Of a DNA stretch of 64,000 bases, positions 1 through 64,000 are shown one piece after another. Both the position numbers and the translations under genes were made by a program. The stretch's first letter is position 1. The number at the start of each line of letters is the position of its first letter. The notes beneath the pieces were generated by a model. The model searched no databases, had not been told where the DNA came from, and was given only the letters and a program-made list of their open reading frames with translations. The DNA is from a virus: positions 1 through 64,000 of IMG/VR virus record IMGVR_UViG_3300044641_004408, one strand, 5' to 3'.

Positions 1-244
1 GGGTTGGTGGTCTTTGGTCTGGCTCTTGCAATCCCTTGCGGTTGCTCTGGTTGGGGTGGGTTGCTTTTGTTTTTATGTTCTTTGGGTGGGGGGGATTTGG
101 TTAGGTAATGTATTAGTATTTATTTGGATATGTTAAAGTTTTGTTAAAGTGTTTTCTTGTTGTTCTAATTTACACAAAGTTATATTAATATTGTGGGGCG
201 ATAGCAAAACAACAACATTAAAAAACTAACAAAAATTAGTATTT
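1..244. other. G/T-rich non-coding leader before the early gene block
   Basis: No gene is visible. The first 100 bases are strongly strand-asymmetric: rich in G and T, poor in A and C, and more GC-rich than the rest of the window. G-runs at about 1-3, 54-60 and 85-95 could in principle fold into a G-quadruplex. From about 100 the sequence becomes AT-rich and leads into the first gene. No clear TAnnTTTG promoter box lies close to the start at 245. The stretch could be an origin, a packaging or end signal, or a leader RNA; the sequence does not decide. Confidence 0.5.
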
Positions 245-517
245 ATGGAAACTACACAAAAACAAATTAAAGAACTAAACAACGGCGAAAAGTTTATTTT
301 TTACGGACACATTTTTGAAGTAATTGGAAACCCTTATTTAATATGGGACAAAAACCAACTAATTCAAGCTAATATGGGCAAAGAGTTAAAAGAGTACAAC
401 GGCGACGTATACGGCGCAAAATGTAAAATATTAAAAAATAGCGGGGATTATTTACTAGATAGCTTTGAACGCTTACAAGGTAATGACCTTTACAATGTTT
501 CAGTAATAACAAAATAA
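245..517 (+). CDS. Hypothetical protein, 90 aa
   Basis: I do not recognise this 90-residue protein. It is soluble, of mixed charge, and has no signal peptide or membrane segment. It is the first gene of the rightward block and is preceded by an A-rich leader without a Shine-Dalgarno motif, as is usual in Bacteroidota. A small hairpin follows at 530-549. Position and size fit an early host-takeover gene, but nothing in the sequence shows a function. Confidence 0.6.
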   Translation: METTQKQIKELNNGEKFIFYGHIFEVIGNPYLIWDKNQLIQANMGKELKEYNGDVYGAKCKILKNSGDYLLDSFERLQGNDLYNVSVITK

Positions 518-529
518 AACACAATAAAA

Positions 530-549
530 GGGGCTTGAAATATAGCCCC
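530..549 (+). terminator. GC hairpin after the first gene, possible weak terminator
   Basis: GGGGCT (530-535) pairs with AGCCCC (544-549) across an 8-base AT loop, 13 bases after the stop codon at 517. No clean T-run follows, so this may be an attenuator or an RNA-processing or stability element instead of a full intrinsic terminator. Confidence 0.35.
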
Positions 550-579
550 ACTGTTTAAAATAAAAATAAAAATAAAAAA

Positions 580-1116
580 ATGGAAAATTTAACTACAAAG
601 CACCCAGCAATTAACACCAAAATAACCGACCAAATGGCGGTATATGTTGGAACTTATGGTAAGTACAATGACGGCAGTATTTATGGCGCATGGATTGATT
701 TAACATTGATTAAAGATGAAGAAGATTTTAACGACTTATGCGCTGAAATTCACAAGGATGAGCAAGATCCCGAATTTATGTTACAAGATTGGCAAAGTAT
801 TCCAAGTCGCTACATTTCCGAAAGTGGGTTAAGTGCTGAATTTTGGGACTATTTAGAAGCCTACAACGGAACAAGCAACACCGAAGCCCTCCAAAAATTT
901 GTTGATTATGGCTATTCGCCCGAAAATTTTAGTAGTTATTATATGGGTGAATTTGATAGTGAGCAAGAATATGCAGAGCAGTTATTGGATGAAACAGGGG
1001 AACTTGAGCAAATCCCACCACATTTGAGGTATTATTTTGATTTTGAAAAATACGCAGATGATTTATTTATAAATGATTATTTATTTATTGATGGTTCAGT
1101 ATTTCAACAACATTAA
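580..1116 (+). CDS. ardA: ArdA-like antirestriction protein
   Basis: The 178-residue protein has the ArdA hallmark near its N terminus: a VYVGTYGKYN..S..GAWIDL segment at about residues 21-43. An acidic body follows, with the conserved aromatic and acidic segments expected of a DNA mimic. Known ArdA proteins (about 165-180 residues) imitate bent B-form DNA and inhibit type I restriction enzymes, so length and charge fit. Its place near the start of the rightward block suits early expression, before host restriction can act on incoming DNA. The A-rich leader TAAAAATAAAAAAATG is typical for this genome. The family call is firm; activity against a given host enzyme is inferred. Confidence 0.9.
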   Translation: MENLTTKHPAINTKITDQMAVYVGTYGKYNDGSIYGAWIDLTLIKDEEDFNDLCAEIHKDEQDPEFMLQDWQSIPSRYISESGLSAEFWDYLEAYNGTSNTEALQKFVDYGYSPENFSSYYMGEFDSEQEYAEQLLDETGELEQIPPHLRYYFDFEKYADDLFINDYLFIDGSVFQQH

Positions 1117-1177
1117 CCCCCGAAGCCGTTTGGCGGTATCGTATAAACCGCTATTTTAAAACCTAAATTTATTTTTT

Positions 1178-1426
1178 ATGCTTCAAAAATGGCAATTACC
1201 TAATTTTATTGACACATTAGGCGAAACAATCGCAAAGATTGAAAAAAACAAATACAAAAGCCTTGAAAATGGCGAAACTTTTATAAATACCTTAAATAAA
1301 CACATTTTGTATCGTGTTGAATTTATCAATAGTTTAGGCACTCCCCAAGCGTTTTATGATATATTAAAACCAACCGAAAGCCTAACCAAGACAAACCCAC
1401 TAAACAAAGTTAATTTATACATATAA
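1178..1426 (+). CDS. Hypothetical protein, 82 aa
   Basis: Unrecognised small basic protein in the early block, with no membrane segment or metal-binding cysteines. A short hairpin (GCGGT/ACCGC) lies in the 61-base gap before it. The start at 1178 directly follows an AT-rich leader. Function unknown. Confidence 0.55.
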   Translation: MLQKWQLPNFIDTLGETIAKIEKNKYKSLENGETFINTLNKHILYRVEFINSLGTPQAFYDILKPTESLTKTNPLNKVNLYI

Positions 1427-1437
1427 ACCTTTATTTT

Positions 1438-1521
1438 ATGAAAAAGTTTTTATCTTATCTTATTTTTATTTTTCTATGTTTAGGCATAGGAATTGAAATA
1501 GTTTATTTTTTATTCAAATAA
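1438..1521 (+). CDS. Tiny membrane peptide, 27 aa
   Basis: The ATG at 1438 opens a 27-codon frame ending in TAA at 1521. The peptide is MKKFL followed by an almost wholly hydrophobic stretch and a terminal FK, that is, a single membrane helix. The ATTTT-rich leader matches its neighbours and it fills an otherwise empty 125-base gap. It could be a small inner-membrane effector or a chance frame; length alone cannot tell. Confidence 0.4.
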   Translation: MKKFLSYLIFIFLCLGIGIEIVYFLFK

Positions 1522-1551
1522 TATTTTTTAATTTACAAAAAACACAAACAA

Positions 1552-1824
1552 ATGGCAAGTTTAAAAAGCATTTTTTTAAAAGAGTTTCAAAATTTTATCA
1601 ATTATGTAGATGATTTTTACAATATTGAAACGGGCATTTATCCCATAGCAACAAGAGAGCAAATAATTGAGGCAATAGGGGAATATATGTTAAGCCAAAG
1701 AACTTTTAAATGTGAATTTGATAGCATAGATAGGGAACAAATTCGCCAAATTTTAGAAACTAAAAAAGATTGGGAAGCAACCACCCAACAAGATGAACAA
1801 AGATATCATCTTAAACATAGTTAA
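1552..1824 (+). CDS. Hypothetical protein, 90 aa
   Basis: Unrecognised helical, acidic protein of 90 residues, with no signal peptide or transmembrane segment. It sits in the co-directional early cluster behind an AAACACAAACAA leader. The C terminus is rich in Glu, Gln and Lys. Confidence 0.55.
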   Translation: MASLKSIFLKEFQNFINYVDDFYNIETGIYPIATREQIIEAIGEYMLSQRTFKCEFDSIDREQIRQILETKKDWEATTQQDEQRYHLKHS

Positions 1825-1895
1825 TTAGTAAGTAAGAGTTGGCAGACCTCAAAAACTGCTTGATTTTAATTTTATTTTTCACAAATATAATTTAT

Positions 1896-2084
1896 ATGAA
1901 AAAAGCATTAACCCCTATTCAATCTATGAACAAGATTAAAAGCCAAATTAAGGCACTAAACAATCGTTTAAAGCAAGGCAAGGTTAAAAACCCTTATCCA
2001 GTCCTTAATAAGATTGAAGCCCTTAAAGAGGCATTAAAAACGGAAATGGACAACCACTATTGGGAAAACTATTTATCAATCTAA
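1896..2084 (+). CDS. Small basic helical protein, 62 aa
   Basis: The frame is open from 1839, but the better start is the ATG at 1896: it follows an AT-rich leader and removes an odd hydrophobic N-terminal extension. The 62-residue product is Lys-rich and looks largely helical (IKSQIKALNNRLKQ). It may bind nucleic acid or a protein partner. No family recognised. Confidence 0.55.
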   Translation: MKKALTPIQSMNKIKSQIKALNNRLKQGKVKNPYPVLNKIEALKEALKTEMDNHYWENYLSI

Positions 2085-2097
2085 AAAATTAAATTTT

Positions 2098-2508
2098 ATG
2101 GCAGTATTCAATTTTGAATTATTACGCACCTATTCAACAATGTTTGAAATAGAGGCAGACACCCAAGAACAAGCTATTCAGCAATTTAAGGAACTTGGGG
2201 ATAGTATATACACCGAAGAAATGAAACAATGTGAAGTAATTGAAGAAGTGGTAAAAGGGGATAAATATGCTCGTTGTTGTACTTGTTGTGGTAAAGGTAT
2301 GAATGAGGGCTATTTTGCCGATTACGAATATTTTTGTAGTACTGAATGTTTATTCACTGAATTTCCGTTTGAAGTATGGCAAAAACTATCCGAAGAACAA
2401 AATGATAGCTATTATTGGACACAATGGGAAGATGAAAGCGACTACCAGTATCAAATTATTAATGGCAAATTAGAGGAAATGGATGAAGTATCTTATGGAA
2501 TTAATTAA
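2098..2508 (+). CDS. Zinc-finger-like early protein, 136 aa
   Basis: The middle of this acidic 136-residue protein has a CCTCCGKG motif at about residues 60-67, followed some 17 residues later by FCSTEC. This is a treble-clef-like arrangement of cysteines suited to one zinc ion. The N-terminal 50 residues (FELLRTYSTMFEIEADTQEQ...) resemble the start of the 98-residue protein at 2829, suggesting a shared small domain. Role unknown; a protein-protein or host-regulation role is plausible. Confidence 0.6.
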   Translation: MAVFNFELLRTYSTMFEIEADTQEQAIQQFKELGDSIYTEEMKQCEVIEEVVKGDKYARCCTCCGKGMNEGYFADYEYFCSTECLFTEFPFEVWQKLSEEQNDSYYWTQWEDESDYQYQIINGKLEEMDEVSYGIN

Positions 2509-2546
2509 TAAATATAAAATCAAATTTAAACTAAAAACTAAAAAAA

Positions 2547-2804
2547 ATGGAAACACTAACACAAACCTTGACACCACAAGAAAAAAAAGAACTTTTTTTA
2601 ACTGAATTAGAAAACCGAATTATTAAAAAATTAGGGAACAATTTACACACCCGATTTGAAACCTGTTACCGAGCTCCAGCCTTTGGCTGGTCGGTGGAAG
2701 AATATACCTATATGCCTATCGTGGCAAGTAGATTAAGAGAAAAAGGCTATTCGGTTAGTTCAAGTGTAAGTTTTGAAGTAACGGATTGGACTATTGCAGT
2801 ATAA
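2547..2804 (+). CDS. Hypothetical protein, 85 aa
   Basis: An 85-residue protein with a Thr/Glu/Lys-rich helical N terminus and an aromatic C-terminal half. There are no metal or membrane signatures. It lies in series with the genes at 2098 and 2829. Not recognised. Confidence 0.55.
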   Translation: METLTQTLTPQEKKELFLTELENRIIKKLGNNLHTRFETCYRAPAFGWSVEEYTYMPIVASRLREKGYSVSSSVSFEVTDWTIAV

Positions 2805-2828
2805 TTATTAAACAATTAAATCAATCTT

Positions 2829-3125
2829 ATGGAACAATTTTATTTTAATGTAGAAAGGAAGATAACTACTTGGGTAAGGGAAAGACACTCAATATCCGCA
2901 GAATCAAAAGAGGATGCAATCAAGCAAATGATCATTTTGTTTAAAGAGGATGAATTAGATGATAGTGATACCTATGTTGAACAAGAGCATTTATACGATT
3001 GTGATACTTGTATGGATATTGAAGATAATAATGGACAACCTACCAGTGAATTGTATTTTGATGGAACTTTTGGAGATAGTTATAAAGAATTTATAATTGA
3101 TAACTTAAATAAAAACGAAATATGA
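2829..3125 (+). CDS. Hypothetical acidic protein, 98 aa
   Basis: A strongly acidic 98-residue protein. Its first 40 residues (WVRERHSISAESKEDAIKQ...) follow the same pattern as the N terminus of the zinc-finger protein at 2098: strands followed by an A-E-[ST]-x-E-[DQ]-A-I turn and helix. This small fold is common in phage early proteins. It overlaps the next gene by the four bases ATGA, so the two are probably translationally coupled. Confidence 0.6.
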   Translation: MEQFYFNVERKITTWVRERHSISAESKEDAIKQMIILFKEDELDDSDTYVEQEHLYDCDTCMDIEDNNGQPTSELYFDGTFGDSYKEFIIDNLNKNEI

Positions 3126-3343
3126 GAGTATTAAAAGGTTATGATGGCTTTTTGTGGGCAGATGTTACCCCAATAGCCGAAAGTTTATGGTACAACGGAA
3201 ATTTAGATTTATTTGCTATTTATGATGATGGCAGTGAACACCTAATTGAAAGTGAACAAGAATTAGATTTGCTTGTAAAAGAAAAAACTACGATTGCCAT
3301 TGAATTATGTCTTATTAACGATATTATTAACATACAAAACTAA
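3122..3343 (+). CDS. Hypothetical protein, 73 aa
   Basis: The start ATG overlaps the stop of the preceding gene (ATGA). The acidic product resembles small phage proteins with a mixed alpha/beta fold but is not assigned. It is followed after 5 bases by the Api92-like gene. Confidence 0.55.
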   Translation: MRVLKGYDGFLWADVTPIAESLWYNGNLDLFAIYDDGSEHLIESEQELDLLVKEKTTIAIELCLINDIINIQN

Positions 3344-3348
3344 AAATT

Positions 3349-3993
3349 ATGCCAAATTGGTGCTACAATTCACTTTGCGTAAGTGGAGAAAAAGAAATAC
3401 TTGCAGATTTTGTGAGTAAAACATTAGTTCCTTGTAATATGTCAAGCGAGGAAGAATATGATGAATCCCATAGGTTTACATTTAATATCTTACACCCTTT
3501 GCCTAAAGCACTGGAAGGTGGCTTATCGCCATTGCCTAAACTGGAAGGAGAAAATGATACCCAATATAAGGAACGAATGGCTGAAAATGTACGATTATAT
3601 GGAGCTGAAGATTGGTATAGGTGGAACATAGATAATTGGGGAACAAAATGGGATGCCAGTAGTACTTGTATTGAAGAATTAGATGATAATAATTTTGATC
3701 TTAAATTCAATACTGCTTGGAGTCCACCGATTGATTGGTTTGAGAAAATTATCCCAATGTACCCACAATTAGAATTTGACTTGATTTTTGATGAAGAATC
3801 TCAAGATTATTGTGGCAGAATGACTGGAAGAGAAGGAGAAATTGACTTACAAGTGGGTAAGCCGTATTTTACCGACCACGAAGAAAAAAGGGTAATTTAT
3901 GATATGAGCAAAGGGAAATGGAAATATGAAGATAGTGGGGAACTGATTGAAGATGAAGATTTTTACCCTTATGATGTAAATCCTTTTGCATAA
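3349..3993 (+). CDS. Api92-like protein (DUF1281/YubB ferredoxin-like fold)
   Basis: The N terminus MPNWCYNSLCVSG is the signature of the Api92/DUF1281 family of phage- and plasmid-borne proteins, whose members are predicted to have a ferredoxin-like domain. The 214-residue protein keeps the conserved W-rich stretches (EDWYRWNIDNWGTKWDA near 82-98, then FNTAWSPP) that define the family core. It ends in a very acidic tail. The biochemical role of the family is not established; members travel with antirestriction and conjugation or early phage genes, which matches ArdA upstream. Confidence 0.85.
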   Translation: MPNWCYNSLCVSGEKEILADFVSKTLVPCNMSSEEEYDESHRFTFNILHPLPKALEGGLSPLPKLEGENDTQYKERMAENVRLYGAEDWYRWNIDNWGTKWDASSTCIEELDDNNFDLKFNTAWSPPIDWFEKIIPMYPQLEFDLIFDEESQDYCGRMTGREGEIDLQVGKPYFTDHEEKRVIYDMSKGKWKYEDSGELIEDEDFYPYDVNPFA

Positions 3994-4000
3994 TATTTTT

Positions 4001-4015
4001 TTAATTAAATTAATT
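4001..4015 (+). promoter_or_regulatory. AT motif TTAATTAAATTAATT, copy 1
   Basis: Exact copy of a 15-base motif that recurs at 61772, 62720 and 62748 and, on the minus strand, at 56919. Here it sits 35 bases upstream of the gene at 4051. The motif lies only in intergenic DNA next to gene starts, suggesting an operator or promoter element. Confidence 0.5.
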
Positions 4016-4050
4016 ATTTTACTTTTACTTTACAAAAACATAAAACGAAA

Positions 4051-4635
4051 ATGAAAACAACAACTACCAACCTATTTGCAACTGCAACAAAGGTTAAAGA
4101 AACAACTAAAAAGACCGATAAAAAGGTCATTTTAAGCCCCTTGTTGGGCAACAAAGTACAAAGGTATGCAGAACTCAAGCAAACGATTGATAGTGCTACT
4201 GGAGAACTTAAAATGATTGAGGGAGATATTAAAGCAGTAGGAAAAGACCTATTTATGAAAGAATATCGTACCCAAAGAAGCACACCCGATAATTTTAAAA
4301 TTCAAGATGAAGCGGGATTTACTTGTATGTTTATTTGTATGGACAAATACACTATTGTAGATGAAAACAAAGCGAATATCTTATCCCAATTTGATGGCTT
4401 ATTAGCTGAAAATGTAGTTTATAAGTTCAATACTGATCTTGTTGAGAAGTATGGCGAAGTATTGAGTGAACTTATCCTTAATTGCCCCGATATTGATGAT
4501 TTGGACAAGGGAAACCTAATTAGTGGTGAAAAGACCTTTTCAGTAGTTAAAGGCAGTATTGACCGCTTAATGCAATATGATAGTCCAGAGGCAGTATTTG
4601 AATTAATTAACCCTATTGTAGCACTTAAAAAATAA
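4051..4635 (+). CDS. Hypothetical protein, 194 aa, headed by AT motif
   Basis: A 194-residue protein with a Thr/Lys-rich N terminus (about 30 residues, probably flexible), then a helical segment (about 45-70) and a mixed alpha/beta body. It does not match a family I recognise. It is the largest unknown early gene and the only one in the left block preceded by the TTAATTAAATTAATT motif, so it may begin its own transcription unit. Confidence 0.65.
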   Translation: MKTTTTNLFATATKVKETTKKTDKKVILSPLLGNKVQRYAELKQTIDSATGELKMIEGDIKAVGKDLFMKEYRTQRSTPDNFKIQDEAGFTCMFICMDKYTIVDENKANILSQFDGLLAENVVYKFNTDLVEKYGEVLSELILNCPDIDDLDKGNLISGEKTFSVVKGSIDRLMQYDSPEAVFELINPIVALKK

Positions 4636-4639
4636 TTTT

Positions 4640-4819
4640 ATGCCATATTCAAGTTGTTGTAACGCACATACAAATTTTACTGAATTAGATATTTGCCCAT
4701 ATTGTAGGTACTATTGCAATTGGGAAGAAATAGAAGAAGCAGAATTAGTAAAAGATATTATTAATGAAGAAAAAATTGATGAAACTTTAATTAATACTAT
4801 AACCCAGCAATATGATTAA
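4640..4819 (+). CDS. Small zinc-ribbon-like protein, 59 aa
   Basis: The ATG at 4640 opens a 59-codon frame that ends at 4819, 4 bases after the previous gene. Cysteines form CC (6-7) and CPYC...YYC (19-26), a compact zinc-ribbon-like pattern, followed by an acidic helical tail. It overlaps the next membrane peptide by 8 bases. Likely a real gene because of tight packing and the cysteine pattern. Confidence 0.55.
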   Translation: MPYSSCCNAHTNFTELDICPYCRYYCNWEEIEEAELVKDIINEEKIDETLINTITQQYD

Positions 4820-4949
4820 AGCTACTTTAATTTTTTTAGGACAATTAATCTACTTTATTGTGGTTTGTGTGCCATTAGCCATAACCTTGCTTCTAACAGC
4901 CCACATATTTTTTGAACTTAAAAGAATAATACAATGGATAAAAAAATAA
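4812..4949 (+). CDS. Single-pass membrane peptide, 45 aa
   Basis: The ATG at 4812 lies within the end of the preceding gene, and the 45-codon frame runs 16 bases into the following gene. Residues about 5-33 are continuously hydrophobic and are followed by a basic tail (ELKRIIQWIKK), as in a small inner-membrane protein with a cytoplasmic C terminus. Overlaps on both sides suggest translational coupling. Confidence 0.5.
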   Translation: MIKATLIFLGQLIYFIVVCVPLAITLLLTAHIFFELKRIIQWIKK

Positions 4950-5173
4950 GCAAACACAAAATGTTAAGGGAAACTATGTATGTAATGTTTAAAGACAATC
5001 ATTTGCCCTATTTAGATATGGAAGATTTTTTAATTATGTGGCAATCTTTAGCCGACCAATGGAACATACGAATAGAGGATGACCAGTGGGAAGAATTTAT
5101 TGAAGAAGTAAACTCGGTAGCTTCTAATAGGCAAAATGTTTTTAACGAAATTTTTGATAAATATTTTATATGA
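4934..5173 (+). CDS. Hypothetical protein, 79 aa
   Basis: Acidic helical protein of 79 residues. It overlaps the gene before it by 16 bases and the ligase gene after it by 4 bases (ATGA). Not recognised; the coupling to the ligase gene suggests co-expression. Confidence 0.55.
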   Translation: MDKKISKHKMLRETMYVMFKDNHLPYLDMEDFLIMWQSLADQWNIRIEDDQWEEFIEEVNSVASNRQNVFNEIFDKYFI

Positions 5174-5829
5174 TACCCTATTTAAACTTTAACTACATAT
5201 ACCCGCCCCGCCCCGAATTTAAGATACCACCCAAAGAATTAGATACCTTTGATACTGGAGAATATGTAGTGCAACCAAAGTATAATGGTACTTGTTGCAT
5301 TGTTTTTACCAATGGCACTGAAGTTTATGTATATAACCGACATAAGCAACCAATGGCTTGGTATTGCACCAATATAGATTTTAAAGGTCTTGCACAATCT
5401 AACCAATGGTATGTTTACACTGGAGAATATCTTAACAAAGGGAAATTAGGGGAAAATGGCAACAAAGAAAAGGATAAGTTTATCATTTGGGATATTCTTG
5501 TTTGGGCAGACCAATATTTAATTGGGGATGATCTATTGACAAGAATTAATCTACTTGAAGAAACATATCCTTGCCAGAGAGGTAAAATTGGTGAAAATGG
5601 CTTGGAAATGTATGAACATTTATGCCACACCAACCTTAATGGCATATACAAAGCTCCGAGCTATATGAATGGCTTTTTAAAGCTATTTGAGGACATATCT
5701 AAAACCGACCTATATGAAGGCTTGGTGCTTAAAAAGATTGAATCAAAGCTATCTTATGGCTTTCAAATGCTCAACAACCACGATTGGCAGATTAAATGCC
5801 GAAAACCAACAAAAGTATATCATTTTTAA
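5170..5829 (+). CDS. Minimal ATP-dependent polynucleotide ligase (nucleotidyltransferase)
   Basis: All nucleotidyltransferase motifs of the DNA/RNA ligase superfamily can be read in this 219-residue protein. Motif I is KYNG with the likely AMP-accepting Lys37. Arg57 lies in YNRH, motif III in YTGEYL (Glu86), IIIa in FIIWDIL (104-110), IV in EGLVLKK (183-189) and V in WQIKCRK (206-212). The chain stops just after motif V, so there is no OB-fold or other C-terminal domain, unlike most DNA ligases. The KxNG form of motif I is more usual in RNA ligases. It probably seals nicks in nucleic acid, perhaps repairing cleaved RNA or phage DNA; the true substrate is not evident. Confidence 0.82.
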   Translation: MIPYLNFNYIYPPRPEFKIPPKELDTFDTGEYVVQPKYNGTCCIVFTNGTEVYVYNRHKQPMAWYCTNIDFKGLAQSNQWYVYTGEYLNKGKLGENGNKEKDKFIIWDILVWADQYLIGDDLLTRINLLEETYPCQRGKIGENGLEMYEHLCHTNLNGIYKAPSYMNGFLKLFEDISKTDLYEGLVLKKIESKLSYGFQMLNNHDWQIKCRKPTKVYHF

Positions 5830-5848
5830 AAACCAAAAACATAACCAA

Positions 5849-6067
5849 ATGGAACAAACACTAATCAATTTATTGAAATTGAACTTTGATTTAGATGACT
5901 TTTATAGTATCACAATATATCCCGATTATCACCCCGAAAGGATTTTCTTACAAGGACATCCATCTTCCGAAAATTTACTAAAATACACAAAACTAGGTTT
6001 TGCATTTAACGGGGATGAAAATAAACTTGTAGCTACAAAAGATAGAGTTAGAATTATTTTTTATTAA
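5849..6067 (+). CDS. Hypothetical protein, 72 aa
   Basis: The frame stays open back to 5687, but that part lies inside the ligase gene. The ATG at 5849, after an AAAACATAACCAA leader, gives a 72-residue product beginning MEQTLINLL. Unrecognised; mixed alpha/beta composition. Confidence 0.5.
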   Translation: MEQTLINLLKLNFDLDDFYSITIYPDYHPERIFLQGHPSSENLLKYTKLGFAFNGDENKLVATKDRVRIIFY

Positions 6068-6086
6068 AAACCAAAAACAAACAATT

Positions 6087-6284
6087 ATGGCAAAGTATGA
6101 ATTAATGGAAAAGACAGAAGTTAATGGAGAAGTATGGTATTTTATTCGTAAAGACGATGGATTTTCAGTAAACAATAGCTGGACTACAAAGTTAGAAGAT
6201 GCAGAAAAAATGCTTGATGAAATTGAAAATGGCAAACCTGGTGAACCTATTATTAAAACTTTAAAAACAATAGAAGTTAAATGA
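6087..6284 (+). CDS. Hypothetical protein, 65 aa
   Basis: Small acidic protein; the pattern of strands then helix (VWYFIRKDDGFSVNNSW) is typical of small phage proteins. Its stop overlaps the start of the next small gene (ATGA at 6281-6284). Confidence 0.5.
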   Translation: MAKYELMEKTEVNGEVWYFIRKDDGFSVNNSWTTKLEDAEKMLDEIENGKPGEPIIKTLKTIEVK

Positions 6285-6433
6285 TTAAATTGATTAAAAA
6301 ATATTTTTCTCAAGAGCAGAAGTTAAAACGGAAAAAACTTCGTGAATTAGGCAATCAAATAGCAAATAGCACTGACTATAATGAATTGGTTGTTTTAGTG
6401 AGAACATATAATAAGTTAAAAAATGAAGATTAA
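6281..6433 (+). CDS. Small basic protein, 50 aa
   Basis: The ATG at 6281 overlaps the stop of the previous gene, and the 50-codon frame ends at 6433, 11 bases inside the next gene. The product begins MIKLIKKYFSQEQKLKRKK, a strongly basic amphipathic helix. Real on grounds of overlap on both sides; function unknown. Confidence 0.5.
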   Translation: MIKLIKKYFSQEQKLKRKKLRELGNQIANSTDYNELVVLVRTYNKLKNED

Positions 6434-6626
6434 ACAAATTAGTGTACTGGAATATGCAAAAAAAATAAATCCTAATTACTTTAGAAAAAATAGAAAATAT
6501 CCAGACACCCCATTGACAAGACACGCAATTATGTACCGCATAAGAAACAATATGCCATTACCCGAAGTTATAAAATACAATAGGGTAGGCAAGGTGCATG
6601 TATTAAGCGTTAAACACGATTTTTAA
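6423..6626 (+). CDS. Probable small DNA-binding protein, 67 aa
   Basis: A basic 67-residue protein. The arrangement (SVLEYAKKIN near the N terminus, then TRHAIMYRIRNNMPLPEV and a beta strand VGKVHVLSV) resembles excisionase/MerR-like winged-helix proteins: one helix for entry, a second recognition-like helix, then a wing. It could regulate the early block. Assigned on pattern only. Confidence 0.5.
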   Translation: MKIKQISVLEYAKKINPNYFRKNRKYPDTPLTRHAIMYRIRNNMPLPEVIKYNRVGKVHVLSVKHDF

Positions 6627-6642
6627 ATTAAAAAACTACAAA

Positions 6643-6846
6643 ATGAACGAAAGAAACATAGATTGGGTATTGAATTGTATCAATTCTTGCACAAACAACG
6701 AACAACTAAACTGCTGTGAAGTTCTTATTGCTTTGTATAAATTTAAGTTAGCCAAAGACCAAACTGACGAAAGATTAATTTACAAGCAAGAAAGCGCATT
6801 GATGGAAGCTTATATTAATAAAAGATCTTTAATTGAAGTAATATGA
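6643..6846 (+). CDS. Hypothetical protein, 67 aa
   Basis: Helical 67-residue protein with a Cys-rich first third (NCINSCTNNEQLNCCE), though the spacing does not form an obvious zinc site. Its stop overlaps the start of the next gene (ATGA). Confidence 0.5.
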   Translation: MNERNIDWVLNCINSCTNNEQLNCCEVLIALYKFKLAKDQTDERLIYKQESALMEAYINKRSLIEVI

Positions 6847-7019
6847 AAAATAACTACACAATAAGCCCTAACTACTTGCTTCAATTAGAAAATGATGAAT
6901 TAAGAGAAAGGATAAAAACATTAATTTCCGAATTTAAAGAACTAAAGAAGCTATATGAAGAACGAGAGAGAGAAGGAATGGTACAAAATCAAGGGGACAA
7001 TGCAATTATTCAAGAATGA
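6843..7019 (+). CDS. Small coiled-coil-like protein, 58 aa
   Basis: The ATG at 6843 overlaps the upstream stop. The 58-codon frame encodes a helix-rich charged segment (LENDELRERIKTLISEFKEL) that looks like a short coiled coil. Its last third overlaps the next frame by up to 65 bases, or by 20 bases if that gene starts at 7000. Confidence 0.45.
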   Translation: MKNNYTISPNYLLQLENDELRERIKTLISEFKELKKLYEEREREGMVQNQGDNAIIQE

Positions 7020-7143
7020 TAAACTTATTAGAGAATTTAAGTTTCATGATGCCTACCGAAGGAGATCCGTTTTAAAAATTTGGAACTCCGAAGTAAAACC
7101 TAATGGCATTGATACTTATGAATTAATTATTAAATTAGATTAA
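6955..7143 (+). CDS. Hypothetical protein, 62 aa (start uncertain)
   Basis: Basic protein of 62 residues when read from 6955, or 47 residues from the internal ATG at 7000. The later start would reduce a 65-base overlap with the preceding frame. The C-terminal half has a strand-helix-strand look (LIREFKFHDAYRRRSVLKIW). Not recognised. Confidence 0.45.
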   Translation: MKNEREKEWYKIKGTMQLFKNDKLIREFKFHDAYRRRSVLKIWNSEVKPNGIDTYELIIKLD

Positions 7144-7145
7144 AT

Positions 7146-7256
7146 ATGATAGATTTTTTAGAAAAATACTTGTTTCAAGTACAAATTATTTTAGCCATTA
7201 TATGTTGGCTATATATGGTAAAGTATGTTATTAACTATTTAAAAGAAAAAAAATGA
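7146..7256 (+). CDS. Single-pass membrane peptide, 36 aa
   Basis: The ATG at 7146, two bases after the previous stop, starts a 36-codon frame ending in TGA at 7256 that overlaps the next ATG. Residues about 9-26 are hydrophobic and the tail is lysine-rich. Third tiny membrane peptide of the left block. Confidence 0.45.
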   Translation: MIDFLEKYLFQVQIILAIICWLYMVKYVINYLKEKK

Positions 7257-7507
7257 AAAAAATAAACATTGAATATGTATTAGTACCTAAAAGAAATAAA
7301 TTAGTTATTGATGGTAATGTAATAAGCACTACAATAGTAGATTGTGAATTAGATCCTTACGAATGTACTTTTGGTGGTGCAAATGATGTAGAAATTAATA
7401 CAGAAGGATATACTCATATTACCTTAGATATTAATGATCTTGAAAATTTAATACAATTAATAAAAAAAGCAGAATTAATGTATGAAAAAATTAATTCAAA
7501 GAAATAA
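7253..7507 (+). CDS. Hypothetical protein, 84 aa; last gene of the left block
   Basis: An 84-residue acidic protein, coupled by ATGA overlap to the membrane peptide before it. It ends at 7507, where it converges with, and overlaps by 17 bases, the leftward gene at 7491. No terminator hairpin is visible at the convergence. Confidence 0.55.
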   Translation: MKKINIEYVLVPKRNKLVIDGNVISTTIVDCELDPYECTFGGANDVEINTEGYTHITLDINDLENLIQLIKKAELMYEKINSKK

Positions 7508-7703
7508 CATCTATTTCTCCATCGGGTAGCATATCTATTTGCTTTATAAGAATGACCTCCATTTTTTTGAATTGATTAAGCACTTCCAGTAAAGACTCGG
7601 CATAGACCAATTTAGTTAGGTTTATGCCGTTTTTTTTGAAATAAACTCTATATGCTTTCACTTGGAGTAGGTATTTGAGATTTGGCAAATTTCTTTTTAG
7701 CAT
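7491..7703 (-). CDS. Hypothetical protein, 70 aa
   Basis: Last gene of the leftward lysis-side operon. It overlaps the end of the HExxH gene by 56 bases, so translation may start later. The body has the pattern of a very common small phage protein type (basic strand, AES turn, helix, hydrophobic strand: KAYRVYFKKNG...YAESLLEVL). Function unknown. Confidence 0.45.
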   Translation of the reverse strand: MLKRNLPNLKYLLQVKAYRVYFKKNGINLTKLVYAESLLEVLNQFKKMEVILIKQIDMLPDGEIDVISLN

Positions 7704-8049
7704 CCTCGCACTTGCTATAAAGATACTGAACTAGGTAAGCTTCATTCTCATCATTATCTACATCTAATTTAATACCCCTTTTTGAGTATATAAAGTTCTT
7801 GGCATGGATTATCTCATGAAACATAAATTCAGTGGCAAATTTGCCCTCATTTGGCAAACAAAGGTATATATCATCTTTGTATGTTAGGCACAATGCAGCA
7901 GCAGTTTTTGCATAGTTATCTCTATTGTCATCTAAATCAAATATCTTATCAGTAAGCATATCCGACATTTTAGGTGCTACCATTATTTTAATAGTAACGT
8001 AAAACGTTGGTATCTTATAAGTATAAGTCTTATATAACTTCTGCTTCAT
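7648..8049 (-). CDS. Small HExxH zinc-metallopeptidase-like protein
   Basis: In this 133-residue protein, residues 78-82 read HEIIH, the zinc-binding HExxH of zincin peptidases, inside a predicted helix (FMFHEIIHAKNF). About 20 residues later a second helix carries ENEAYLVQY, whose Glu could be the third zinc ligand as in gluzincin-type proteins. The size is that of minimal phage and bacterial zincins. Target unknown. The start at 8049 overlaps the upstream GIY-YIG gene by 20 bases. It could also be an inactive zinc protein, but the motif is intact. Confidence 0.65.
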   Translation of the reverse strand: MKQKLYKTYTYKIPTFYVTIKIMVAPKMSDMLTDKIFDLDDNRDNYAKTAAALCLTYKDDIYLCLPNEGKFATEFMFHEIIHAKNFIYSKRGIKLDVDNDENEAYLVQYLYSKCEDAKKKFAKSQIPTPSESI

Positions 8050-8635
8050 GGCTTATTCTTTTGAATGTATAACCACCCGTATGATTTCTTCTACCATTTA
8101 AAACTGCCGATACTTTAGTAGCCGTAACCCCAAGACTTTCTGCACAATCCCTAATACCTTCATATTGCCCTAAATAAACTCCATTTTTAAACACTTGAAT
8201 ATACCCTTTAAAGTTCTTACATCTTGCTCCAGTAATGCCAAAAGCGGGGTTCTTTTGCCCCTTTCTGTTGATCAATAGCTCCATTAAGGCTTCGCTATTC
8301 TTTCTTCCTTTGTTAACCTTGCTAATCTTATCTCTTGTTTCTTGGCTTGGGTTTATGGTTCCATCCCCGCCATTAGTTAAATTAGCTAGTGTTCCATTAC
8401 CTAAGTCTATTCTTCCATATAACTCTATAAACTCAATTTCTTTCAATTTAGCTTCATCATAAGTAATGTCATCAAATAGTATTTCTACCTCATAATCCGA
8501 TTTAGCTATTATTTTTTTCCAAAGATTGCTTCTTCTTGCTTTTTCTTTGGCTCTTTTATTGGTCATATCATTTCCAATACCAATATAAAATGGTTCGTTT
8601 TTATCAAGCCTAATATGTCGGTAAACATATGCCAT
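8030..8635 (-). CDS. GIY-YIG homing endonuclease with NUMOD-type DNA-binding tail
   Basis: The N-terminal half has the GIY-YIG layout (VYRHI at 3-7, FYIGIG at 16-21, a helical core with a catalytic-type Arg/Lys region and conserved Glu, and NLTNGGDG at about 86-93). The tail has a NUMOD3-like KISKVNKGRKNSEAL segment and a GQYEGIRDCAESLGVT helix-turn-helix of NUMOD1 type. This is a free-standing homing endonuclease that spreads its own gene by cutting related phages lacking it. It sits between the metallophosphoesterase and HExxH genes, neither of which looks interrupted. Confidence 0.9.
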   Translation of the reverse strand: MAYVYRHIRLDKNEPFYIGIGNDMTNKRAKEKARRSNLWKKIIAKSDYEVEILFDDITYDEAKLKEIEFIELYGRIDLGNGTLANLTNGGDGTINPSQETRDKISKVNKGRKNSEALMELLINRKGQKNPAFGITGARCKNFKGYIQVFKNGVYLGQYEGIRDCAESLGVTATKVSAVLNGRRNHTGGYTFKRISHEAEVI

Positions 8636-8637
8636 TG

Positions 8638-9645
8638 TTAATGCAATTTACCATTAATTATTTGATAGTTCTTAACTGTAAAATCACCACTTGATTCAAT
8701 TAATATATGAGCAAATCCATGTTGAGAATTACTTACTAATGGACTATACGCAGGTCGCAATTCGCATAAACACCCTGTTGACCAACACCCAATAACATTG
8801 CCGTCCAAATCTGTTTCTGGATGAAAACTTGCTCTATGCAGATGCCCAACAATTACGCTTTGCTTTGCTCTTAAAAATGCTCCTCTTGCAGGGGATACGG
8901 GTACAAATATACCCTTAAAGATATGATGACCATGAGTAATAGATAACTTACCGGCTTTTACTAATATAGTATCATCTAATATTTGTATTTTTTGCTCATT
9001 AAGTTGCAATCTTTCTTCCAAGTGAAAATATGGATCATCCCAAATCTCTCTAACTTTTTGTTCTAAAAACTTTTCCCATCTTATACAATGATTACCTTTT
9101 AACCAATAAATAGACGCCACTGGGAATAAATTTCTCAATTGCACTAAAAATTCTTTGGTAGCATCAAACTCTTGTTTAACGCTTCTTTTTTTCATATCCT
9201 TTTCAAATCTACTCACTTGGCTATTATCTATAAGATCGCCATTAATAAATATAGTATTTACTTTATGCTCTTTTCCATAAGATAATGCTATTGTAATGGC
9301 ATCTATATCATGGTAAGGTATGTGTAAATCGGATATTAAAAGAATGTTATTACAAGCCAATGGCAACTTAAATGGCTCTCTTTTTTCCTGATGGCTTTCT
9401 GGCAATTTATATGGATTGTAAGGTCTTGCTTCTGTTTTTATAAAATCTTCGTTTTTTACTTGAGCTTTCCTTCTATCCCCACATTTGCCTTCAATATATC
9501 TTAATGTACCTCTTGCAGTTTCTACATCAATAAAAGCAAGATTGTTTTCTTTGTACATTATCCTAGCCAATTTTAATGTTGGCATATCGGGATACTTTGT
9601 ACGATATTGTCTAGCAATATCTGCGTTACCATTTTTTGCTGGCAT
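8638..9645 (-). CDS. Calcineurin-like metallophosphoesterase
   Basis: The dinuclear-metal motifs appear in order in the 335-residue protein: SDLHIPYHD, NGDLIDN, KGNHCIRWE, THGHH and GHLHRA. These are the D-H, GD, GNH, H and GHxH signatures of the family. About 95 N-terminal residues before the first motif include a helical, basic section (LKLARIMYKENNLAF...) that may bind DNA. Related phage proteins are phosphodiesterases or nucleases of unclear substrate. It is followed at 2 bases by the homing endonuclease and preceded by the endolysin gene. Confidence 0.88.
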   Translation of the reverse strand: MPAKNGNADIARQYRTKYPDMPTLKLARIMYKENNLAFIDVETARGTLRYIEGKCGDRRKAQVKNEDFIKTEARPYNPYKLPESHQEKREPFKLPLACNNILLISDLHIPYHDIDAITIALSYGKEHKVNTIFINGDLIDNSQVSRFEKDMKKRSVKQEFDATKEFLVQLRNLFPVASIYWLKGNHCIRWEKFLEQKVREIWDDPYFHLEERLQLNEQKIQILDDTILVKAGKLSITHGHHIFKGIFVPVSPARGAFLRAKQSVIVGHLHRASFHPETDLDGNVIGCWSTGCLCELRPAYSPLVSNSQHGFAHILIESSGDFTVKNYQIINGKLH

Positions 9646-9655
9646 ATTTTTTTGA

Positions 9656-10162
9656 TTAGATTAATACAAATCCATTCTTATCAACCTTACCTGATTTATG
9701 TAATCCTTGTAATTCTGCAATAGATTTACCAAGTGTTTTTTGGAAGTGTGGAGCATCTACGAATTTCCAATCTCCTCCCCACTCATAGCCATATCTTTTA
9801 AAAATAGCTACAATCTCTTGCCAGTCGCTTTTACCATCACCATCAAAGTCGGTCTTTAGATCCCAACTTGCAGTTTCAAAAGTACCATTCTTATCTTTGT
9901 CAACTAACAAAACAATATCAATAGCTAATCCGTAGTTATGGTAAGACTGACCTCCTTTAGCCTTAGTAACAATAGCACCTGGCTTTGTTCTACCTTGTGC
10001 GAACAATGCGTCTTGTTCTGCAAATGTTCTAAGCGTATAAGCAAAACGACAAGCTGCGGTGCCAGTTAAAGCTTCAACAATCTCATCATACATGGTTAAT
10101 GCTTCTTCTCTTAATTTAGGGTGGAGCAATTGTATTCTCTCCAACGTTTTTTGGTCTTTCAT
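9656..10162 (-). CDS. M15-family peptidoglycan peptidase (endolysin)
   Basis: The zinc site of the M15/VanY-type peptidases is complete in this 168-residue protein: SYHNYGLAID gives His75 and Asp82, and DAPHFQ gives His139. Such phage enzymes cut L-Ala-D-Glu or D-Ala-D-Ala type bonds of the cell-wall peptides and release progeny. There is no signal peptide, so it needs a holin or similar. Between the catalytic parts, residues about 88-113 carry two Asp-rich loops (DKDKNGTFE and DFDGDGKSDW) that look like EF-hand or dockerin-type calcium loops. Small membrane protein genes of the lysis cassette lie just upstream. Confidence 0.9.
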   Translation of the reverse strand: MKDQKTLERIQLLHPKLREEALTMYDEIVEALTGTAACRFAYTLRTFAEQDALFAQGRTKPGAIVTKAKGGQSYHNYGLAIDIVLLVDKDKNGTFETASWDLKTDFDGDGKSDWQEIVAIFKRYGYEWGGDWKFVDAPHFQKTLGKSIAELQGLHKSGKVDKNGFVLI

Positions 10163-10193
10163 TTTTATAACATTTTAATTGTGATTAATACCA

Positions 10194-10412
10194 TTATTCG
10201 GCATTCTTTTTAAATATTTTTTCTACTGCCGTTAAACCTAAAGTCCCAAAGGCTAATAAAGCTACTGCTTCTACTAAAACTGGACTTGGAGCAAAATGCT
10301 CCTCACTAAATTGGTTATGGTACATAGTAGCACACAAAGCAATTGTGCAAAGCAATCCGCAAAGACGCTTCATACTATATCTACCATTATCTTCTTGAAA
10401 AAATTGTTTCAT
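10194..10412 (-). CDS. Two-helix membrane protein, holin candidate, 72 aa
   Basis: A basic N terminus (EDNGRYSMKRLCG) is followed by a hydrophobic segment (about 18-31), a polar turn and a second hydrophobic segment (about 45-63), ending in a Lys-rich tail. This is the topology of small class II holins. It lies directly upstream of the endolysin gene. Holins share little sequence, so this rests on topology and position only. Confidence 0.55.
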   Translation of the reverse strand: MKQFFQEDNGRYSMKRLCGLLCTIALCATMYHNQFSEEHFAPSPVLVEAVALLAFGTLGLTAVEKIFKKNAE

Positions 10413-10413
10413 A

Positions 10414-10812
10414 TTATTTGATTTGAGTAAATTGTAAAATTATAACTCCGATGAGGATGATTTTTTGGAGGAGGTGGAACGCTTCTTCTTTTTCGTAGTT
10501 GATATCTCTGTATCCGGTATAAAGCTCTCTACTTGCTTCGTATTTTCCTTTCCAATAAAAGATTGTATCATTTTTAACAAGTAATTTTTTATAAAGCTCT
10601 TCATTTGTTTTGTTTTTAATTGCGACTGAATCGGTTAATGAATCTATTTTTTGAGAATAAAACTTGTAAAGCTGGTTAATTGTATCTGCTTGTGACACTT
10701 TCATTATAACTACCGAATCACCCCTAAATATTCTTTTAACGGGGTATTGGGAGTAACTGGAATGGCACAAGAGTATCAAAGCTAATACTATCAAACTTTG
10801 CTTTAGTTTCAT
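10414..10812 (-). CDS. Exported protein with C-terminal membrane anchor (spanin candidate)
   Basis: The 132-residue protein starts with a signal peptide (hydrophobic residues 7-16, then HSSYSQ, the Bacteroidota style of cleavage before Gln). It has a long charged, coiled-coil-like middle and ends in a hydrophobic segment (IILIGVIILQF). Anchors at both ends with a periplasmic rod between would suit a unimolecular spanin, although Cys16 has no canonical lipobox. Its first 77 bases overlap the preceding gene in another frame, recalling Rz/Rz1 arrangements. An internal start at 10701 would lose the signal peptide and is less likely. Confidence 0.5.
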   Translation of the reverse strand: MKLKQSLIVLALILLCHSSYSQYPVKRIFRGDSVVIMKVSQADTINQLYKFYSQKIDSLTDSVAIKNKTNEELYKKLLVKNDTIFYWKGKYEASRELYTGYRDINYEKEEAFHLLQKIILIGVIILQFTQIK

Positions 10813-11050
10813 TTAATTCTATTTTTAATTCTTTGTTTTCTTCTTTTAATCCTACAATTTGACTAATAGTCTGCTTTACTATCTTATTTTGTTCTTTAGT
10901 AGCAGCATCTTGTAAAGTGGCTTGAATTTGAATATTAGACTGCGCCTTTTTTAAAAGCATATCAAACTCTTGATCCTCTTTTGACTCCTCACTTACACCT
11001 TGAGCCGTAACACCACAACCAAATAAAAATATGAATACTAAGTATTTCAT
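10736..11050 (-). CDS. Small lipoprotein-like coiled-coil protein (outer spanin candidate)
   Basis: The first 17 residues form a signal peptide. LFGC at residues 9-12 fits a lipobox, although cleavage at VTA-Q is also possible. The mature part is rich in Glu and Lys with heptad-like spacing (VGLKEENKELKIELNE), and the end is Pro-containing (PFQLLPIPR). Its start overlaps the stop of the upstream membrane protein. Next to a membrane-anchored coiled-coil protein, this looks like the outer partner of a two-part spanin. Family-level proof is lacking. Confidence 0.5.
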   Translation of the reverse strand: MKYLVFIFLFGCGVTAQGVSEESKEDQEFDMLLKKAQSNIQIQATLQDAATKEQNKIVKQTISQIVGLKEENKELKIELNETKAKFDSISFDTLVPFQLLPIPR

Positions 11051-11367
11051 TATTTAAGGGATTTTATAGCTCCTAAATCATTTAACATTTTTAATTGGGA
11101 TGCGGTTACTGCACCTGAAGAATCGCTTCTCCTTAATGCATCTTGCACTGCATCTAATCTTGTTTCTACCTTATCCACTCTTCTTTCTTGTTTATCTGCA
11201 TTGGTCTGGAAGGTACTTCTGATATCTACATATAAGCCTAGTATGCCTGCTATTGCTATAAACGCTATGGCTTCTTTCGGATGTTTTACAAAATCCTTGA
11301 AGGAAACGGGCAATGGATTTGCAGATACATTTACATCTTTTTTTTCATCTGTCTTTTTTGCTGCCAT
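11050..11367 (-). CDS. Membrane-anchored coiled-coil protein (inner spanin or holin-like candidate)
   Basis: A Lys-rich cytoplasmic N terminus of about 33 residues leads into one hydrophobic helix (AIAFIAIAGILGLYV), then a charged helix with heptad pattern (RRVDKVETRLDAVQDALRR). Type II membrane topology with a coiled coil in the periplasm is that of inner spanins; some phage hemolysin/XhlA-type holins look alike. It overlaps the lipoprotein-like gene by one base. Confidence 0.5.
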   Translation of the reverse strand: MAAKKTDEKKDVNVSANPLPVSFKDFVKHPKEAIAFIAIAGILGLYVDIRSTFQTNADKQERRVDKVETRLDAVQDALRRSDSSGAVTASQLKMLNDLGAIKSLK

Positions 11368-11369
11368 TG

Positions 11370-11930
11370 TTAAAATATTTTAGAGTAGTATCCTAATTGG
11401 AACTGCTTATTGTTAGTGATATTTAATTGGATAATCCCTTTATTAGGTGATTTGTAAATCAAGCCTCCCCCATATCCAAAATTATTTTCTTGCTTAGTTG
11501 CCATTACTCCCCAATATAGTGCTGCTTTTGGTGGTGGCGGTGGCGTGCGTAATTCTCTTACTTTCACAATAGTTTTTTCAGTAAAATGTGCGTCATAGCC
11601 TCTACCAAAAATCTTATTTTGAGAGATCGTATCTTGGATGGAAACGTAATTATCCGTATTTATACGCAAAGTATCTAAATAAACTTTTACCTTATTATAA
11701 TCATTAACTATATAGGTGGTATCGTGTACCTCCTTAACTTGGTAAATTGTATCTAAAACAACAAAAGGGATAGCATCCCCTTTTTTATATTTCCTTATTG
11801 TATCGTGCTTTATCAGCGTATCTATCTTAGTGATAACTTTAGCATCGCCTCCCTTATCATGAGGGGCTAAAACAAAAAAAAGCACTACAAATACGAGTGC
11901 TAAAATTAGAATGTTTTTAGCTGTTCCCAT
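11370..11930 (-). CDS. Membrane-anchored periplasmic protein, 186 aa
   Basis: An N-terminal membrane segment (about residues 6-22) is followed by an Asp/Thr/Val-rich strand-forming region in which DT-[LIY] turns recur (KIDTLIKHDTIRKY, VVLDTIYQVKEVHDTTY). A PPPPP stretch follows at about 130, and the aromatic Gly-rich end (FGYGGGLIY...QLGYYSKIF) resembles an outer-membrane beta hairpin. It spans 186 residues, enough to reach across the periplasm. It may belong to the lysis complex or modify the host envelope. Confidence 0.45.
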   Translation of the reverse strand: MGTAKNILILALVFVVLFFVLAPHDKGGDAKVITKIDTLIKHDTIRKYKKGDAIPFVVLDTIYQVKEVHDTTYIVNDYNKVKVYLDTLRINTDNYVSIQDTISQNKIFGRGYDAHFTEKTIVKVRELRTPPPPPKAALYWGVMATKQENNFGYGGGLIYKSPNKGIIQLNITNNKQFQLGYYSKIF

Positions 11931-12105
11931 TGTGTTTCTTACTATTTTTATGTTTATAATAATAATATCTTATAGTAAACGAACCAGCACAGATACCAAT
12001 TAAACTAGCAACTAGGCTAACATATGGTTGAATTGTAGTTATAGATACAGCTGCACTTAGTAAACTTACAGATGCAGAAACGTCAGCCAAAGTATTATTC
12101 CCCAT
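11917..12105 (-). CDS. Small membrane protein, 62 aa, head of the lysis operon
   Basis: The frame is open from 12132, but a promoter box TATATTTG occupies 12120-12127, so the ATG at 12105 (MGNNTLADV) is the better start. Two hydrophobic segments follow (about 11-23 and 27-42), then RYYYYKHKNSKKH. The basic cytoplasmic end and two helices suit a holin or antiholin. It overlaps the next gene by 14 bases. Confidence 0.5.
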   Translation of the reverse strand: MGNNTLADVSASVSLLSAAVSITTIQPYVSLVASLIGICAGSFTIRYYYYKHKNSKKHNGNS

Positions 12106-12119
12106 TTTCAATTTTTTAA

Positions 12120-12127
12120 CAAATATA
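12120..12127 (-). promoter_or_regulatory. Bacteroidota-type -7 box TATATTTG for the lysis operon
   Basis: Read on the minus strand this is TATATTTG, matching the TAnnTTTG box of Bacteroidota housekeeping promoters, 14 bases before the ATG at 12105. No clear TTTG -33 element is seen. The spacing equals that of other boxes in this window (14-18 bases). Confidence 0.55.
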
Positions 12128-12169
12128 ACCAATAATATATTATATTTTTTAAATTGCCCACTTTTTTTC

Positions 12170-13249
12170 CTAAACCGTCCATTTACTCATTGGACAAGCC
12201 TCCGCTCCTACTGGACTAAAAACTTTGGCACTTGTCGTACACCCACACTTATCGCAATAATCCCTTATGGGAGATTGAACCCAAAACTCACAACCAGCAC
12301 ATATTTCAAGTCTTTTTTCAGCTATTTCCTTCTGCTCTTGGGTTGGATTAAATGATATAGCATAAGACATTATGATTTCCTTTAATTTATTCATAAACAA
12401 GTTTTTATAATTATTTATATTACCCCAATATGGGTGTATTTCTGTTAAATTGTCTTTATCATAAATAGAATTATGGCTAGTAAAATGAACTCCATGATTT
12501 ATATGAATTGCCTCATTTTGACAGTTCCATTGACTCCTTTTTAGTTTTTGTGTTTCAATCATTCCACTATTTGTGATTAATGCATTAGGCAATATACTCA
12601 AACAATGCTCAATTGCATCATCCAATCTCATTGTCATTTGATGAAATGGTTCATCATCTTGTTTTCTTTTTTGCCATCCACTCCTACAAACGCCTCCGTA
12701 ATTCATATTGGTTAACACTTCTCCTGAAGGGAAATCGGGGTAATCAAAATAGCCAACTGGATACATTACATCATGCTCTAAAAAAGAAACATAATCATAA
12801 TTTCCCATTGTCTTAGCTTTGTATAAGCATTGCATTATTTGCAACAATTGATTTAAATGGGATTGGCTTTTATACCAGCTATTAATTTGATAAAATGGTA
12901 TGTTTGGCATATGTTCCCAAGTGCATACTACAATATCAGCTACATCTTCACTTGCTTCTTTAATAGTGTCAAGTGATTTGTATATTGCTGGCCATATTTC
13001 ATGATTATTATTATTTGAGTAAAATATACCTAATTTTCTGTTATTTGATTTAGGATAAACTAACGTATCTCCTTCTCTAATTTGAGCTTGGAAGCCATCT
13101 TCAAATTCAATATCAAGATATTTAACGGTTCCTACTGCTGGATCTCCAACTATGTCATTATTAGAAGTAATAACAAGCTTACCTCCTACCACTTTGCTTT
13201 GTATTAAAGTTGTACAATCTACCCCTGCGTATGTTGCTTTTTTAATCAT
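12170..13249 (-). CDS. Glycosyltransferase-like protein with N-terminal beta domain and C-terminal zinc-finger motif
   Basis: This 359-residue protein appears to have three parts. Residues 1-75 form a beta-rich domain (VVGGKLVITSNN, then GDPAVGTVKYLDIEF) resembling DUF3395-type domains. The middle part looks like a GT-A-type fold: an alpha/beta start, then DYVSFLEHDVMYP with EHD in the place of a DxD metal motif, then conserved His pairs. The last 45 residues carry CAGCEFW...CDKCGC...AEACP, a zinc-ribbon-like cluster. A role in adding or tethering a sugar is inferred from the domains and the neighbours at 13251-18784. Confidence 0.6.
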   Translation of the reverse strand: MIKKATYAGVDCTTLIQSKVVGGKLVITSNNDIVGDPAVGTVKYLDIEFEDGFQAQIREGDTLVYPKSNNRKLGIFYSNNNNHEIWPAIYKSLDTIKEASEDVADIVVCTWEHMPNIPFYQINSWYKSQSHLNQLLQIMQCLYKAKTMGNYDYVSFLEHDVMYPVGYFDYPDFPSGEVLTNMNYGGVCRSGWQKRKQDDEPFHQMTMRLDDAIEHCLSILPNALITNSGMIETQKLKRSQWNCQNEAIHINHGVHFTSHNSIYDKDNLTEIHPYWGNINNYKNLFMNKLKEIIMSYAISFNPTQEQKEIAEKRLEICAGCEFWVQSPIRDYCDKCGCTTSAKVFSPVGAEACPMSKWTV

Positions 13250-13250
13250 A

Positions 13251-13763
13251 TTATCTTTTTGCGTGCATTATGCCCATTATATTAATATCAGTACAAAACC
13301 ATCCAAATTGATTGGTAGCAAATATATCAAAGCCTAATTCGGTTAATTTTTCTTCTAATATTTTTTTACACTCTGGATTGTGATACTCTACCGCTATTTC
13401 TTCAACTGATTGAAATTGCTCTGCGGTAATATTTTCCATATGACGTTCATAACCTTCAATATCCATTTTAATTAATTGCGGCTTGTGGTCTGTAATCAAA
13501 TTAAGTAAATCATCAAATTCTAAAATTGTTTTACAAACAAAAGTATGGTCTGGAAAAGTTTCATTTAACTTTTCAACCTCTCCGCATGATGCATCTACCC
13601 CAATGATTTTTTTAGCCCCTCTATTTATAAAATATTGTGGAGTTGATTCAAATGGTTGGAATAACCATCCACACCCTAAATCTAATACTACTTTACCTTC
13701 TACGTCTTTAATATCGTTCCAATGTTCAAGTGGATTTTCTGATTCAACTACTTTTGTTGTCAT
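13251..13763 (-). CDS. FkbM-type SAM-dependent methyltransferase
   Basis: In 170 residues the protein shows the class I motifs: KVVLDLGCGW (SAM-binding glycine loop, about 23-32), IIGVDAS (motif II acidic end), and IKMDIEGYE at about 97-105, the FkbM hallmark. FkbM proteins O-methylate sugars or polyketides and are frequent in glycan clusters. It overlaps the GT gene upstream by 4 bases (13760-13763), so the two are co-translated. Expected role: methyl-capping or decoration of the glycan made by this cluster. Confidence 0.82.
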   Translation of the reverse strand: MTTKVVESENPLEHWNDIKDVEGKVVLDLGCGWLFQPFESTPQYFINRGAKKIIGVDASCGEVEKLNETFPDHTFVCKTILEFDDLLNLITDHKPQLIKMDIEGYERHMENITAEQFQSVEEIAVEYHNPECKKILEEKLTELGFDIFATNQFGWFCTDINIMGIMHAKR

Positions 13764-14689
13764 AATAAAACTGATTTTTTTTCTATTTTTTGTATAATAT
13801 CATAGTATTTTTTAGATGCGGTGCCTTCCTTTATTTGCAAATTTTTATTGTAAGGCAATTCATTAATATACAATGCTTTATAGAAAAGACCACTTGCTGC
13901 TTCTGTAACACCTGCATTATGGAATATATTTAGCCTATGCCAATCTGCTTCTGTACTTGTACCCCAAGCAAACTCTAGTGCCGGATGGCATATGGTTTCT
14001 TTGCCCATCTTCCACCCATTCCAAAGCACGCTCCACATATCGCTACACCATATTTGTAGTTCATGATAAGTAGGGTTTTCTTGCTTTTTTAGGTTGTTTA
14101 AATCAGTAATTTCTTTGAACAATCTTTCGCAATCTTTTTCTACCCTTTCCCAATATTCCGCATTGATACCCTTCATTAGGTATTGTGCGCCTATTGCGTT
14201 TAGTTCATTGTCTTTTATTAATTGCTTGTCTATGTCTACTATTTCGCACATTTTATCTAATATGTCCTCACCTTTGGAAATAATGTAGTCATGACCTATG
14301 TACCATCTTGTATCAGATCCATACCATTTGTCATCTTGTAAAAATTGGCTCCAATCAATTGGCTTGGTAAATACAATATCACAATCATGATATAAGATAG
14401 CTTCCTTCTCCAATTCGGGGAAAGCCTTGAAATGCTGTTTTAAGATGTTTGGTCTTATGGAAGATATATAGTGCCTTGTTTCCCTTGTATCATCATAGAA
14501 AAAAAATCTAGCTGGGTAAGCATTGGCTAATCTTATCCAATTATCTGGGATTACATTATTTACTTTCCAACATACTACATCAACATGATTAGGATTAATC
14601 CCCATGCTAATGAAATTATTCAAAAGGGTTTCCACCTGCCAAACGTAATAATCGCTCGCAGGCTGCGCACAGACAAAACGTAAATTCAT
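13760..14689 (-). CDS. GT-A-fold glycosyltransferase
   Basis: The 309-residue protein begins with a strand and QPASDYYVWQVETLL, continues with a Rossmann-like pattern (VDVVCWK), and at about residues 99-105 has YHDCDIVF: a DxD motif (D-C-D) for metal and nucleotide-sugar binding, right after a hydrophobic strand. Conserved Trp-rich and His segments in the second half fit an acceptor site. The layout is similar to eukaryote-like GT families acting on hydroxylated amino acids, but I do not assign a family. Co-translated with the FkbM methyltransferase. Confidence 0.72.
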   Translation of the reverse strand: MNLRFVCAQPASDYYVWQVETLLNNFISMGINPNHVDVVCWKVNNVIPDNWIRLANAYPARFFFYDDTRETRHYISSIRPNILKQHFKAFPELEKEAILYHDCDIVFTKPIDWSQFLQDDKWYGSDTRWYIGHDYIISKGEDILDKMCEIVDIDKQLIKDNELNAIGAQYLMKGINAEYWERVEKDCERLFKEITDLNNLKKQENPTYHELQIWCSDMWSVLWNGWKMGKETICHPALEFAWGTSTEADWHRLNIFHNAGVTEAASGLFYKALYINELPYNKNLQIKEGTASKKYYDIIQKIEKKSVLL

Positions 14690-14694
14690 AAATT

Positions 14695-14886
14695 TTAATT
14701 TACTTCAACAACTTCAGATGCTGATTGAGAAGCTTTGTATTGCTCCATTGCTAATCCTTGAATTAAATTAACAATTTCAATGCCATATTTTGTAGGCATT
14801 TCGCTTGCTAACCTGTGTAAATGCTCGGTTTGAGCTGGATTTAAAGATGGAAACGGGATTGATACTGGTTCAGTTACTTGACTCAT
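14695..14886 (-). CDS. Hypothetical protein, 63 aa
   Basis: A 63-residue protein, Pro-rich at first (SIPFPSLNPAQ), then helical. It sits 5 bases upstream of the glycosyltransferase gene. Not recognised. A near-copy (14 of 15 bases) of the AT motif lies at 14908-14922, upstream of its start. Confidence 0.5.
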   Translation of the reverse strand: MSQVTEPVSIPFPSLNPAQTEHLHRLASEMPTKYGIEIVNLIQGLAMEQYKASQSASEVVEVN

Positions 14887-14929
14887 ATGTTTTATTTTTT
14901 TGCTAAATTAATTAAATTTATTAATATTC

Positions 14930-15307
14930 CTAATATTCCTTGTAAGACTTTTCTTCTACTAGCTCGGAGCCATACTTAGTGTTTATCTGCTTCTTAATAA
15001 TCGCCCTCACATCATTCAATTGGTACACTTCCCTAGCTAGTCCTATGAACTTTTCGGTAAATGACTTCATTCTTTCGCACTCCCTTAAATCATCCTCTAC
15101 TTTCCATAGCTTTTTGTTTATGTTATAGAGTTCTTGTGTTAGTGGATCTGTCAATGCTTCTGGATGCTTTCTTTCTAATGCCCCTTTTATGTATTTCCAC
15201 TCTTTCTCTATATTCTCTAACTTATCTTTCTCGTATATAAGTAATTTTTTTATGGTAAGGATAGTATATTTATCTGCCACCTCACCGATGCTTGCTTCTA
15301 TCTTCAT
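14930..15307 (-). CDS. DUF6165-family protein of glycan clusters
   Basis: The start IEASIGEVADKYTILTIKKL, followed by a long charged helical region, is the DUF6165 pattern: a Gly-Glu turn, a D-K-x-T-I-L motif, then helices. The family is found next to glycosyltransferases in bacterial surface-polysaccharide clusters; its biochemical role is unknown. The 125-residue length fits. A TACCTTTG box ends 4 bases from the start codon, so its transcript could be almost leaderless. Confidence 0.68.
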   Translation of the reverse strand: MKIEASIGEVADKYTILTIKKLLIYEKDKLENIEKEWKYIKGALERKHPEALTDPLTQELYNINKKLWKVEDDLRECERMKSFTEKFIGLAREVYQLNDVRAIIKKQINTKYGSELVEEKSYKEY

Positions 15308-15311
15308 AATA

Positions 15312-15319
15312 CAAAGGTA
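15312..15319 (-). promoter_or_regulatory. -7 box TACCTTTG for the DUF6165 gene
   Basis: Minus-strand TACCTTTG, matching TAnnTTTG, lies 4 bases from the ATG at 15307. This implies a transcript starting at or near the ATG. It shares an AT-rich divergent region with the plus-strand box at 15363. Confidence 0.4.
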
Positions 15320-15362
15320 GTAATTTTATTAATATTTATTTAATTTAATTAATTTAATTTTA

Positions 15363-15370
15363 TAGCTTTG
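15363..15370 (+). promoter_or_regulatory. -7 box TAGCTTTG for the methyltransferase-GT gene
   Basis: Plus-strand TAGCTTTG matches TAnnTTTG and lies 16 bases before the ATG at 15387, the spacing seen at other operon heads in the window. It is preceded by repeated TTAATT blocks related to the AT motif (13 of 15 bases on the minus strand). Confidence 0.5.
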
Positions 15371-15386
15371 CCTAAAACATATAAAC

Positions 15387-16748
15387 ATGCCAACAAGCTA
15401 TCCTCTTTACAAAGATTCTGTCAGAAATTGGTTTTTACAAAATGTTTCATTAAATGCGTCTATATTGGATATTGGAGCAGGATGTGGAACTTATAGTGAT
15501 TTAATTCGTGGTTATGGCTACAAAATGGATGCAGTAGAAATATGGGAGCCATACATAAAACAATATGATTTAAATAATAAATATAGTTGTGTTTATAAAG
15601 AAAATATCCTTAAAATGCCCTTTGACCTACTTGATACATATGATTTTTTTATTTTAGGGGATGTTTTGGAACATTTATCGGTGGAAGATGCCCAATGGCT
15701 TATGAATTTTTTAAAGATAAAAGGCAAGCGATATCTTGTAGCAGTTCCCTATGTAATGGAACAAGGAGAATATGAAGGGAATGTCCATGAAACACACCTA
15801 CAGCCTGACCTTACGCCTGAAAATATGCTAGAAAGATACCCTGATTTAGAATTACTTTATGGCAATAATTACTATGGTTACTATACAAATAAAAAACAAA
15901 AACATGAAAAAGCTTATGTCCTTTATGCTGACGACTCCTATTTGGATCTTGTGGATGCTTGTTGTCGTTCCATTAGAAACTTTAGCACTTATCCTATTTA
16001 CGTTTATATGCTTAATTCGGACAATAAAGTAAATGTAGAAAATACCACAACGATAAGATGGGAATGTGATGTAAGGCATTTGAAAAAGCGTAATGACTAC
16101 ATTAAAAGAGAAGATAAGCAGATATATAAGCTATTAATAGAAAGACCTAAGATAGTAATAGATGCCTTAAAATACGCTGAAGTAGTGGCGTATGTGGACA
16201 CAGATAGCGTAGCTACAAAAAACGTCAACAAAATCTTTGATTATTTTCCAATAAATTCACCTTACCCATACTTTACCAAAGGTATTTATGACTTCTTAAT
16301 TATAAATGGAAGAGGTGGGGCAAGCAACTACGATAATTTAACTAATACATTAGAGGCTCCAGTATGTGAGCTTTTTAGAACAGATCAAAGAGAAAGGCAA
16401 TTTACGGGATACAGACAGACAGGGTATTTTGTTGCAGGTCAAAAATGCATAGACTTTTTGGAGCTTTGGTCTTATAGATGCAATCATCCAGCAATATTAA
16501 AAGATAATGCATGGTACGCGAGTTTTAATGAAGAAACAATTTTGCAAAGCTGTCTATATGATGAAGCAGCGACTGAAGGTTTACCATACTGCTACATAAA
16601 CGGATTGCACAAAGAGTTAGAATATAAAGAACAAGAGTATTTTATTGGGGAATGGCTAAAAGTACCTTTGAAGCAAAACCATCTTTTTTATCATGGAGAA
16701 AAAGATATAGATAAGATTAATGAATTTATAGAATTTTTAAAGTTATGA
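15387..16748 (+). CDS. Fused methyltransferase and GT-A glycosyltransferase
   Basis: Residues about 1-160 form a class I SAM methyltransferase: ASILDIGAGCG (about 24-34), an acidic strand end in MDAVEIWE, and FFILGDVLEHL (about 87-97), the usual D-V-L-E-H motif. Residues about 175-453 form a second domain beginning KAYVLYADDSYLDL, with AYVDTDSVA at about 269-277, whose D-T-D is the metal/sugar-nucleotide motif of GT-A enzymes (GT8-like layout). Two activities in one chain, together with the downstream gene overlapping by 4 bases, suggest stepwise synthesis and methylation of a glycan. Both domains look intact. Confidence 0.75.
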   Translation: MPTSYPLYKDSVRNWFLQNVSLNASILDIGAGCGTYSDLIRGYGYKMDAVEIWEPYIKQYDLNNKYSCVYKENILKMPFDLLDTYDFFILGDVLEHLSVEDAQWLMNFLKIKGKRYLVAVPYVMEQGEYEGNVHETHLQPDLTPENMLERYPDLELLYGNNYYGYYTNKKQKHEKAYVLYADDSYLDLVDACCRSIRNFSTYPIYVYMLNSDNKVNVENTTTIRWECDVRHLKKRNDYIKREDKQIYKLLIERPKIVIDALKYAEVVAYVDTDSVATKNVNKIFDYFPINSPYPYFTKGIYDFLIINGRGGASNYDNLTNTLEAPVCELFRTDQRERQFTGYRQTGYFVAGQKCIDFLELWSYRCNHPAILKDNAWYASFNEETILQSCLYDEAATEGLPYCYINGLHKELEYKEQEYFIGEWLKVPLKQNHLFYHGEKDIDKINEFIEFLKL

Positions 16749-18784
16749 AGATAATCCTACTTGAGAACCATTTGAGTACAGGTGGCGCACCTATGTTTGC
16801 CCTTAAAAGAATTGAAAGCTTACTTGCACATACAAATGTAGAAATATACTGCATTGAGCTTAATTTTCATGGAGCTGACTTTGTGGTGCAAAGGAATCAA
16901 ATAATAGATATACTTGGAGATAGGTTTTATGAAGCCGGAGAGGATAAGATGCGAGTAATGGATATTATTAACGAAGTAAAGCCAGACATAGTACATATAG
17001 AAGATGTGGCAGAAAGGTTACCAAGAGAATTGGCTATTGCATTGTATAACAATAGTAGAGATTATAGGATAGTGGAAACCCCACATGATGTTATTTTCAA
17101 TCCTGATGCAGATAAGCTTTTTCACCCTGATTTGTACGCTTTTTGTACTCCATTTCATGAAAATGTTTACGCTGAAATGGATTCCAAATACTTTACCATT
17201 CAATACCCAATAGAAGAAAAAAAGGTAACGGATAAGATGAAATTGGAAGCAAAGAAGAAAGTTGGCTTTTCTTTAGATAGAAAAACTGCTTTGCATATTG
17301 GGCTTTGGACTCCGCAGAAGAATCAAAAGAAAACAATTGCCATTGCAAGGAGGTTCCCAGATATTGATTTTGTGGTAGCGGGGAATATGGCGGGTAACTT
17401 TCAGTTTTATTGGGAGGATTTAATTAAGGACTTGCCATCTAATTTTAAGGCACTTGGAGAACGCAGCGATATTGATACCTTGTTGCAAGCAGCAGATATA
17501 TTTATCTTCCCTTCTACCAATGAATGCTCTCCTTTATCCTTACGCCATGCTATTGAGGTTGGTTTGCCTATTGTAGCCAATAACTTACCAGCTTATGAAG
17601 GAACACTAGATAAATATATAAAGCCCCTAGAAACGGATTTAAACACCATTACAAGGGATTACAAGATACCAAATAGCAATAACTCAAGAAGATTTGCGCT
17701 TGATCACAAAAAAATGTACGAAACAATACTAAAGTTTTCTATTAGAAAACAAATGGTAACTTTCCATGTAAACTTTATTGGTGCGCCATTTTTAGAGATA
17801 AAAGGAATAAGTGATAGCAATTTTCTAGTTAAGTTTTATGATGAAAAGAACGAGTGCCACTACACCAATACAATTAAAGCAAATCATTGGGTAAAATTAA
17901 ACCGCCAGTGGTTTACCAAGTGGACTATTCGTGTATGGGAGAACGGGCAAGATTTAGTTTACAAATACACCCTTGACTTGGAGGGCAAAGAAGTACTAAT
18001 TACGATAGATAGCAAGGCATTGGGTGATACAATGGCATTTATACCCTATTGCGAGGCGTTTCAAGAGAAGCATAAGTGCAATGTGACTGTTTCTACCTTT
18101 TGGAATAAAATCCTTGATTACCCTAATTTAAAGCTCATTGAACCCGGTCAGTCAATTGGATGCTATGCTATGTACCATCTTGGATATTTCCATGATTCTG
18201 ACAAGGAACCAGTGCCTGCAAATAAAGTTCCCCTTCAACAATCAGCAAGTAACATTTTAGGGCTTGATTATGTTGAGTTGGTACCAAAGGTTAAGGTGAA
18301 TAGAGAAAGGCTGGATTTGGGCAGATATGTGGCAATAGCGACCAATTCTACTGCACAATGTAAGTTCTGGCAACGCCATGATTGGCAAATTTTAATAAAT
18401 CACCTACATTCTAAGGGATATAGAGTAATAAATGTTTCAAGAGAAACTAACCCATTTGATAACTGCGAACCTATCTCAAACACTTCTATTGAATATACTA
18501 TGCAAGTTATTGCGGGAGCCGAGTATATGGTAGGTTTATCATCAGGCTTAAGCTGGTTAGCTTTTGCTATTGGTACCCATGTAGTTCTTATAGCTAACTT
18601 TACTGCTGTGGATTACGAATTTAGTACTAATTGTACTAGAATAGTCAATCCAAAGGTCTGCCATGATTGTTGGAGTGATCATAAATTGGATGCGTCACAA
18701 TGGAATTGGTGTCCCCGAAATCAAAACTTTATCTGCCACACTTCAATAACAGCTCAAATGGTTATAGATAAATTGCCTTTGTAG
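16745..18784 (+). CDS. GT4 glycosyltransferase fused to Aah/TibC-type protein O-heptosyltransferase domain
   Basis: This 679-residue chain has two halves. The first, about residues 1-335, is a GT-B enzyme of the GT4 type: a STGGAP loop near the N terminus, HIGLWTPQKN at about 183, and a PSTNECSPLSLRHAIEVG donor-site motif near 265-282. The second, about 340-679, matches the autotransporter strand-loop-strand O-heptosyltransferase family (Aah, TibC). It has a beta segment ending in NHWVKLNRQWFTKW, then DSKALGDTMAFIPYCE, CNVTVSTFW, YAMYHLGYF, PLQQSASNILGL and LSSGLSWLAFAIGTHVVLI. The end carries four cysteines, 639, 642, 656 and 664 (VCHDCW, NWCP, FIC), equivalent in kind to the iron finger of TibC. 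Known members put heptose on serines of repeat proteins. The acceptor here is inferred to be a phage or host Ser/Thr-rich protein. Confidence 0.88.
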   Translation: MKIILLENHLSTGGAPMFALKRIESLLAHTNVEIYCIELNFHGADFVVQRNQIIDILGDRFYEAGEDKMRVMDIINEVKPDIVHIEDVAERLPRELAIALYNNSRDYRIVETPHDVIFNPDADKLFHPDLYAFCTPFHENVYAEMDSKYFTIQYPIEEKKVTDKMKLEAKKKVGFSLDRKTALHIGLWTPQKNQKKTIAIARRFPDIDFVVAGNMAGNFQFYWEDLIKDLPSNFKALGERSDIDTLLQAADIFIFPSTNECSPLSLRHAIEVGLPIVANNLPAYEGTLDKYIKPLETDLNTITRDYKIPNSNNSRRFALDHKKMYETILKFSIRKQMVTFHVNFIGAPFLEIKGISDSNFLVKFYDEKNECHYTNTIKANHWVKLNRQWFTKWTIRVWENGQDLVYKYTLDLEGKEVLITIDSKALGDTMAFIPYCEAFQEKHKCNVTVSTFWNKILDYPNLKLIEPGQSIGCYAMYHLGYFHDSDKEPVPANKVPLQQSASNILGLDYVELVPKVKVNRERLDLGRYVAIATNSTAQCKFWQRHDWQILINHLHSKGYRVINVSRETNPFDNCEPISNTSIEYTMQVIAGAEYMVGLSSGLSWLAFAIGTHVVLIANFTAVDYEFSTNCTRIVNPKVCHDCWSDHKLDASQWNWCPRNQNFICHTSITAQMVIDKLPL

Positions 18785-18840
18785 CTACAAATGTTACGCT
18801 TTATTCTCTAATGCGTTTGCTTTATTGCTTGTTGTTGTTT
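18779..18840. repeat. Direct repeat flanking a fiber/GIY-YIG unit, left copy
   Basis: Palindrome TTGTAGCTACAA (18779-18790), followed by shared blocks CTTTAT and CT-TAAT and ending in TTTATTGCTTGTTGTTGTT (18821-18839). The same order recurs at 20983-21041. It spans the end of the glycosyltransferase gene and the end of the fiber gene. Confidence 0.6.
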
Positions 18841-20408
18841 GGTAAATTTTCTGGTTCATCAATTTTTAATGGTTCAACTATTACTTTACCATTTTCATCA
18901 GTCCAGCCAGTATCAATCATATGCTTGTCTTTCCTTTCTCCTATTACCATCCAAGATATTTCATCTGTTGAGTTTACATTTTGACTTTCTATATAGATAA
19001 TATTACCAATAACTTTACCTTTTACTAAATCCCATCCACTTTCATTTGTAGTAAAACATTGTACTTCTCTACATAAAGCCTCAAATGTACCATTAGTCAT
19101 TGTTGATACTTCATCTATATTTGCTTGAGCCTTACCATTTACCAAAGTCAATTTGCCCCTATAAATTAAATCTGCTTGTGGTCCTTCAATAAATGAATGC
19201 ACTAATTCATGCGTTTCTGACATTGATTCTAAAGGATGGTCAATTCTAAACGAACCAGAACCTTTTGATAATGAACCTGCTACAAAAGTAGCACCATCTC
19301 CTCTAACTCTAAAATATGGTGTGCCTCCTGCACTAGCCGCATAAATACACCAATCGTTTGAATTTGAACCTCCATAAATTAATGGCCCAAAAGATTGTGA
19401 GGTTGCAGTATTTGCTTGTAAAAATGCAGTCCAATTATCTATAAAACCTTGTACTGACAATGGCTGCGATTTATCGGATGGATTATTAATAGCTACACAT
19501 CCCCCCGATGTGATTGTCATTGAAGTTTGCCAAGGTGTATTTGAACCAGCAGCAGTTGATACTGCTCTATCAAAAGTAATTCCTCCATTAAGAAAGTAAA
19601 TTCTATTTGAAGTTCCAGTTGTTATTTGTATATCAGCACTTCCATTAAAAAATGAATTTGAACCTAATACAAATAAACCATCACTTGCTCTATTCCATAA
19701 TGTACCGGTAGTTCCAATTTGTAAAGCAGTAGTTCCACTTGCCCAAGAATTAGGTGTCGTTCCGATTCCAACGTTACCACCGCTTGTGATTCTTAATAAA
19801 CCGCTTGTTGTTGATAAAATTAAATCATTAGATGCTCTCATTTCAAGTGCATTTAATACACCAATACCAAGTTGTGCAGAATTACCTAAATAGCCTATAT
19901 CTGTACCACTTCTTCTAAATGCAAGATATCCACCATTTGCATCAGTAGAATTAAATATAGCATTTATTGCGGCACTACTTGAGAATGTAGCAGCACCAGT
20001 AGAAGCTATTGTAAGTTTATCAGCACCAGCAGAACCTAAAGTTAATGCATCTGTAGCGTGATTATAACCGACATATCCTCTATAATTATCAGCAGCAGAA
20101 GTACCATCACCAAATTGTAAAAAACTACTTTGATTAGTCGCTGCCCATAATTGTAAACCACCAGCAGTTGTGCCAGGAACTCCAACTGATAAAGTAAATG
20201 TTCCAGCATTACCAGCATTCGTTGAGCCTCCAAATAAACCATTACCACTAAAAGCAGCACTTGTACCACTTAAAGCACCAGTTAAGTTAGTAGCTCCTGT
20301 TACTTGTAGTTTAAATGAGGCATTGGCTGCTGCACCTATACCCACATTATTAGACGAGTCTGTAAAAATTGCTAAAGGGACTTGTCCCAAGCGAAAAGTT
20401 AACCCCAT
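18822..20408 (-). CDS. Tail fiber or adhesin A
   Basis: A 528-residue Ser/Thr/Gly/Asn-rich beta protein. The N terminus contains a DSSNNVGIGAAANASFKLQVTG block shared with fiber B (21003). Many short TSGGNVGIGTTP-type repeats, common in phage fibers, follow. The last 150 residues (MSETHELVHSFIEGPQADLIYRG, then GKVIGNIIYIES) form a compact end domain seen on many marine and freshwater phage fibers, and may be the receptor-binding or folding tip. There is no S74 autoprotease at this end. The GIY-YIG gene begins one base upstream of its start. Attachment to the tail and trimer formation are inferred. Confidence 0.75.
   Translation of the reverse strand: MGLTFRLGQVPLAIFTDSSNNVGIGAAANASFKLQVTGATNLTGALSGTSAAFSGNGLFGGSTNAGNAGTFTLSVGVPGTTAGGLQLWAATNQSSFLQFGDGTSAADNYRGYVGYNHATDALTLGSAGADKLTIASTGAATFSSSAAINAIFNSTDANGGYLAFRRSGTDIGYLGNSAQLGIGVLNALEMRASNDLILSTTSGLLRITSGGNVGIGTTPNSWASGTTALQIGTTGTLWNRASDGLFVLGSNSFFNGSADIQITTGTSNRIYFLNGGITFDRAVSTAAGSNTPWQTSMTITSGGCVAINNPSDKSQPLSVQGFIDNWTAFLQANTATSQSFGPLIYGGSNSNDWCIYAASAGGTPYFRVRGDGATFVAGSLSKGSGSFRIDHPLESMSETHELVHSFIEGPQADLIYRGKLTLVNGKAQANIDEVSTMTNGTFEALCREVQCFTTNESGWDLVKGKVIGNIIYIESQNVNSTDEISWMVIGERKDKHMIDTGWTDENGKVIVEPLKIDEPENLPNNNKQ
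19987..20011. repeat. 25-base fiber repeat, copy 1
   Basis: A 25-base block beginning GTAGCAGCACCAGTAGAAGC is identical here, at 22159 and at 23487. On the coding strand it encodes ASTGAAT-type residues in three fiber genes. Confidence 0.7.
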
Positions 20409-20409
20409 A

Positions 20410-20982
20410 TTAATTATTTTTATATTTCCAAGTGAAGTTTTTATGTGTTTTCCTAGTACCCCTGCAACAATCGCCTATTTTGCTATAGCTTTTAAATCCA
20501 AGTTCTACTGTAGCATCTACTGCGCTATCCCATTCTCTTATATATTCGCCTTGTCTTGTCATTTGTATAATTGGCTTGGAGTGCCAAATTTTATTTTTTA
20601 ATTTTGATTCTGCACTAGGGACATTACCAATTTTAGCTAATGACATTTTTTTTCTACCTTCTTCTGTTATTGCCCATCCTCTAACACCATCCCCACCATC
20701 TGTCATATTGCATAAATGTCCAGTGTTTTTATTTGACCTACCATGCAAACCAATAAGATATGATTCCCAAGAGTTAGCCTCATCCCAAGTAAGATTAGTT
20801 AGTAGTATTTCTACTTCAATCATAGTTTGGTTATAGATTCTTTGCCAATGCTTATTACGCTTATGAACTTGATAGGCTCTTTTAAAATTGCTTAAAGAAC
20901 CGATACCAATATAAAATACATTGCCATTGTCCAATCTTTTATGAACATAAACATAAGCATTATTTACTGGATCATATCTCAT
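20410..20982 (-). CDS. GIY-YIG homing endonuclease inside the fiber cluster
   Basis: The 190-residue protein has VYVHK and FYIGIG (about 23-28) as the GIY and YIG motifs. NMTDGGDGVRG follows at about 92-102, as in the protein at 8030, to which it is clearly related. Its C-terminal half has a NUMOD-like SLAKIGNVPSAESKL segment and a DNA-binding DSAVDATVELGF region. It lies between fiber A and fiber B and inside a unit bounded by direct repeats (18779 and 20983), as expected of a mobile intergenic endonuclease that carries neighbouring fiber DNA with it. Confidence 0.9.
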   Translation of the reverse strand: MRYDPVNNAYVYVHKRLDNGNVFYIGIGSLSNFKRAYQVHKRNKHWQRIYNQTMIEVEILLTNLTWDEANSWESYLIGLHGRSNKNTGHLCNMTDGGDGVRGWAITEEGRKKMSLAKIGNVPSAESKLKNKIWHSKPIIQMTRQGEYIREWDSAVDATVELGFKSYSKIGDCCRGTRKTHKNFTWKYKNN

Positions 20983-21041
20983 TTGTAGCTACAATTTGTT
21001 CTTTATCTATTAATAAGTGAGTTTATTGTTTGTTGTTGTTC
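20983..21041. repeat. Direct repeat flanking a fiber/GIY-YIG unit, right copy
   Basis: TTGTAGCTACAA (20983-20994), then CTTTAT, TTAAT and TTTATTGTTTGTTGTTGTT (21022-21040), the same order as at 18779-18840 with a 3-base length difference. It covers the gap between the endonuclease start and the end of fiber B. Confidence 0.6.
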
Positions 21042-22523
21042 GTTTACTTTTTGGTTTAGTTCTTGTATTGCTTTTATAAGCATTGGTACAAATACAGACA
21101 TTTTAACTGACTTTGTTGTAGTACCTAATTCATTTCCATTTACATCTCTATCATTAAATTCATCTACTAAGCCCGGAAATACTTGTTCTAATTCTTGAGC
21201 AATGACTCCAATTTGTTTATATGATTCATAACCTAATTCAGCTTTTAAATTGTAGTTAACAATTCTTACCTTCATTAAATCATCTAGTTTTGGTGATGCA
21301 TCAACAATGTTTTCTTTAAGTTTTATATCCGATATTGGACCATAACTATTATTACTATTTGTAACATTTCCATTACTTGTAACATTAAAACAAAAATTAC
21401 CAGAAGTTGTGGCACTCGCAGTATTCCAACCAGTAAAAAGTGAACGAGCATTACCAGCAGCAGCATCAGTTCTTGCATTAATAACATCTGTTCCACTTTG
21501 ATAAACATCTAAGCCAGTAATTTGTGCAGTTTTACCAATACCAGTTTTGCCATCAGTTAATATTGTCATTCTTTGTCCACCTCCTACTGAAAATGCTAAA
21601 GGTGTGAATCCTGTTCCGCCTGCACCAAATTCTGTACCTATCCAACCAACATTATTATCATGGTTCATAAATACAAAGTTCCCATTACCATTTGCATATA
21701 CATTAAAACCACCATAAGGAGTTGTAGTATTAGATTTTATAGCAACCCTTGCATAGTCGTTAGTTGAAGTTCCAATATTTACTACACCACCACCTCCTTG
21801 TAATATTAATGGTATGTATGCAGATGTGCTTCTATTATAAGCAATCATGGTCACTTGATTTGTATTAAAACCAACTTCAAGACCTTCAGCGCCTCCATTG
21901 CTTACGTTTAATTTATCAGCCGGAGTATTAGTACCAATTCCAACTCTACCATTTGATAACATAGTCATTTTAACACCACTACCACTTTGAAAATATAAAT
22001 TATTTGTAACGTTTATATAAGAATGGTCGTTGTGAATTGATTGAATATTTGTTGAAACATTACCTGCAATTACATCAAGTATGTTTCTACTACTTGTGTT
22101 AGTAGTGTTTGTATTTTGGAATACATTAGTAATAGTGCTATTTGAATTACTTGTAAATGTAGCAGCACCAGTAGAAGCTATTGCTAATCTTGGCGTAGAA
22201 ACACCATTTGTATAAAAATTAATTGCAGAAGTAGAACTATTTAATAAAATACCTTCATAGCCCGCTCCAAAATCTAAAACATTAGTAATACCAACATTAT
22301 CACCATCACTATATAAATAACCAGTTGCACCACCTGATCTTGCCCATACTAATGGACTACTTCCTACTGCATCCCCAATTGTCAACCTACTCGTAAAGTT
22401 ACCAGTACCAGTAACTTGTAATTTAAAGCTACCAGAAGCTGCTCCTCCTATACCTACATTATAAGATGAATCTACTGCTATTGCATTTGATAAAATTGCG
22501 TTACCTGTATTTAATGATGGCAT
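21003..22523 (-). CDS. Tail fiber B with C-terminal S74 intramolecular chaperone
   Basis: A 506-residue beta-rich, Ser/Thr/Asn-rich protein. The N terminus matches fiber A (DSSYNVGIGGAASGSFKLQVTG). The last 110 residues are a peptidase S74 chaperone: SDIKLKENIVDASPKLDDLMKVRIVNYNL, the serine within the SDIKLKE motif being the usual self-cleavage point. GVIAQELEQVFPGLV and a coiled coil (QELNQKVNEQQQTINSL) follow. Such domains fold the trimeric fiber and cut themselves off. Likely a host-adhesion fiber or tailspike. It belongs to the same paralogous group as the proteins at 18822 and 22808. Confidence 0.85.
   Translation of the reverse strand: MPSLNTGNAILSNAIAVDSSYNVGIGGAASGSFKLQVTGTGNFTSRLTIGDAVGSSPLVWARSGGATGYLYSDGDNVGITNVLDFGAGYEGILLNSSTSAINFYTNGVSTPRLAIASTGAATFTSNSNSTITNVFQNTNTTNTSSRNILDVIAGNVSTNIQSIHNDHSYINVTNNLYFQSGSGVKMTMLSNGRVGIGTNTPADKLNVSNGGAEGLEVGFNTNQVTMIAYNRSTSAYIPLILQGGGGVVNIGTSTNDYARVAIKSNTTTPYGGFNVYANGNGNFVFMNHDNNVGWIGTEFGAGGTGFTPLAFSVGGGQRMTILTDGKTGIGKTAQITGLDVYQSGTDVINARTDAAAGNARSLFTGWNTASATTSGNFCFNVTSNGNVTNSNNSYGPISDIKLKENIVDASPKLDDLMKVRIVNYNLKAELGYESYKQIGVIAQELEQVFPGLVDEFNDRDVNGNELGTTTKSVKMSVFVPMLIKAIQELNQKVNEQQQTINSLINR
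22159..22183. repeat. 25-base fiber repeat, copy 2
   Basis: Identical to the blocks at 19987 and 23487; lies inside fiber B. Confidence 0.7.
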
Positions 22524-22524
22524 T

Positions 22525-22776
22525 TTACTTTATTTTTGATTGTTCTAACAATGCCTTGTATTCAGAAATTACTTCTGGAGTCCAAATAGCATTTGCTATG
22601 GATTGTACTTTTGCATCTTCATTTGATATATCATCAGTTGGATTTACAACGTGCCTATAATATGTTCTTGCTATTTCTTCTCCATCTTTTTCAATTATTG
22701 TTGCAGTACGAACTTGGATAGCATTTGTTTCAACTATCTCTATTTTATCTATTTTTTTTGTTTCTATTAATGCCAT
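22525..22776 (-). CDS. Small fiber-associated protein, 83 aa
   Basis: An 83-residue acidic protein (KIEIVETNAIQVRTATIIEKDGEEI, later DVSNEDAKVQSIANAIWTPEV-like text) of a type often found between phage fiber genes, where such proteins act as chaperone, assembly or baseplate-connecting factors. It is packed between fiber B (1 base) and the repeat fiber (31 bases). Family role inferred from location. Confidence 0.6.
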   Translation of the reverse strand: MALIETKKIDKIEIVETNAIQVRTATIIEKDGEEIARTYYRHVVNPTDDISNEDAKVQSIANAIWTPEVISEYKALLEQSKIK

Positions 22777-22807
22777 TTTATATTAATTTATATTATTATT
22801 TAAAACA

Positions 22808-25800
22808 TTACGTTGTTGATTGATAAGTAATTGTTCCAAGTCCTTGCCAACCATTAGCAAGTGTCCCGCCACCTATAATTAAAGCAGTTGTTGAACCATC
22901 TGAAACAGTTCTAATCTGTAATGTATTTCCGGTCAATGCATTTTCACGCCCTGACCCCATTGGTCTAATTGGGGTTAAACCACAAGCAAAGGGTAATGAA
23001 ATAAGTACGTCACCACTTCCAGTACCAACTGCATTAATAGTAATAATAAATGAATAATTAACCATTCTACCAACTTTTACATAACTACCGCTTTGTGTAA
23101 CCGTTGTAAATGCACCACCACCAGCAGGACTTGCAGAAGGACTACTTGTACCTTCTTCATAATCATCTAAAGTATTTGGGTCTGCTGATGTAACTTGAGA
23201 TGCTGGGAAAACTACTCCGTTTGTTGCAACTGTACTTGAGAATGTAGCAGCACCAGTTGTATCTATAACCATTTTAGCAGTAGTAGAACCATTGGTATAA
23301 AAATTTAAACCAACACCAGATGTTCCATAAATTATAGCTTTTGAAGCTAAAGCACCTGCACCTGAATTAGCGTAACCAACAATTAACTTTTCACTACCTG
23401 CATTATCTAAATAATCAGAAGTACTATAATAACCGCTATTTGTATTTTGAATAGTCAATGAATGACCTAAATTAGCAGTTGTAAACGTAGCAGCACCAGT
23501 AGAAGCTATTGTAAGTCTTACCGCATTATTAGTACCAAATATTAAACCACCATTTTCAAAGTTATATAAGTATCCATCTAATTGGTCGTCATAACTAAGC
23601 ATTAAACCATCTGTGCCAGTTGCACCAGAAACGCTATTAGTTAATTTAATTTGCGCTCTAATTCCAGTTCCAGCGCCTACAATTTGTAAAGCAGTATTAT
23701 TTGATGCTTGACCAGTTGGTGATACTGTATTTATACCAACACTTGTGCCATTATCAAATATTAAGCTATTGCCTATTACGCTTGATGCTGTGAACTTTGG
23801 TACATAGTTTGTTGTACCACTTCCACCAATACCACTATAAGCTCCTACTGCATAAGAATAAGCATATACTACTACTATATCATTTAATTGACAAGCAGTG
23901 GCTAATATTATACTTGTACCATTGGTCGCAGTATATTCTGATTGAGCTAAATTAGAACCATTATAAAAAACATCTATTAACCCTTGTGTATATGTAACTG
24001 CAAATGTGGTCTGACCAGCAGTCGCAGTAAATGTAGTTATTGTTCTTAAAGCATTGGTTGGTAAAAATGCAGTCAAATAGTTATCAATTTCAACAATCTG
24101 ACCAACTGTTAAAGCATCTGTTAATACCACAGTGGTACCATTGGTTGCCGTATAATCCACGCCATTAACCAATTTAACACCATTCACAAACACATCTACC
24201 ATCCCTAAATTATATCCATTAGCTACAGTAAATGTCGTTTGACCCGCTGTTGAAGTAAACACCTGAACCGCTCTCGCTGAAGTCGTTGCCATACCACTCG
24301 TACCGCTACTACCGCTCGTTCCTGTCGTTCCACTCGTTGCGCTCGTCCCGCTTGTACCTGTGGTTCCGCTAGATCCGCTAGATCCGCTGCTGCCGCTCGT
24401 TCCGCTGCTGCCACTGGTTCCGCTGCTGCCGCTCGTGCCTGTTGTACCGCTGCTTCCGCTCGTTCCGCTAGAACCCGCCGAACCTGAAGAACCCGTAGAA
24501 CCATCAAGACCTGAAGTACCTGAAGTACCGCTAGATCCTGCCGATCCTGAGCTACCTGTATTTCCGCTTGAACCGTTAATGCCCGATGTACCGCTCGTAC
24601 CCGATGTTGTACCTACAGCTATACCAATTTGTTTTATGTTGGTAATGATTGAAGGCGCTGCTGGGATTGCTCCTGCTGCCGCCACTGCTGTTATTTGAAC
24701 ATGGTCGCTATCTGATGAGAAGTAAACCTCGTAGTAATCTCCTGCATTTGCGCTATCAATGATAGAAACAAATGGCAATTGTTTAGTTGAGTTAGAATTT
24801 AAACCTAAAATAGAGTCTGTTCTAATGATATTGCTACCATTTTTCTTTAACCAAATATCAACTTCGGAAGCTGAACCACCTTGAGTTTTTTCTACTTGTA
24901 AAGAGTAAGCTATTTCATAGATACCAGTATGTTGAACAGTAAGTTGTGAGCCACTGAAAACAATACCATTACTATATTCATCATTTGTATATGTAATTGC
25001 TGTTGGTGTATTTGCCGCAGTTACCACTTGAGTAGCTGTACTTGTAAACGCACCATACCAGTTAGCAATAGAAGCACCTGAAGAACCGTCTATACCATTA
25101 CGTCCGGTTGTGCCGGATGTTCCGCTTGATCCGCTGCTGCCGCTTGTACCTGTTGTGCCGCTTGATCCGCTGCTCCCGCTAGTCCCTGTAGTCCCGCTCG
25201 TTCCTGCCGATCCGCTGCTGCCACTCGTACCGCTAGATCCATCCCCTCCACTCGCACCATCCAAGTTAATTGTCCATGATGAATAAGTTCCACCACCTAC
25301 TGTTCTAAAAGGCGCGCCAAAAGATAAAGAACCTGTTGATGGATTATAAGCTGTAACCTCACACTCTTGGAAGTTATTAGCGTCATAAACCACAATAATA
25401 GATTGAGCTACCGTATATGCTAATTGAGTTGCTACAGTTATTGTTCCTGCATTACCCAAAGTAAATGTTGTTGTTGATGTTGTGGCATATCTATCACCTT
25501 GAACACCACTTGTACCTGAAGTTCCCGCCGTAGCTGAAGTTCCAGAAGTACCTGCCGTTCCTGAAGTCGCAGATGTGCCTGATGTTCCTGAAGTCGCCGA
25601 TGTACCTGAAGTACCCGATGTGCCTCCCGTTCCGTCTGTTGCTGATGTACCTGAACTTCCTGATGAACCTGATGATCCTGATGTACCTGTACTACCGGAT
25701 GTGCCTGAAGTGCCTGATGTTGCTGACGATCCCGATGTACCTGAAGTCGCAGATGAACCCGATGTACCTGCTGTTGCAGATGTGCCTGAAGTACCTGAAG

Positions 25801-26041
25801 AACCTGTGGTACCTGAAGTGCCTGACGAACCCGATGTACCCGTAGTACCCGCCGTTCCTGAAGTTGCTGATGTACCTGAAGTACCAGAGCTACCCGCCGT
25901 TCCTGACGATCCTGAAGAACCTGAAGTTCCAGAACTGCCTGAAGAAAAGCTAGTAGCAGTAACAATACCGTCATTGGCAACAAGCACCCCATTGAGTCCT
26001 CTTACCTTTAAATCGCCCGAAAAAAGACCTTGTATACTCAC
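22808..26041 (-). CDS. Giant repeat fiber with Gly-Thr-Ser-Gly collagen-like tracts
   Basis: In 1077 residues the protein carries three long tracts of GTSGTSGSSG-type triplets: about residues 32-180, 262-318 and 480-582. Between them are beta domains, including two copies of an F-T-A-T-A-G-Q-T-T-F / V-F-V-N-G type fiber repeat (about 590-725). The C-terminal 350 residues share SVGIN.., LTIASTGAATF and other blocks with fibers A and B, and end in a compact GTGSGDVLISLPFACG domain without S74. Collagen-like tracts in phage fibers form long triple helices. The unusually high Ser/Thr content, next to the glycosylation island, makes it the prime candidate acceptor of O-linked glycans. Acceptor role is inference. 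Confidence 0.8.
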   Translation of the reverse strand: MSIQGLFSGDLKVRGLNGVLVANDGIVTATSFSSGSSGTSGSSGSSGTAGSSGTSGTSATSGTAGTTGTSGSSGTSGTTGSSGTSGTSATAGTSGSSATSGTSGSSATSGTSGTSGSTGTSGSSGSSGSSGTSATDGTGGTSGTSGTSATSGTSGTSATSGTAGTSGTSATAGTSGTSGVQGDRYATTSTTTFTLGNAGTITVATQLAYTVAQSIIVVYDANNFQECEVTAYNPSTGSLSFGAPFRTVGGGTYSSWTINLDGASGGDGSSGTSGSSGSAGTSGTTGTSGSSGSSGTTGTSGSSGSSGTSGTTGRNGIDGSSGASIANWYGAFTSTATQVVTAANTPTAITYTNDEYSNGIVFSGSQLTVQHTGIYEIAYSLQVEKTQGGSASEVDIWLKKNGSNIIRTDSILGLNSNSTKQLPFVSIIDSANAGDYYEVYFSSDSDHVQITAVAAAGAIPAAPSIITNIKQIGIAVGTTSGTSGTSGINGSSGNTGSSGSAGSSGTSGTSGLDGSTGSSGSAGSSGTSGSSGTTGTSGSSGTSGSSGTSGSSGSSGSSGTTGTSGTSATSGTTGTSGSSGTSGMATTSARAVQVFTSTAGQTTFTVANGYNLGMVDVFVNGVKLVNGVDYTATNGTTVVLTDALTVGQIVEIDNYLTAFLPTNALRTITTFTATAGQTTFAVTYTQGLIDVFYNGSNLAQSEYTATNGTSIILATACQLNDIVVVYAYSYAVGAYSGIGGSGTTNYVPKFTASSVIGNSLIFDNGTSVGINTVSPTGQASNNTALQIVGAGTGIRAQIKLTNSVSGATGTDGLMLSYDDQLDGYLYNFENGGLIFGTNNAVRLTIASTGAATFTTANLGHSLTIQNTNSGYYSTSDYLDNAGSEKLIVGYANSGAGALASKAIIYGTSGVGLNFYTNGSTTAKMVIDTTGAATFSSTVATNGVVFPASQVTSADPNTLDDYEEGTSSPSASPAGGGAFTTVTQSGSYVKVGRMVNYSFIITINAVGTGSGDVLISLPFACGLTPIRPMGSGRENALTGNTLQIRTVSDGSTTALIIGGGTLANGWQGLGTITYQSTT
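23487..23511. repeat. 25-base fiber repeat, copy 3
   Basis: Identical to the blocks at 19987 and 22159; lies in the C-terminal third of the repeat fiber gene. Confidence 0.7.
24295..25948. repeat. Three blocks of degenerate nonanucleotide-type repeats (Gly-Thr/Ser-Ser/Thr-Gly tracts)
   Basis: DNA of the repeat fiber at about 24295-24605, 25085-25255 and 25500-25948 consists of short repeats encoding Gly-Thr/Ser-Ser-Gly triplets. They are degenerate at third positions, so selected at protein level, but close enough in sequence to allow slippage or recombination that changes tract length. Confidence 0.7.
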
Positions 26042-26043
26042 AA

Positions 26044-26586
26044 TTAAACGTATTTAAATGTTGTTAAATTTTTGTTTTGACCATTCAACTTAGCTTTTAA
26101 TGTAGTTGGTTTTAAACCAAGTACATCGGCTGCCTCATTGATACCAATGTAATAAATGCCAGTTGATTCATCTAATATTAATTTAGATGTCTTTTCCCTT
26201 GCTTTTCTGCCATTGGCGGCTCCATTTTTTTTACCTCCATTACTTAATGCTTTAAGCATTTTATCATTTACAACTCTTAAACCAGTATCGCAAGCATGTT
26301 TTTGATTCTCTGATGGCGTACACCATTCAAGATTAAAAAGCATATTATTTGCCTTATCCCCGTCTATATGATTAACTTGAGCTTTATTTTCAGGGTTTGG
26401 GATATACGTTTCTGCAACTAATCTATGTATAGTTTGCCACTTACACCCTTTTTCGTTAAATAACTGAACACGAGGATATCCTGCTGTAGTCTTGTTTGTT
26501 TGACTCAAAAATCTCATTGAAAACAATGAAAAGATTTTACCGTCAACGGTAACTAAGTAATTTGGATATTCTTTAATTTGGCGCAT
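26044..26586 (-). CDS. HNH homing endonuclease with NUMOD4 and NUMOD1-like domains
   Basis: Residues 1-45 (IKEYPNYLVTVDGKIFSL...) are a NUMOD4 domain. They are followed by the HNH core: IHRLVAETYIP, QVNHIDGDKANN and NLEWCTPSENQKHA (about 50-110), with conserved His, Asn and His. The C-terminal part (GIYYIGINEAADVLGLKPTTLKAKL) is a NUMOD1-like helix-turn-helix. At 180 residues this is a full-length free-standing homing endonuclease, inserted between the repeat fiber and a further structural gene. It is the second homing endonuclease in the fiber region. Confidence 0.9.
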   Translation of the reverse strand: MRQIKEYPNYLVTVDGKIFSLFSMRFLSQTNKTTAGYPRVQLFNEKGCKWQTIHRLVAETYIPNPENKAQVNHIDGDKANNMLFNLEWCTPSENQKHACDTGLRVVNDKMLKALSNGGKKNGAANGRKAREKTSKLILDESTGIYYIGINEAADVLGLKPTTLKAKLNGQNKNLTTFKYV

Positions 26587-26589
26587 ATG

Positions 26590-27141
26590 TTATTTTACTA
26601 ATATTCTTACAAATTCATTTAAGTAGAATGGAACATCTGAAGATACAGTTAGAGTACCTGTAGATGAATTCCAAGATACTTGATTTCCAGATGGAACACC
26701 TGATGTGATAATTGTACCAACATCAATACCACCTCTTGATGCATAAAGTAAAGTTGTATTTATTGCTTCAGAGAATGTGATACTTGCTGTTCCTTCTACT
26801 GCAAACTTAGAGTACTCGCGTACACCTTGTCCACCACCGCCCGGTACTACGTTACCACCAGAGCTACCATTAGCTAATATTTCTTGTGCTATACCAATTT
26901 TAGCTCCACATAAAGCATAAACATAATTTGCTACGCCTTGTAATGTTTGTGGATTATCACCTGTACCATTTTCTAAATTTTGATCATTACCATATTCTAA
27001 TGCTTTCCATTCCATATAAAGCTGAACTGGTTTACGAGGATCTATAGTTCCATTAAAAAAAACCCTTTCCTTCGGGATACTACTATTCCAAAGGTATTCA
27101 GATATTTTCGCTAAAGATATTACTTCTGCTGGTGTTGCCAT
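26590..27141 (-). CDS. Structural or fiber-associated protein, 183 aa
   Basis: A 183-residue protein with a helical first half (EVISLAKISEYLWNSS...) and a beta, Gly/Ser-rich second half (SGGNVVPGGGGQGV, then FAVEGTASITFSEAINTT). The pattern suggests an adaptor binding the fiber to the virion by its helical N terminus. It is coupled to the 172-residue gene upstream (their ends meet at 27141). Not recognised as a named family. Confidence 0.55.
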   Translation of the reverse strand: MATPAEVISLAKISEYLWNSSIPKERVFFNGTIDPRKPVQLYMEWKALEYGNDQNLENGTGDNPQTLQGVANYVYALCGAKIGIAQEILANGSSGGNVVPGGGGQGVREYSKFAVEGTASITFSEAINTTLLYASRGGIDVGTIITSGVPSGNQVSWNSSTGTLTVSSDVPFYLNEFVRILVK

Positions 27142-27659
27142 TAGAAAAAGTATGATGAGTTAGTAGATATAAATGTTGCTCTATTCAATGCAGATTGTGC
27201 GCTGAATATATCTGAAGCAAATGAAATTGCTTGATATGCGCTATCCAATTCTACTCTTAAAATCATTTTTGTTTGATACCAATTCGTACTAGCAGTCAAA
27301 TTAGAATTTGCCACCTGACTTTCAGTTAGACCATAATAAAATGTTTCATTATATGCAGTAAATGCGTATGATGTAGTTTTATTTGCAACAAGAACATTAC
27401 TTGATGTTAACCATTGAACAGTTATACTTAATGCAGAATCTTGTGTTAAAACATTTAAACTGATACTTACGTCTGCTAAAGCCCAATCAATATAATCTGT
27501 AGTTGTTCCAGTAGGAACTAAATAAGTACCATTTGATTGTAATAAATATACTCTACGCTTCGCAATGGTTACATCTGAACCAGTTGAAGTATCTGTAAGA
27601 GTTATTATATTAGGCGTGCCACTATTTTGGCTTGCTGTGAAATTTGGAGAAATTGGCAT
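27141..27659 (-). CDS. Structural protein, 172 aa, head of the fiber operon
   Basis: The frame is open to 27677, but the promoter box at 27675-27682 overlaps that start. The ATG at 27659 (MPISPNFTASQ) is preferred and gives 172 residues. The protein is beta-rich (ITLTDTSTGSDVTIAKRRVYLLQSNG), with an immunoglobulin- or fibronectin-like strand rhythm. Possibly a fiber connector or small adhesin. Confidence 0.55.
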   Translation of the reverse strand: MPISPNFTASQNSGTPNIITLTDTSTGSDVTIAKRRVYLLQSNGTYLVPTGTTTDYIDWALADVSISLNVLTQDSALSITVQWLTSSNVLVANKTTSYAFTAYNETFYYGLTESQVANSNLTASTNWYQTKMILRVELDSAYQAISFASDIFSAQSALNRATFISTNSSYFF

Positions 27660-27674
27660 TACTAAAAATTTACC

Positions 27675-27682
27675 CAAATATA
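27675..27682 (-). promoter_or_regulatory. -7 box TATATTTG for the fiber operon
   Basis: Minus-strand TATATTTG, 15 bases before the preferred ATG at 27659. It supports that start over the longer open frame and would drive leftward expression of the fiber and homing endonuclease genes. Confidence 0.55.
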
Positions 27683-27699
27683 AGAAATTTATAGGAATT

Positions 27700-27864
27700 C
27701 TACCCCATTTTTCTTTTCTTCATGGCTTTTAGCTTGCTTACCTTAGCTGGTAGTTTCTTCCCTTTACTAGCTTGGTTCCATTCGTTAACATCTACCCCTT
27801 GTTTTTCAAGTTCTTTTTTGTTCACATTGAAGTAGGCTTGTTGTGCTTTTGACTTATATGGCAT
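27700..27864 (-). CDS. Small basic virion-region protein, 54 aa
   Basis: The ATG at 27864 starts a 54-codon frame that ends in TAG at 27700-27702. The product is Lys-rich and begins MPYKSKAQQAYFN, a pattern seen in many short phage proteins lying beside structural genes (M-P-[FY]-K-S-K/E-x-Q). A small helix with an aromatic patch and a basic tail suggests nucleic-acid or virion contact. Confidence 0.6.
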   Translation of the reverse strand: MPYKSKAQQAYFNVNKKELEKQGVDVNEWNQASKGKKLPAKVSKLKAMKKRKMG

Positions 27865-27874
27865 ATTTTTAATA

Positions 27875-30800
27875 TTATTGATCTTCTTCTAATCCCAAAA
27901 TTTCATCCCAAGTAAACTTTAAATCCTCTTGCAAATACTCTTCTGGCTCTGGCTTTTCTCCGAATAAATCTTTTTTAACTTTTTTGGTTGCAAGTGTTTT
28001 TATTTTACTTATGGCTTTCATTAAATCTTCTTTTGATACTTCAGCAATTGGCTTTAATATTGTATTTTCTCCCTCCAGAACTGGTACCCCTTTTTGGTAT
28101 ATGTCTGTCATGTATTTGCCAATTATAGCATCTCTTTTCTTTACAAACTCGTTAAACTCCTCTTTTGTTATTGGCTTCCCGATTTTATCTACTTTATAAT
28201 TTAATATAAGATTCTTGTCCATTGCACTAGATACTTGAGTATCTTTTAAAAGCGATTCCAAGTCCCTTTTATCGTACATTTTTTCATTTACTACTTTAAT
28301 ACCCATAAAAGCAGGTATTCCTCTAGTTAAAATAGCTTCTGTGCCATCTATCTTCATTTGTTCTCTTAATTCCTTGATAAACAATGGCTCAAATAAGTCA
28401 CTAGCTATCTGCCCTTTGTCATCTAAATTATATTGTTTACCTTGAAAATTCTGCGAAAACATTAAATCCGCTGCTACACCTGTAAAAGGAGCTGCTTTAC
28501 CTCTTGCAAACTTATAAGTTTCTGCTTTAGCATCAAATTTAACAGGCTTGCCGTCTATTACCTTGTCCCTTAAAGTCATCATTGATATGTACCTTACATA
28601 AGGCGTAAATCTACCAAAAATATTATATGCCCATCCATTTACGGCATCCTTTACTTGACCGAATGTTACACTTGTTGGATCAGAATCTACTTCTTTATCA
28701 GGATCTAACGCCATTGCAGCCATAACTAAAACGCCCATTGCTATTCCATATGATGTTTCTCTCATTGCGTACTTTCTTACATCCTTAGTCATTGCCCTAT
28801 AGTAACCCTTATCTTTACCTAAATTAACAGCGTCGCCAAGACCCATTATATTCAAAGAAGATGACATAAGACCCGGCGCCCATACTAATGCAGATATAAG
28901 GGGATCTGATGATTTTAAAAGATTATGTATTTTACCTCTACCTGTTATGTTATTTGCATAACTTGCCAAGCTTTTAAAATCTTCAATATTGTTATCTAAA
29001 GTTTTACCTTGATTTAGTAATCTTTCTGCTCCTCTTAAAAATATTTGCAATCTAAATTCATTACTAAATGCAGCAAATATTCTTTCAAATGGAGAAAGTA
29101 TATCTGATGCTTTATATGTTTTAGTTGTTATTTCGCCGGGGAAATTTTCCCATTGTCCCTCTTTGTTCTGAACAGAATATGGCTCTCCTTTTTTAGAAAC
29201 TGTAAACTTTATTTTATCCAACCAGTTTTTACCACCAAATTGTTCATTTTCAATTGATTGTCTAAATCCTTTTGGATCAATCAAATCTAATCCAGATCTA
29301 GTAATCATATCAAGCAATGGCTTATTTTCATAAATCTGAATTAATCTTGCTCTAAAATTAGCTTCACTAGCAAAAACATCTAGTTGCGCTTTTAATCCTT
29401 TTGCTGTAGCCTTAATATTCATTGGGTTTAAAACAGCAATACCATTTTGTATAAATACAACCGAGTTATCTATTCCAGCTTTCAATGCCTTTACGGTGTT
29501 AAAACCTTCTTGAGCAAACTTCCCAGTTTCAGCAACTGCTCTTTGCAAACCTCTCTTAGACGCCATTTCCTCCCTAGCCATTTTTTGGGTGTACTCAAAT
29601 TTTAAATTATCTAGCTTTTCTCTTGCAGCTATGAATTTGTTAAATAATTCTGGATTTTTCTTTCTTAATTCGGTATCATCTAATATGTTTATGCGCTTTC
29701 GCTTTTCTGAATAATCGCCTTCTTTAATTCTTCTTTCAAATTCAGCTATTTGTGTTTCAACATTTTTAATAGAACTTTCTAGCTTTGCTTGATCTTTATC
29801 TTTAACAGGTTGATTTGCTTTGTCATAATACCCTGCTTTTCTTTTAACTTCAATTAATTGCTTATTTAAGTCTGCAATTCTTTGATTTTTTCTTATTTGT
29901 TCTTTTTCTGTCTTTGGTTTACCTGCTTTTACCGCCTCAATTTCATTAAGCAATTTTGCTTCTTTCCTTAAACTTTCAACCTTGTATTGTAATTCTGATT
30001 TTGTTGGCCTTGGTTCGTTATATTTGCCAGCAATCATGTCTTGCACATCTTGCTTAGTCAATCCAGCCAATTCTGTTCTTAATAAATCATGTATTTTAGT
30101 AACTAAATCTCCAAGATTTTCAACTCCTTCTTGAACATATAACCTTGCTAATTTTGCTACATCTGGCGCAATTTCAATAAATTCTTGTACTCCCGGCAAT
30201 GGAACGGCATTGATACCGCTTCTTCCTTGTCTAATATCTTTTAACTTCTGCCTGATATCACCAATTACCTTATTTCTTTCTGCAACATAATCTATTTTTT
30301 TAGTGCTACTTTTTCTAGTTTTCTTTGTTTCATTTATCTCTCTTTGAGTCAACTCTTTTGCAGCTGCATTATTTACTTGCTCTCTTAAATCCTCTACTTC
30401 TTTTTCAAGTTTTGCTATTTTTTCAAAATCAGCTTTAGCTTCTTTTTTTTGAGCTTCGGTTAATACTTCTACTCCATTTCTATTCATTTTATCAATGTAA
30501 TAATCAGAAATAGTTGTCATTGGTGCTGGCATACCTTTTCTTGCCTGCAATACTCTAGCCGCATCAGTACCAATTATATCATTTATTATTGTTAATCTTC
30601 TTTGTTTAGCAAGTAGTTCGTCTGTTGGATTTTCTGCTATTTTAGCATCCAATTCCATATTTAAAATCTTAATTACTTCTTGCTCAAACAAACTAACGGG
30701 TCCACCATTTTCTAACTTATCAAGCAATTCATTTACATCTCCGCCATCCTTTAGCCATTCTTCAGCTTTTTGATTTGCTTCAAAATTGGTTATTACATCT

Positions 30801-30982
30801 GGATCATAGCTTTCCATATTAAGGTATTGCCTTCTCATTTCATTAGCGGCCTTATTAATACCTCTAACTTCTGATTCTATACCAGCTAATTCAGCAGAAA
30901 ATGCCTCTAAATTATTGGCTAAATACTCTTTAAGCTGTGCTTCGTTGTACTCAACTCCATCTATAACGTAAATGCAACCCAT
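27875..30982 (-). CDS. Large internal-virion-type protein, 1035 aa
   Basis: The first 480 residues are mostly charged coiled coil (long KLEKEVEDLREQVNNAAAK-like runs). Around residues 560-800 the protein turns to segments such as FSNEFRLQIFLRGAERLL, a NNITGRGK block, and the hydrophobic stretches LVWAPGLMSSSLNI and GIAMGVLVMAAMAL. These resemble conserved regions in very large phage polyvalent or ejected proteins. Such proteins are packaged with the DNA and enter the host. The hydrophobic parts could line a channel across the membrane. No enzymatic motif is evident. Confidence 0.6.
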   Translation of the reverse strand: MGCIYVIDGVEYNEAQLKEYLANNLEAFSAELAGIESEVRGINKAANEMRRQYLNMESYDPDVITNFEANQKAEEWLKDGGDVNELLDKLENGGPVSLFEQEVIKILNMELDAKIAENPTDELLAKQRRLTIINDIIGTDAARVLQARKGMPAPMTTISDYYIDKMNRNGVEVLTEAQKKEAKADFEKIAKLEKEVEDLREQVNNAAAKELTQREINETKKTRKSSTKKIDYVAERNKVIGDIRQKLKDIRQGRSGINAVPLPGVQEFIEIAPDVAKLARLYVQEGVENLGDLVTKIHDLLRTELAGLTKQDVQDMIAGKYNEPRPTKSELQYKVESLRKEAKLLNEIEAVKAGKPKTEKEQIRKNQRIADLNKQLIEVKRKAGYYDKANQPVKDKDQAKLESSIKNVETQIAEFERRIKEGDYSEKRKRINILDDTELRKKNPELFNKFIAAREKLDNLKFEYTQKMAREEMASKRGLQRAVAETGKFAQEGFNTVKALKAGIDNSVVFIQNGIAVLNPMNIKATAKGLKAQLDVFASEANFRARLIQIYENKPLLDMITRSGLDLIDPKGFRQSIENEQFGGKNWLDKIKFTVSKKGEPYSVQNKEGQWENFPGEITTKTYKASDILSPFERIFAAFSNEFRLQIFLRGAERLLNQGKTLDNNIEDFKSLASYANNITGRGKIHNLLKSSDPLISALVWAPGLMSSSLNIMGLGDAVNLGKDKGYYRAMTKDVRKYAMRETSYGIAMGVLVMAAMALDPDKEVDSDPTSVTFGQVKDAVNGWAYNIFGRFTPYVRYISMMTLRDKVIDGKPVKFDAKAETYKFARGKAAPFTGVAADLMFSQNFQGKQYNLDDKGQIASDLFEPLFIKELREQMKIDGTEAILTRGIPAFMGIKVVNEKMYDKRDLESLLKDTQVSSAMDKNLILNYKVDKIGKPITKEEFNEFVKKRDAIIGKYMTDIYQKGVPVLEGENTILKPIAEVSKEDLMKAISKIKTLATKKVKKDLFGEKPEPEEYLQEDLKFTWDEILGLEEDQ

Positions 30983-30992
30983 TATTTATATA

Positions 30993-31493
30993 TTATTGTT
31001 TTGACAAATATCTATCAAATTCTAAAATAGCTGCTTCATTTGTACCACATCTATTGTAACGACTAATTAAATCACCATAAGTTCCCACCGCTTTTAATTG
31101 AATGGTAACAAATTGCTGTAAGAATATACCTACTGCACTATCTTCTTCATCGGCTTCTTGGTAGAATTTTTTGTATTGGTTATATACATCTAATTCCATA
31201 TCATAAGCTACTTGCAAAGCTGTTGCGATTGAGTCAATTTCATCTTCAATTGCATCTATTTTAGGCACATCTGCTACATCGCCCATATCATTGATAAAAT
31301 CAACAAATATTTGGTAATGGGTAAGTTCTTCTGCACTTTCTGCTAGAAAGTACTTTTGGCCTCCAAAAAAGCCTAATCTCTGTAATTGGTTAGCGATATG
31401 CTTCCAAAGGTTAGACTGGTACAATTCGGCGTATATAGCCTTTTGCAAGCCCTTTTTCATACTAGGGCTTAATAAATTTTTTACGTTGGGCAT
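30993..31493 (-). CDS. Ferritin-like di-iron protein
   Basis: A 166-residue four-helix protein with the ferritin pattern: Glu23 in AIYAELYQSNLW, Glu56 and His59 in ESAEELTHYQ, Glu100 in AYDMELDVY, and Gln132 in FVTIQLKA. These correspond in spacing to the ferroxidase centre of bacterial ferritins. One further acidic ligand of that last helix is not obvious. Bacterial ferritin shells store iron in the cytoplasm. Here the gene lies between two giant internal-virion-type genes, overlapping the upstream one by 13 bases, which is unusual. It may protect phage or host from iron or peroxide, or be a virion part. Confidence 0.82.
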   Translation of the reverse strand: MPNVKNLLSPSMKKGLQKAIYAELYQSNLWKHIANQLQRLGFFGGQKYFLAESAEELTHYQIFVDFINDMGDVADVPKIDAIEDEIDSIATALQVAYDMELDVYNQYKKFYQEADEEDSAVGIFLQQFVTIQLKAVGTYGDLISRYNRCGTNEAAILEFDRYLSKQ

Positions 31494-34400
31494 TTTATTT
31501 GAATTTTTAATTTTTCTACTATGTTATCAAAGTTACGATCTACAAATTCTTTTTTAGCATTTTCTTTAGCTTTTTTACTAGCCTTGCCTACTACTTCTTT
31601 GTATTCTTTTGCTAGTTCTGTTTCTGTTGTTTTTTCAGCTTTCTTTGCTGGCTTAGCTGTAGCACTATCGCCTTCTTCTGCAAGTCGGTCAGCTTCTTCT
31701 GAAGCTTTGTAGTACTCTGCTTCAAGTTGTTCTCTTGTTTCATATTCTTGTTTTATTAGTTCTTGTTCAAAAGCTTCAGCTTTAGCAATCTCTGCGTCTA
31801 TTATTTTTTCCGCAACTGTGCTATTCAAGTCAATTCCGGTTAACTCCTTAAACTTTTCAGCAGCTTCCCTTGCAACTCTGCTTTCCCCCATCCTAACAGC
31901 TTGAGAAGCTCCACTAGGATATGCAATCATAAAGTTTACAATGTCTTGTGGGGTTATCTCTTTACCATAATAATCGGACATTTCTTTTGCTCTAACGTCA
32001 ATTGGCGTACCTTCTTTATTAAAATAGGTTAAAGCCATTCCTCCTGTTATAAGATTCTCATCTCCAAATCTTTCAAAACCCTTTTGTGTTAATTTTCCTA
32101 AGCCATAATCAGCAATTAGTTGCTCTTCAGTTGTTAACTTACTTTCCTTTGGTTCAGCTACATATGTTTCTAGCACTTCTAAAGGATTCTTACTATTCTC
32201 TATAATAAATCTTTTACCTTCTTCATCACTTAATCCAGATGGCATTTCAGAAACTACTTCAGTAAAACGCTCTCCTTTATTAAAATCAAATTTGTCAATA
32301 TACTCGTCTAATGCTTTTTTTCTAGTAGAAGGCGACACTTCCTTGCCAGTCTTAGCATCTCTTACTATTAATTGACCTTTCTCGTATGCAACCTTTTGCC
32401 TACCTGACTTAGTTGTAAATGATTCTTTCTTTTCTTCTATAGGTGCTAATTCTGTTGGTTTAACTTCTACTTTTACTTCAGTTGGTTTAACTTCGGCTAT
32501 TGGATTATTATAAATTTCAATTAGAGATTTAGGTAATTCATTTAATGATATTTTCTTTTCTTCACCTTTTACATTTCTATAGATTGCATATCCTAATGTA
32601 TTTGTATTATTTTTTCTGCTAAATCTAATCCACCACATTTCATCAGCATCCCCTACCTTTCTCTTACCAAAAATATTATAGAATTTACCACTTTTTGCAG
32701 TGCTTGTATAGCTATCTAACCCTTCAACTTCAATGTTATCTTCAGTAACTTTAGTTGATTTAACTTCTGTTTGTGCTTTATTTGCTTCTTTTGAAGGAAC
32801 TTCAGTTGGTTTAACTTCTTTACTTGGATTATATTTTAATACGGGAACTTCTACTTTGATAAAATCACCGTCTATTTTAACTTTAAAATTAAGATTATTA
32901 TTTTTTAAATATTTTTCTAATCGCGCTAACGCTTCATCTTTATTTTCAAATTTAGCTCCATTCCATTTGCCTTCAGTATTATATTTTAAATCTTTAAATA
33001 AATTTGTTTTATCTATTGGAGTTATTTCTACTTCTTTTGTTTCACCTGTTTTTATATATTTATCATTTTTAATAAAATTATTCCATACTCTTAATCCATC
33101 AACAGATATAGATTTATCTTCTATTAATTCATGATTTGCAGGTAGAAATTTTTCTATTCTTTTAAAAGCATTTTTAATATCTAAAGGCTTATCATTTTTT
33201 GCATTAGCAGTTAAACTAAAACGATTTGTATTGTTTTTTATTTCTTTAAATGAAATTATACCTTTATTAGGCAATGTATAAAAAATATTTTTCTCTCCTT
33301 TATCATCGCCTAAATAAGTACTGACAGAAGAATTATCATCAAATTTTTCTGATTTTTGTAATTTATTAAAATATACATCTTCAGTTGGTTTAACTTCTTC
33401 GGTTACTTCAACTTCAGTAGGCTTAACTTCTGCTTTTAATTGCTCTAATTTTTCTGCTAACATTTTAGATGCTTCTTCCGATTTACCTTGCGCTGTCAGG
33501 TCTGCAAACTTCTGACTTTCTTCAGGTGTCATAGCATCAATCGCATCATATTCGTCAATTGCTTTTACAACTTTCTTTGTGCCTACAGGCTTTCCTTGTA
33601 ATGCTTCAAATTCAGCTTGACTTACTTCTTCTCCATCTACTATATATTTTTTACCACCAAATTCTTTTGAAGGCTTCTTTGCAATGTTATATACTTCTGC
33701 ATCTATTTTTTTAATCCTTTCTTCGTTGGTTTTTATTTCTTGATCTATACCTGCATGATAAGCTACATCTGTTGTTTGTTTTTGCTGTAGTAGATTTTGA
33801 TTAGCTTGGTTTATGTCATTTCTTTCAACCAATAATTCAATTGATTTTGCTCTATTTTCGCCCGTTACTGTTTCAGGTATTTTATCTGCAACTTGTGCTG
33901 CTTTTTCTGTAAAAATAATACCTTCTTGGTGCTGTTCAGGAGTAATAACATTGTTAGCTAAATCTCTATTTAAATTTATAAAAGAATCTTCTACTCCATT
34001 CTGAACCCCTTGTGTTGCAATTTGAGTAGCTAATGTTTTATTATTAGATGATGTTTTTGACCTCTCCATAGTAACTCCAGTAGCAACTTCTGTTACACCT
34101 CCCGGAACTTCTGCAATACCCTCTATAATTATGTCATCCCAATTTACTTTTTTACCTGATGCAATTTGAGCTGCTAATTCACCACCACTCCCCCCAGTTA
34201 TTTGTAACCCCGTTTCGCCAAGTCCAGCCAATAGTTTTTTGCTTAAACTTTTACCTACTGCACCAGCTGCAAACTTACCTGCAAAACCTGCTGTTAGTGC
34301 ATCAAAAACTAAAATAGGTACACCATATTTAGCTGCTGTACTCCTAATTTTTGCCATCTTTTTTTCATCAGAAAAAGCATTAATTAAACTTTCTTTATTT

Positions 34401-35254
34401 GATATATCAACACCGTTTTCAGATAGTGAATTTAAAATGTCTTGAGATGTAGATATGTTATAACCAGCTGCCGATTGTGATGCCAAGAAACCAGTAGCAG
34501 CTCCCGGCAAAGCACCAATACCAGCAAATGGCGCACCAGCCGCAGCACCCATTGCTACACCAGTAGGCACTGTTCTTTTACTTGCTTCAAATAATGATGA
34601 TAAAGAACTGGTAATAGTTTCAGCAATAAACTGAACACCCAATCCAGGACTATCTTTAAATATTCCTTTTAATCCTTTTTCTTGATACGCTTTCTCTGCT
34701 TTTGATTGAGGGAATGACTGCAATTCGGTTTGTAATTGAGCTATTTCGCCTAACTCTTCTGGACTTGGCCTTTTACCAGCTGACAAAATATTAGCCACCT
34801 TGCCCTGTATTTGGCCTTTAATAGCGGAAGATGTAAAATCAGCCAAAATAGAAGGATCTTCATCTTCTTCTAATACTTTTATTTTAGGCATTCCTAACAA
34901 TGATAAAGAAGGTTCAATTGATATTTTTTGCTTTTTAGGAGCTTTTGTACCCTCCGCCTGCATTAAAAAACCTTTTTCAGCAAATGCTTTACCTTTTTTA
35001 AAGTCTGGCGATAGTGATTGAGTAGGAGAAGAAACGGAAGGTGAAACTGCTTGGTCTTTTTTTTTTAAACCAAATGTATCTGCAAAAGAATCATAAGTTT
35101 CTGGTACATCAAATTGATTGTCTTTTAAATATGAATAGTATTTAGAAGCATTATCGTAATTAGACAAAGTGCCTTTAAATGAATTAAAATCAGGAGCTAC
35201 ATCAGCTCCATTGGCTTTTAAATACTTATAATATTGTTCAAATTGATCTGGCAT
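31481..35254 (-). CDS. Giant internal-virion-type protein, 1257 aa
   Basis: At 1257 residues this is the third-largest protein in the adhesion and structural part. Early residues repeat a short YYKYLKANGADVAPDFNSFKG-like motif (first 70 residues, two copies). Residues about 205-270 are Gly/Ala-rich and hydrophobic (VAMGAAAGAPFAGIGALPGAATGF), like a membrane-active segment. The middle is acidic with repeats of EVKPTEV type, then a helical C terminus rich in Ala, Glu and Lys. There is no known enzymatic motif. The composition fits an ejected protein that crosses the envelope with the DNA. Confidence 0.55.
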   Translation of the reverse strand: MPDQFEQYYKYLKANGADVAPDFNSFKGTLSNYDNASKYYSYLKDNQFDVPETYDSFADTFGLKKKDQAVSPSVSSPTQSLSPDFKKGKAFAEKGFLMQAEGTKAPKKQKISIEPSLSLLGMPKIKVLEEDEDPSILADFTSSAIKGQIQGKVANILSAGKRPSPEELGEIAQLQTELQSFPQSKAEKAYQEKGLKGIFKDSPGLGVQFIAETITSSLSSLFEASKRTVPTGVAMGAAAGAPFAGIGALPGAATGFLASQSAAGYNISTSQDILNSLSENGVDISNKESLINAFSDEKKMAKIRSTAAKYGVPILVFDALTAGFAGKFAAGAVGKSLSKKLLAGLGETGLQITGGSGGELAAQIASGKKVNWDDIIIEGIAEVPGGVTEVATGVTMERSKTSSNNKTLATQIATQGVQNGVEDSFINLNRDLANNVITPEQHQEGIIFTEKAAQVADKIPETVTGENRAKSIELLVERNDINQANQNLLQQKQTTDVAYHAGIDQEIKTNEERIKKIDAEVYNIAKKPSKEFGGKKYIVDGEEVSQAEFEALQGKPVGTKKVVKAIDEYDAIDAMTPEESQKFADLTAQGKSEEASKMLAEKLEQLKAEVKPTEVEVTEEVKPTEDVYFNKLQKSEKFDDNSSVSTYLGDDKGEKNIFYTLPNKGIISFKEIKNNTNRFSLTANAKNDKPLDIKNAFKRIEKFLPANHELIEDKSISVDGLRVWNNFIKNDKYIKTGETKEVEITPIDKTNLFKDLKYNTEGKWNGAKFENKDEALARLEKYLKNNNLNFKVKIDGDFIKVEVPVLKYNPSKEVKPTEVPSKEANKAQTEVKSTKVTEDNIEVEGLDSYTSTAKSGKFYNIFGKRKVGDADEMWWIRFSRKNNTNTLGYAIYRNVKGEEKKISLNELPKSLIEIYNNPIAEVKPTEVKVEVKPTELAPIEEKKESFTTKSGRQKVAYEKGQLIVRDAKTGKEVSPSTRKKALDEYIDKFDFNKGERFTEVVSEMPSGLSDEEGKRFIIENSKNPLEVLETYVAEPKESKLTTEEQLIADYGLGKLTQKGFERFGDENLITGGMALTYFNKEGTPIDVRAKEMSDYYGKEITPQDIVNFMIAYPSGASQAVRMGESRVAREAAEKFKELTGIDLNSTVAEKIIDAEIAKAEAFEQELIKQEYETREQLEAEYYKASEEADRLAEEGDSATAKPAKKAEKTTETELAKEYKEVVGKASKKAKENAKKEFVDRNFDNIVEKLKIQIKCPT

Positions 35255-35263
35255 AGTTATTTT

Positions 35264-36577
35264 TTATTTTTTCCAAGCAATACCTGATTTGGATTTTGTA
35301 TTAGGTTTTCCAAAACTAGGTTGACGTCCCTTACCCGGTTCTGTATTATATTTTAATTGATAATTCTCCATACTTTGTCTTGTAATAGTTCCAAAATTTT
35401 TGTTAATCAATTTTTCTGGCTTGCCATTTACAAACTCAATGTTAAAGTTTTTTATTTCTCTAGGTGCTTTTATAATATCAAACAATTCAGCAGGTAGTTT
35501 TTCTTTTGGAAGATTAACAACACCGCTTATAGGGTTCCCGTTAACATCAACATAAGTACCATTTATAATCTTATTACCACTTTTTAAATCTTGATCGGGT
35601 ATTACATCCATTATATTACCCTCTACAACTGCTACATTACCCGCAGCATTAGCTTTGGCTCTGGCATCCTTTCTGCCTTCATAATACAATTTAGAAAAAT
35701 CAGCTTTCCCTGTAGATACTGGACCAGTTGGCTTTTTAATTAAAGCATAACCAGCAACAAAATCTTCTGGGGTTTCTATTTTAGGTATTACAACCTTCTT
35801 TGTTTGAGGATCTGTGTATTGAAATGCTTCACCGAACTCTTTCTGTGCAGCAGCAAATACATTAGCATCCTTCATTAAATTATTAAAATTCTTTGCAGTT
35901 GACGGTTTTGTCTTATATTCATTAATTGCATTTATTGCAACTGTTTCCGCTAATTCTGGAGTTATATAAGATGTTTTTGTATATTGAACCTCACCAGTTG
36001 GTAATTTTGTTGGTACTTCTTTTGTAGGCAATGTTAACCCACCCCACACATTTTTAGTAAAATCTACATCGTCATATTTCTTATTAAAATCAAATTTAAA
36101 TAAATCTACTGGCTTGTAACCTGCGTAAATTGGCTTTTGACTATCTTGAACCGCTTCCATGAATCCATCGGGTATTTCTAATCCCTGTGATGCCATTCGG
36201 CTGTAAGTATTTTGTGCCACTTTATTTTCAGCATATGCTTGTTTTGACATAGATATGTCAGATAAAATATCTTTAAAACCAGCCAAATATTGAGATTGAG
36301 CTTCTGCGCCATATTTAGAAGGATTCAATATGCGATCTCTGTTTTGAAAGTAAAATTGCTTATTGTCATTATACTTCTTTAATACAATATCTTGATCTTG
36401 AGATCGCATACCAGCTGGATTAATTGATTTCTCATAATCCATAAAATATCTATCTAAAGCTTCTCTTTTGGCTTGGTTTCTTTGCTCAAGTTGAATAGCT
36501 AAATTAACTGGCTTAGATGTATCTATTTTTACACCTTTAAAGTATGGGTTTATTCCTAATAATCCTGTAGCTGCCAT
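35264..36577 (-). CDS. Structural or internal protein, 437 aa
   Basis: A 437-residue soluble protein with a helical, basic N-terminal half (LEQRNQAKREALDRYF...) and a beta-containing second half (VEGNIMDVIPDQDL, INGTYVDVNG). It ends in a Ser/Gly/Lys-rich tail. It lies 13 bases from the ejection-type protein at 36591. Unassigned; an internal virion role is inferred from the neighbourhood. Confidence 0.5.
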   Translation of the reverse strand: MAATGLLGINPYFKGVKIDTSKPVNLAIQLEQRNQAKREALDRYFMDYEKSINPAGMRSQDQDIVLKKYNDNKQFYFQNRDRILNPSKYGAEAQSQYLAGFKDILSDISMSKQAYAENKVAQNTYSRMASQGLEIPDGFMEAVQDSQKPIYAGYKPVDLFKFDFNKKYDDVDFTKNVWGGLTLPTKEVPTKLPTGEVQYTKTSYITPELAETVAINAINEYKTKPSTAKNFNNLMKDANVFAAAQKEFGEAFQYTDPQTKKVVIPKIETPEDFVAGYALIKKPTGPVSTGKADFSKLYYEGRKDARAKANAAGNVAVVEGNIMDVIPDQDLKSGNKIINGTYVDVNGNPISGVVNLPKEKLPAELFDIIKAPREIKNFNIEFVNGKPEKLINKNFGTITRQSMENYQLKYNTEPGKGRQPSFGKPNTKSKSGIAWKK

Positions 36578-36590
36578 TTTAAATTATTTA

Positions 36591-37394
36591 TTATCCTCCG
36601 TATGATTTTCCAAAAATTGATTTAAACCCTGCTTTTGGCTGGGTTCCGTATGATTTTCCAAAAATTGATTTAAATCCAGTTGAATTTGGATTTGTAACAC
36701 CATATTTACTAAAATCAGTATTGCTACTAAATTGCCCGGTATTGGTTCCAAAATTACCTAATGCTGATTTTGCATCAATACTATTGCCAGCCCCACCAAC
36801 ACCCATCATACCAACAGAAGCCAAATTGCCTAATGCGCCAAATGTGTTTTGAACATCTTGAGAATACTGTTCATTAGCAGCTTGAGCTTTCAATTGTTTT
36901 AAACCAAATTGACGATTATAGGGAGTCATTTTATTAATATCAAATTGCTGCATTAAGTCTGCATTTTTCATTTGAGTAGCAGCTCCTAATTGACCAAATC
37001 TTTGATTTCTTTGAGCTTCTGCTTGTGCGCCTAATCTTTGCATAGCTGCGTTTTGACCTGCCTCTAATCTACTAATACCACCTATAGCAGACCTTCTATC
37101 TTGCAATGCTCCTAACCCTTGAGCTGCCGCTCTTCTAGCTTCCATTGCTCCTAACTGATATTGCTGAGATTGATAAGCATTTTCATTAGCCCTATTTAAT
37201 GCTTGTTGGTAATATTCACTAATAGGTTTACTACCTCCATACAAAGGGCTTTGTTTAGCGTATTCGTCTAATTCTCTTTCACGAGATTTTCTTCTTTTAT
37301 TAGACCCGATAGCCGATATGCCACCCGCTAAAGCGCCAGTACCTGCTGTAATTGCTGCTATACCACCGCCAACGCCTAATACTGCAAAACTCAT
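36591..37394 (-). CDS. Internal-virion/ejection-type protein, 267 aa, with duplicated tail
   Basis: An Ala/Gly/Gln-rich helical protein. The first 30 residues form a hydrophobic Gly-rich segment (GGGIAAITAGTGALAGGISAIG), and residues 60-185 are a long polar helix (EARRAAAQGLGALQDRRSAIGG). This resembles small ejection proteins of T7- and P22-type phages in composition. The C terminus holds two copies of FKSIFGKSYG, matching a 29-base direct repeat in DNA at 36598 and 36646. It overlaps the cupin-like gene by 4 bases. Confidence 0.6.
   Translation of the reverse strand: MSFAVLGVGGGIAAITAGTGALAGGISAIGSNKRRKSRERELDEYAKQSPLYGGSKPISEYYQQALNRANENAYQSQQYQLGAMEARRAAAQGLGALQDRRSAIGGISRLEAGQNAAMQRLGAQAEAQRNQRFGQLGAATQMKNADLMQQFDINKMTPYNRQFGLKQLKAQAANEQYSQDVQNTFGALGNLASVGMMGVGGAGNSIDAKSALGNFGTNTGQFSSNTDFSKYGVTNPNSTGFKSIFGKSYGTQPKAGFKSIFGKSYGG
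36598..36674. repeat. 29-base direct repeat pair at the 3' end of a structural gene
   Basis: The block at 36598-36626 (starting CCGTATGATTTTCC) is repeated exactly at 36646-36674, 48 bases apart. In the minus frame each copy encodes FKSIFGKSYG, so the end of the protein has been duplicated recently. Confidence 0.75.
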
Positions 37395-37888
37395 AATTCC
37401 AAATTTTTAATGTTATTTAAAATTTCTCTATATTCTTTGCCTACATCTGAACCAGTAATCTGATTAATATAAGGCTCTAATATTTTATCTTCTATTGATT
37501 CAACTATCTTCTCTATTTCCTCTTCACTTAAATCATTGTATTCAGATTTCATTCCGTCTATTCTGTGAAACGTAGTCCAAATACAATCTTCTAATATATA
37601 TAAAACTCTTCTTGTTCCCGGCTTTGTTATTCCAGTATAAGGAGCTGTTATTTCGTACCACTCTTGCGCATCAATAGATACAGCAGCTTTTCCATAAGAA
37701 ACAACATACGGATGTTCTGTTTTATGTATCTTACTTGTCCATAAAGTTCCAGCGGGCATAAAGATTTCTCTTATATACATTCCTTCTGTAAATTTATGAA
37801 CCAACGGAGCGTCTATTAATTCATCAGGGAATTGCATCATTGCAGCTTCAATATTATCTACAACCTCGTCATTTTCCCTAATTATCAT
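37391..37888 (-). CDS. Cupin-like fold protein of the virion cluster
   Basis: The middle of this 165-residue protein (about 40-110) reads MYIREIFMPAGTLWTSKIHKTEHPYVVSYGKAAV. It has the cupin two-motif rhythm with possible metal ligands His (IHKTEHP) and a second strand near CIWTTFHRIDG. Such proteins occur beside structural genes in many phages without a known role. The end is acidic helical. It overlaps the next gene at 37888 by one base. Confidence 0.6.
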   Translation of the reverse strand: MIIRENDEVVDNIEAAMMQFPDELIDAPLVHKFTEGMYIREIFMPAGTLWTSKIHKTEHPYVVSYGKAAVSIDAQEWYEITAPYTGITKPGTRRVLYILEDCIWTTFHRIDGMKSEYNDLSEEEIEKIVESIEDKILEPYINQITGSDVGKEYREILNNIKNLEL

Positions 37889-38436
37889 TATCTATTATTC
37901 AATGGTGAATTAATATACTTAGTCGTTGCGCTGTTCAAATATACGAAAGAATTTGCACTTGCTTTCTCAAATTTTATAACCATATAATTGCCTTTTAAAC
38001 TATCCCCCTCTATTAGCCCTCCCGGACTGCTAGAATCCCTTAAAAACGATGCTTGATACTCAGACTCCAAAGATACAAAATCAGACTCTAAAAGCTGACT
38101 TGACTGCTTTACGCTTGTACTTCCTCCTGTTTCCATTTGCGTATATATTACCGGGCAAGCCCATGTGGTATTGCCTGTTTCCATTACTGAAATCCATGTC
38201 TTTTTATCCAATGAATTTGCGTTAAATACGTTGGTTATTGAGGCATTATATTGAGTGCCATAGAAATTACAGAAAGGAGCTGTCCCATGCTCCCAAATTT
38301 GACCATTTTTAAAGGTAAACATGGTAACATTAACAACACCCATAAATTCAGGGAAATACGAATAAAAAGCCTCAAATGCATTAGCATTTTCATCAAATGA
38401 TATTGTATAAGGGTCTTGGTGAAATATTAATGCCAT
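37888..38436 (-). CDS. Structural protein, 182 aa
   Basis: An aromatic, beta-rich 182-residue protein (YSYFPEFMGVVNVTMFTFKNGQIWEHG) placed directly after the nozzle gene. Similar small proteins lie next to tail hub genes in Bacteroidota podoviruses, where they form part of the tail tip. Position and composition support a tail-tip or virion protein; no named family recognised. Confidence 0.55.
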   Translation of the reverse strand: MALIFHQDPYTISFDENANAFEAFYSYFPEFMGVVNVTMFTFKNGQIWEHGTAPFCNFYGTQYNASITNVFNANSLDKKTWISVMETGNTTWACPVIYTQMETGGSTSVKQSSQLLESDFVSLESEYQASFLRDSSSPGGLIEGDSLKGNYMVIKFEKASANSFVYLNSATTKYINSPLNNR

Positions 38437-38454
38437 TTTTTTAAATTTTATTTT

Positions 38455-41400
38455 TTAACAGCTTCCGTCAAACATTGTAACACTTAATGTACCGCCGTCT
38501 GCTACAACTTGTGCGCTAAATACCCTACTTGTTGATGTTGCAGGTCCGCAATTAAGATTTGATGATGTATCTACAACTTCAACAGAGTCATTGCTTACAT
38601 TTGTATAAGATACTACTATACTTCTAGATGCACCAGTCTGTGTTGTTGAAGCAGATGCACCATCACCAGCAACTATTGGGAATACTGCACCATCTACTTG
38701 AACTCCATTAACAGTTATATTTGTTATTGATGTGCCAGCAGTGCTATTAGTAATATCAACAAATGCATAACCAAGTGTTGTTGTTGTTGTTGTTGGTGCA
38801 GCAGTTGTCGTAGTTGTTGGCGCAGCAGTTGTTGTAGTTGTAACTCCACTACAAGGTGTAACTGCACCCATAATACCAGTTGTTGCTACAAATACAGCGT
38901 ATTTAGTAGAACCACCGAACTGCATGAATCTAATGCCTGAAACAGGTGGGTTATATTCAGTTCCTGCTGCAGTTGTTGATGAATTATACAATTGAGCGCC
39001 AGTTACTGGCACATTACCCAAATCTCCTTTTTGATATACCAAACCTCCATCACCAGTCCCAGTAAAGCAAGCTGATGATTCAGTTCCAAAAGTGTTGCTA
39101 CTTCTTGCAAAAGCAATTCCGGGAAGTGTTGTTGTAGTAGTTGTTGGAGCAAGAGTTGTCGTAGTTGTTGTTGGATTAACACAATTTACAACCGCTCCTG
39201 AACTTACTCCTTTATTGCCACTAAAATCCATTATAGCTACATAATAAGTTGCATTTCCTAAAGAAGTATATGTATATTCTGTAGCTCCGCTTAAAAGCTC
39301 TCTAGTTCCTGAATTACCTACTTTAGTTAAAGCATCTGAAGCAGATATAGAGCTTGCAGCTATAAATTCAAAACTTCCTGTTCCTCCACTAAATCCATTA
39401 GCCAATACAGTTCCTGTACCCACTCCACCAGTACACCCTGAAGTTACGCTTAAAGTAACTGGCGGAAGAGTGGTTGTTGTTGTAGGAGCAATTGTTGTAG
39501 TGGTGGTAGTTGTTGGAGCAACGGTTGTTGTTGTCGTTGGAGCAACAGTCGTAGTTGTTGTTGGAGCCGCAGTAGTTGTCGTTGGAGCAACAGTTGTTGT
39601 TGTAGTAGGAGTCCCAGTTGTAGTTGTAGTTGTTGGAGGTGGACAAGTAGCTGTTTTACAATTACCTACAGGAGTTATAGTTCCTGTACCAGATACAATT
39701 TCAACTTGTAATAATCCACCAACTACAGCTGCACAAATATATTTTTTACCCCCTGTTGCATATACATAGTTGATGTTTGACCCGTAACAATTAAATGTAG
39801 CCACTTCCCCGCCAACCGATGTGAAATTAACTTCAACACAATTACAAGGGTCTGAACTAAATGTTGTTGTTGTTGTTGTTGGAGCAACAGTTGTAGTAGT
39901 TGTTGGAGTTGCAGTTGTTGTTGTGGTTGTAGGAGCAGCAGTTGTTGTGGTTGTAGGATTACAAGATGCACCAATATCTGCAAAAATGTATTCAGAAGTA
40001 GAAGTAACGCTATCTAATCGCGCACAAACAATAATACTCGGACCTCTATTCACACGACTATTATTAATTGTAGTCCCTGCGCAATTAACATATGAAAAAG
40101 GATATGACTCTCTACTATCAGTACCATCATCGGCATAAACAGTGTAGTTAAAACAAGTTATTGCAGCAGTTGTGGTTGTGGTTGTCGGACCTGCGGTAGT
40201 TGTGGTTGTTGGACCAGCGGTTGTAGTTGTAGTTGTTGGATTACAGGATGCACCAATATCTGCAAAAATATATTCAGAAGTAGAAGTAACGCTATCTAAT
40301 TGCGCACAAATAATAAGCGCAGCCCCTCTATTGATACGACTACTATTTATTGTAGTTCCTGAGCAATTAATGTATGAAAAATCATAAGATTCTCTACCAT
40401 CAGTACCATTATCGGCATAAACAGTATAGTTAAAACAAGCTACTGGAGCAGTTGTGGTTGTGGTTGTCGGACCTGCGGTAGTTGTAGTTGTCGGACCTGC
40501 GGTTGTAGTTGTAGTTATGCTACAAGAAGAACCAAGATTTGCAAAAATATAAGGAGAATCAGAAGTAACACTATCTTCTTGCGCACAAACAGTAATTCCC
40601 GGACCTTTATTCACACGACTGCCATTAACTAAAACTCCAGCGCAATTAAGGTAAGAGAAATCATAGGATTCTCTATCTTGTGTACCATCATCGGCATAAA
40701 CAAAATAGTTAAAACAAGATATAGGTGCTACAGTTGTTGTAGTAGTTGTTGTAGGAGGACAAGAAGCTGTTTTACAGTTCCCAACAGGAGTTAAAGTGCC
40801 TGTTCCAGATACAATTGAAGCTTGTAAAAGACCACCAACTACTGATGCACAAATATACCTAATCCCTGCTGTTGCATAAACGTAATTTACGTTTACACCA
40901 TAACAATTCAATGTAGCAACATCGCCACCTACTGATGTAATATTAACTTCAACACAATCACAAGGTTCAGGACTAAATGTAGTAGTAGTAGTAGCAGGTG
41001 CAGAAGTTGTTGTAGTTGTTGTAGGTGCAGCTGTAGTAGTTGTTGTAGTAGTAGCAGGTGTATATCTATTAATTTCTTCCAAAGCAATAATATATTTATT
41101 AGTATTTGCATCAAATACACCATAAATACATGGATCACCGGTGTAAACTCCAGCGTCAGAAACTCCATTATTTAAATCTTTTCTAAAAGCTGCTGTTTTA
41201 TCAACGAAGAAAGCGTTAGTTTTATAAAGAATACTAATTGGTTCAATCCCATTTTGGCTTAATCTACATACTACACCTCTATAATTATCTACAAAATAGT
41301 CTGCAAAGTTATTCCATGCAAGGCTTGTTGCTGCATCTCCAATACCGTAATCACCTGCATAATACTGTATCTTGTTAATTAACTGGTTACTATTTGCTTG

Positions 41401-44400
41401 TAGTGGGTTGCCCGTAACATCTTTTACAATTTGAGTCAAAATAGGCACATTACCTACTTTAAATTGCTGGTAAACCTTTAAATACCTATCTCTAACATGT
41501 AATCTCAATACATCACCAAATGTTCTATCATACTCATCAAAATCTTCATAAAAGAACCTATTAGTAGCGTTAATATTTGTATTTGATTGATACGCTTGCC
41601 CAAATCTTATTACTGTTGGAAAATATGTTTGTCTTGCGTTTTCATCAATAACAGATGGTCTGCCATTGCTATTTGTAATTAAATTATAAGAATCATTAAA
41701 ACTTTGCTCAATAATACCAATGGTATTTTCTTTTAAAACTTGAAAATCAAAATTAAATGGCTGAATTATTATATTATTAGAACCTATATTATCATTTGTA
41801 GATGTGGCTACTATCCATACTTTACCTGTTGCAGGCACGCTAAATCTTTTATTAATTGTAAATGTAGTATTTGTGTTTTGAATTATATCATTAACTTCTG
41901 TAGGCAATAATGAAACAGTATATTTTGCAGGAAGCCCAGTAGATTTACAAATTATAGCATATACTGAAAATGTAGAAGTTCCATCTGATGCCATATTAAA
42001 AGAACCTTTTATTGATAGCACTTGTTCAGATGTACTAGATTTGTTATAAAAAAAATAACCTGTACTAGCCCAAATTGGGAATCCCACACCAGTTAAAAAT
42101 GCTTGAGCATTTGGTTGAGTTTGTATTATATACGATAAATTATCCACTGCTGTGTCAAGTGAGATTGGGAATGTTTCACTTCTTGATACAAAAGAACCAG
42201 TAGTGCCAATATCAAATGCGCTAGATGAATAATTAAAATTATCACTATATGGCACTCTTCTAAGTCTATAAAATAAATCACCATTTGTAACAGGTATAAT
42301 AGCTGGTACCCCACTTGGATTTACGCTAGATTGTGTTTGCAGTAAACCCATATGATATCTAGTAGCTGTTCCCGGATTGCCAATACCATATTCTTTACCA
42401 AATTCATAAAAAAATCTTTGACTTGAATCATTATTTGTAGAATAATTATATAATAAAATCTCATAATGCTGATAATCAGGCGTTCCAGTAAAATTAAAAT
42501 TTGCATTTATGTCGTCAATAGGGTATTTTATTTTTAAGAAATTACCCGTTGCTGTATATGTATTATTATCTGGAACTAATGGAGAGGGTAATGTTATGTT
42601 ATATTCAAATGAAGAAACTGTACCTACTATTTCATAATCATACTGTTGAGGTATATAGTTAAATGTATTAGTTACATCATACCTAGCATAGAATCTAATT
42701 CTATCACCTTCTGTATAATTATAAGAAACAACATTTTGAGTTGAACTTATGGATTCATTATAAGCAGCTATATTTCCAATACCAATATAAAAAAATCTTG
42801 AATTATCAACTCCATTAGTAATTCCCGCATAAGCTGACTCACTTACCCAACATAATCTTTTGTTGTATGTAGTATTATTTGATCTTAATACTTGATAATA
42901 TGTAGCATACAATGGTGGTCTATTTAATATAGACAAGTTTATTTCGGGTAATTCAGCAGTCGGTACTCTTTCAATTGTATTAATTGAAGCGCCAATTGAC
43001 GTTTGTGCGCCAATGGTTCTTCCTTGCGCATCAAAATATTGAATTGCATATTGATAACCAGAATCCCAAACATTAGCAAATCTAGTGTTATCCGAATCAT
43101 ATAAAGGTATAGTCTTAAATCCTACAGAGGTCAAAACAAAACCATTTGCATAATTCATAACTAATTTATTACCAACTAATGATACTTGAGTATAACCCTT
43201 TACTACCATTGCATCCGAAATGCCTTGTAAAATTGTACTAACTAAGGAAACACTTGTAAATGTTGAAAAATCCGCACTTAAATTAGTGCCATTTGAAGCG
43301 AATGAATTTATAAAATAAGATCCAGCTGCATTATTTAATGTTACAACTTCTCCATTAACACCATTAGTTCCAGTACCATAAAGATATATACTCATTTGCG
43401 TACCAGAGCCATTATCTGTGCCATTTACTGTAGCAAGTAATAATATACCAGCTTGGTCATAATAAAAACTAGATGAAGCTGAACCTGTATTTTGAGTCAC
43501 ATATAAATTCATTTCTGTTTTATCATAACCTTCAATAATACCAGAATACAATAAAACATTACCATTAGCTAATTCACCCGCATTAGCTCTTTGAGGTACC
43601 CAATCTTGTAATTGTAACGTTTCTGTAACATCTAATTGAGTATAAATTGAATCGTTAAAAAACTTTGCAATAAAGATATCATTATCGCCTATTGGGTTTA
43701 TTAAACTTTCTTTATCAAATGATTCTATTAAAAACCAATCGCTAGTTAAGCCATTTGTTGTTTCTCTAAAACAAAGCTCAATAGCTTTAACATCTGGACC
43801 ACCAGTTGAAAATAATACAGCTATTCTAGCATTATTTGTAGCGGTATTGTCAGTAAGTGTTAATGATGGCTGTTGAGGTAACGGCACAATACTTTTTGAA
43901 CTCCATACAGATTTTTCATTATTATCATAAACATATCTATATGAAAATTGAAATAATTTGTTTCTTAGATTGTTTATTGTAATATCTTCATCATTTTCAT
44001 ATGTAACCTTTGGAGGCATTACTGGAGGAGCTTTTGCAACTAGCAAATATTCTAACTTCCAATTATTTCCATATAAGTTAATTACATTTAAACTTTTTGG
44101 TTGATTATATGCATCATTAAAAAATAAAATATCTCCTTCTATATCTCTATAAAAAATATTTACTGATAAAATTTTATAAGAAGGATTAAAATTTAATATA
44201 TCAATACCATTACTTTGCGTTTTACTTATTAAAACAGGCACTACTGCATTTGTATTTAAGTCATAATACAATATTGTATTAAAACCATTACTATTCCATA
44301 AAAAATAATAAGCTCTATTTCTTACTTTGTCCGAATAAAAACCTATAACTTTATTTGTACCATTAGGTGCTGTATAAGGTATTAATGTATTTCCTTCTAT

Positions 44401-44538
44401 ATTAGAAACTACTTTGTCAGCAGCTGCTCCTTGAGCATCTTTTGTTATATTTAAAGCGTCAATATAGTCATTATTACTAATTCTATAATCAGCATCATCT
44501 AGGTTTAGCTTTCCACTAAAAGGAGTATTTATTATCAT
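38455..44538 (-). CDS. Tail nozzle/stump protein with Thr-linked C-terminal modules
   Basis: Residues about 1-1155 look like the nozzle of short-tailed phages: beta-propeller-like repeats with YYDLNTN, WSSKSIVPLPQQP and YQHYEILLYNY stretches. From about 1160 to 2027 the chain becomes a string of globular modules joined by pure Thr-rich linkers (TTTTTTAAP, TTTTTTAGP). The order is one CDCVEVN-type module (B), three CFNY-type modules (A), then another B, then three different beta modules. Modules A and B have conserved cysteines. This suggests that the tail tip carries several exposed binding or glycan-bearing domains. Protein length may vary, since the linkers are microsatellites at DNA level. 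Confidence 0.75.
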   Translation of the reverse strand: MIINTPFSGKLNLDDADYRISNNDYIDALNITKDAQGAAADKVVSNIEGNTLIPYTAPNGTNKVIGFYSDKVRNRAYYFLWNSNGFNTILYYDLNTNAVVPVLISKTQSNGIDILNFNPSYKILSVNIFYRDIEGDILFFNDAYNQPKSLNVINLYGNNWKLEYLLVAKAPPVMPPKVTYENDEDITINNLRNKLFQFSYRYVYDNNEKSVWSSKSIVPLPQQPSLTLTDNTATNNARIAVLFSTGGPDVKAIELCFRETTNGLTSDWFLIESFDKESLINPIGDNDIFIAKFFNDSIYTQLDVTETLQLQDWVPQRANAGELANGNVLLYSGIIEGYDKTEMNLYVTQNTGSASSSFYYDQAGILLLATVNGTDNGSGTQMSIYLYGTGTNGVNGEVVTLNNAAGSYFINSFASNGTNLSADFSTFTSVSLVSTILQGISDAMVVKGYTQVSLVGNKLVMNYANGFVLTSVGFKTIPLYDSDNTRFANVWDSGYQYAIQYFDAQGRTIGAQTSIGASINTIERVPTAELPEINLSILNRPPLYATYYQVLRSNNTTYNKRLCWVSESAYAGITNGVDNSRFFYIGIGNIAAYNESISSTQNVVSYNYTEGDRIRFYARYDVTNTFNYIPQQYDYEIVGTVSSFEYNITLPSPLVPDNNTYTATGNFLKIKYPIDDINANFNFTGTPDYQHYEILLYNYSTNNDSSQRFFYEFGKEYGIGNPGTATRYHMGLLQTQSSVNPSGVPAIIPVTNGDLFYRLRRVPYSDNFNYSSSAFDIGTTGSFVSRSETFPISLDTAVDNLSYIIQTQPNAQAFLTGVGFPIWASTGYFFYNKSSTSEQVLSIKGSFNMASDGTSTFSVYAIICKSTGLPAKYTVSLLPTEVNDIIQNTNTTFTINKRFSVPATGKVWIVATSTNDNIGSNNIIIQPFNFDFQVLKENTIGIIEQSFNDSYNLITNSNGRPSVIDENARQTYFPTVIRFGQAYQSNTNINATNRFFYEDFDEYDRTFGDVLRLHVRDRYLKVYQQFKVGNVPILTQIVKDVTGNPLQANSNQLINKIQYYAGDYGIGDAATSLAWNNFADYFVDNYRGVVCRLSQNGIEPISILYKTNAFFVDKTAAFRKDLNNGVSDAGVYTGDPCIYGVFDANTNKYIIALEEINRYTPATTTTTTTAAPTTTTTTSAPATTTTTFSPEPCDCVEVNITSVGGDVATLNCYGVNVNYVYATAGIRYICASVVGGLLQASIVSGTGTLTPVGNCKTASCPPTTTTTTTVAPISCFNYFVYADDGTQDRESYDFSYLNCAGVLVNGSRVNKGPGITVCAQEDSVTSDSPYIFANLGSSCSITTTTTAGPTTTTTAGPTTTTTTAPVACFNYTVYADNGTDGRESYDFSYINCSGTTINSSRINRGAALIICAQLDSVTSTSEYIFADIGASCNPTTTTTTAGPTTTTTAGPTTTTTTAAITCFNYTVYADDGTDSRESYPFSYVNCAGTTINNSRVNRGPSIIVCARLDSVTSTSEYIFADIGASCNPTTTTTAAPTTTTTTATPTTTTTVAPTTTTTTFSSDPCNCVEVNFTSVGGEVATFNCYGSNINYVYATGGKKYICAAVVGGLLQVEIVSGTGTITPVGNCKTATCPPPTTTTTTGTPTTTTTVAPTTTTAAPTTTTTVAPTTTTTVAPTTTTTTTIAPTTTTTLPPVTLSVTSGCTGGVGTGTVLANGFSGGTGSFEFIAASSISASDALTKVGNSGTRELLSGATEYTYTSLGNATYYVAIMDFSGNKGVSSGAVVNCVNPTTTTTTLAPTTTTTTLPGIAFARSSNTFGTESSACFTGTGDGGLVYQKGDLGNVPVTGAQLYNSSTTAAGTEYNPPVSGIRFMQFGGSTKYAVFVATTGIMGAVTPCSGVTTTTTAAPTTTTTAAPTTTTTTLGYAFVDITNSTAGTSITNITVNGVQVDGAVFPIVAGDGASASTTQTGASRSIVVSYTNVSNDSVEVVDTSSNLNCGPATSTSRVFSAQVVADGGTLSVTMFDGSC
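39634..39857. repeat. Module B, downstream copy, in the nozzle gene
   Basis: Encodes a Cys-rich module (CNCVEVNF...VGNCKTATC) very similar to that encoded at about 40755-40972. The two copies flank the three tandem A modules. Confidence 0.65.
39961..40727. repeat. Three tandem Cys-module repeats (module A)
   Basis: Three units with start-to-start spacing of about 280 bases encode CFNY..YADDGT..R.SY and a conserved ...SEYIFADIGASC end, separated by Thr-linker DNA. Similarity at DNA level is high, so the copies are recent duplications. Confidence 0.8.
40755..40972. repeat. Module B, upstream copy, in the nozzle gene
   Basis: Encodes CDCVEVNI...GNCKTASC, the partner of the copy at 39634. On the coding strand it precedes the A modules, giving a B-A-A-A-B order. 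Confidence 0.65.
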
Positions 44539-44541
44539 TTT

Positions 44542-45312
44542 TTATGCCTTAACAGTCATTCTTTGAGTGTCTAAATTTTGTTCGTAAGCTTGCATTAAGT
44601 ATAATGGCTTAAATTGAGCATTAGCAATTCTTCTTTGATTATAGAATTCTTGCTTTCTATCTCTCTTGTCACCCAAATTACCTTTTCTTGTACTTGGCAT
44701 ACTAGCTATATCTCTCCAAGCTATAAAAGAAAGTAATGCTTCTCTAAACTGAATTGGTATAGAATATGTTTCTTCTGGATTGCCACTAGATAAATATTCA
44801 ATCATCAAATAAGAGTAATAAAAATACTGGTTTAAAAGAACTACACCATTTGAATCATCAATGTTAAATTGACCTACAAATGGCGAACCACTTGGTAATC
44901 CATAAATATTTTGAAAACCATATCCATCCCAATAATTAAACCATAATGGTAAATCTTGTTGATACCATGTAGCTAAAGTATTATCTTGAGTCAACTCCAA
45001 TCTATCTGGCTGCTGGTCTGCATAATATGTCATTTTGTTATTAAACTTCAATGGGATTATTTCTCCTACTGAATTTAATACACCTATTTTAGTATAGCTA
45101 ATATAATCATTAGGCAATTGTGCCGTATAATTTGTTGTATCAATAGGGATTTTTACTGATCTTATTTTATAAAAAAAGTCTAGTCCTAGTTTTTCCATAC
45201 CCCTTACAGCTATATTGTATAATTTAGCGTATTTGTGTACGGATTGCTCACTTTCATCAATATAATCATTGATTACAGAGTCTATTGTTATATAATTTCT
45301 AACTTGTGACAT
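44542..45312 (-). CDS. Tail ring/adaptor protein, 256 aa
   Basis: A 256-residue protein with a helical first section (NDYIDESEQSVHKYAKLYNIAVRGMEKL) and a beta middle. The middle has YDSVIN-like and LPSGSPFVGQFNID strands and aromatic stretches, as in head-to-tail ring or gatekeeper proteins. It lies between the nozzle and GroES genes. The role as adaptor between portal ring and nozzle follows from order in other podoviruses, not from a specific motif. Confidence 0.55.
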   Translation of the reverse strand: MSQVRNYITIDSVINDYIDESEQSVHKYAKLYNIAVRGMEKLGLDFFYKIRSVKIPIDTTNYTAQLPNDYISYTKIGVLNSVGEIIPLKFNNKMTYYADQQPDRLELTQDNTLATWYQQDLPLWFNYWDGYGFQNIYGLPSGSPFVGQFNIDDSNGVVLLNQYFYYSYLMIEYLSSGNPEETYSIPIQFREALLSFIAWRDIASMPSTRKGNLGDKRDRKQEFYNQRRIANAQFKPLYLMQAYEQNLDTQRMTVKA

Positions 45313-45314
45313 AT

Positions 45315-45587
45315 TTAATTATTTGATGCGTAAGCTAATATATCGTTCTGACGAATTAAGAAAACAAGTTCATTATCTAAAATGATTGGCTCCCCTGCTC
45401 CTTTGATATGGAAAACAATGTCATCTTTTTTAGCTTCCATTTTAATCTTAGCCGTACCTTTTCCTACAGAAATAACTTTTGCCTTGCAATTTCTTTCTCT
45501 GTATCCTTCAGGCAATAATAAACCGCCTTCGGTAACTTCTTCTGGTGCAAATGGCTTTACTAAAACAAAATCTCTAATTGGTTTCAT
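45315..45587 (-). CDS. groES: GroES co-chaperonin
   Basis: The 90-residue protein is a clear Cpn10: KPIRDFVLVKPFAPEEVTEGGLLLPEG contains the beta strand and mobile-loop region (GGLLLPE), then KVISVGKGTAKIK and VFLIRQNDILAYA, the usual C-terminal strand. Length equals that of single-domain GroES. It would work with host GroEL; some phages bring a cap of their own so that a large capsid protein fits the chamber (T4 gp31 is the known precedent). Its place in the head/tail module, 2 bases from the ring gene, supports a morphogenesis role. Confidence 0.92.
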   Translation of the reverse strand: MKPIRDFVLVKPFAPEEVTEGGLLLPEGYRERNCKAKVISVGKGTAKIKMEAKKDDIVFHIKGAGEPIILDNELVFLIRQNDILAYASNN

Positions 45588-45594
45588 ATATTAT

Positions 45595-46221
45595 TTAGTT
45601 GTTGTTATCTACTCCGTCATTACTTGTATCTATTGGTCTTGATCTTTCAAATGCTAATTGAGCTTTGATATATTCAATCATCATTGGAACATAGTCATCT
45701 GGTATAATTAATGTAGATTGTAAATTAGTAGAATCACCTCCACTAATCATTCTTACATTTGCAGTATATTGAGATAACAATATAGATGATTTTACATATA
45801 TATTTTTACCTTCAATCCAATATAATAATTTATTCTGAATTGGTCTAAGACTATCTATATAACCAACTTGATTTATGCTTAATGGTATAGCTGTTTGAGA
45901 AATCTTGCCTTCACCTACAAATTGCAATGTTGCAACACCTTCATTTTTTCCTAATGCAACAGGTATTACTGGCAATGAAATTGAATAAGTTGTAACGTTT
46001 TCATTTAAAACTGGCAACGCTTTAAAAGTAGTGTAAAATGAATTATTTACATAAGCCACACCATCTATTTGAATACTATCTGTATAATTCTTTCTAGCGG
46101 CTAATGCAATAGCATCGTTAAGCCACTGATTAACTTGATTGTATGTAATACTTGAATCATCGGATGGCTGTCCGTTATATATTTGTCTTAATATTCTTTC
46201 TATAAATGCGTATCTAGTCAT
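45595..46221 (-). CDS. Head-tail ring protein, 208 aa
   Basis: A 208-residue protein with a helical N terminus (YAFIERILRQIYNGQPSDDSSITYNQVNQWLNDAI), typical of head-completion or adaptor proteins, and beta strands after. It overlaps the next upstream gene by one base. It belongs to the ring set with the genes at 44542 and 46221; precise equivalent unknown. Confidence 0.6.
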   Translation of the reverse strand: MTRYAFIERILRQIYNGQPSDDSSITYNQVNQWLNDAIALAARKNYTDSIQIDGVAYVNNSFYTTFKALPVLNENVTTYSISLPVIPVALGKNEGVATLQFVGEGKISQTAIPLSINQVGYIDSLRPIQNKLLYWIEGKNIYVKSSILLSQYTANVRMISGGDSTNLQSTLIIPDDYVPMMIEYIKAQLAFERSRPIDTSNDGVDNNN

Positions 46222-46886
46222 TATTGCCCAGTTTGTGTTACTTGATTAGCATATTGCTGTACTTGTCCGTCTTGTAAATTTAAGCCAATTAATTTTAATG
46301 CCCTAGCTATTATTTCTAATAAATCTACATTATCCCAAACAGGCTGAACACTTGTGCCAGAACTATAAACAGGTCTGCCATTAACAGTGGTATAAGCCCA
46401 AACAATTTCAGGTGCATCTTTCACATAAGTTAAAATTGCACTTCCAAGTGTTACAGGATAAAATTGAAATCCAGTAGGCTCTAATAAATAAATAGGATTA
46501 GTTGCAATAGGATCAATTTGGCTATTATAAAAAGAATACAAAGCATCTTGCTGAACGTATCTTACTCTATTAAATGATGATGTTATTACCGTATCCGTTT
46601 GAACATAATCAGCTGGATAAGGTGATTGTCCAGTTGTGCTATTAATAGTTAATGTAGTTTCTACAAGTAATGGTGTTAATCTTTGTCTAATATTTTGATT
46701 TTGGCTATAATTTATTCTAGCCTGTGGTCTGCCATATTGATATTGCTGAAACTCTCCCAACAAGTAATCTTGATATGAAACTTGCGCTTGGTTTATAGTC
46801 AAATTAAATTCAGATGGAGTCAAATAGCCATTTTGCGCCTTATTAACTGCAAACTGACAAATACGATACATATCATTAACATTCAT
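46221..46886 (-). CDS. Head-tail ring/adaptor protein, 221 aa
   Basis: The start (MNVNDMYRICQFAVNKAQNGYLTPSEFNLTINQAQVSYQDYLLG) is a helical adaptor pattern shared by many Bacteroidota phages. A beta middle and a helical end follow. A terminator and a TATATTTG box lie just upstream, so this gene heads the tail operon. Role as first adaptor inferred from gene order. Confidence 0.62.
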   Translation of the reverse strand: MNVNDMYRICQFAVNKAQNGYLTPSEFNLTINQAQVSYQDYLLGEFQQYQYGRPQARINYSQNQNIRQRLTPLLVETTLTINSTTGQSPYPADYVQTDTVITSSFNRVRYVQQDALYSFYNSQIDPIATNPIYLLEPTGFQFYPVTLGSAILTYVKDAPEIVWAYTTVNGRPVYSSGTSVQPVWDNVDLLEIIARALKLIGLNLQDGQVQQYANQVTQTGQ

Positions 46887-46903
46887 TGGAATAAGTTATA
46901 CAA

Positions 46904-46911
46904 CAAATATA
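46904..46911 (-). promoter_or_regulatory. -7 box TATATTTG for the tail operon
   Basis: Minus-strand TATATTTG, 17 bases before the ATG at 46886 and directly after a terminator. Together they separate the head and tail transcription units. Confidence 0.6.
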
Positions 46912-46923
46912 CGAAAAAGTAAT

Positions 46924-46956
46924 AAAAAAACCCCGTAATTTTTAGGTTACAGGGCT
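46924..46956 (-). terminator. Intrinsic terminator of the head operon
   Basis: On the minus strand CCCTGTAA pairs with TTACGGGG across a short AT loop and is followed by TTTTTTT (complement of 46924-46930). It lies just after the gene ending at 46980. Confidence 0.85.
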
Positions 46957-46979
46957 TCTTTTATTTAGAGGGGGAAGAA

Positions 46980-47873
46980 CTACATTAATTTCTTTAATTG
47001 CTCTAAAAACGCCTTACACTCATCTTGAGGATACATGGCATATTCAACTAAATAGCTTTCAGGTCTTTTATCCGATGGTATTTTACAAATAAACCCACCA
47101 TCATTAGCCCAATAAGCAGATCCTTTTTTGCTATTAACATCAATTCTATTGTCTATTAAAGCCTTTTTAATTATAAAAGCTATTTCAACCTCCTTAGAAC
47201 CAGCACTTTCCATAAACTTGTTAGGTTGTGCTTCAGCATACAATTCGTAATCATTTCTTAGTGCTTCATTAGATTTAGGCATACCTAATTCATCTGTGAA
47301 TAAAATACCAAGATAATTACAATGTTTACGCATTTCTTCATCAGTAGCTAAAGAAGCATGTTTAATAGCCTTAACCTTAGCAACTCTCTTTTCTCTTTCT
47401 AATTCAGCTGTTCTTTGAGGATTCCACTGAAAGAAAGTAATTTTTCTAGTCCCTTTTTTGTTTGGATTATCCAAATTTGCATTACAAAGACTTAAAAATT
47501 CAAGTGCTGTCATATCGTAATCGGGAATTCTTAGAACTCTCCTATCAAATATTAAACTCCTTCTATTTTTTTCAACAAAGCTTTTTTCTAAACCTTTTTG
47601 ATCTTCTACCCAAATACTAGGATAACCTGTTAAAAGTCTAATCCTTTCCATCCTTTTTTTCTCTGGATTCCAAACATCATCAATACCTTCCATATGGTAT
47701 TTACCATTTTTTTTGGTATCTGATAATTTGAAAATCTTATAAGTAACTCCTTCATTTGCAACTGAAGCTTCGCTCATCGCAACGGCTGCTTCTTCATGTT
47801 GTCTTACATCAGTAAATTCTCCTTGTTGAGATAAATTAAATTCGGTTATCCCTATTGCCTTTAACTTTGCCAT
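46980..47873 (-). CDS. Head-module protein, 297 aa
   Basis: The frame is open to 47909, but the ATG at 47873 (MAKLKAIGITEF) has the usual AT-rich leader and is preferred. The 297-residue protein is soluble, rich in charged residues, with an alpha/beta pattern. It has few hydrophobic stretches and no recognised motif. It lies between the capsid gene and the tail operon, separated from the capsid gene by a hairpin at 47899-47929. A role as capsid-associated or connector protein is likely by position only. Confidence 0.55.
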   Translation of the reverse strand: MAKLKAIGITEFNLSQQGEFTDVRQHEEAAVAMSEASVANEGVTYKIFKLSDTKKNGKYHMEGIDDVWNPEKKRMERIRLLTGYPSIWVEDQKGLEKSFVEKNRRSLIFDRRVLRIPDYDMTALEFLSLCNANLDNPNKKGTRKITFFQWNPQRTAELEREKRVAKVKAIKHASLATDEEMRKHCNYLGILFTDELGMPKSNEALRNDYELYAEAQPNKFMESAGSKEVEIAFIIKKALIDNRIDVNSKKGSAYWANDGGFICKIPSDKRPESYLVEYAMYPQDECKAFLEQLKKLM

Positions 47874-47898
47874 AAAATGGTTTTTAAATGTTAAAATA

Positions 47899-47929
47899 GG
47901 TAGAGGCAATCAATAAAGTTGCCCCTACC
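47899..47929 (-). terminator. Hairpin after the capsid gene, partial terminator
   Basis: An 11-base stem (47899-47909 with 47919-47929, one A-C mismatch) follows the capsid stop at 47954 and is followed, in the minus direction, by TATTTTAAC. Probably a stabilising 3' hairpin or attenuator that lowers read-through to the next gene. Confidence 0.6.
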
Positions 47930-47953
47930 ATAATAAAAGTTCTAAATAACTAA

Positions 47954-49363
47954 TTAGTTACCTTGAACGATGATGAATTGGTTTGCTGCACAAACACGAG
48001 TACCACGATAAGTGATCATCGCAATTTGATTAGTCATTGTACCATCTGTTGGATTAGGAGATCCACCACCATATTGCCATACACGAATACCGTTACCAAC
48101 TGTTCCACCTTGAGGAGGTTGTTGATACATGATAGTGATGTTCTTGTAAGCTTGAGCAGTTTTTGCATCCTTAGTTTCACCCATTGGATAGATTAAACCG
48201 AAATTACGGAAGTAATCAACGTTTGGAGTTAAACCAGTTGTAACCTCAGTGTTGAATTGAGGATACTTCTTAACAGATAATAAATATCCATCAATAAAGA
48301 TCTCTTGGAAACCATAAGCAACAGAAGCTTCTTTAGACTTCTCGCCTTGTCCATAAACGAAAGCACCAGCTGGGTAAGCAGCAAAGATACCATCAGAGAA
48401 ATCTTGTCTTTGGAAGATATCAGTTAACCATGCAGATTGTTTAGCACAACCATTAACATCCATAATACGAGTAATCTCGTGTAATTTTTGGATATCTAAA
48501 GTACCCGGAGTGTAACCAACAGTTTCACCGTCAGCAACTACTTTAGGGATAATACCTTCAGAACCAGTTGAATTGTTAATTGCAGAGTTATTTTGGATAT
48601 TACCACGCATTAATTTTGCTTCCACATTGTTTTTGAAACGAACAAGAGTCTTATACATACCTTTGTAAGTAAATGCAGTTACGCCATTAGCAGCCATATC
48701 TGGAGATACTGGGAACTCATAATATGTTTCAGCCATTTGCGCTAAGTCAGTGTTAGACCAACCATCACGAATTTCTGTTACATAGTTATCATATCTTTGG
48801 TCTAATTGGATCAAAGGATTGATTGCTTGAGAAGCTTCACCAGCGTCTGCGTCACCACCAAATAATAAAACCTCACCTGCTAACAAGCTAGTTGAACCAG
48901 CAGAAGCAAATCTTTGAGTAGTTTGTTTTGGAGCAACTGTAAAAGTCCATGCATATGCAGTAGAGCTATTAATTGACAAGATAACCCCTTCAATGTTTGA
49001 AGAAGCCACACGCAAAGTTTCACCAACTCTTAAAGGAGTTTGAGTACCATTGTTAAAGTAAGCCTCTTGTCCTAAAGTTAAGGTAATAGTAGCACCAACG
49101 CTAGCAGCAACTGTGCTAGTGTTTGTAACACCCGGCATTAATTTACCGCGGTTTTCAAACCAGAAGTAGTTTAAGTTTTTAACTTCTTCCATGCCGCTAT
49201 GAGCAGCTAACCACCAAGTAAAATCTTCATTGCCATACTTTTGAGTGTATTGCTTGTAATACTGTGGAGTTAATAATTGTAGATCAACCATCAGTTGTCT
49301 ATTCTGGGATTGCAACGAGATTGAACCCGGCTGCAAAATATTTGAGGTAGGTATTCCTGCCAT
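47954..49363 (-). CDS. Major capsid protein (HK97 fold)
   Basis: A 469-residue protein with the regular alternation of helix and beta seen in HK97-fold capsid proteins of Bacteroidota podoviruses. It has a long helical N-terminal stretch, QAINPLIQLDQRYDNYVTEIRDGW and YEFPVSPDMAANG near the middle, and a beta-rich C-terminal half (FIDGYLLSVKKYPQF, ITYRGTRV). Codon use is more GC-rich than that of its neighbours, as expected for an abundant protein. Position after scaffold and portal supports the call. There is no separate protease gene beside it. Confidence 0.85.
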   Translation of the reverse strand: MAGIPTSNILQPGSISLQSQNRQLMVDLQLLTPQYYKQYTQKYGNEDFTWWLAAHSGMEEVKNLNYFWFENRGKLMPGVTNTSTVAASVGATITLTLGQEAYFNNGTQTPLRVGETLRVASSNIEGVILSINSSTAYAWTFTVAPKQTTQRFASAGSTSLLAGEVLLFGGDADAGEASQAINPLIQLDQRYDNYVTEIRDGWSNTDLAQMAETYYEFPVSPDMAANGVTAFTYKGMYKTLVRFKNNVEAKLMRGNIQNNSAINNSTGSEGIIPKVVADGETVGYTPGTLDIQKLHEITRIMDVNGCAKQSAWLTDIFQRQDFSDGIFAAYPAGAFVYGQGEKSKEASVAYGFQEIFIDGYLLSVKKYPQFNTEVTTGLTPNVDYFRNFGLIYPMGETKDAKTAQAYKNITIMYQQPPQGGTVGNGIRVWQYGGGSPNPTDGTMTNQIAMITYRGTRVCAANQFIIVQGN

Positions 49364-49409
49364 AATATTGAATTTATTTTTTTACGCCTCCTCCAAAGGC
49401 AATAACAAG

Positions 49410-50585
49410 TTACGAACTAAATGCCCATTCTGCCATTCTTAGCCTTTCAGCTTCTATGCCATTAAGATCTGGTTTCGCTCCTTGTGGAGTTGGTGTTTGG
49501 TTGATATTAATATTCCCGTTCTTTTTTAAATGAGCCAACAATCTTTGGGATGCAGCTTCATTTGCTATTTTTGAAAAGATTTTTTCACGATTTTCAAGCA
49601 AATATTTATCTGCCATTATTTGTTGAACATTTGGCTTCCCTTCCTTGTTAAACCATCTATTCTCAAAATATAAATCTGTATCAAAATCCTCCAAATCATT
49701 CTTCATTGCCAATCTTTCTTCTTCAGCTACATTAAATGAAATCGGTATTTCAACATCCTCGTCTTTTACCGAAACATTAAATCCATTGAAGGACTGGAAG
49801 TCAGAATCTAAAGTTTTTTCATAAATTGATCTAGCTTCTTGCATTATCTCAAATTCTGCTTGAGATTCAGCCTCTCTGCCACTTTCATTATAAATATCTG
49901 GCAAAGTTATTTCGCTTCTTAATTTTTCAATTTCTGGCTTTAAAACTTTTGCCTCAATCATCAATCTTCTTTCAGTGTAATCAACTTGTGATTGCCATTG
50001 ACTTACTTTTGCAGCATAATCATCATCTGATTCATCATAACCTTGTTCAGGTTTTAAAGGTACGAAAAATTGATCATAAAACAAAAGGTCAACATCTTCG
50101 TTTGATAAACTACTATGTTTATTTTTAATATTTGTTTTTACAATCTCGGCAGCAATTTCATAATTTAATTCTGAATTTATTAATTTTTCTAACTTTTTTT
50201 GTTGATTTAAAACTTCATAAACATCATCTGCTTTTCCCTCTTTAATAGCATCAAACAATGTTTTGCTTACATCATCTTTAAATTGAAATTGAGTATTTCT
50301 TTCGTTTTCTTCAATTAATCTAGAAAATGCTTCTTCAGCTTCATCTACAGTATCAAATCCAAATCTTTCTTTTATAAAAGAATTTGGATCAAAAACTGAA
50401 GGTTGACTAACTAAATTTTGATCTTCTTGATTAACTTGAGCCGATTGTTGTTCATTATTAGGCTCATTTGTTGCAGTAGGGGCTACTTCTACTTGCTGTT
50501 GCACTTGTGGTGCATTTTCATCCGAAAACGGATTGTAACCTTCTGCTAGCGTAATTGGCGCTGACATGTCTGTATTCTCTGGCAT
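49410..50585 (-). CDS. Scaffold protein
   Basis: A 391-residue acidic, helical protein with a Gln/Pro/Glu-rich N-terminal stretch (VQQQVEVAPTATNEPNNEQQSAQ) and a long coiled-coil-like middle. It has no enzymatic motif. It lies between portal and capsid genes, the usual place of scaffolding proteins, and its composition is typical of one. The last 10 residues (AERLRMAEWAFSS) could be the capsid-binding helix. Assigned on position and composition. Confidence 0.7.
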   Translation of the reverse strand: MPENTDMSAPITLAEGYNPFSDENAPQVQQQVEVAPTATNEPNNEQQSAQVNQEDQNLVSQPSVFDPNSFIKERFGFDTVDEAEEAFSRLIEENERNTQFQFKDDVSKTLFDAIKEGKADDVYEVLNQQKKLEKLINSELNYEIAAEIVKTNIKNKHSSLSNEDVDLLFYDQFFVPLKPEQGYDESDDDYAAKVSQWQSQVDYTERRLMIEAKVLKPEIEKLRSEITLPDIYNESGREAESQAEFEIMQEARSIYEKTLDSDFQSFNGFNVSVKDEDVEIPISFNVAEEERLAMKNDLEDFDTDLYFENRWFNKEGKPNVQQIMADKYLLENREKIFSKIANEAASQRLLAHLKKNGNININQTPTPQGAKPDLNGIEAERLRMAEWAFSS

Positions 50586-50611
50586 AAATGCTGATTTGGT
50601 TTCTATTTTTT

Positions 50612-50932
50612 TTAAGCCGCTGTTGTGGTCGTAGTTGTTGGAGCTGCGGTTGTGGTTGTAGTCCCAGAACCAACTGCTATTACACCACTAACACTTATGG
50701 TAATAGGATATACTACAGCAGTATTTGTCAATAATTGCACACCATACCAACTTGTTCCATCACCATAAATAGGTTGTGTTAATCTACTATCGGCAAATAA
50801 TATATTTGCTGATGTTAATGTACTTGTTGTTGCATATACAATTTGAGTACCTTGATTAACGCCTATAAGATTTGCCTGATAGGCATCAGGGTATGTATTT
50901 CTAGATAATACATATGCTATTGAATTTGCCAT
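50612..50932 (-). CDS. Small Thr-tailed virion protein, 106 aa
   Basis: The first 88 residues form a beta-strand-rich domain. From about residue 91 the chain is GSGTTTTTAAPTTTTTTAA, the same tail as at 50952 (C-terminal end), 57018 and in the nozzle protein. The gene lies between portal and scaffold genes. A capsid-decoration or head-fiber role is likely, with the tail exposed. Confidence 0.6.
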   Translation of the reverse strand: MANSIAYVLSRNTYPDAYQANLIGVNQGTQIVYATTSTLTSANILFADSRLTQPIYGDGTSWYGVQLLTNTAVVYPITISVSGVIAVGSGTTTTTAAPTTTTTTAA

Positions 50933-50951
50933 TTTATTTCTATTTTAAATT

Positions 50952-51338
50952 TTAAGGTGCGGCTGTTGTTGTTGTCGTTGTTGCTACTGAACCTTGTAAT
51001 AATAAATAATTACCAATAATACCAAATGCAACCATACCACTCGCATTAATTGATGACACATCAGCTTTGGTTGTCAAGTTAACACCTAATACTGTAACCC
51101 AATTAGTTGGAACCTCTGGTGCTGGCAATAATTGCCCTGTAATAGAACCATTATCATTTGTAGTGCTAAAACTAATTGTTCCAGACGTACCTACAAATTG
51201 AACAACAGCTGAATCCCATCCAGATAAATCTTGATAAAAAGAATTATCTGTATTAAATGATTCAGTTGCATCTACAGTTGTACTAATTTTTGAACTAAAT
51301 TTTTGTAGTCTTATTAAAAGCTTACTTACCGTTGCCAT
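50952..51338 (-). CDS. Small Thr-tailed virion protein, 128 aa
   Basis: A beta-rich, Ser/Thr-rich domain (TTVDATESFNTDNSFYQDLSG, then GTSGTISFSTTNDNG) ends in a short VATTTTTTAAP tail. It is a neighbour of the 106-residue T-tailed protein, and both lie downstream of the portal gene. Likely a head-surface protein; not recognised as a named family. Confidence 0.6.
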   Translation of the reverse strand: MATVSKLLIRLQKFSSKISTTVDATESFNTDNSFYQDLSGWDSAVVQFVGTSGTISFSTTNDNGSITGQLLPAPEVPTNWVTVLGVNLTTKADVSSINASGMVAFGIIGNYLLLQGSVATTTTTTAAP

Positions 51339-51363
51339 TTTTTTTTATTTTAATTTTTTATAA

Positions 51364-53754
51364 TTATTGTTGTTGCATTTGTTGTTCCATCATCATTTGT
51401 TCTTCTTCAGAAAGCTGTTGCTCACCCATTTGCTCCATTTGCATTTGCTCTTGCTGTTGCGCTTGTTGCTCTAAAGCCATTTGCTGTTCTTCATTCTGCA
51501 CCTCAATTGGCACATTTACATTTTGCAAAGTATCAGCAACTAATTGTTGTAATTCTGCTGGTACAGGAATATTTGCTTTTGCAAGATCAAAAACACCTTG
51601 TAGTATAATTTCTTTTTCTCTAGCTAAAGCCCTTTTACCATCAATAATTGTATCCGCTTGCATTTTTGCTTGAATACTAGCTTGTTGAGCTTCTGCGTTT
51701 TGTTGTGAATTATTTTGAGCCTTTTCTTGCTCTGTTTTTATATATCTCTTTTGTGCTTGTCTAAAGTACAATTCACCTAAATCCACATTTTCTTTAGCTA
51801 TTCTCATTACCTTAAATGGATCTAGATACATAACCAATTGAGGATTTGATGCCATAGCATTGTTCATCATTATTTGCAAATTAGCAATTTCTTGAGCTTG
51901 CGGCATCATTTTAACTGTAGCAACAAAATTTCTATCTTTAACATCTTCTTCCTTCAAAATATCCCTATATTTTTTAGCTCCGTAAGTAACACTTTTATTT
52001 AATAAACAAGCTATTTTTTTGCATGTTTCTTCCATTACATAGATATACGCATCATACATATATTCTGTAGCATTATTTGCTAAAGCTCTTGAAGCTTCAA
52101 TATTTGAAGCGGCAACTCTTGGTTGAGCAGCTTGATTCATTAGATTAGGATCTTCTCCTAACTCATCTTTCAATACTTGATAATGGAATTGATATAATTG
52201 AATTAACGCTTGCAATTGAGGTGCAAAACCAGTATTTGCCAATTCGGTAATTGGAACTGGAATTCTATTTCCTTCAGCATCTCTACCGCGATAATAAAGT
52301 TTACCTGTTTGTTCCCAAATCTTTTGTACCTCTAATGGCTTTACAGAATCCCCTAAACCTAAATCTAACTCTTGTAACGCATCTACATCAATTGAAGCAC
52401 CCGCTGGTACCATTTTAGCTACCATTTGTTGTATCTTCAATCTAGCTAAAATCATTTGCTCAATAGGCTCTTCTATTTTTTCAGGTACAGCCACATTACG
52501 CATATCGTAAGGGTCATACATATAAAAACTATAAGAAAACTCTGCGTTGCCTAATTCTTTTGGATCTTGTGGGCGAATCATATTTTTTTTGATACCCCAC
52601 TTAATCATTGTTTGAGTAACTGGACAATATACACCTTCGTATATATTCCATTTTTTCTCTTCTAAATATTCTTGATTTTCATCTATTTTTTCAGGCTTGC
52701 CCTTTCTAATAATCGTGCTGCCATTCTTTTTTGTCTTGGTAACGGTATATCCATCAGAATCTAATGTTCTAATTTCAAATTGTACTAAATCAATATTCCA
52801 TTCATCATAAGGTCTTAACCAAGAAACGTTCCAATCTTGCATCCACTTAATCTTATCTGTTAATTGGTATTCTTTTGATGATTGAGCTAATCTAAAAATA
52901 TCTTCTTCGGTTAAAATACCGCCAGCAGCAATACTATATCTTGCTCTTATTTCACTAACTTTCATAGACAAAATATGTCCTCTATAAGTGGTATCTCTAA
53001 AATCAGGGAAATCAGAATAAGAATAAATTGCATTTTCAGGTCTAATCCATTGAACATGAACTTCCCCTTCTTCATCCATAAAAGTATAAGTACATACTAA
53101 TCCTACTTCCGCAGAATCATGTAATAATCTTTGTTTTAAAACATCATTCCATCCATTAGCCTCTAATACGTTATTACATCCAATACTATATTGTATTTCT
53201 TCTGGCAAATGATTAAATTCACTAATCCATCTATCTAATTCATCTTTATCTTCTGCAATAAATTGATCTTGAGGGATAATTGGAATACCAGACTCTTGTT
53301 GTATTTGCGCTAAGACTTCTTTATTTTGATAAATAAATTCAGCTTCATCTGCTGCATTCTTTTTAAGCATTGCAGATGCGCTATCTGTAGCAGTAACTGT
53401 AACCTTTTCATTTCTACTCATCCATGAGCCTACTAATCTTGCAACAATTGTATTACCAATAATAATTGATTTCCAGTTAATATTTACAAAGTTAGCTTTA
53501 CTATTCATCTCCAAACGATCCATAAACACACTCATGTCTATTTTACCGTTTGCGATTTGTCTATTTTTTCTAAATCTATTATTTCTTAACCAAAAATATG
53601 TTTGGTTACCGTAAATTGTAGAATAGATGCTCTGTGCAACATTTTTACCATATGCATAATCTTTTTTAGATGCTACATCTGTAGTAATTTGAAACTTTTT
53701 TAAGGCTTCTCCATTGCTATTTGCTGCTGATATGAATAACGGACTATCTGCCAA
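51364..53754 (-). CDS. Portal protein
   Basis: A 796-residue protein just downstream of the large terminase, the standard portal position. It has a helical clip/stem-like centre (EIRARYSIAAGGILTEED, KIKWMQDWNVSW), an extended wing region and a helical crown (VASRALANNATEYMYDAYIYVMEETCKK). The last 45 residues are a Gln/Glu/Met-rich tail (QQMALEQQAQQQEQMQ). Length is close to portals of crAss-like and related phages. The portal forms the ring through which DNA enters and leaves the head. A promoter box lies 18 bases upstream of its start. Confidence 0.85.
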   Translation of the reverse strand: MADSPLFISAANSNGEALKKFQITTDVASKKDYAYGKNVAQSIYSTIYGNQTYFWLRNNRFRKNRQIANGKIDMSVFMDRLEMNSKANFVNINWKSIIIGNTIVARLVGSWMSRNEKVTVTATDSASAMLKKNAADEAEFIYQNKEVLAQIQQESGIPIIPQDQFIAEDKDELDRWISEFNHLPEEIQYSIGCNNVLEANGWNDVLKQRLLHDSAEVGLVCTYTFMDEEGEVHVQWIRPENAIYSYSDFPDFRDTTYRGHILSMKVSEIRARYSIAAGGILTEEDIFRLAQSSKEYQLTDKIKWMQDWNVSWLRPYDEWNIDLVQFEIRTLDSDGYTVTKTKKNGSTIIRKGKPEKIDENQEYLEEKKWNIYEGVYCPVTQTMIKWGIKKNMIRPQDPKELGNAEFSYSFYMYDPYDMRNVAVPEKIEEPIEQMILARLKIQQMVAKMVPAGASIDVDALQELDLGLGDSVKPLEVQKIWEQTGKLYYRGRDAEGNRIPVPITELANTGFAPQLQALIQLYQFHYQVLKDELGEDPNLMNQAAQPRVAASNIEASRALANNATEYMYDAYIYVMEETCKKIACLLNKSVTYGAKKYRDILKEEDVKDRNFVATVKMMPQAQEIANLQIMMNNAMASNPQLVMYLDPFKVMRIAKENVDLGELYFRQAQKRYIKTEQEKAQNNSQQNAEAQQASIQAKMQADTIIDGKRALAREKEIILQGVFDLAKANIPVPAELQQLVADTLQNVNVPIEVQNEEQQMALEQQAQQQEQMQMEQMGEQQLSEEEQMMMEQQMQQQ

Positions 53755-53772
53755 TGTGATTGTATTTTACGT

Positions 53773-53780
53773 CAAATATA
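53773..53780 (-). promoter_or_regulatory. -7 box TATATTTG for the portal gene
   Basis: Minus-strand TATATTTG, 18 bases before the portal ATG at 53754, in the 57-base gap between terminase and portal genes. Confidence 0.55.
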
Positions 53781-53811
53781 CTAAATATTAAGAATTTAGT
53801 AAAATTTTTAA

Positions 53812-55860
53812 TTAATTGAACTCTGGCTTATAGCTTCTAACCAATGGTTCCCGTTTAATTTGTTTTTGAACTGGTTCCATAAGACACACTATTAACATTA
53901 AAAATGATACTGTTTGGTCAAAATCAGTTCTATTGTTTGGATCAAACTTTTTGGCATCTTCCAATAAGTTTTCAAAATCTATAGAATCAATATGAGATTC
54001 AAAATACATAATTCCAACATCTGTCTGCTTAGTTAAGCTAAACGGAGTCGTTGGGAAACCTTTATATCTTTCTGCTGTTTCTCTTTTAGAAGGATCAATT
54101 GTTGAAAGTGGGTAAGAACCTAAATATCCGACACGCCCTCTATCTCTAAAATATGATAAATAATCATCACTATTATGCTCATACCAAGCTTGATAACCAT
54201 AAAATTCAGCCGCTAAAAGAACTTGCTCGTGCAATGTTTCTTTAATTTGAGGTCTGCCATACAAATGACCTATTGCCTTACCGGTGGTTTCTGGATTTAA
54301 TAAATCATATCTTCTACCAATCCAAGCTGACGCTTTTGAACCATATTTACCACCTTGACTATTACTGTATCCGTCAATTGCTATTGCGCCATCAGATACC
54401 CTTCCCGGTTTTCTAGTTTTAACATCAAATGTATGTTTATTCTCTTCGCCTTTTGGTGGGAATTGAGTTATAACCCAATGAAAATCTTCTTCTTTATCAT
54501 GAATATTTCTCCACCTTACTGTTTGGTCAATATCTCGGTAAAATATAACATGCCTTTTTAATACAGGATTTTCTTTCAAATACTGCTCCCTTGCTCCTAT
54601 ATTCATTACATTAAAAATACACTTATCTGAGTCTGTACTAAACGCTTCATCAATTGTCAATGGTTCTTTTCTAACACGAGCAGACAATGCTCTTGGGTTG
54701 TTTTTAACCGTTTCTCTATCTGCTAGAATTTGGTCTAAAGTCTTATTTTCATCAGGGAAACCAAAGTCGTCAAAGTTTCTAGTTCGCTTTGCAGACATAA
54801 AAAATCTATAAAGACCGCTTGAAGTCGTCCCATTATCTTGCCTTTTGTCTTGATTACTTTCTTCCCATAATAATTTAAACGCATCTTGAACACCATCTTT
54901 TTCTGTAGTTAATTTTTCTACCGTAGTAGTATATAAAGCCTTTCCGATAATCTTACCTTCATCATCTAGCAAACAATAACGCACAACCTCGTGTCTATCA
55001 TAAACATTAACCTCTGTAGTTTTACCACACTCGTCTGCCACATATCTATGTAATTTTTGTCCATCATAAGCTACTGTATCTGCCGATTGATGGTCAATAA
55101 TTGATCCTAATTCATCTTTGTCAACACTATCTTCTGCTTTCTTACCTCTTACGTTTGTCTTTTGGAATCTCATCTCTGTTTTAGGATTAACACCCAAAGA
55201 CATATCATATTCTGGTCTAAAAAACTTTGGCAATCTTCTGAAAGGATTAACAACTGTCTTAGCAAAGAATTTTTTGGCATCCGATCCTGTTTTAGACTGA
55301 ATACCGCCGTTTGTCATCTTAGTCCTAGTAATGTATTCAGAAACAAATAGCCCAGCTACAAATGATTTACCAAAACGTCTTTTAGTTACTTCAAGCATCC
55401 CCATACATAATGGATCTTGAATACAATAGTCCATAAAATAGAACTTTTCCAAATCAGGAATACGAAACTTAGGATATCCAATATCAATAGGCCACCATTG
55501 TAAATATAAATAATGCAATCCCGTCAAATATGTGGGAGTACCATTGTTCATATACCAAAATCCATTTAACCTTTTATCCCACTCTTGTTTCTTATATTCT
55601 TCTAGTCTTTCATCATAAAATTCAACCTCGTCATCTTTTTTCTTTTTATCAAATTCATCCCACTTCTTCATTGTATCTTGATACCAATCTGGCATAGGTA
55701 TTCTTTTCCAAAATTGCTCTGATTCAATTTCAGACCTTTTATATATACCCCTAAATTCTACTTGTTTTGTAATTATATTGTATACATAACCTTCAGGAGG
55801 CAAATTACACTTTAGCCCTTGAATGTCTATAACACTCCCGCCTTCAATTTTTTCGTACAT
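53812..55860 (-). CDS. terL: Terminase large subunit
   Basis: The ATPase part has an atypical Walker A, KRRFGKS at 160-166 (Lys165), and Walker B in HRYVADECGK (Asp276, Glu277). The C-terminal nuclease of RNase H type begins with AIAIDGYS (Asp496), with further acidic residues (ILIDENL-like region near 640, FDQTVSF near 652). The 682-residue length and motif I order fit terminases of Bacteroidota podoviruses. It packages DNA into the head through the portal and cuts concatemers. Gene order (candidate small terminase upstream, portal downstream) supports it. Confidence 0.95.
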   Translation of the reverse strand: MYEKIEGGSVIDIQGLKCNLPPEGYVYNIITKQVEFRGIYKRSEIESEQFWKRIPMPDWYQDTMKKWDEFDKKKKDDEVEFYDERLEEYKKQEWDKRLNGFWYMNNGTPTYLTGLHYLYLQWWPIDIGYPKFRIPDLEKFYFMDYCIQDPLCMGMLEVTKRRFGKSFVAGLFVSEYITRTKMTNGGIQSKTGSDAKKFFAKTVVNPFRRLPKFFRPEYDMSLGVNPKTEMRFQKTNVRGKKAEDSVDKDELGSIIDHQSADTVAYDGQKLHRYVADECGKTTEVNVYDRHEVVRYCLLDDEGKIIGKALYTTTVEKLTTEKDGVQDAFKLLWEESNQDKRQDNGTTSSGLYRFFMSAKRTRNFDDFGFPDENKTLDQILADRETVKNNPRALSARVRKEPLTIDEAFSTDSDKCIFNVMNIGAREQYLKENPVLKRHVIFYRDIDQTVRWRNIHDKEEDFHWVITQFPPKGEENKHTFDVKTRKPGRVSDGAIAIDGYSNSQGGKYGSKASAWIGRRYDLLNPETTGKAIGHLYGRPQIKETLHEQVLLAAEFYGYQAWYEHNSDDYLSYFRDRGRVGYLGSYPLSTIDPSKRETAERYKGFPTTPFSLTKQTDVGIMYFESHIDSIDFENLLEDAKKFDPNNRTDFDQTVSFLMLIVCLMEPVQKQIKREPLVRSYKPEFN

Positions 55861-55862
55861 AA

Positions 55863-56249
55863 TTAATATCTTTTACCAGCTAATTCGCCTACCGCATCGG
55901 CCATGTTTTCTGGAGAAAATGGCTTTCTATTAACCTGAACTATTTCTTTTTTATCGTTTGTTTCTTGATTAATACCGGCTAATACTTCTAAAGCTTTAAT
56001 TGAAGCTGAAATTGTTCCAGCATCTACCCATATCTTTTGTAGTCTTTCAAATGTCTTAATTTTAGGATCGTCAATATCAATTGCAGTAAGACTTGTTTTA
56101 TTTAACAATTCAGCCATTTCATTAGCTTTTCTATTAAGTGCATGATATAGTTTACCTATCCCATCTTGTTGATAATAAGCATTTTTACCTTCTAAATAAG
56201 CTATTTGTTTTTCTAAATCCTTAATCTTATTTTCTAATTCTGCTGACAT
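55863..56249 (-). CDS. Candidate small terminase subunit, 128 aa
   Basis: The first 35 residues are a coiled-coil helix (LENKIKDLEKQIAYLEGKNAYY), then a helical middle and a short charged end. It overlaps neither neighbour significantly and sits two bases upstream of the large subunit gene, the usual place of the small subunit. It lacks a clear helix-turn-helix, so the call rests on location and coiled-coil composition. Confidence 0.5.
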   Translation of the reverse strand: MSAELENKIKDLEKQIAYLEGKNAYYQQDGIGKLYHALNRKANEMAELLNKTSLTAIDIDDPKIKTFERLQKIWVDAGTISASIKALEVLAGINQETNDKKEIVQVNRKPFSPENMADAVGELAGKRY

Positions 56250-56914
56250 TAATTTAATTTTTTAGCATCTGAAATATTATAACCAATCAATAAATCCCCC
56301 TTAACTACTTTTTCAGTTAATTCATGCTCAACCGAAATTACTTCGTTTCTATCGTTGCCTTCTGGATAATATCTTAATCTTATAATCTTTCCTTCTGTTC
56401 CATCATCATTTTGATATATAATTTCATAATCACTTGATATAACAGTACCTACAACATTACCAGATAATTCACCGCTAGTAACATAAATCTTATTTTTAAC
56501 TAAAGTAGGTTCAACCCCTTGCAAAAAACCAGTATATGGTTCAAAAATCCTTAGTCCAGTAATAAAATTATTTAAAGGGTTCCATGTGGAACCTTTTTCA
56601 CTTCTCCACATAAAACATTCTTCAATAGGTATTGAAAAATATTGCATATCTGAAGATGCTTCAGCTGTTGGTTTTTGATAATTAAAAATTTTATAAGTAT
56701 CATGAGTAGCATTATGATGAATTAAAATTTCAGAACCAGCAGGTATATCCGTAGCATCAACTACTTCAGCATTAACAGGCTTAACATAACGCATGTTAAA
56801 ATTATCATATACTCTTTCTAATTTTATCTTTGTGCCATCCTTAAATGTATGGCTGTTTTTACTTTCTAAATCAACCTTAATGATTACTCTATTACTTGGA
56901 GCTTTCAATTTCAT
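56249..56914 (-). CDS. GroES-like beta protein beside the terminase, 221 aa
   Basis: The first half (NRVIIKVDLESKNSHTF...KPVNAEVVDATDIPAGSEILIHHN) follows the order of a GroES fold: N-terminal RVIIK strand, variable loop in the place of the mobile loop, then the PAG-EILIHHN turn and strand. IPIEECFMW resembles the last strand. The second half may be another domain. This could be a diverged co-chaperonin or an unrelated virion protein with a similar fold. It heads the packaging operon. Confidence 0.4.
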   Translation of the reverse strand: MKLKAPSNRVIIKVDLESKNSHTFKDGTKIKLERVYDNFNMRYVKPVNAEVVDATDIPAGSEILIHHNATHDTYKIFNYQKPTAEASSDMQYFSIPIEECFMWRSEKGSTWNPLNNFITGLRIFEPYTGFLQGVEPTLVKNKIYVTSGELSGNVVGTVISSDYEIIYQNDDGTEGKIIRLRYYPEGNDRNEVISVEHELTEKVVKGDLLIGYNISDAKKLN

Positions 56915-56918
56915 AATT

Positions 56919-56933
56919 AATTAATTTAATTAA
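56919..56933 (-). promoter_or_regulatory. AT motif TTAATTAAATTAATT on minus strand
   Basis: Exact minus-strand copy of the 15-base motif, 4 bases from the ATG at 56914. It lies at the divergent point between the packaging operon and the plus-strand genes at 57018. Confidence 0.5.
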
Positions 56934-56967
56934 AATTACACGATTTTTTATATCTACCAAAATTTAT

Positions 56968-56975
56968 TATATTTG
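56968..56975 (+). promoter_or_regulatory. -7 box TATATTTG for the T-tailed gene at 57018
   Basis: Plus-strand TATATTTG, 42 bases before the ATG at 57018, a longer leader than at the other boxes of this window. Confidence 0.5.
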
Positions 56976-57017
56976 TATTGCCCAAAAAAAAATTTATAAC
57001 AAAAAAACAATTAAAAA

Positions 57018-57362
57018 ATGGCAAATCATTTATCAGTTTATGTTTATCGTAGAAACCAATACGATTTAACGAACCCTAACGGCACCCCTGCAACTAGCGG
57101 TGTTTTATTTTCATTACCTACTGTTGATTTACAAGTACAACCAACAACTGTAGTAGCAAATGGCGTACAAATGAATTCATTGATTCTTGTGTACCCAAGC
57201 GGTCTTAATCAACCAGCTGAAAAGTTGTATACCAATCAAACTGTTGATCAATTAATTGCAGCTATCAACGGAAGTGGTATTGCGACTACAACTACAACAA
57301 CAGCGGCTCCTACTACAACTACAACAGCGGCTCCTACTACAACTACAACAACAACAGCTTAA
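57018..57362 (+). CDS. Thr-tailed virion-type protein, 114 aa
   Basis: The first 88 residues (YVYRRNQYDLTNPNGTPATSG...VANGVQMNSLI) are paralogous to the next gene at 57400. After IA at about residue 90 the chain is TTTTTTAAPTTTTTAAPTTTTTTTA, the same tail as in the genes at 50612 and 50952 and the nozzle linkers. The two plus-strand genes are transcribed away from the packaging operon and end in a strong terminator. Probably a surface protein of the head. Confidence 0.65.
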   Translation: MANHLSVYVYRRNQYDLTNPNGTPATSGVLFSLPTVDLQVQPTTVVANGVQMNSLILVYPSGLNQPAEKLYTNQTVDQLIAAINGSGIATTTTTTAAPTTTTTAAPTTTTTTTA

Positions 57363-57399
57363 TTAAAAAAAAATTAAAAACAATCAAAAATATTAAAAA

Positions 57400-57663
57400 A
57401 TGGCAAGTATAGTATCAATTACAGCATATCAAAGAAACCAATATGCTTTATTAAACCCTAATGGAACTCCTGCGACTTCTGGTATTGCTTATGGATTCCC
57501 AGTAAACATAATTACAGCTTACCCAGCTCCTTCAGGAACAGTAGCTAATGGAGTAACTATGAACTCAATAGTTGAAGTAGCTCCTACTGGATTAAATCAA
57601 GTACCAGTATTGTTTTACACGACTTCTACTGTAGCGCAAATTAATACAGCCGCAAACGCTTAG
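57400..57663 (+). CDS. Paralogue of the 57018 protein lacking the Thr tail, 87 aa
   Basis: It shares YQRNQYALLNPNGTPATSG and VANGVTMNSIVEV with its neighbour, so tandem duplication is clear. It ends after AANA without a Thr-rich tail. It could be a tail-less form of the same virion subunit, so tail density in a mixed assembly could be set by the ratio of the two. The terminator at 57684 follows. Confidence 0.65.
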   Translation: MASIVSITAYQRNQYALLNPNGTPATSGIAYGFPVNIITAYPAPSGTVANGVTMNSIVEVAPTGLNQVPVLFYTTSTVAQINTAANA

Positions 57664-57683
57664 TCTTAAAAAAAACGTAAATT

Positions 57684-57710
57684 AGCCCCTTTTTAACGAG
57701 GGGCTTTTTT
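57684..57710 (+). terminator. Intrinsic terminator
   Basis: AGCCCCT (57684-57690) pairs exactly with AGGGGCT (57699-57705), followed by six T (57705-57710). It ends the plus-strand unit 57018-57663. The loop contains the stop codon of the opposite-strand gene at 57693. Confidence 0.9.
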
Positions 57711-57833
57711 ATTTTCTTTATGTACTGTTTTTAGGTTTTTATATATCCTTTTAGCATCTTCTAATGTTTTACCAGCACCTGATGCCATAAACACAGATAA
57801 TCTTCTTAATTTTTTAGCTGCTTTGTTATTCAT
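57693..57833 (-). CDS. Small basic protein, 46 aa
   Basis: The ATG at 57833 starts a 46-codon frame (MNNKAAKKLRRLS..., ending KKAPR) whose last codons lie inside the terminator of the opposite strand. It is Lys/Arg-rich with one amphipathic helix, and suits a nucleic-acid-binding peptide. It is the last gene of the replication operon. Confidence 0.55.
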   Translation of the reverse strand: MNNKAAKKLRRLSVFMASGAGKTLEDAKRIYKNLKTVHKENKKAPR

Positions 57834-57842
57834 AAATTAAAT

Positions 57843-57965
57843 TTATCTTCCTTGACCGCGATACGGCTTAGGTTTTGGAGAATGTTTGTTATACGATTTC
57901 TTTGCGCTTCCTGTTTTTCTACTTCCAAATGTTACCTTTCTTGAATCTGTTTTAACTTTTGCCAT
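57843..57965 (-). CDS. Highly basic 40-residue protein
   Basis: MAKVKTDSRKVTFGSRKTG is followed by a Lys/Pro/Arg-rich end (PKPKPYRGQGR). Disordered and strongly positive, it could bind DNA or RNA non-specifically. It follows the HTH gene closely; its ATG at 57965 is one base from that gene's end. Confidence 0.5.
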   Translation of the reverse strand: MAKVKTDSRKVTFGSRKTGSAKKSYNKHSPKPKPYRGQGR

Positions 57966-57966
57966 T

Positions 57967-58239
57967 TTATGTGTTATTTAGGATTAATTGGTACGAATAT
58001 AAGCCATTTTCTAAATAATTTTTATTTAGGGTATGCCTACCAAACTTTTCTTTCCTAAAATCACGCAAACCTGCCGATACTGATGCTTCGGGTATATGAG
58101 TAATAGCCGAAATTTCACTAAGGGTTCTAAATCTTTGATCTTGCATAAGCTCTTTTAATTTAAAATGATTCTTAGCTAATCTTTTACCATCTCTTTCATG
58201 AACATAATCAGTTCCGTCAAATACTAATTCTTGTTGCAT
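57967..58239 (-). CDS. Winged helix-turn-helix regulator, 90 aa
   Basis: Residues about 28-70 have the HTH form: QDQRFRTLSEISAITHIPEASVSAGLRDFRKEKFG, with two helices, a turn of HIPE and the recognition helix ASVSAGLRDFRK. A wing-like YSYQLIL end follows. It is probably a DNA-binding regulator of the replication operon or of the neighbouring divergent units. Family not named. Confidence 0.65.
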   Translation of the reverse strand: MQQELVFDGTDYVHERDGKRLAKNHFKLKELMQDQRFRTLSEISAITHIPEASVSAGLRDFRKEKFGRHTLNKNYLENGLYSYQLILNNT

Positions 58240-58240
58240 A

Positions 58241-58462
58241 TTATTGGGTTTTAAAATACTTTAAATCTATGTCCCCACCGTCCATTTTATTTGGATAGAT
58301 GAGTATGTCTTTATCGTAAAAGTTCCGCACCATACCATTGTGGTAAAATACGACTTTCCAAACGGTGTTGACTTCTGTTCCGTAGTCAATCCAAGCAATG
58401 GCTTTTCCTCTTCCAAGTGGTGTTTCAACTTCTATAGGGTTTATTAATTCGTGAATATACAT
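58241..58462 (-). CDS. Hypothetical protein, 73 aa
   Basis: A beta-rich 73-residue protein (VETPLGRGKAIAWIDYGTEVNTVWKVVFYHNG) resembling the SH3-like small proteins of phage replication modules. It shares one base with the end of the SSB gene. Probably part of the replication machinery; not identified. Confidence 0.55.
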   Translation of the reverse strand: MYIHELINPIEVETPLGRGKAIAWIDYGTEVNTVWKVVFYHNGMVRNFYDKDILIYPNKMDGGDIDLKYFKTQ

Positions 58463-58800
58463 TAGGCATTATTTTCATCATTTTTTGCTGATAAAAGCTG
58501 TAAAGACGTAACTCTAGCATGCAACTGCGCAATCACTTCTTTTGTTTTATCGTTATTGTAAGTCTTTGCTTCTGGCTTACCTTCCATGTAAATCATTGTA
58601 CCTTTTTTTAAGTAGTTAGATACATTTAATTTGTCTGTCCAATAAGCACATGAAACCCATGTAGTTTTATCTACATCTTCACCTTGTTGGTTTTTGAACT
58701 TTTCGCTGTAAGCCATTGAGAAATTAATCACTGTTTTACCATTCACTGTGTTTACTACTGCATCTTGTCCTAATCTTCCGATTACTGAAATTCTGATCAT
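58462..58800 (-). CDS. ssb: Single-stranded DNA-binding protein
   Basis: A 112-residue OB-fold protein: MIRISVIGRLGQDAVVNTVNGKTVINFSMAYSEKF is the beta-barrel start, then TWVSCAYWTDKLNVSNYLKKGTMIYMEGKPEAK. The usual acidic C-terminal tip of bacterial SSB (as in DDDIPF) is missing and the end is KNDENNA, so contacts with host replication proteins may differ. It protects single-stranded DNA during replication and acts with the primase-helicase 18 bases upstream. Confidence 0.93.
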   Translation of the reverse strand: MIRISVIGRLGQDAVVNTVNGKTVINFSMAYSEKFKNQQGEDVDKTTWVSCAYWTDKLNVSNYLKKGTMIYMEGKPEAKTYNNDKTKEVIAQLHARVTSLQLLSAKNDENNA

Positions 58801-58818
58801 TTTTTTGTTTTTTAATTA

Positions 58819-60684
58819 TTAAAATATTACTTCTCCACCATCTTCATCTTTATATGGAAGCCATGATTGATTAGCTTCTTTTCTTTTCCAAAAATCAAGT
58901 CCTTTTTTATTCAACATCTCTTGTATAAAATCCCTTCCCTCAATAAAAAATCTTCTTCTATCCCAAATATACTCAACCATTACAAATCCTTTCCTACCAA
59001 CACTTTTCTTTTTAATTTTCTTAGAGTGAAATTCTGCAACAGGACTTTTTGGATCTGTCTGTGCAAATGGTCTATGGTAAACGGTAATATTGTCCATTTT
59101 ATTGTTCCACATAGCACCATCATTTATATCAAATACATCAGGACATTTGTAGTTACCACTCCTATCCCTTTCCATTAATTTTGGATGGGCAATAACCCAA
59201 AAATATACATCATTCTTCTTCGCAAATCTTGAAAAGTCAGCTAATAATGTTTCCAAATACTTATCAGTTCTACCACCAAAACCTTTGTAATCATTGGTCA
59301 TTTGGTTAAATGGATCAATGCAACAAAAGTCAACTTTCTCTTGCACAATCAATTCCAGAAACTTTTCTTTGATATACTGTGGTGTAGGCGAAAGCATCTC
59401 TGCGCTAATATAGAAAATATGTTTAGAAATAAAATCGTATGCAGCCTCGTAAATATCATTAGCTGGTCTATTTGGATTAAATGGAGTACACTCACAACCC
59501 AAAAGCATCTCAACATAGTCGTGGAAATATTCTTCAGCAGGCGTATCTTCAGGAGAAAATGTAGCTATCTTTTCGCCATACATGATAATTCTACTTAGCA
59601 ATTGCGACTTTTGCCAAGCCGTTTTACCGTAGTTACCAATACCAGTAAGCAATGTAATCTCACCCCTTTTAGGCTTAAAAATATGATCAAGTTCTGGTAC
59701 TCCTACACCCATAACCTTATCAAACCCATTTTGATTGATAAGCAAAGCTTTATCCTTTACATCAATTCCATATACCACATCTTCAACCCTGTAATTATCA
59801 CCCCTTTCATCTACAAATTCATTCTTAACATCAATTTCAAAATTCGTAGTCTTATTGACCAACTTTTCCTTTTGTATAATAGCCGAACCAGCAATAGCCC
59901 TATTTGCCCTATATCCGCTCTTTACAGCCCCTCTCATCTCCGACATAGTAAAGTCATTACTCACTAAATATTCGGCTGAAATAAGGCTTAAAGCGACCTC
60001 CTCGTTGATTCCAAACCTACAACATGCAGATGCCAACTTAAAAATGTAAGTATTTCGCTCTCCAGTGACAAAAGCATCATTTTTATTAGTTAGCCATTTT
60101 AAGATTCTTCGGAAGTTTTCAGAATCGTCAATTGTTTCAATTTCGTTGACTACAATTTTTTCTATTTTTTTAGCTTTGGTGTAAACCGCAGCTTTATCGT
60201 TTATGTAAATATCGGGATCAAAACTTTCGTAACAAACCCTGCTAACATTAATTCCACTTCGGTCAACTTCTGGAAAAACCTCTTGTAGTGATTGGAAATG
60301 CTCTCTATGCTTTTTGCCATCCGCTATTTTAACCAAAGCTTTTAAACCATTACCTGAAGGACTAACCCAACAGGCATACACGAAATCCTTTTGGATAATT
60401 TCAGTCTGCTTATCCCTCAAGTCAGAAATATCATCAAAATCTAAAACTATAAATCCGCTATGCGCAACCAATTGCTCATCCTTCCTATCTGCTCCAAACT
60501 TACCACTGAAGCAAATTGAAGGTAAATTTAGCTTTAGCTTATTAGCTTTTTCCTTATCCAAAGCCAACCTAATGTCTAAAACCAAAGATTTACTTGCCCC
60601 TAGCTTAATCCTTTCAAGTGCTTTGTCAACGGTTATGAAATGTGGTTCCTTGCTAAAAATGTTTTTAAAAATAGTAACTTGCAT
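58819..60684 (-). CDS. Primase-helicase fusion (BT4734-like primase plus RecA-type helicase)
   Basis: The N-terminal 200 residues are a BT4734/VirE-like primase domain of the archaeo-eukaryotic primase type. They show GFIVLDFDDI (about 77-86), with the DxD catalytic motif, and SPSGNGLKALVKI (about 107-119), the usual second motif. A linker follows, then a RecA-type ATPase from about 335: GEITLLTGIGNYGKT (Walker A), VDFCCIDPFNQM (Walker B), and a conserved HPK and QTDPKSP region. The 621-residue chain is the phage's replicative primase and helicase in one. The fusion is typical of Bacteroidota mobile elements and phages. Confidence 0.85.
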   Translation of the reverse strand: MQVTIFKNIFSKEPHFITVDKALERIKLGASKSLVLDIRLALDKEKANKLKLNLPSICFSGKFGADRKDEQLVAHSGFIVLDFDDISDLRDKQTEIIQKDFVYACWVSPSGNGLKALVKIADGKKHREHFQSLQEVFPEVDRSGINVSRVCYESFDPDIYINDKAAVYTKAKKIEKIVVNEIETIDDSENFRRILKWLTNKNDAFVTGERNTYIFKLASACCRFGINEEVALSLISAEYLVSNDFTMSEMRGAVKSGYRANRAIAGSAIIQKEKLVNKTTNFEIDVKNEFVDERGDNYRVEDVVYGIDVKDKALLINQNGFDKVMGVGVPELDHIFKPKRGEITLLTGIGNYGKTAWQKSQLLSRIIMYGEKIATFSPEDTPAEEYFHDYVEMLLGCECTPFNPNRPANDIYEAAYDFISKHIFYISAEMLSPTPQYIKEKFLELIVQEKVDFCCIDPFNQMTNDYKGFGGRTDKYLETLLADFSRFAKKNDVYFWVIAHPKLMERDRSGNYKCPDVFDINDGAMWNNKMDNITVYHRPFAQTDPKSPVAEFHSKKIKKKSVGRKGFVMVEYIWDRRRFFIEGRDFIQEMLNKKGLDFWKRKEANQSWLPYKDEDGGEVIF

Positions 60685-60687
60685 CGT

Positions 60688-61473
60688 TTATTTGTTTAGT
60701 TGATCAACTCTTGTTTTGTATTTTATAAAATCTGCATCTTGGTATAAATGCGAATTATTCTTTGGTGTTTGTGGCAGATCCGTATTTGATTTATATGTTT
60801 TTTTTAGATGGGGAAGTGTGTTTTTAATTTTAGTTTTCCAAACTTTAATCTTCTTGCCATACCCATCATTCCAACCAGCATCCACCCAAGTTTGATATTT
60901 AGCCTTTAGGGAAAATTCATATTCCGAATAAACAGCCTTTAAATCATTCTCAACTACTTCCTTGCAATATGCTAAAAAATCATTTTCACTAGGTATATAT
61001 TCTTTTATTTCTTTTACTTTACTTTCTTTTACTTTACTTTGCGGATTTTCTGGAGCAGAAACTCCGTCAGATACGGTATTATTAGTAGCGAATTTACCGT
61101 TTATGCGGAGTTGTTTCTTACTTTTATCTTTATTTGTACCTCTTTTTTCATAAACAGGTTTTAACCTTTCATCTAGCGAATCTGAATTAATAAAGCCATT
61201 ATTTAAGAATATCATCTCCAGTTTGATACAGTAATCCACCACATCCCGTATTTCTGTAGCAGAAACTCCAAAATCACCCGCCATTAGTTCAAATTCCACA
61301 TCTGAATACTCAAATACATTACCATCAATACCAGTTAAATATTCTAAAGTCATTGACCAAATAGCATAACCTATGGCTCCAAACTTTGTACGAATGGCTT
61401 TAACCTTTCTATGGTTTCTCATATCCCTATCATGAGGGAAATAATCGCAATAATTCTTTTTAGGGCGAGCCAT
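60688..61473 (-). CDS. DUF4373 (Lin1244/Lin1753-like) replication protein
   Basis: Residues 1-110 (MARPKKNYCDYFPHDRDMRNHRKVKAIRTKFG..GYAIWSMTLEYL) are the DUF4373 domain, a winged-helix of phage replication initiators in Bacteroidota and Firmicutes. The second part (about 150-261) is helical and charged, like a DnaD- or loader-type tail. It probably starts replication or loads the helicase, whose gene follows 3 bases after it. Confidence 0.82.
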   Translation of the reverse strand: MARPKKNYCDYFPHDRDMRNHRKVKAIRTKFGAIGYAIWSMTLEYLTGIDGNVFEYSDVEFELMAGDFGVSATEIRDVVDYCIKLEMIFLNNGFINSDSLDERLKPVYEKRGTNKDKSKKQLRINGKFATNNTVSDGVSAPENPQSKVKESKVKEIKEYIPSENDFLAYCKEVVENDLKAVYSEYEFSLKAKYQTWVDAGWNDGYGKKIKVWKTKIKNTLPHLKKTYKSNTDLPQTPKNNSHLYQDADFIKYKTRVDQLNK

Positions 61474-61483
61474 TTTTTTATAA

Positions 61484-61681
61484 TTAATCGTTAGTAAAAT
61501 CAGTTCCCATTGCCTTGTTTATCTTTTCTAGATTTTCATCCGAAATATTCATAATCCTATGAATTAATATCCCATACAATGTCCCATATGGCACTCCTGA
61601 TTTTCTTGCAAGCCAAGCTAGTGGCCTTTCTTCTTGCTCTAGGTGTAACAAGATAAGGTCTTTTACATTTTGTTTTTTCAT
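61484..61681 (-). CDS. XRE-like DNA-binding regulator, 65 aa
   Basis: A single HTH of cro/XRE type: RPLAWLARKSGVPYGTLYGILIHRIMNISDENLEKINKAMG. It sits at the head of the replication operon and beside the divergent promoter region, so it could repress both directions. A weak box TTACTTTG is seen 19 bases upstream of its ATG. Confidence 0.75.
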   Translation of the reverse strand: MKKQNVKDLILLHLEQEERPLAWLARKSGVPYGTLYGILIHRIMNISDENLEKINKAMGTDFTND

Positions 61682-61763
61682 AAAAATTTTGGTTGAAGAA
61701 CAAAGTAAAGAAGTTTTATTTAAATAAAAAAATATTTTTCCCCAATTATTTTTTAAAATTTAT

Positions 61764-61793
61764 TTTGTGATTTAATTAAATTAATTATCTTTG
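61764..61793 (+). promoter_or_regulatory. Full Bacteroidota promoter with embedded AT motif
   Basis: TTTG at 61764-61767 (-33 type) and TATCTTTG at 61786-61793 (-7 type), 18 bases apart, form the complete consensus. The spacer contains the exact motif TTAATTAAATTAATT at 61772-61786. The ATG of the next gene is 15 bases after the box. Confidence 0.7.
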
Positions 61794-61808
61794 TTAAAAT
61801 ATTCAAAA

Positions 61809-61937
61809 ATGAAAACAAATTTTAAACTAACATGCAAAGCTGGAACTTATGAAGCTAATACATTTTTTAAATTAGTAATTGAAGTGTTAAAGCATAGATT
61901 TTGGCATTTAAAAACACATGGTAAATGGATGGATTAA
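61809..61937 (+). CDS. Small protein, 42 aa
   Basis: The ATG at 61809, 15 bases after a full promoter, starts a 42-codon frame (MKTNFKLTCKAGTYE...HGKWMD). It is a basic peptide without a membrane segment. It precedes the NinG-like gene by one small gene. The promoter context supports a real gene. Confidence 0.5.
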   Translation: MKTNFKLTCKAGTYEANTFFKLVIEVLKHRFWHLKTHGKWMD

Positions 61938-61947
61938 ATACAGAATT

Positions 61948-62121
61948 ATGATAGAGAATAGAGAATTAATATATGAATTAGCAAAGAGGTTGGATATGGT
62001 TATAGAAGTTACAAAAGAAGGAAAATACATAGGTAAATATAGATTCATAAACGACAAATTACACAAACTAAAAGAAGATGAGAAATTCAACAATAATAGT
62101 GAAGAAGAAAAGGTGCGTTAG
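61948..62121 (+). CDS. Small protein, 57 aa
   Basis: The frame is open from 61918, but that would overlap the preceding gene. The ATG at 61948 gives MIENRELIYELAKRLDMVIE. It is an acidic, helical peptide that overlaps the NinG-like gene by 44 bases. Not recognised. Confidence 0.45.
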   Translation: MIENRELIYELAKRLDMVIEVTKEGKYIGKYRFINDKLHKLKEDEKFNNNSEEEKVR

Positions 62122-62614
62122 TTGCGGAAATATTGATTATCATTTTTCTAAAAAGATGTGCAAGCAATGTGCTACAGTGGTTTCTACGCAAAAGAGAATG
62201 GAAGAATTTGAAGATGATTCAGAAAGTTTTCAAAATTTAGTTGCAGATCTTGACCATGTATTTAGCCAGTATTTAAGAAATAAATATGCAGATAAAACAG
62301 GTATGGTAGAATGTTATACTTGTGGTGGTAAACATACTATTGCAGAAATACAATGTGGTCATTTTATGGGTAGAGTAAATTTAGGAACAAGATGGATGGA
62401 AGATAATTGCAGACCACAATGTATGGAATGTAATTACTTTAAGACAGGTAATATTGAAGAATTTGAGAATAAACTAAACGAAGAGAATGGAGCATTAGTT
62501 GAATACCTTAGAGAAACAGCTAGGCAGACAGTAAGACCAACAAGAGATGAGCTTAAATCTTTGATCCTAGAATACAGGGCAAAGCTGAACTTAGTAAAAA
62601 AGAAATTTATTTAA
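62078..62614 (+). CDS. ninG: NinG-like recombination nuclease
   Basis: A 178-residue protein with the NinG pattern of paired cysteines: CVSCG near 13-17, CKQC, a helical section, then CYTCGGKH (about 85-92), QCGHFMGR and NCRPQCMECNYFKTGN. The region around QCGHF...CNYFKTGN is an HNH-like zinc module. In lambda, NinG (Rap) resolves recombination intermediates. The gene lies at the start of a recombination operon that includes the PD-(D/E)XK nuclease at 63342. Confidence 0.87.
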   Translation: MRNSTIIVKKKRCVSCGNIDYHFSKKMCKQCATVVSTQKRMEEFEDDSESFQNLVADLDHVFSQYLRNKYADKTGMVECYTCGGKHTIAEIQCGHFMGRVNLGTRWMEDNCRPQCMECNYFKTGNIEEFENKLNEENGALVEYLRETARQTVRPTRDELKSLILEYRAKLNLVKKKFI

Positions 62615-62655
62615 TTTTACAGAAGTAATTGTAGATTGGTGGTTTTAAGCAAATA

Positions 62656-62690
62656 TACCCTCCTGTATTTCTATACTGGGAGGGTTTTTA
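62656..62690 (+). terminator. Intrinsic terminator after the NinG-like gene
   Basis: ACCCTCC pairs with GGAGGGT across a 14- to 16-base AT loop and is followed by TTTTTA. Placed about 45 bases after the NinG-like stop. Confidence 0.75.
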
Positions 62691-62719
62691 AAATGGTAGT
62701 ATTTTTACTACCTTTTATT

Positions 62720-62762
62720 TTAATTAAATTAATTTTGGTTAGTATATTTAATTAAATTAATT
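62720..62762 (+). promoter_or_regulatory. Two tandem AT motifs TTAATTAAATTAATT
   Basis: Exact copies at 62720-62734 and 62748-62762, 28 bases apart, about the length of three helical turns. They lie in the leader of the gene at 62780, where a near-box TATATTTA (62744-62751) is also seen. Suggests a two-site operator. Confidence 0.5.
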
Positions 62763-62779
62763 TTACAAAAAATTATAAA

Positions 62780-62977
62780 ATGGCAAGAAAAATAGATCCA
62801 GAATCAGTTACAAGTAAAGTAGCAGAATTAGAATTAAACCAAGATTATGTTTTTGACAATCCATACACATCTGTTATGGTTATGGTTTCAAATCTTAAAA
62901 AGAAAAAAGGACATGAAAAAAAATTATTTAAAGTGAAATTTATTGATGAAAAAACAACCGTAACAAGAATAAAATAA
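62780..62977 (+). CDS. Small protein of the nuclease operon, 65 aa
   Basis: A basic 65-residue protein with a beta-rich pattern (VFDNPYTSVMVMVSNLKKKKGH) and a Lys-rich middle. It starts 17 bases after the AT motif. Not recognised; conserved in position with the recombination operon. Confidence 0.55.
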   Translation: MARKIDPESVTSKVAELELNQDYVFDNPYTSVMVMVSNLKKKKGHEKKLFKVKFIDEKTTVTRIK

Positions 62978-62982
62978 GTATT

Positions 62983-63342
62983 ATGCACATCCAAACCGTT
63001 AACTACACTAGAACATTTAATTTAGGTAATTACTCGTCTGAAAAAATTGGTGTTGAATTTTCTCTTAATCAAGGCGAGTCTGCAAACAAAGCTCTTGATA
63101 TTGCAAGAGAGTTAGTAGAAGAATATCATAAGCAAAATGTAGAAAGATTAAAAAGCTTAGGGTATTATCATGATGAAATTGTTGAAGTAATTCCTACTCA
63201 ATCAAAGCAAACATTAGCTGAAAAAACAAAATCATTTATTGATTCTTGCAAAACGAAAGAGGAATTAAAAGCTTGGGAGTTAATGAGCAAAAGCAATCCT
63301 GAACTATTAGAACATTATAACAACAAACTAAACACACTTTAA
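62983..63342 (+). CDS. Recombination-operon protein, 119 aa
   Basis: The first 50 residues (YTRTFNLGNYSSEKIGVEFSLNQGESANKALDIARELVEE) follow the pattern of a common phage protein placed just before a PD-(D/E)XK exonuclease. The rest is helical. Its stop overlaps the next start, so the two are coupled. Role unknown; possibly a partner of the nuclease. Confidence 0.6.
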   Translation: MHIQTVNYTRTFNLGNYSSEKIGVEFSLNQGESANKALDIARELVEEYHKQNVERLKSLGYYHDEIVEVIPTQSKQTLAEKTKSFIDSCKTKEELKAWELMSKSNPELLEHYNNKLNTL

Positions 63343-64000
63343 TGAACTGGAACGAAACACTAATCAGAGCAAGCTCTGTCGGTTATTTAATGACCGAACC
63401 TGTAACTAAAGCAGATAAAGAAGCTGGAGTATTATCAAAGACTGCACAAAAACATTTAATTGAAGTTTATATCTCTGAAAAATATGGAAGAAAGCGAGAT
63501 ATACAAACAAAACAAATGAAGAAGGGCATTGAAGCGGAACAAGATTCTATTGATTTATTATCAATGTATCTTAAATTACCATTTAGCAAAAACGAAGAAC
63601 GATTTAAAAATGATTTTATAACAGGGTTACCAGATATTATAAATGGTGATACAATTATTGACATAAAGTCAAGTTATGATCTTTGGACATTCTTAGGTAA
63701 CATACCAGACAAGTTAGATAACTTATACTATTGGCAAATGCAGTCTTATATGTGGCTTACAGGCACAAGAAAAGCTACTATTGCGTATTGTTTAGTTAAT
63801 ACACCAGAAAGTATTATTCAACAAGAGAAATATTATCTGCTTAAAAAGATGGATGTAATTTCAGAAGAAAGTCCAGAATTTATCAAAGAAGCAATGAAGG
63901 TAGAATTCAATATGACATTTGATGATATATCAATTAACGAAAGAATACTTACGTTTAATGTAAATAGAAGTGAAGATGATATTTTACGCATTGAAAATAA
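63342..64000 (+). CDS. PD-(D/E)XK exonuclease (RecB/YqaJ-like), 3' end beyond window
   Basis: The ATG at 63342 overlaps the previous stop and the frame stays open to the window end, over 219 codons. The motifs are KKGIEAEQDSI (Glu of the first motif), GLPDIINGDTIIDIKSSYD (P-D...D-x-K core) and YYWQMQSYMWLTG (Gln motif). This is the nuclease of YqaJ/lambda-exonuclease type used in phage recombination. It is a partial gene; the C terminus is not seen. Confidence 0.82.
   Translation, partial: MNWNETLIRASSVGYLMTEPVTKADKEAGVLSKTAQKHLIEVYISEKYGRKRDIQTKQMKKGIEAEQDSIDLLSMYLKLPFSKNEERFKNDFITGLPDIINGDTIIDIKSSYDLWTFLGNIPDKLDNLYYWQMQSYMWLTGTRKATIAYCLVNTPESIIQQEKYYLLKKMDVISEESPEFIKEAMKVEFNMTFDDISINERILTFNVNRSEDDILRIEN

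Follow-up and report, generated by a model that had tools for sequence, protein, structure and literature searches.

The window analyzed here, a stretch of 64,000 nucleotides, is part of a 69,236-base IMG/VR virus record, and it contains a ferritin-like gene inside a long minus-strand block of virion genes (Table 1). The terminase and portal proteins are nearest to those of flavobacterial podovirus-like phages (Calle, Elemovirus and phi19:3/Gundel; 22–29% identity), and this kinship points to a probable host among the Bacteroidota. Pervagoviridae (Calle), Elemovirus and Pachyviridae (phi19:3 and Gundel) share with the window the terminase, the portal and the virion gene order, in which a giant gene ends the cluster; a search of the phage collection found no ferritin in these isolates. 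A Bacteroidota-type promoter (TTG-17/23-TAnnTTTG) was not found before the ferritin gene. Two genes of the window show weak similarity to a GroES-like co-chaperonin that Calle and phi19:3 encode, and minus-strand blocks flank two plus-strand genes, of which the second weakly matches a glycosyltransferase.

Table 1 Features of the window (positions counted from its first nucleotide)
Feature	Position	Strand	Remarks
HNH/homing endonuclease genes	26044–26586, 20410–20982	−	Inside the virion and tail-fibre block
Two genes of 453 and 679 aa	15387–18784	+	Flanked by minus-strand blocks
178-aa gene	27141–27677	−	Conserved downstream in groups A and B; TTG start as listed, relatives' start about 6 codons in
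C-half of giant gene, 1035 aa	27875–30982	−	Residues 36–1008 match 1062–2066 of an unsplit 2088-aa relative
C-half N-terminal head motif	30917–30982	−	MGCIYVIDGVEYNEAQLKEYLA; only beside ferritin; conserved at the peptide level
Ferritin gene, 166 aa, ATG start	30993–31493	−	Ligands E23, E55/E56, H59, E100, Q132 intact (profile, PDB, model, alignment)
N-half of giant virion-cluster gene, 1257 aa	31481–35254	−	Its last 13 bases overlap the start of the ferritin gene
N-half C-terminal tail motif	31484–31549	−	About NFDxIxxxLKIxxKCPT; only beside ferritin
437-aa gene	35264–36577	−	Conserved upstream of the giant gene, whether ferritin is present or absent
182-aa protein	37888–38436	−	Weak, below-cut-off match to the crAss muzzle C-terminal domain
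Virion structural protein, 2027 aa	38455–44538	−	phrog_14478
GroES-like genes (weak similarity)	45315–45587, 56249–56914	−	
Virion structural protein	46221–46886	−	phrog_14543
Probable major capsid protein, 469 aa	47954–49363	−	Weak match to phi19:3 virion protein; gene order as in Calle
Portal protein	51364–53754	−	phrog_6547
Large terminase	53812–55860	−	phrog_6681

The initial annotation, made from the sequence alone, had called the 166-aa product a ferritin-like protein without giving its strand; Pfam, PDB matches and an AlphaFold model now agree on this identity. The protein matches PF00210 (Ferritin) with an E-value of 3.6e-15 and 56.6 bits against a cut-off of 24.5, and solved ferritins are its top PDB matches (best Archaeoglobus fulgidus, E 5.7e-12), so that a chance match is excluded. 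Its distant relatives likewise score above the profile cut-off, and it also matches PHROG_16594, a family of unknown function. The AlphaFold2 model, built with 31 phage sequences as input, has a mean pLDDT of 94.7, and Foldseek places it close to the ferritins of Vibrio cholerae, Escherichia coli, Thermotoga maritima and A. fulgidus (TM about 0.92; 0.92 to E. coli FtnA, 1eum). Helices are predicted at residues 10–40, 43–69, 89–117 and 119–148, with a short E helix at 153–164; the protein thus has five predicted helices, a four-helix bundle plus the E helix, rather than the four described earlier. The E helix is compatible with a 24-subunit iron-storing shell. Glu23, Glu56, His59, Glu100 and Gln132 are indeed found at the residues claimed and align with E17, E50, H53, E94 and Q127 of E. 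coli FtnA.

The fold, the five helices with a short E helix and the ferroxidase ligands are those of the known non-heme ferritins (E. coli FtnA, A. fulgidus and T. maritima; PF00210), whereas the window ferritin is only 22–26% identical to them and is encoded in a phage virion block. Unlike FtnA, the phage ferritins have lost the third iron site C (E49, E126, E129 and E130 in FtnA): in the alignment of 54 sequences, E126 is replaced by Ile in 54/54 and E130 by Ala or Ser, and the E49 equivalent is the only site C residue kept. The equivalent of FtnA Tyr24 is mostly Trp (46/54; Tyr in 8/54), and the window ferritin falls far below the cut-off of the NCBIfam FtnA equivalog NF007638 (33 versus 178 bits). 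Other members of the superfamily were considered and rejected. Bacterioferritin does not fit, as the window ferritin (E56-L57-T58-H59) has no Met two residues before the site His, the position of the heme-binding Met52 of E. coli Bfr. Dps has a dimer-interface site and no E helix, whereas the window ferritin has intrasubunit Ftn-type ligands and an E helix. As for rubrerythrin, the protein stops at the E helix without the C-terminal rubredoxin Cys4 domain, and the PF02915 match is weaker. Judged by its sequence and predicted structure, the window gene is a genuine phage-encoded non-heme ferritin with an intact two-iron ferroxidase site.

Scans of IMG/VR yielded 73 loci with ferritins 41–98% identical to that of the window, from which 54 distinct phage sequences, the window's included, were aligned. 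A loss of the iron ligands among relatives, which the initial annotation had named as one half of what would refute its reading, was not seen, the five ferroxidase ligands being invariant in 54/54. Close pairs gave dN/dS values of 0.02–0.11, which point to strong purifying selection on the ferritin. The phage ferritins group as a single clade, well apart from the two cellular sequences in the tree, which are too few as outgroups for dating or sourcing it. No cellular donor emerged: two scans of 84,980 cellular genomes by family patterns returned no relative, and the plasmid matches were only 23–26% identical. The sole ferritin match in the phage collection, MT838721.1 ("Bacteriophage sp.", L009), proved to be a bacterial contig; its two ferritin-like genes have MarC, fructose-bisphosphate aldolase, phosphoglycerate mutase and Hsp20 as neighbours, and it also encodes a sigma factor. 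The earlier remark that phages rarely carry ferritin therefore stands for sequenced isolates, but not for the present uncultivated group. The patchy presence of the gene would suit a host ferritin acquired by chance and functionless in the phage; however, the low dN/dS, the invariant ligands, the single deep phage-only clade and the lack of a family-pattern match in the cellular genomes make this extremely improbable.

Across the collected phages, the ferritin occurs in six contexts, all co-oriented and beside virion or giant genes. In group A, the window's own group (terminase 81–100% identical), it lies between two giant genes; in L040 and L050 it is 3′ of an unsplit giant; in group B (terminase about 30% identical) it directly follows the portal gene; in L179 it stands immediately 3′ of a GroES-like gene and before the phrog_14543 virion gene; and in L172, a contig without matching terminase, it follows a MuF-like minor head gene. 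The most diverged ferritins, L180 (48%) and L181 (41%), are again found between giant genes, here in distant phages. The location inside the virion gene cluster was thus borne out in the window and in relatives. A search at the same place in related phages, as proposed in the initial annotation, gave a mixed outcome: the gene recurs, but at several places of the virion cluster besides that one, and close relatives may lack it. The six virion-side contexts are suggestive but not significant alone, because the virion block makes up most of the genome. One 59.9-kb contig (3300032323_002596; L087/L088) carries the terminase twice in opposite orientation and looks like a palindromic assembly artefact.

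The clearest result, absent from the initial annotation, concerns the two giant neighbours. The ferritin does lie between the 1257-aa and 1035-aa genes, and the 13-base overlap with the former (31481–31493) is exact, as had been claimed. Comparison with relatives shows that the two genes are one gene split at the ferritin, since relatives without ferritin have it as one ORF. Residues 946–1193 of the window N-half correspond to 777–1024 of an unsplit 2088-aa protein, colinear with the match of the C-half (Table 1), and the break point is a linker of about 40 residues. In another pair, L200 lacks ferritin and keeps its giant whole, as a 2670-aa protein; the last 918 residues of that protein and the C-half of L207 are 61% identical. 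For a sampling independent of ferritin, the 178-aa downstream gene was used as anchor and gave 37 loci, near-duplicate contigs (L193/L194 and L211/L212) included, 25 with ferritin and 12 without. The order N-half, ferritin, C-half was found in 22 of the 25 ferritin-bearing loci, and in the remaining three (L193, L194 and L218) the giant is a single ORF of 2058–2088 aa with the ferritin behind it. Of the 12 loci without ferritin, ten have the giant as a single ORF, 1921 aa or longer; of the other two, L208 is truncated and L217 is the outgroup (contig 3300043413_000021; terminase fragments 29–45% identical). "Ferritin absent, giant unsplit" was rejected as a universal rule, since L217 has a separate C-half homologue (1307 aa) without ferritin; in some lineages the two-piece state may predate the ferritin. 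No known profile explained either half of the giant, and the AlphaFold model of the 1035-aa C-half was poor (pLDDT 55.6).

Short conserved peptides mark the break. A C-terminal tail, roughly NFDxIxxxLxxxKIxxxC, is common to N-halves that otherwise differ greatly, and the C-halves share a starting peptide, or head, roughly M..C.Y.I.G.EYTE.ELKDYL. When profiles were built with L180 and L181 left out, the best outside matches of the tail were L180 and L181 and that of the head was L180, and there was no other convincing match to either among the ORFs of all loci collected. Unsplit giants have neither motif, nor do groups B, C and D, and the head peptide had no match in the phage collection. Codon changes in the head are mostly synonymous, which argues for selection on the peptide itself. 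Tail codons show few changes of any kind, synonymous ones included, and part of the tail conservation may reflect a translation-start constraint of the ferritin. The terminal Cys of the tail was rejected as a functional motif, because it is dictated by the frame in which the N-half runs over the ferritin ATG. The tight linkage and the motifs at the split could also be read as a structural hub without iron chemistry, in which the ferritin bundle joins the two halves of the giant; that reading is very unlikely, given that the ferroxidase ligands are invariant in 54/54 and that the ferritin occurs also where no gene is split.

Several observations speak for exchange of the gene among these phages. 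Mapped on the terminase tree, ferritin presence requires 8 changes, of which well supported branches force 5 or more, and this amounts to repeated module exchange. The ferritin tree does not sort by site: 10 site changes are needed where 6 would be the minimum (starred branches alone force fewer), so that the gene has moved between sites or between phages; such counts on trees do not give the direction, whether insertion or loss. In group B, 33 of the 34 evaluable portal loci have the ferritin. L237 is an empty site, with the portal joined to the next gene and the ferritin cleanly missing, and its portal gene is 93–96% identical in DNA to those of ferritin-bearing relatives. Combined with long group-A contigs without ferritin, this empty site indicates that the gene is dispensable; as close relatives do without it, it is not a core part of morphogenesis. 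The virion block accepts optional genes readily, because a homologue of the window's HNH genes occurs at other sites of the block in group B (before the portal or between head genes). Taken from these gene comparisons, the ferritin behaves as a mobile, optional and selected module that recombines into virion gene blocks, and its commonest site in group A is the place where the giant gene is broken, with both halves left as separate proteins.

Considering its position, the ferritin is probably made together with the late virion proteins; it would be translated late, coupled to the giant protein via the start overlap, would assemble as an oligomer, and would oxidize Fe2+ with O2 or H2O2 and hold the ferric iron. 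With less certainty, it would belong to the particle, where internal cargo alongside both giant halves is its likeliest role, and packaged ferritin would keep free iron and peroxide off the packaged DNA or the newly infected cell. Association with the particle is favoured because portal, head and giant genes are its constant neighbours and the head peptide is tied to it, and because the giants in the same cluster position of Calle and phi19:3 are annotated as structural proteins. It is further favoured by crAss001, in which the large proteins encoded just after the muzzle, a comparable place, are packaged cargo (PMC10172136); the 182-aa protein of the window, with its weak muzzle match, stands just upstream of the giants and resembles this order of muzzle, then cargo. 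On the other hand, the case is weakened because the gene is dispensable, because groups B, C and D lack both motifs, because the C-half model is too poor to reveal a cargo fold, because late non-packaged genes share such operons, HNH genes being present in the same block, and because a ferritin shell (the 24-mer is about 12 nm) would be too large for the portal unless unfolded. A selected phage ferritin, expressed late and associated with the particle, is the explanation that we consider best, and we give it, with packaging as the favoured reading, an even chance of being right.

A late role within the infected cell comes close to packaging in likelihood. The ferritin could be made with the virion proteins because the cell needs it late in infection, stay there unpackaged until lysis, and either protect phage DNA and assembly against Fenton chemistry or store iron for phage enzymes. 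The intact ferroxidase site under selection and the optional, patchy, auxiliary-gene-like distribution agree with this, and gut-phage Dps-like ferritins and catalases have been interpreted in the same way (PMC8008677). Intracellular control leaves unexplained, however, why the gene keeps company with virion genes and not with other blocks, and why the head peptide occurs only beside it.

An iron role at the tail tip, which the initial annotation had raised, finds no support in the present analysis. In such a Ferrojan-horse scheme, iron-loaded ferritin at the tail tip would let the particle use host iron receptors, and in Vi01-like phages gp217, a predicted ferritin encoded near a tail gene, was detected by virion mass spectrometry (PMC10892097). 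The same study found no TonB or FeoB dependence, and gp217 was named a ferritin by Phyre2 at 22% identity (PMC10892097). Moreover, the ferritins of the present phages adjoin portal and minor-head genes too, not tail-tip genes, and the 166-aa protein has no secretion or tail-attachment part, which makes the scheme highly improbable.

Returning to the packaging reading, a more specific form would be that these phages package active ferritin as virion cargo, and that a conserved cassette (the N-half end peptide, the ferritin and the C-half start peptide) breaks the giant internal protein so that the ferritin loads with it; this form is put forward tentatively, as less likely than not.

The ferritin itself, phage Dps-like proteins and catalases, and scattered viral ferritins are already known. 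Dps-like proteins and Mn-catalases are described from the gut "Gratiaviridae" and "Flandersviridae", and Dps from Lactobacillus phages (PMC8008677). These are ferritin-superfamily proteins too, and several of the gut phages infect Bacteroides, but they belong to other families, and the portion of that account drawn on here describes no virion gene that is interrupted or split by them (PMC8008677). A fold search of BFVD shows that viral databases contain scattered ferritins, among them A0A8D9C9X5, a putative non-heme ferritin of an uncultured marine phage with the ferritin fold (TM 0.90) at 22% identity. Three further BFVD entries, A0A6J7WIS1, A0A6J7XDU5 and A0A6J7WPK9, annotated as "prohead protease" of uncultured Caudovirales phages, have weak fold matches to the ferritin/Dps bundle (TM 0.57–0.67) and are possible ferritin-like domains fused to head proteins. 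Among the open-access papers searched, we came across none that describes a ferritin turning up at several sites among virion genes, or one that divides a giant virion gene.

Until now, most phage ferritin-superfamily proteins have been described as products of auxiliary stress genes. The present gene encodes a true ferroxidase-type ferritin and recurs throughout a large uncultivated group of aquatic phages, probably of Bacteroidota, always among particle genes, and giant virion genes can exist as one piece or two and be exchanged as modules. This is a hint that the particle, or the way it is assembled, may include iron handling; if the ferritin is indeed packaged as cargo, the particle itself would take part in controlling iron and peroxide. 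Relatives with and without ferritin are close enough for direct comparison, which makes the long-standing question of iron in phage particles testable.
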